From contig JALTID010000007.1 in NCBI GenBank assembly GCA_027004335.1, forward strand, positions 1-5,508: a stretch of DNA of 5,508 nt, in the 5' to 3' direction. The position numbers and the translations under genes were made by a program. Of this stretch, positions 1 to 5,508 are shown in pieces. The notes under the pieces are model-generated. The model did no database searches. It was not told where the DNA came from and worked only from the letters and a program-made list of their open reading frames with translations. The DNA comes from JALTID01 sp027004335 [NCBI: bacterium]. GTDB lineage: Bacteria; JALSQH01. Position 1 is the first letter of the stretch. Each line of letters opens with the position of its first letter.

Positions 1-79
1 GATAATTTCAATTTTTAAAGGTGGATTGCAAAATTTTTAAATAAAAAAATTTGAAGATTAAAAATTATTTAATCAACCT
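1..79. other. AT-rich flank downstream of the DUF1703 gene
   Basis: Only 13 of 79 bases are G or C, far below the rest of the window. No coding frame and no serpin continuation is visible on either strand. An A/T-only inverted repeat (31-38 with 45-52) is present but lacks the GC stem and U-run of an intrinsic terminator. Confidence 0.5.
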
Positions 80-1903
80 TTATCGAATTTCCTCCATCAA
101 TTCAACCTTCTGTGAGGATGCAATTATGATGATCTTTTTCAACTCAGGTATCTGCTCCAGATCTGCCCAGGAGGGGTGGGTGAATTTACGAGAGGAGGCA
201 TATTTTTGCAATTGGGTAATGGCCTGTTGGCGGAGGTGGATTATATCGGGGGGTGTATGATTATTGGGTAGATGATTATCTACCCCTACAGGGGTGGGTG
301 CACCGCCGTGCGCCCTTACATTCCTTATATATTTCACCTCTATCAAATATTCATATTTTGTCAATCTGGTTACAGGCCAATTTTTTCGGAGATATATATC
401 TGCATAACCACCCGATGCCTCATATTCACCTTCTACAATATACAATGGAGATAATGCCAGATAGGTTTTTAAAAACATCACCACCCCCTCTTCCCTCCAG
501 ATAAAATCCCTGATATTTGCCACCGCTTTGTAGAATTCTTCAAAGAGGAATTCAAAGAGGGGTTTCCACTCACCTTTGTATGCCATGCCTCTAAAAAGAG
601 CTTTTAGATGGTCAATATCTATTCTCAAATCATACGCCTCTTCAACAGCCCTTCTCATATATTCCCAGAGGAGTGTTCTTACACTGTTGTTGGGAATTAT
701 AAACTTGTATTCTCCTGCCTCATAAGCTTCTCCAATGGTGAGTAAACCAAGATAGTAAAGCAGAGACCTGAATTTCTCTTTGTCAATTATCTCCTCAATG
801 GCAAAGGAATCAATCAATGTTCCCGTGGTCTCTTCAACCCTCAAAACTTCCTGGAGAATGTTGAAGTTTCCATTCAATCTGTTGTTCTCAATTACAAGAA
901 AGCGCAACTTGCCATAATCAGTTCTGATATTGGGATCTATGGGATCATGAGGTAATTTATGATCTTGAAGATATTTATTCACTATATATAGCACAATGTC
1001 TGTGTTGTATAATCTCTCTTCAATCTTCTCAGAAAACACATAGCTATTGGCATGTTCCCTGATTGCTTCTTTTACCAGATTCCTGTCTTCTTTTTTTATT
1101 TCTCCTTCACCGATGCAATAGTCCAACAATTCATCAACCTCTTCTTCCGTTAATCCCACCATTTTGTTAAACATTTCCATGGTTGAAATATTATCCCCGA
1201 TATTCATCCCGCTGGTAACATCACTTAAAACCAATGGACTTACCCCTGTCACAAAAAGCCTCTCGATGCTTCTATTTTCTGTACCATTTTTAATCACGGC
1301 GAAAAAGCTGCGCAAGAATCCCCCTGCATGGGTAATCTGTTTGTATTTTCCTCTGCCATGTTCAATTAAGATGTTATTGGCAAAATTGTCGTATTCGTCT
1401 ATGAGAAGATAGTAGGAAATTCCCAGATCTGCAAGGCTCTTAATCAAACCATTTAGCAGATCTCCTGCTTTATCCATGGAGAGAACATTTTCTCTTACTT
1501 CCTGCAGATGTGGGAAATATGTTGTGTATCTGTTAAAAAAACTCTTTATATCAAGACTTACAGAAAAGTTAAAAGACCTCTCTATCTCCTCCAGAGTTCC
1601 ATATACGGGAATTCCTGAAAAATTGAATTTCAGTATGGGAAAAGAATTCTTTAACTCAGTTGGATTCTTCCCGATATATGTATCCACAAACAATTCCTCA
1701 AACTGATCTTTCCTGCGAATATCGTAGTAATGTTCCAGAATAGATATAAACAGCGATTTCCCGAATCTCCCGGGACGGAGGAAGAAGAGATACTTACTCC
1801 CCAACGACTCAATTTTTTCAATAAATTGAGTCTTATCTATAAAATAATAGTTCTGGGTTTTAATCACTTCATAATTAGCAATGCCATAGGGGATCCTCTT
1901 CAT
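80..1903 (-). CDS. AAA-ATPase-like / PDDEXK_9 nuclease-like protein (DUF1703 family)
   Basis: Complete, 607 residues, in the normal to slightly long range for this family. The N-terminus MKRIPYGIANYEVIKTQNYY followed by FIDKT is the standard family opening. The AAA-ATPase-like domain carries Walker A RPGRFGKS (43-50, where the family usually has RPRRFGKS), Walker B YYLLIDEYD (164-172, D169/E170) and the conserved segment VTGVSPLVLSDVTSGMNI (218-235). A helical region (about 250-470) links to a C-terminal PD-(D/E)XK fold: GGYADIYL (D502), YLIEVKY (E522, K524) and AITQLQKY (Q564). All catalytic positions I can identify are present. Residues 530-551 form an unusual Pro/Asn/His-rich insert encoded by palindromic DNA. 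Family function is not established. The genes are often multicopy and horizontally spread, and roles in mobile-element biology or defence have been suggested. The protein is cytoplasmic, with no signal or membrane segment. It is preceded by its own promoter rather than being tightly joined to the upstream operon. Confidence 0.92.
   Translation of the reverse strand: MKRIPYGIANYEVIKTQNYYFIDKTQFIEKIESLGSKYLFFLRPGRFGKSLFISILEHYYDIRRKDQFEELFVDTYIGKNPTELKNSFPILKFNFSGIPVYGTLEEIERSFNFSVSLDIKSFFNRYTTYFPHLQEVRENVLSMDKAGDLLNGLIKSLADLGISYYLLIDEYDNFANNILIEHGRGKYKQITHAGGFLRSFFAVIKNGTENRSIERLFVTGVSPLVLSDVTSGMNIGDNISTMEMFNKMVGLTEEEVDELLDYCIGEGEIKKEDRNLVKEAIREHANSYVFSEKIEERLYNTDIVLYIVNKYLQDHKLPHDPIDPNIRTDYGKLRFLVIENNRLNGNFNILQEVLRVEETTGTLIDSFAIEEIIDKEKFRSLLYYLGLLTIGEAYEAGEYKFIIPNNSVRTLLWEYMRRAVEEAYDLRIDIDHLKALFRGMAYKGEWKPLFEFLFEEFYKAVANIRDFIWREEGVVMFLKTYLALSPLYIVEGEYEASGGYADIYLRKNWPVTRLTKYEYLIEVKYIRNVRAHGGAPTPVGVDNHLPNNHTPPDIIHLRQQAITQLQKYASSRKFTHPSWADLEQIPELKKIIIIASSQKVELMEEIR
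251..280. repeat. 15-bp imperfect tandem duplication
   Basis: Bases 251-265 (GGGTGTATGATTATT) and 266-280 (GGGTAGATGATTATC) match at 12 of 15 positions and lie head to tail. In the DUF1703 protein they encode NNHTP (547-551) and DNHLP (542-546). The second copy contains the left arm and loop of the first hairpin of the adjacent palindromic element, so the duplication probably arose from that element. Confidence 0.6.
266..315. repeat. Double-hairpin palindromic element inside the DUF1703 coding sequence
   Basis: Two 20-base inverted repeats share one architecture. The first pairs GGGTAGAT (266-273) with ATCTACCC (278-285) around the loop GATT. The second pairs GGGTGCAC (296-303) with GTGCGCCC (308-315) around the loop CGCC, with one G-T wobble. 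They are 30 bases apart, joined by CTACAGGGGT, in which GGGG (291-294) could also pair with CCCC (283-286). The GGGG/CCCC-plus-TACA style resembles the intergenic palindromic repeats (GTAGGGGC-type) seen scattered through many bacterial genomes, but that identity is from memory. The element is read in frame as residues 530-546 of the nuclease-like protein. Confidence 0.7.
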
Positions 1904-1994
1904 GATTATTATTATAGCAGAAAGTGAAGAGAAGTGTATAGGGTGATGGATAGGCTACTTGCGATTCGCCCCGTTAATAAATCTAACAACACCA
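1904..1994. other. Intergenic gap between serpin remnant and DUF1703 gene
   Basis: 91 bases with no gene. It holds the promoter of the downstream gene (1911-1940) and a GC-rich patch with a small perfect palindrome, GCGATTCGC (1961-1969), followed by CCC. The patch, read on the minus strand as ACGGGGCGAATCGC, recalls GTAGGGGCGA-type palindromic repeats and could be a decayed copy lying at the serpin breakpoint. I see no good intrinsic terminator here, so transcripts from the upstream operon may run into the DUF1703 gene. Confidence 0.35.
1911..1940 (-). promoter_or_regulatory. Sigma70-type promoter with extended -10, predicted to give a leaderless transcript
   Basis: On the minus strand, 1919-1911 reads TGCTATAAT, a perfect extended -10. 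With an 18-base spacer, 1940-1935 reads TATACA, four of six matches to TTGACA. Only seven bases separate the -10 from the ATG at 1903, so the usual start of transcription falls on or within two bases of the start codon. No Shine-Dalgarno sequence fits in front of that ATG, which agrees with leaderless initiation. The start codon itself is well supported because the protein's first residues match the usual N-terminus of the family. Confidence 0.55.
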
Positions 1995-2402
1995 CTATCT
2001 CTCCAGCACCATGTACCACTTTACCATCTCTTCTTCTGTCCTTCCCCTTGCCCAGCTATAGGTCATTGCCAGGACAGATGAAATACTGTATGGTGAGAAG
2101 AACAGGTTCCCATTTTCTGATGCAAGCCGGTGGTATAAATCAATAGCAAAGGCGTTGTTATCCTGGACTATTTTGTCTTGATTAGAACCACTGTATTTTT
2201 CAGTAACCTGTTGGTTTGCATCATTTACTTTCTTATTTGCAGAATGACTTGCTCCACTATTATGCGTGGAATGGCTGCGCTGAGCGTAAAGATAAAGCCC
2301 TACGCCAACCAGAATAAGAATTACTAAAACTGCTATTACTCCAACTAAAAATGGTCTTTGGTAGGTTTGATGATTGTTGTTATTAGTCCATAGGTAATGC
2401 AT
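1995..2402 (-). pseudogene. Membrane-anchored serpin, truncated after about 50 residues of the serpin fold
   Basis: 135 codons. Residues 1-17 are a short Asn-rich tail, 18-40 a strong transmembrane helix (FLVGVIAVLVILILVGVGLY), and 41-78 a hydrophilic Ser/Asn/His/Gln linker. From residue 79 the sequence is unmistakably the N-terminal part of a serpin: NNAFAIDLYHRLASENGNLF, FFSPYSISSVLAMTY (101-115), then ARGRTEEEM (118-126). After EEEMVK the homology ends and translation stops nine codons later (WYMVLER, TAG). A functional serpin domain is about 370 residues, so the central sheets, the hinge and the reactive-centre loop that traps proteases are all missing. The 91 bases before the next gene are too short to hold them, and I see no continuation in another frame or in 1-79. 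An intact version would be a protease inhibitor displayed outside the cytoplasmic membrane. The ATG overlaps the upstream gene by 20 bases and has no clear ribosome site, so expression would depend on coupling. The fragment might still be translated as a small membrane protein. Confidence 0.85.
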
Positions 2403-2862
2403 TCCAGGTAAACCATACGAATATAGTAATGGCTATGGCCAACATAATTTTTGTCGGTTCGGTTGATGTGCAATTACTCTTCACTTTTCTTCGGTATATC
2501 AATGATCTCAAAGGAAACTTCAGATTGAGCTCGTCTATAGATGGTTTTAACAATTTCGGAAAAGGATAACTTTTCCCATCAAAAGTTATTTCCTTCTTAA
2601 AATAGGATTTGTTTAAAGTTCCAATTTCCCTTCCTTCCCAGAGTATCTTATAACTTTGATGACCAAAAAATGTTTTTTTGCCTGAGAGCTTCAACTGCTG
2701 ACTTTCAAGAACAAGTTTGCCCTCCGCATACATCTGAAAGTTCCACTCGCCCGCTTCGTAAGAACATTCGTATTCCTTTGTTCCTTTTTCATCGATAGTT
2801 CTGACAAAAAATTTATTTTGTGTCAGTGGTCCCCAAAATGTTGTTGAAACTTGAATCTCCAT
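2383..2862 (-). CDS. Small C-tail-anchored membrane protein with tubby/LURP-one-like beta-rich body
   Basis: 159 residues. The start at 2862 is supported by a GGAG ribosome site and by the one-base gap to the upstream stop. Residues 15-100 look like alternating short beta-strands with charged turns (KFFVRTIDEKGTKEY, EGKLVLES, YKILWEGREIGTLNKSYF, KEITFDGKSYPF). That pattern resembles tubby C2/LURP-one-related barrels, which in other proteins are phospholipid scramblase-like or membrane-associated scaffolds. The match is by pattern only, with no decisive motif. Residues 105-137 are basic (PLRSLIYRRKVKSN). Residues 138-156 form a single hydrophobic helix (IMLAIAITIFVWFTWNALPM) ending three residues from the C-terminus, so the protein is probably tail-anchored with its body in the cytoplasm. 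There is no signal peptide. Its last 20 bases overlap the start of the serpin gene, which places it in the middle of a three-gene operon. Function unknown. Confidence 0.7.
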   Translation of the reverse strand: MEIQVSTTFWGPLTQNKFFVRTIDEKGTKEYECSYEAGEWNFQMYAEGKLVLESQQLKLSGKKTFFGHQSYKILWEGREIGTLNKSYFKKEITFDGKSYPFPKLLKPSIDELNLKFPLRSLIYRRKVKSNCTSTEPTKIMLAIAITIFVWFTWNALPMD

Positions 2863-2863
2863 T

Positions 2864-5508
2864 TTACTCCCCGAACTTTCTGTACCATTTCTCCATCACT
2901 TCTTCTGCAGGCTTATAAGTTACAGAATAATCTTTGTTCAGGGGGGCATAGGAGTAAAAATAACCAAAATCAAGAATGCCGCCAACATAACTCCTCTCAG
3001 CTGCAGCCTGAAAAGCAGCTTCAAAGAGAGCAGCCTGTTCAGCAGGATCATACTTTTTTGATGGATCATCGGGACCAATAAAACCAACTTCTGCACCTGT
3101 GGCAGCACCATCAACAGAGGCATAGGAAAGATGAACAATCACAGGCTTGTGGTATTTGTTATACATAGCATCAACATAAGTGGAAAATTCACTCTCCATG
3201 GCACTTTTAATCTCATCAAATGTGGCATCAGGAGAATCAACCAAATGAGTTCCCATATCAAAGGAGGTTACCACAACACAATCGGCATAACCAGGAAAAT
3301 CGTAGATATCATAGTGAACACCATTTATAATGATTTTTCCATGGTAGACACTTTTTACTTCCTGGATCAGATCTATCATTTTTGCATCAAAGGTGCCTAT
3401 ATATGATTGATCAGTGAAGCCATCAGCAGATGGGAAAACATGGTAAAATGGACCGGGGAGGAGTAGATATTCGGCACCTGTTTTTTCAGCGAGATAGGCG
3501 TTATACATATAGAGTTTCTCTGCAGCTATCAACCATCTCTTCCACCACTCTGGTGTATGAGCCTGCCATAAGAATGCCTGATCAGGATGGTTTTCCATAT
3601 TCATCTGGGGGTAGATCAGCGCTTTTAAACCAAGGGAATGCGCGATCTCAACAGCCTTTTCCAGATCCTCTTTGGGAGTAATGGGATTATCAATTTTAAG
3701 CGGTCTTGTCTCTATCTCCGGTGTCAGTATCTCACCATAAGCCCACACAGAGGTAACTACCACTGTATCACCACCATGATTTTTTATTCTACTGTATGCG
3801 GTTTCAAGCTGATTTAAGAATGATGGATTCCAGTAATCAACTGGATAAAAACCCCTGAGGAAGTTTCTGTTATAATTTACATCCTGCTCCCAGTAAGGTA
3901 CAGCAAAATTGAATGTTTCGTAATCATATTCAGGGGTAACAGTAAAAATTTTACTGTAACAGTGAGTTGTATCTGTTACGCATATTCTGTAACTCTTTGA
4001 ATTTTCAATAACAAAATATTTTGAGGTTACAAGATATGGATCCTGAAACTCCCTCACCAGCGGGATTGTAACTCCTGTGGGAGAACCATTATTTATCTTT
4101 TCAAGGAAAACTGATGCAGTTACCGATGTCCATGAGGGAATGGCAAAGGTTATATCCACCGGATAAGAATTATCAAGATTTGCAGTGGGATCTGCAGGTG
4201 GTGCATATCTCCAGCGTTGAATTACAAGCTCAACATTTTTGTCTGAATCAACAGTAACAGAGTGGATGGTCGATATATTTTCATTCTCCTGCCACTCACA
4301 GAACTCATTTATTGCATGATAAACGAAGAAGTTAAAGGTAGAATTGGGAAAAGTGTAGAACCTTATTCCCCAGCTTCCATCACCAAGGGGAGATAGAGGT
4401 ACTGAGGGACCATTCATATTAAAATAGAGCCTCTCTCCTGAAGGTGTATTAAGGGGAGGGATAACCTTAACTTCAAATAAAAATTTCCCATTATTATCAA
4501 AATGTAACCTGTCATTTACCACCACGCTATCTGTTGCAGGAACTATAAATTCTCTGTAGTAGTTGTGGTAATCTGTGGTTTCAGAGCCGTAGAATTGTCC
4601 CTCTTTTGTATATAGATACCTCACATATGTTCCCTGGTAGAGATCCACATCAGCTTCGTAACCTGAAGAAGTTTTTCTCATAATAATAAATCTTGATGAA
4701 TCCCATGGGGTGAATCCATTGTTGGGAGAAGGTCCATACATGGCACCAAGCTGAAAAATGTTACCCACAAGATAGAGATTGTATGGAGAAGATGAATCAC
4801 CTGTTGCTTTAAAAGTAACATGAACTTTTTTAGCCTTTCTAAGTAAAACCTTTACAAAGTTTTCTCCTGCTGAAAGATCCACAGTTATACCTGAGTAAAA
4901 ATAATCACCTAAGGTTGTAAAAACTGTTACTCTCTCCAGTGCCTGAGGTAAGCCTTTAAGATAAAATCTGCCTTTAAAGTCAGTTGCAAGAAAAACTCCC
5001 CCTACAGCCACCGTGGCATCGGTTATGGGCTGCATACTATCAGCATCGAGCACCACTCCGCTTAGTTCTCCGGAATAGGTAATTTTTGTTTTATCAGCCC
5101 AGTTGGTAACAGTATCATTAACTCCGTTATCTTCAACATTTTTATTAACATACAACACCCTGTAATGGATCTTTATCTTATCGTTAAAAACCTCTCTTTT
5201 ATCCATAAAATCTGACCATGGGTCTGAATCAAGATTGAACCTATCATAGGCGTATCTTATAAACCCACCCTTAGGTAGTGAAACAGTGGCAGAATATAGG
5301 TTATCGGAGAGCCTGTTCATCTTGAATCTATTGATAAATTCCCACTCAAAGAATGGTAGTAACTCAATATACACATCTTCCCCGGAGGTTGTAGAGGGAG
5401 TATGCACAATAAAAGTTACTTTTTTATAATTCATCATCCGCCATCCATTTCCCCCTGTGGAACCAGTATTATTGTCTGAATATCCGCCCGTATTATCAGT
5501 ATTCTCAC
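2864..5508 (-). CDS. Exported multi-modular protein with CBM20-like modules and a GH113-like TIM barrel (N-terminus outside window)
   Basis: Partial. Numbering from the ATG at 5437, 857 residues are visible, but no in-frame stop lies between 5437 and 5508. The upstream codons read NTGGYSDNNTGSTGGNG-like linker, so the real start and a probable signal peptide or lipobox lie off the window. Modules inferred by eye: a CBM20-like beta-sandwich at about 5-115 (VTFIVHTPSTTSGEDVYIEL, ending VNDTVTNW); a carboxypeptidase-regulatory-like domain at 121-200 (SGVVLDADSMQPITDATV, TDFKGRFYLKGLP); two further CBM20-like modules at 204-318 and 319-411; an Ig-like module at 425-515; and a TIM barrel at 525-857. 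The barrel resembles GH113 beta-mannanase-type proteins in its strand order, in KPVIVHLSYASVDGA, in the Q-A-A-L-F-E-A-A-F helix and in the ending KPAEEVMEKWY. Glutamates expected at the ends of strands 4 and 7 appear replaced (LLLPGPF, VHLSYAS), so hydrolase activity is uncertain. The likely role is extracellular glycan binding or processing. First gene of the operon. Confidence 0.8.
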   Translation of the reverse strand, partial: ENTDNTGGYSDNNTGSTGGNGWRMMNYKKVTFIVHTPSTTSGEDVYIELLPFFEWEFINRFKMNRLSDNLYSATVSLPKGGFIRYAYDRFNLDSDPWSDFMDKREVFNDKIKIHYRVLYVNKNVEDNGVNDTVTNWADKTKITYSGELSGVVLDADSMQPITDATVAVGGVFLATDFKGRFYLKGLPQALERVTVFTTLGDYFYSGITVDLSAGENFVKVLLRKAKKVHVTFKATGDSSSPYNLYLVGNIFQLGAMYGPSPNNGFTPWDSSRFIIMRKTSSGYEADVDLYQGTYVRYLYTKEGQFYGSETTDYHNYYREFIVPATDSVVVNDRLHFDNNGKFLFEVKVIPPLNTPSGERLYFNMNGPSVPLSPLGDGSWGIRFYTFPNSTFNFFVYHAINEFCEWQENENISTIHSVTVDSDKNVELVIQRWRYAPPADPTANLDNSYPVDITFAIPSWTSVTASVFLEKINNGSPTGVTIPLVREFQDPYLVTSKYFVIENSKSYRICVTDTTHCYSKIFTVTPEYDYETFNFAVPYWEQDVNYNRNFLRGFYPVDYWNPSFLNQLETAYSRIKNHGGDTVVVTSVWAYGEILTPEIETRPLKIDNPITPKEDLEKAVEIAHSLGLKALIYPQMNMENHPDQAFLWQAHTPEWWKRWLIAAEKLYMYNAYLAEKTGAEYLLLPGPFYHVFPSADGFTDQSYIGTFDAKMIDLIQEVKSVYHGKIIINGVHYDIYDFPGYADCVVVTSFDMGTHLVDSPDATFDEIKSAMESEFSTYVDAMYNKYHKPVIVHLSYASVDGAATGAEVGFIGPDDPSKKYDPAEQAALFEAAFQAAAERSYVGGILDFGYFYSYAPLNKDYSVTYKPAEEVMEKWYRKFGE
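2867..2872 (-). promoter_or_regulatory. Shine-Dalgarno for the 159-residue gene, inside the end of the upstream gene
   Basis: On the minus strand the last two sense codons of the large upstream gene read GGGGAG, followed by TAA, one A and then ATG at 2862. The GGAG core therefore lies four bases before the start codon and inside the upstream coding sequence. This supports the chosen start and suggests translational coupling, with the ribosome terminating on one gene right at the initiation site of the next. Confidence 0.65.

What the first reader, a model, noticed from the sequence alone, without database searches (positions are those of the whole stretch)
266..315. Palindromic repeat element apparently domesticated as an in-frame loop of a PD-(D/E)XK protein
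Two hairpins with the same 8-bp stem/4-base loop design and an exact 30-base period sit in the middle of an otherwise ordinary gene. They are read through without a stop or frameshift, giving residues 530-546 (RAHGGAPTPVGVDNHLP), a Gly/Pro-rich stretch unlike the surrounding protein. They fall between the catalytic EVK (522-524) and the conserved Q564, where family members usually have a short connection. This resembles the in-gene palindromic elements known from Rickettsia: a selfish repeat that spreads into coding regions and survives because its length is a multiple of three.
Basis: partly seen in the sequence, partly recalled or inferred. Interest (0 to 1): 0.62.

Follow-up and report, generated by a model that had tools for sequence, protein, structure and literature searches.

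The report
Palindromic DNA repeats inside a gene
Two copies of a small self-complementary DNA repeat, of a kind also found elsewhere in this genome and in many other bacteria, sit in frame inside a nuclease-like gene and add a floppy loop to its protein.

Summary
In detail: two 8-bp/4-base hairpins 30 bases apart (266-285, 296-315), read in frame in an AAA-ATPase_like/PDDEXK_9 gene. On the coding strand each follows TGTAG or TGTAA: a head-to-tail pair of GTAG-type palindromic repeats. It is an insertion: 39 residues between K524 and Q564, against 17-30 in 78 of 79 homologues. A 74% identical paralogue carries different units at the same site. A model built only from units of other genomes recovers both window units (rough E 0.0017, 0.0135) and eight other places in this genome. 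AlphaFold leaves residues 531-548 disordered. The class is broad: 25 of 144 other genomes have matches; fixed arms GTAGGGGCG/CGCCCCTAC surround variable self-complementary cores; some copies lie inside genes. No Y1 transposase was found here, and genomes with the repeat are not significantly richer in one. Insertion is well supported; domestication is not shown; kinship with Rickettsia elements is resemblance only. Closest described class: GTAG-tagged REPs, whose intragenic copies are known.

The parts
80..1903 (-). Host gene, 607 aa, AAA-ATPase_like (PF09820) plus PDDEXK_9 (PF08011)
   Evidence: 169.4 and 44.3 bits, cut-offs 26.1 and 25.5
251..322 (-). Approximate inserted region, residues 528-551; about 16 residues longer than in the nearest relative with this region covered (39 against 23)
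   Evidence: exact borders not determined
296..320 (-). Repeat unit 1: tag TGTAA (316-320) and hairpin (296-315)
   Evidence: 19.9 bits with model R2, match 291-320
266..290 (-). Repeat unit 2: tag TGTAG (286-290) and hairpin (266-285)
   Evidence: 22.5 bits with model R2, match 261-290
250..265 (-). Possible remnant: 3' half of a third unit (AATAATCATACACCCC), resembling the 3' half of the paralogue's unit with stem CGTAT/ATACG
   Evidence: by eye; not tested statistically
332..400 (-). Conserved residues D502 (398-400) and E522-V-K524 (332-340), just before the insert
   Evidence: D502, E522 and K524 invariant in 47 sequences; role as PD-(D/E)XK catalytic residues is recalled family knowledge

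Best explanation
The segment is an array of two (perhaps once three) short GTAG-type palindromic repeats, head to tail, inserted in frame into a PD-(D/E)XK-type gene. Shown: tag plus hairpin; other copies in the genome; the loop is extra relative to nearly all homologues; the frame stays open; conserved residues of the domain are kept; the encoded residues are predicted disordered. Inferred: the repeat entered between the catalytic strand and the next helix before this gene and its paralogue separated, and was tolerated because it makes a flexible loop; the units then turned over by loss, decay and exchange of stem sequence; the original spread was by single-strand hairpin mobilisation of the REP type, by an enzyme that is now absent or lies in the missing fifth of the genome. 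The copies look like relics.
For: Insertion: (39 residues against 17-30 in 78 of 79 homologues). Dispersal: (10 places; six of six places outside the two paralogues are not inside a long ORF). Non-window model recovers both window units. Paralogue with related units at the same site and frame. Disorder: (residues 531-548 under pLDDT 50). Other in-frame copies in genes elsewhere. Stem covariation in units of other genomes.
Against: The window units match model R2 only modestly (genome-wide E 0.0017 and 0.0135, rough). Hairpin shape alone is not rare. The first tag is GTAA. Only 10 places in 1.5 Mb, none in the one same-family genome. No Y1_Tnp here and no significant link between Y1_Tnp and the repeat over 145 genomes. 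One homologue (L037) has a 70-residue loop at the same place without a visible GTAGGGG, so the site also tolerates other expansions. No allele without the insert from the same species was available.
Confidence: 0.85

Rival explanations
1. Independent insertions: each paralogue received its repeats separately at a preferred site, instead of one ancestral insertion followed by turnover.
For: The second units have different stems, and four G004 proteins carry units with differing cores at the same place. PMC3733652 (section 15) reports different REPs at about the same site in two Xanthomonas recB genes.
Against: The first units of both paralogues are nearly identical (92% over 26 bases) and in the same frame and codon context.
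Confidence: 0.25
2. The array has been put to use, for instance as RNA hairpins that modulate translation or mRNA decay, or as a functional loop (true domestication).
For: Both paralogues keep hairpins at the site although stem sequences differ; the + strand and coding strand fold better than shuffles (z -3.10, -2.45).
Against: The coding-strand hairpin 1 has a mismatch; the loop is disordered in the model and absent from 78 of 79 homologues. No expression or activity data.
Confidence: 0.1
3. Chance palindromes in an ordinary length-variable loop, with no mobile history.
For: 66 of 2000 synonymous shuffles hold two such hairpins within 40 nt; loop length varies in the family, with one 70-residue case.
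Against: Shared tag; 12 genome hits against 0 for the reversed pattern; recovery by a model from other genomes; [quoted passage not shown]
Confidence: 0.04

Closest known systems
GTAG-tagged REPs (Di Nocera, De Gregorio, Rocco 2013, PMC3733652; seen: abstract, sections 5 and 15, passages)
   Same: GTAG tag before an 8-bp hairpin with a 4-base loop, stem variants with complementary changes, mostly intergenic, intragenic copies in frame, more than half of these dimers or groups encoding 20-30 residues.
   Different: [quoted passage not shown] in many units of other genomes the tag is paired with CTAC at the other end instead of unpaired. Their Figure 1 consensus sequences are not held, so identity with one of the 24 families is open.
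Rickettsia palindromic elements, RPE (Ogata and others; seen only as passages in PMC2229807 and PMC3733652)
   Same: Palindromic repeats inserted in frame in conserved genes and translated.
   Different: RPE are given as 105-146 bp in PMC2229807; the shorter RPE-4 and RPE-6 are classed as CGTC repeats in PMC3733652. The units here are about 25-30 bp with a GTAG-type tag.
REP/TnpA-REP (RAYT) REPtrons (abstract of PMC8266576)
   Same: A conserved motif before a single-strand hairpin is the substrate type.
   Different: No PF01797 protein found in this genome; 18 of 26 genomes with the repeat and 66 of 119 without have one (Fisher p 0.27).

Membership tests
GTAG-tagged REP | GTAG motif directly before a stem-loop of 5-13 bp stem and 2-20 base loop | tested here: met
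   Unit 2 TGTAG + 8-bp stem, 4-base loop; unit 1 has GTAA. Degenerate tags are reported in PMC3733652 section 5, though not this one.
GTAG-tagged REP | Tag unpaired at one end | tested here: inconclusive
   Unpaired in both window units; paired with CTAC in C106 and C73 and in many units of other genomes.
GTAG-tagged REP | Repeated, mainly intergenic copies in the genome | tested here: met
   10 places with R2; six outside the paralogues, none inside a long ORF. Copy number is low.
GTAG-tagged REP | Association with a RAYT (Y1 transposase) | tested here: not met
   No PF01797 match in this 80.2% complete genome; no significant association over 145 genomes. Not treated as obligatory in PMC3733652 for every genome, so I file it as REP-type rather than as a RAYT-linked REP.
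Rickettsia palindromic element | Long (105-146 bp) palindrome of Rickettsia sequence families | tested here: not met
   Units are about 25-30 bp; sequence comparison with RPE themselves was not made.
PDDEXK_9 / AAA-ATPase_like protein | Pfam matches over cut-off and conserved residues kept | tested here: met
   D502, E522, K524 invariant.

The most novel reading that the evidence does not exclude
The window holds degenerate members of one very widespread palindrome class that does not need its own transposase in the genome: fixed arms GTAGGGGCG/CGCCCCTAC around a freely changing but self-complementary core, which enters genes in frame (V-G-A-xxxx-P-L peptide) and whose core can be exchanged at a fixed site.
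Probability: 0.3. Interest if true: 0.75.

Novelty: new member of a known kind. Interest (0 to 1): 0.48.

Why it matters
It is a clear case of a short palindromic repeat turned into protein sequence, with a paralogue that gives a natural comparison of two arrays at one site. The wider class, the same arms with dozens of different self-complementary cores in genomes of many families, makes it possible to ask how such palindromes spread and how both arms of the core stay matched without an obvious transposase.

Tried and rejected
Chance hairpins: rejected on sequence evidence, although the shape alone is not rare. Rickettsia-type element as a membership claim: rejected on size and tag as described in the passages seen. 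A Y1 transposase as present mobiliser: not supported. The 70-residue loop of homologue L037 was folded once; no GTAGGGG is visible in it, and it was not pursued. A first, strict pattern found only the window. A plasmid search with one perfect palindrome found nothing (megablast, exact 28-base word). Paper searches with the arm sequence gave unrelated papers in the rows listed (5 of 34,439, mostly due to the second term; 25 of 245). One search used poor terms. No solved structure matches the host protein, and PADLOC gives nothing for it. Fold searches were not run.

Full report
WHAT IS THERE. The window is G000:C7:1-5508 of a 1.50 Mb, 262-contig genome that is 80.2% complete. The hairpins at 266-285 and 296-315 are as described: 8-bp stems, 4-base loops, spacing 30; one pair of the second is T.G on the + strand. 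They lie in a 607-aa gene on the minus strand that matches AAA-ATPase_like PF09820 (169.4 bits, residues 5-230) and PDDEXK_9 PF08011 (44.3 bits, residues 475-604). On the coding strand the order is TGTAA-[GGGCGCAC ggcg GTGCACCC]-ACCCC-TGTAG-[GGGTAGAT aatc ATCTACCC]. The shape alone does not convince: 66 of 2000 synonymous shuffles of the gene hold two such hairpins within 40 nt; folding z-scores are -3.10 and -2.45.

IT IS A DISPERSED REPEAT. A degenerate pattern, drawn by eye from window and paralogue units, hit this genome 12 times (9 distinct places) and its reversed control 0 times. Model R1, from nine units of this genome including the window's own, gave 19 matches at E<=10 here and none in G001, the only same-family genome returned. 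To reduce circularity R2 was built from 24 units of other genomes only; those units had been found with R1, so selection is not fully independent. R2 gives 20 matches at E<=1, in 10 distinct places: C7 twice, C61 twice, C23 twice, C67, C73, C106, C162; again none in G001. The window units score 22.5 bits (E 0.0017) and 19.9 bits (E 0.0135); these E-values are rough. Of the six places outside the two paralogues, five are spanned by no open frame over 64 codons, and the sixth, C162, is covered whole only by a 55-aa ORF.

IT IS AN INSERTION. From the loci I aligned 83 C-terminal sequences: window, paralogue and 81 others. Seven loci that repeat the window, the paralogue or the G001 contigs were dropped first, and loci without a C-terminal match do not enter. 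Two of the 81 end at a contig edge (L009, L075). Of the remaining 79, 78 have 17-30 residues between K524 and Q564 (median of the 79 is 22) and one (L037, Aminicenantes) has 70, without a visible GTAGGGG. The window has 39, the paralogue 49, and L013, the nearest relative with this region covered (its N-terminal part is missing), has 23. AlphaFold2 on 47 sequences (mean pLDDT 86.9) has two stretches under 50: residues 494-498 and 531-548. The second is the repeat-encoded segment, between strand 517-525, which holds E522-V-K524, and helix 552-571. D502, E522 and K524 are invariant in the alignment. Distance from the active site was not measured.

THE PARALOGUE. C61:1587-3434 encodes a 74% identical protein. 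At the same site it has TGTAA-[GGGCGCAC ggcc GTGCGCCC] and, 50 bases on, TGTAG-[AGGCGTAT aatc ATACGCCT]. The first units nearly match; the second share tag and loop but have different, still complementary stems. All four units are read in the same frame (GTA first). A weak unit lies just after its stop codon (C61:1528-1556, E 0.105). DNA identity of the two genes is 85-95% at residues 450-524, 66% with 41 gapped columns at 525-549, and 85% at 575-599; other bins run from 37% to 85%. Gene conversion before the insert is possible (inference).

A WIDE CLASS. R1 matches at E<=0.001 in 26 of 145 genomes including this one; the other 25 are each from a different family (at most 50 candidates per genome were scored, so counts are lower bounds). 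The palindrome GTAGGGGCGCACGGCCGTGCGCCCCTAC occurs identically in G138 and G004 and in one IMG/VR contig. In 24 units of other genomes 95.1% of pair cells pair, and 40 cells change on both sides against 9.5 in shuffles; selection by a structure model favours this. A test with the core left free avoids it: GTAGGGGCG-N10-CGCCCCTAC matched 96 stretches of IMG/VR, some from the same contig. Of 100 matches with distinct flanks, 61 have all five core pairs complementary and 93 at least four, with 47 different cores; random equal bases would give about 0.1 fully paired cores. So fixed arms surround variable self-complementary cores.

IN-GENE COPIES ELSEWHERE. Of 99 distinct sites (five from this genome), 33 lie inside an ORF of at least 150 codons by a loose rule that overcounts in GC-rich DNA. 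I sent ten of the 33 to Pfam. In five the element lies within a domain match: a D12 adenine methyltransferase (L164, residues 196-205 within 178-405) and four G004 proteins with secretion-tail matches that stay below Pfam's cut-off (L173, L200, L201, L206). In one it overlaps the end of a match (L213). In three it lies outside the best stretches shown (L152, L186, L178), and one has no match (L136). The four G004 tails carry the element at the same place with differing cores (PVGAHSRAPLQ, PVGAHGRAPLQ twice, PVGAYCNTPLQ), much as in the window and its paralogue.

MECHANISM. REPs tagged GTAG have been hypothesised to be mobilised by RAYTs, and TnpA-REP processes single-stranded REP in vitro (abstracts of PMC3733652 and PMC8266576). 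No PF01797 match was found here or in G001. Over 145 genomes, 18 of 26 with R1 matches and 66 of 119 without have one (Fisher p 0.27); G138, with the most listed R1 matches (47), has none. So a Y1 enzyme in the same genome is not needed to keep the repeats, though one may have acted earlier. My reading is a relic insertion, tolerated as a disordered loop, with later loss and exchange of units. The exchange step is inferred from two paralogues and four G004 tails only.

COMPARISON. PMC3733652 (abstract, sections 5 and 15, passages) describes intragenic GTAG and CGTC repeats, many in replication and repair genes, more than half of them dimers or groups encoding 20-30 residues, and different REPs at about the same site in two Xanthomonas recB genes. 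This case fits that picture. It differs in head-to-tail order, low copy number and lack of a Y1 transposase. For Rickettsia elements I saw passages only (PMC2229807): they are longer, and one enzyme with an insert stayed active with changed affinity, which makes a neutral or mildly costly loop plausible here. Whether this arm sequence is in print I could not settle: the rows listed by searches show no paper on it by title or abstract, and the consensus figure of PMC3733652 is not held.

Noticed in passing
L173, L200, L201, L206 (genome G004): Four proteins with weak secretion-tail (PF18962) matches carry the palindrome in frame at the same place, with three different peptide cores.
   Followed up: partly
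L164 residues 196-205 (genome G138): The palindrome lies in frame inside a D12 N6-adenine methyltransferase domain match.
   Followed up: partly
window 1995-2402 (-): A 135-aa ORF matches only the first 51 of 370 positions of the serpin family, so it looks like a truncated serpin; a 27-base stretch near its end (2012-2038) is 85% identical to 2881-2907 at the end of the next-but-one gene.
   Followed up: no
window 2864-5506 (-): Large open-ended ORF with a glycoside hydrolase family 113 match and a sub-threshold CBM_20 match.
   Followed up: no
C61 paralogue and window gene, residues 450-524: DNA identity of 85-95% against 37-85% in most of the rest of the gene, as gene conversion would leave.
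   Followed up: no
L037 (Aminicenantes homologue): A 70-residue loop at the same place as the window's insert, without a visible GTAGGGG repeat.
   Followed up: partly
window gene residue 45: Gly in RPGRFGKS where position 45 is nearly always Arg in the alignment (RPRRFGKS).
   Followed up: no
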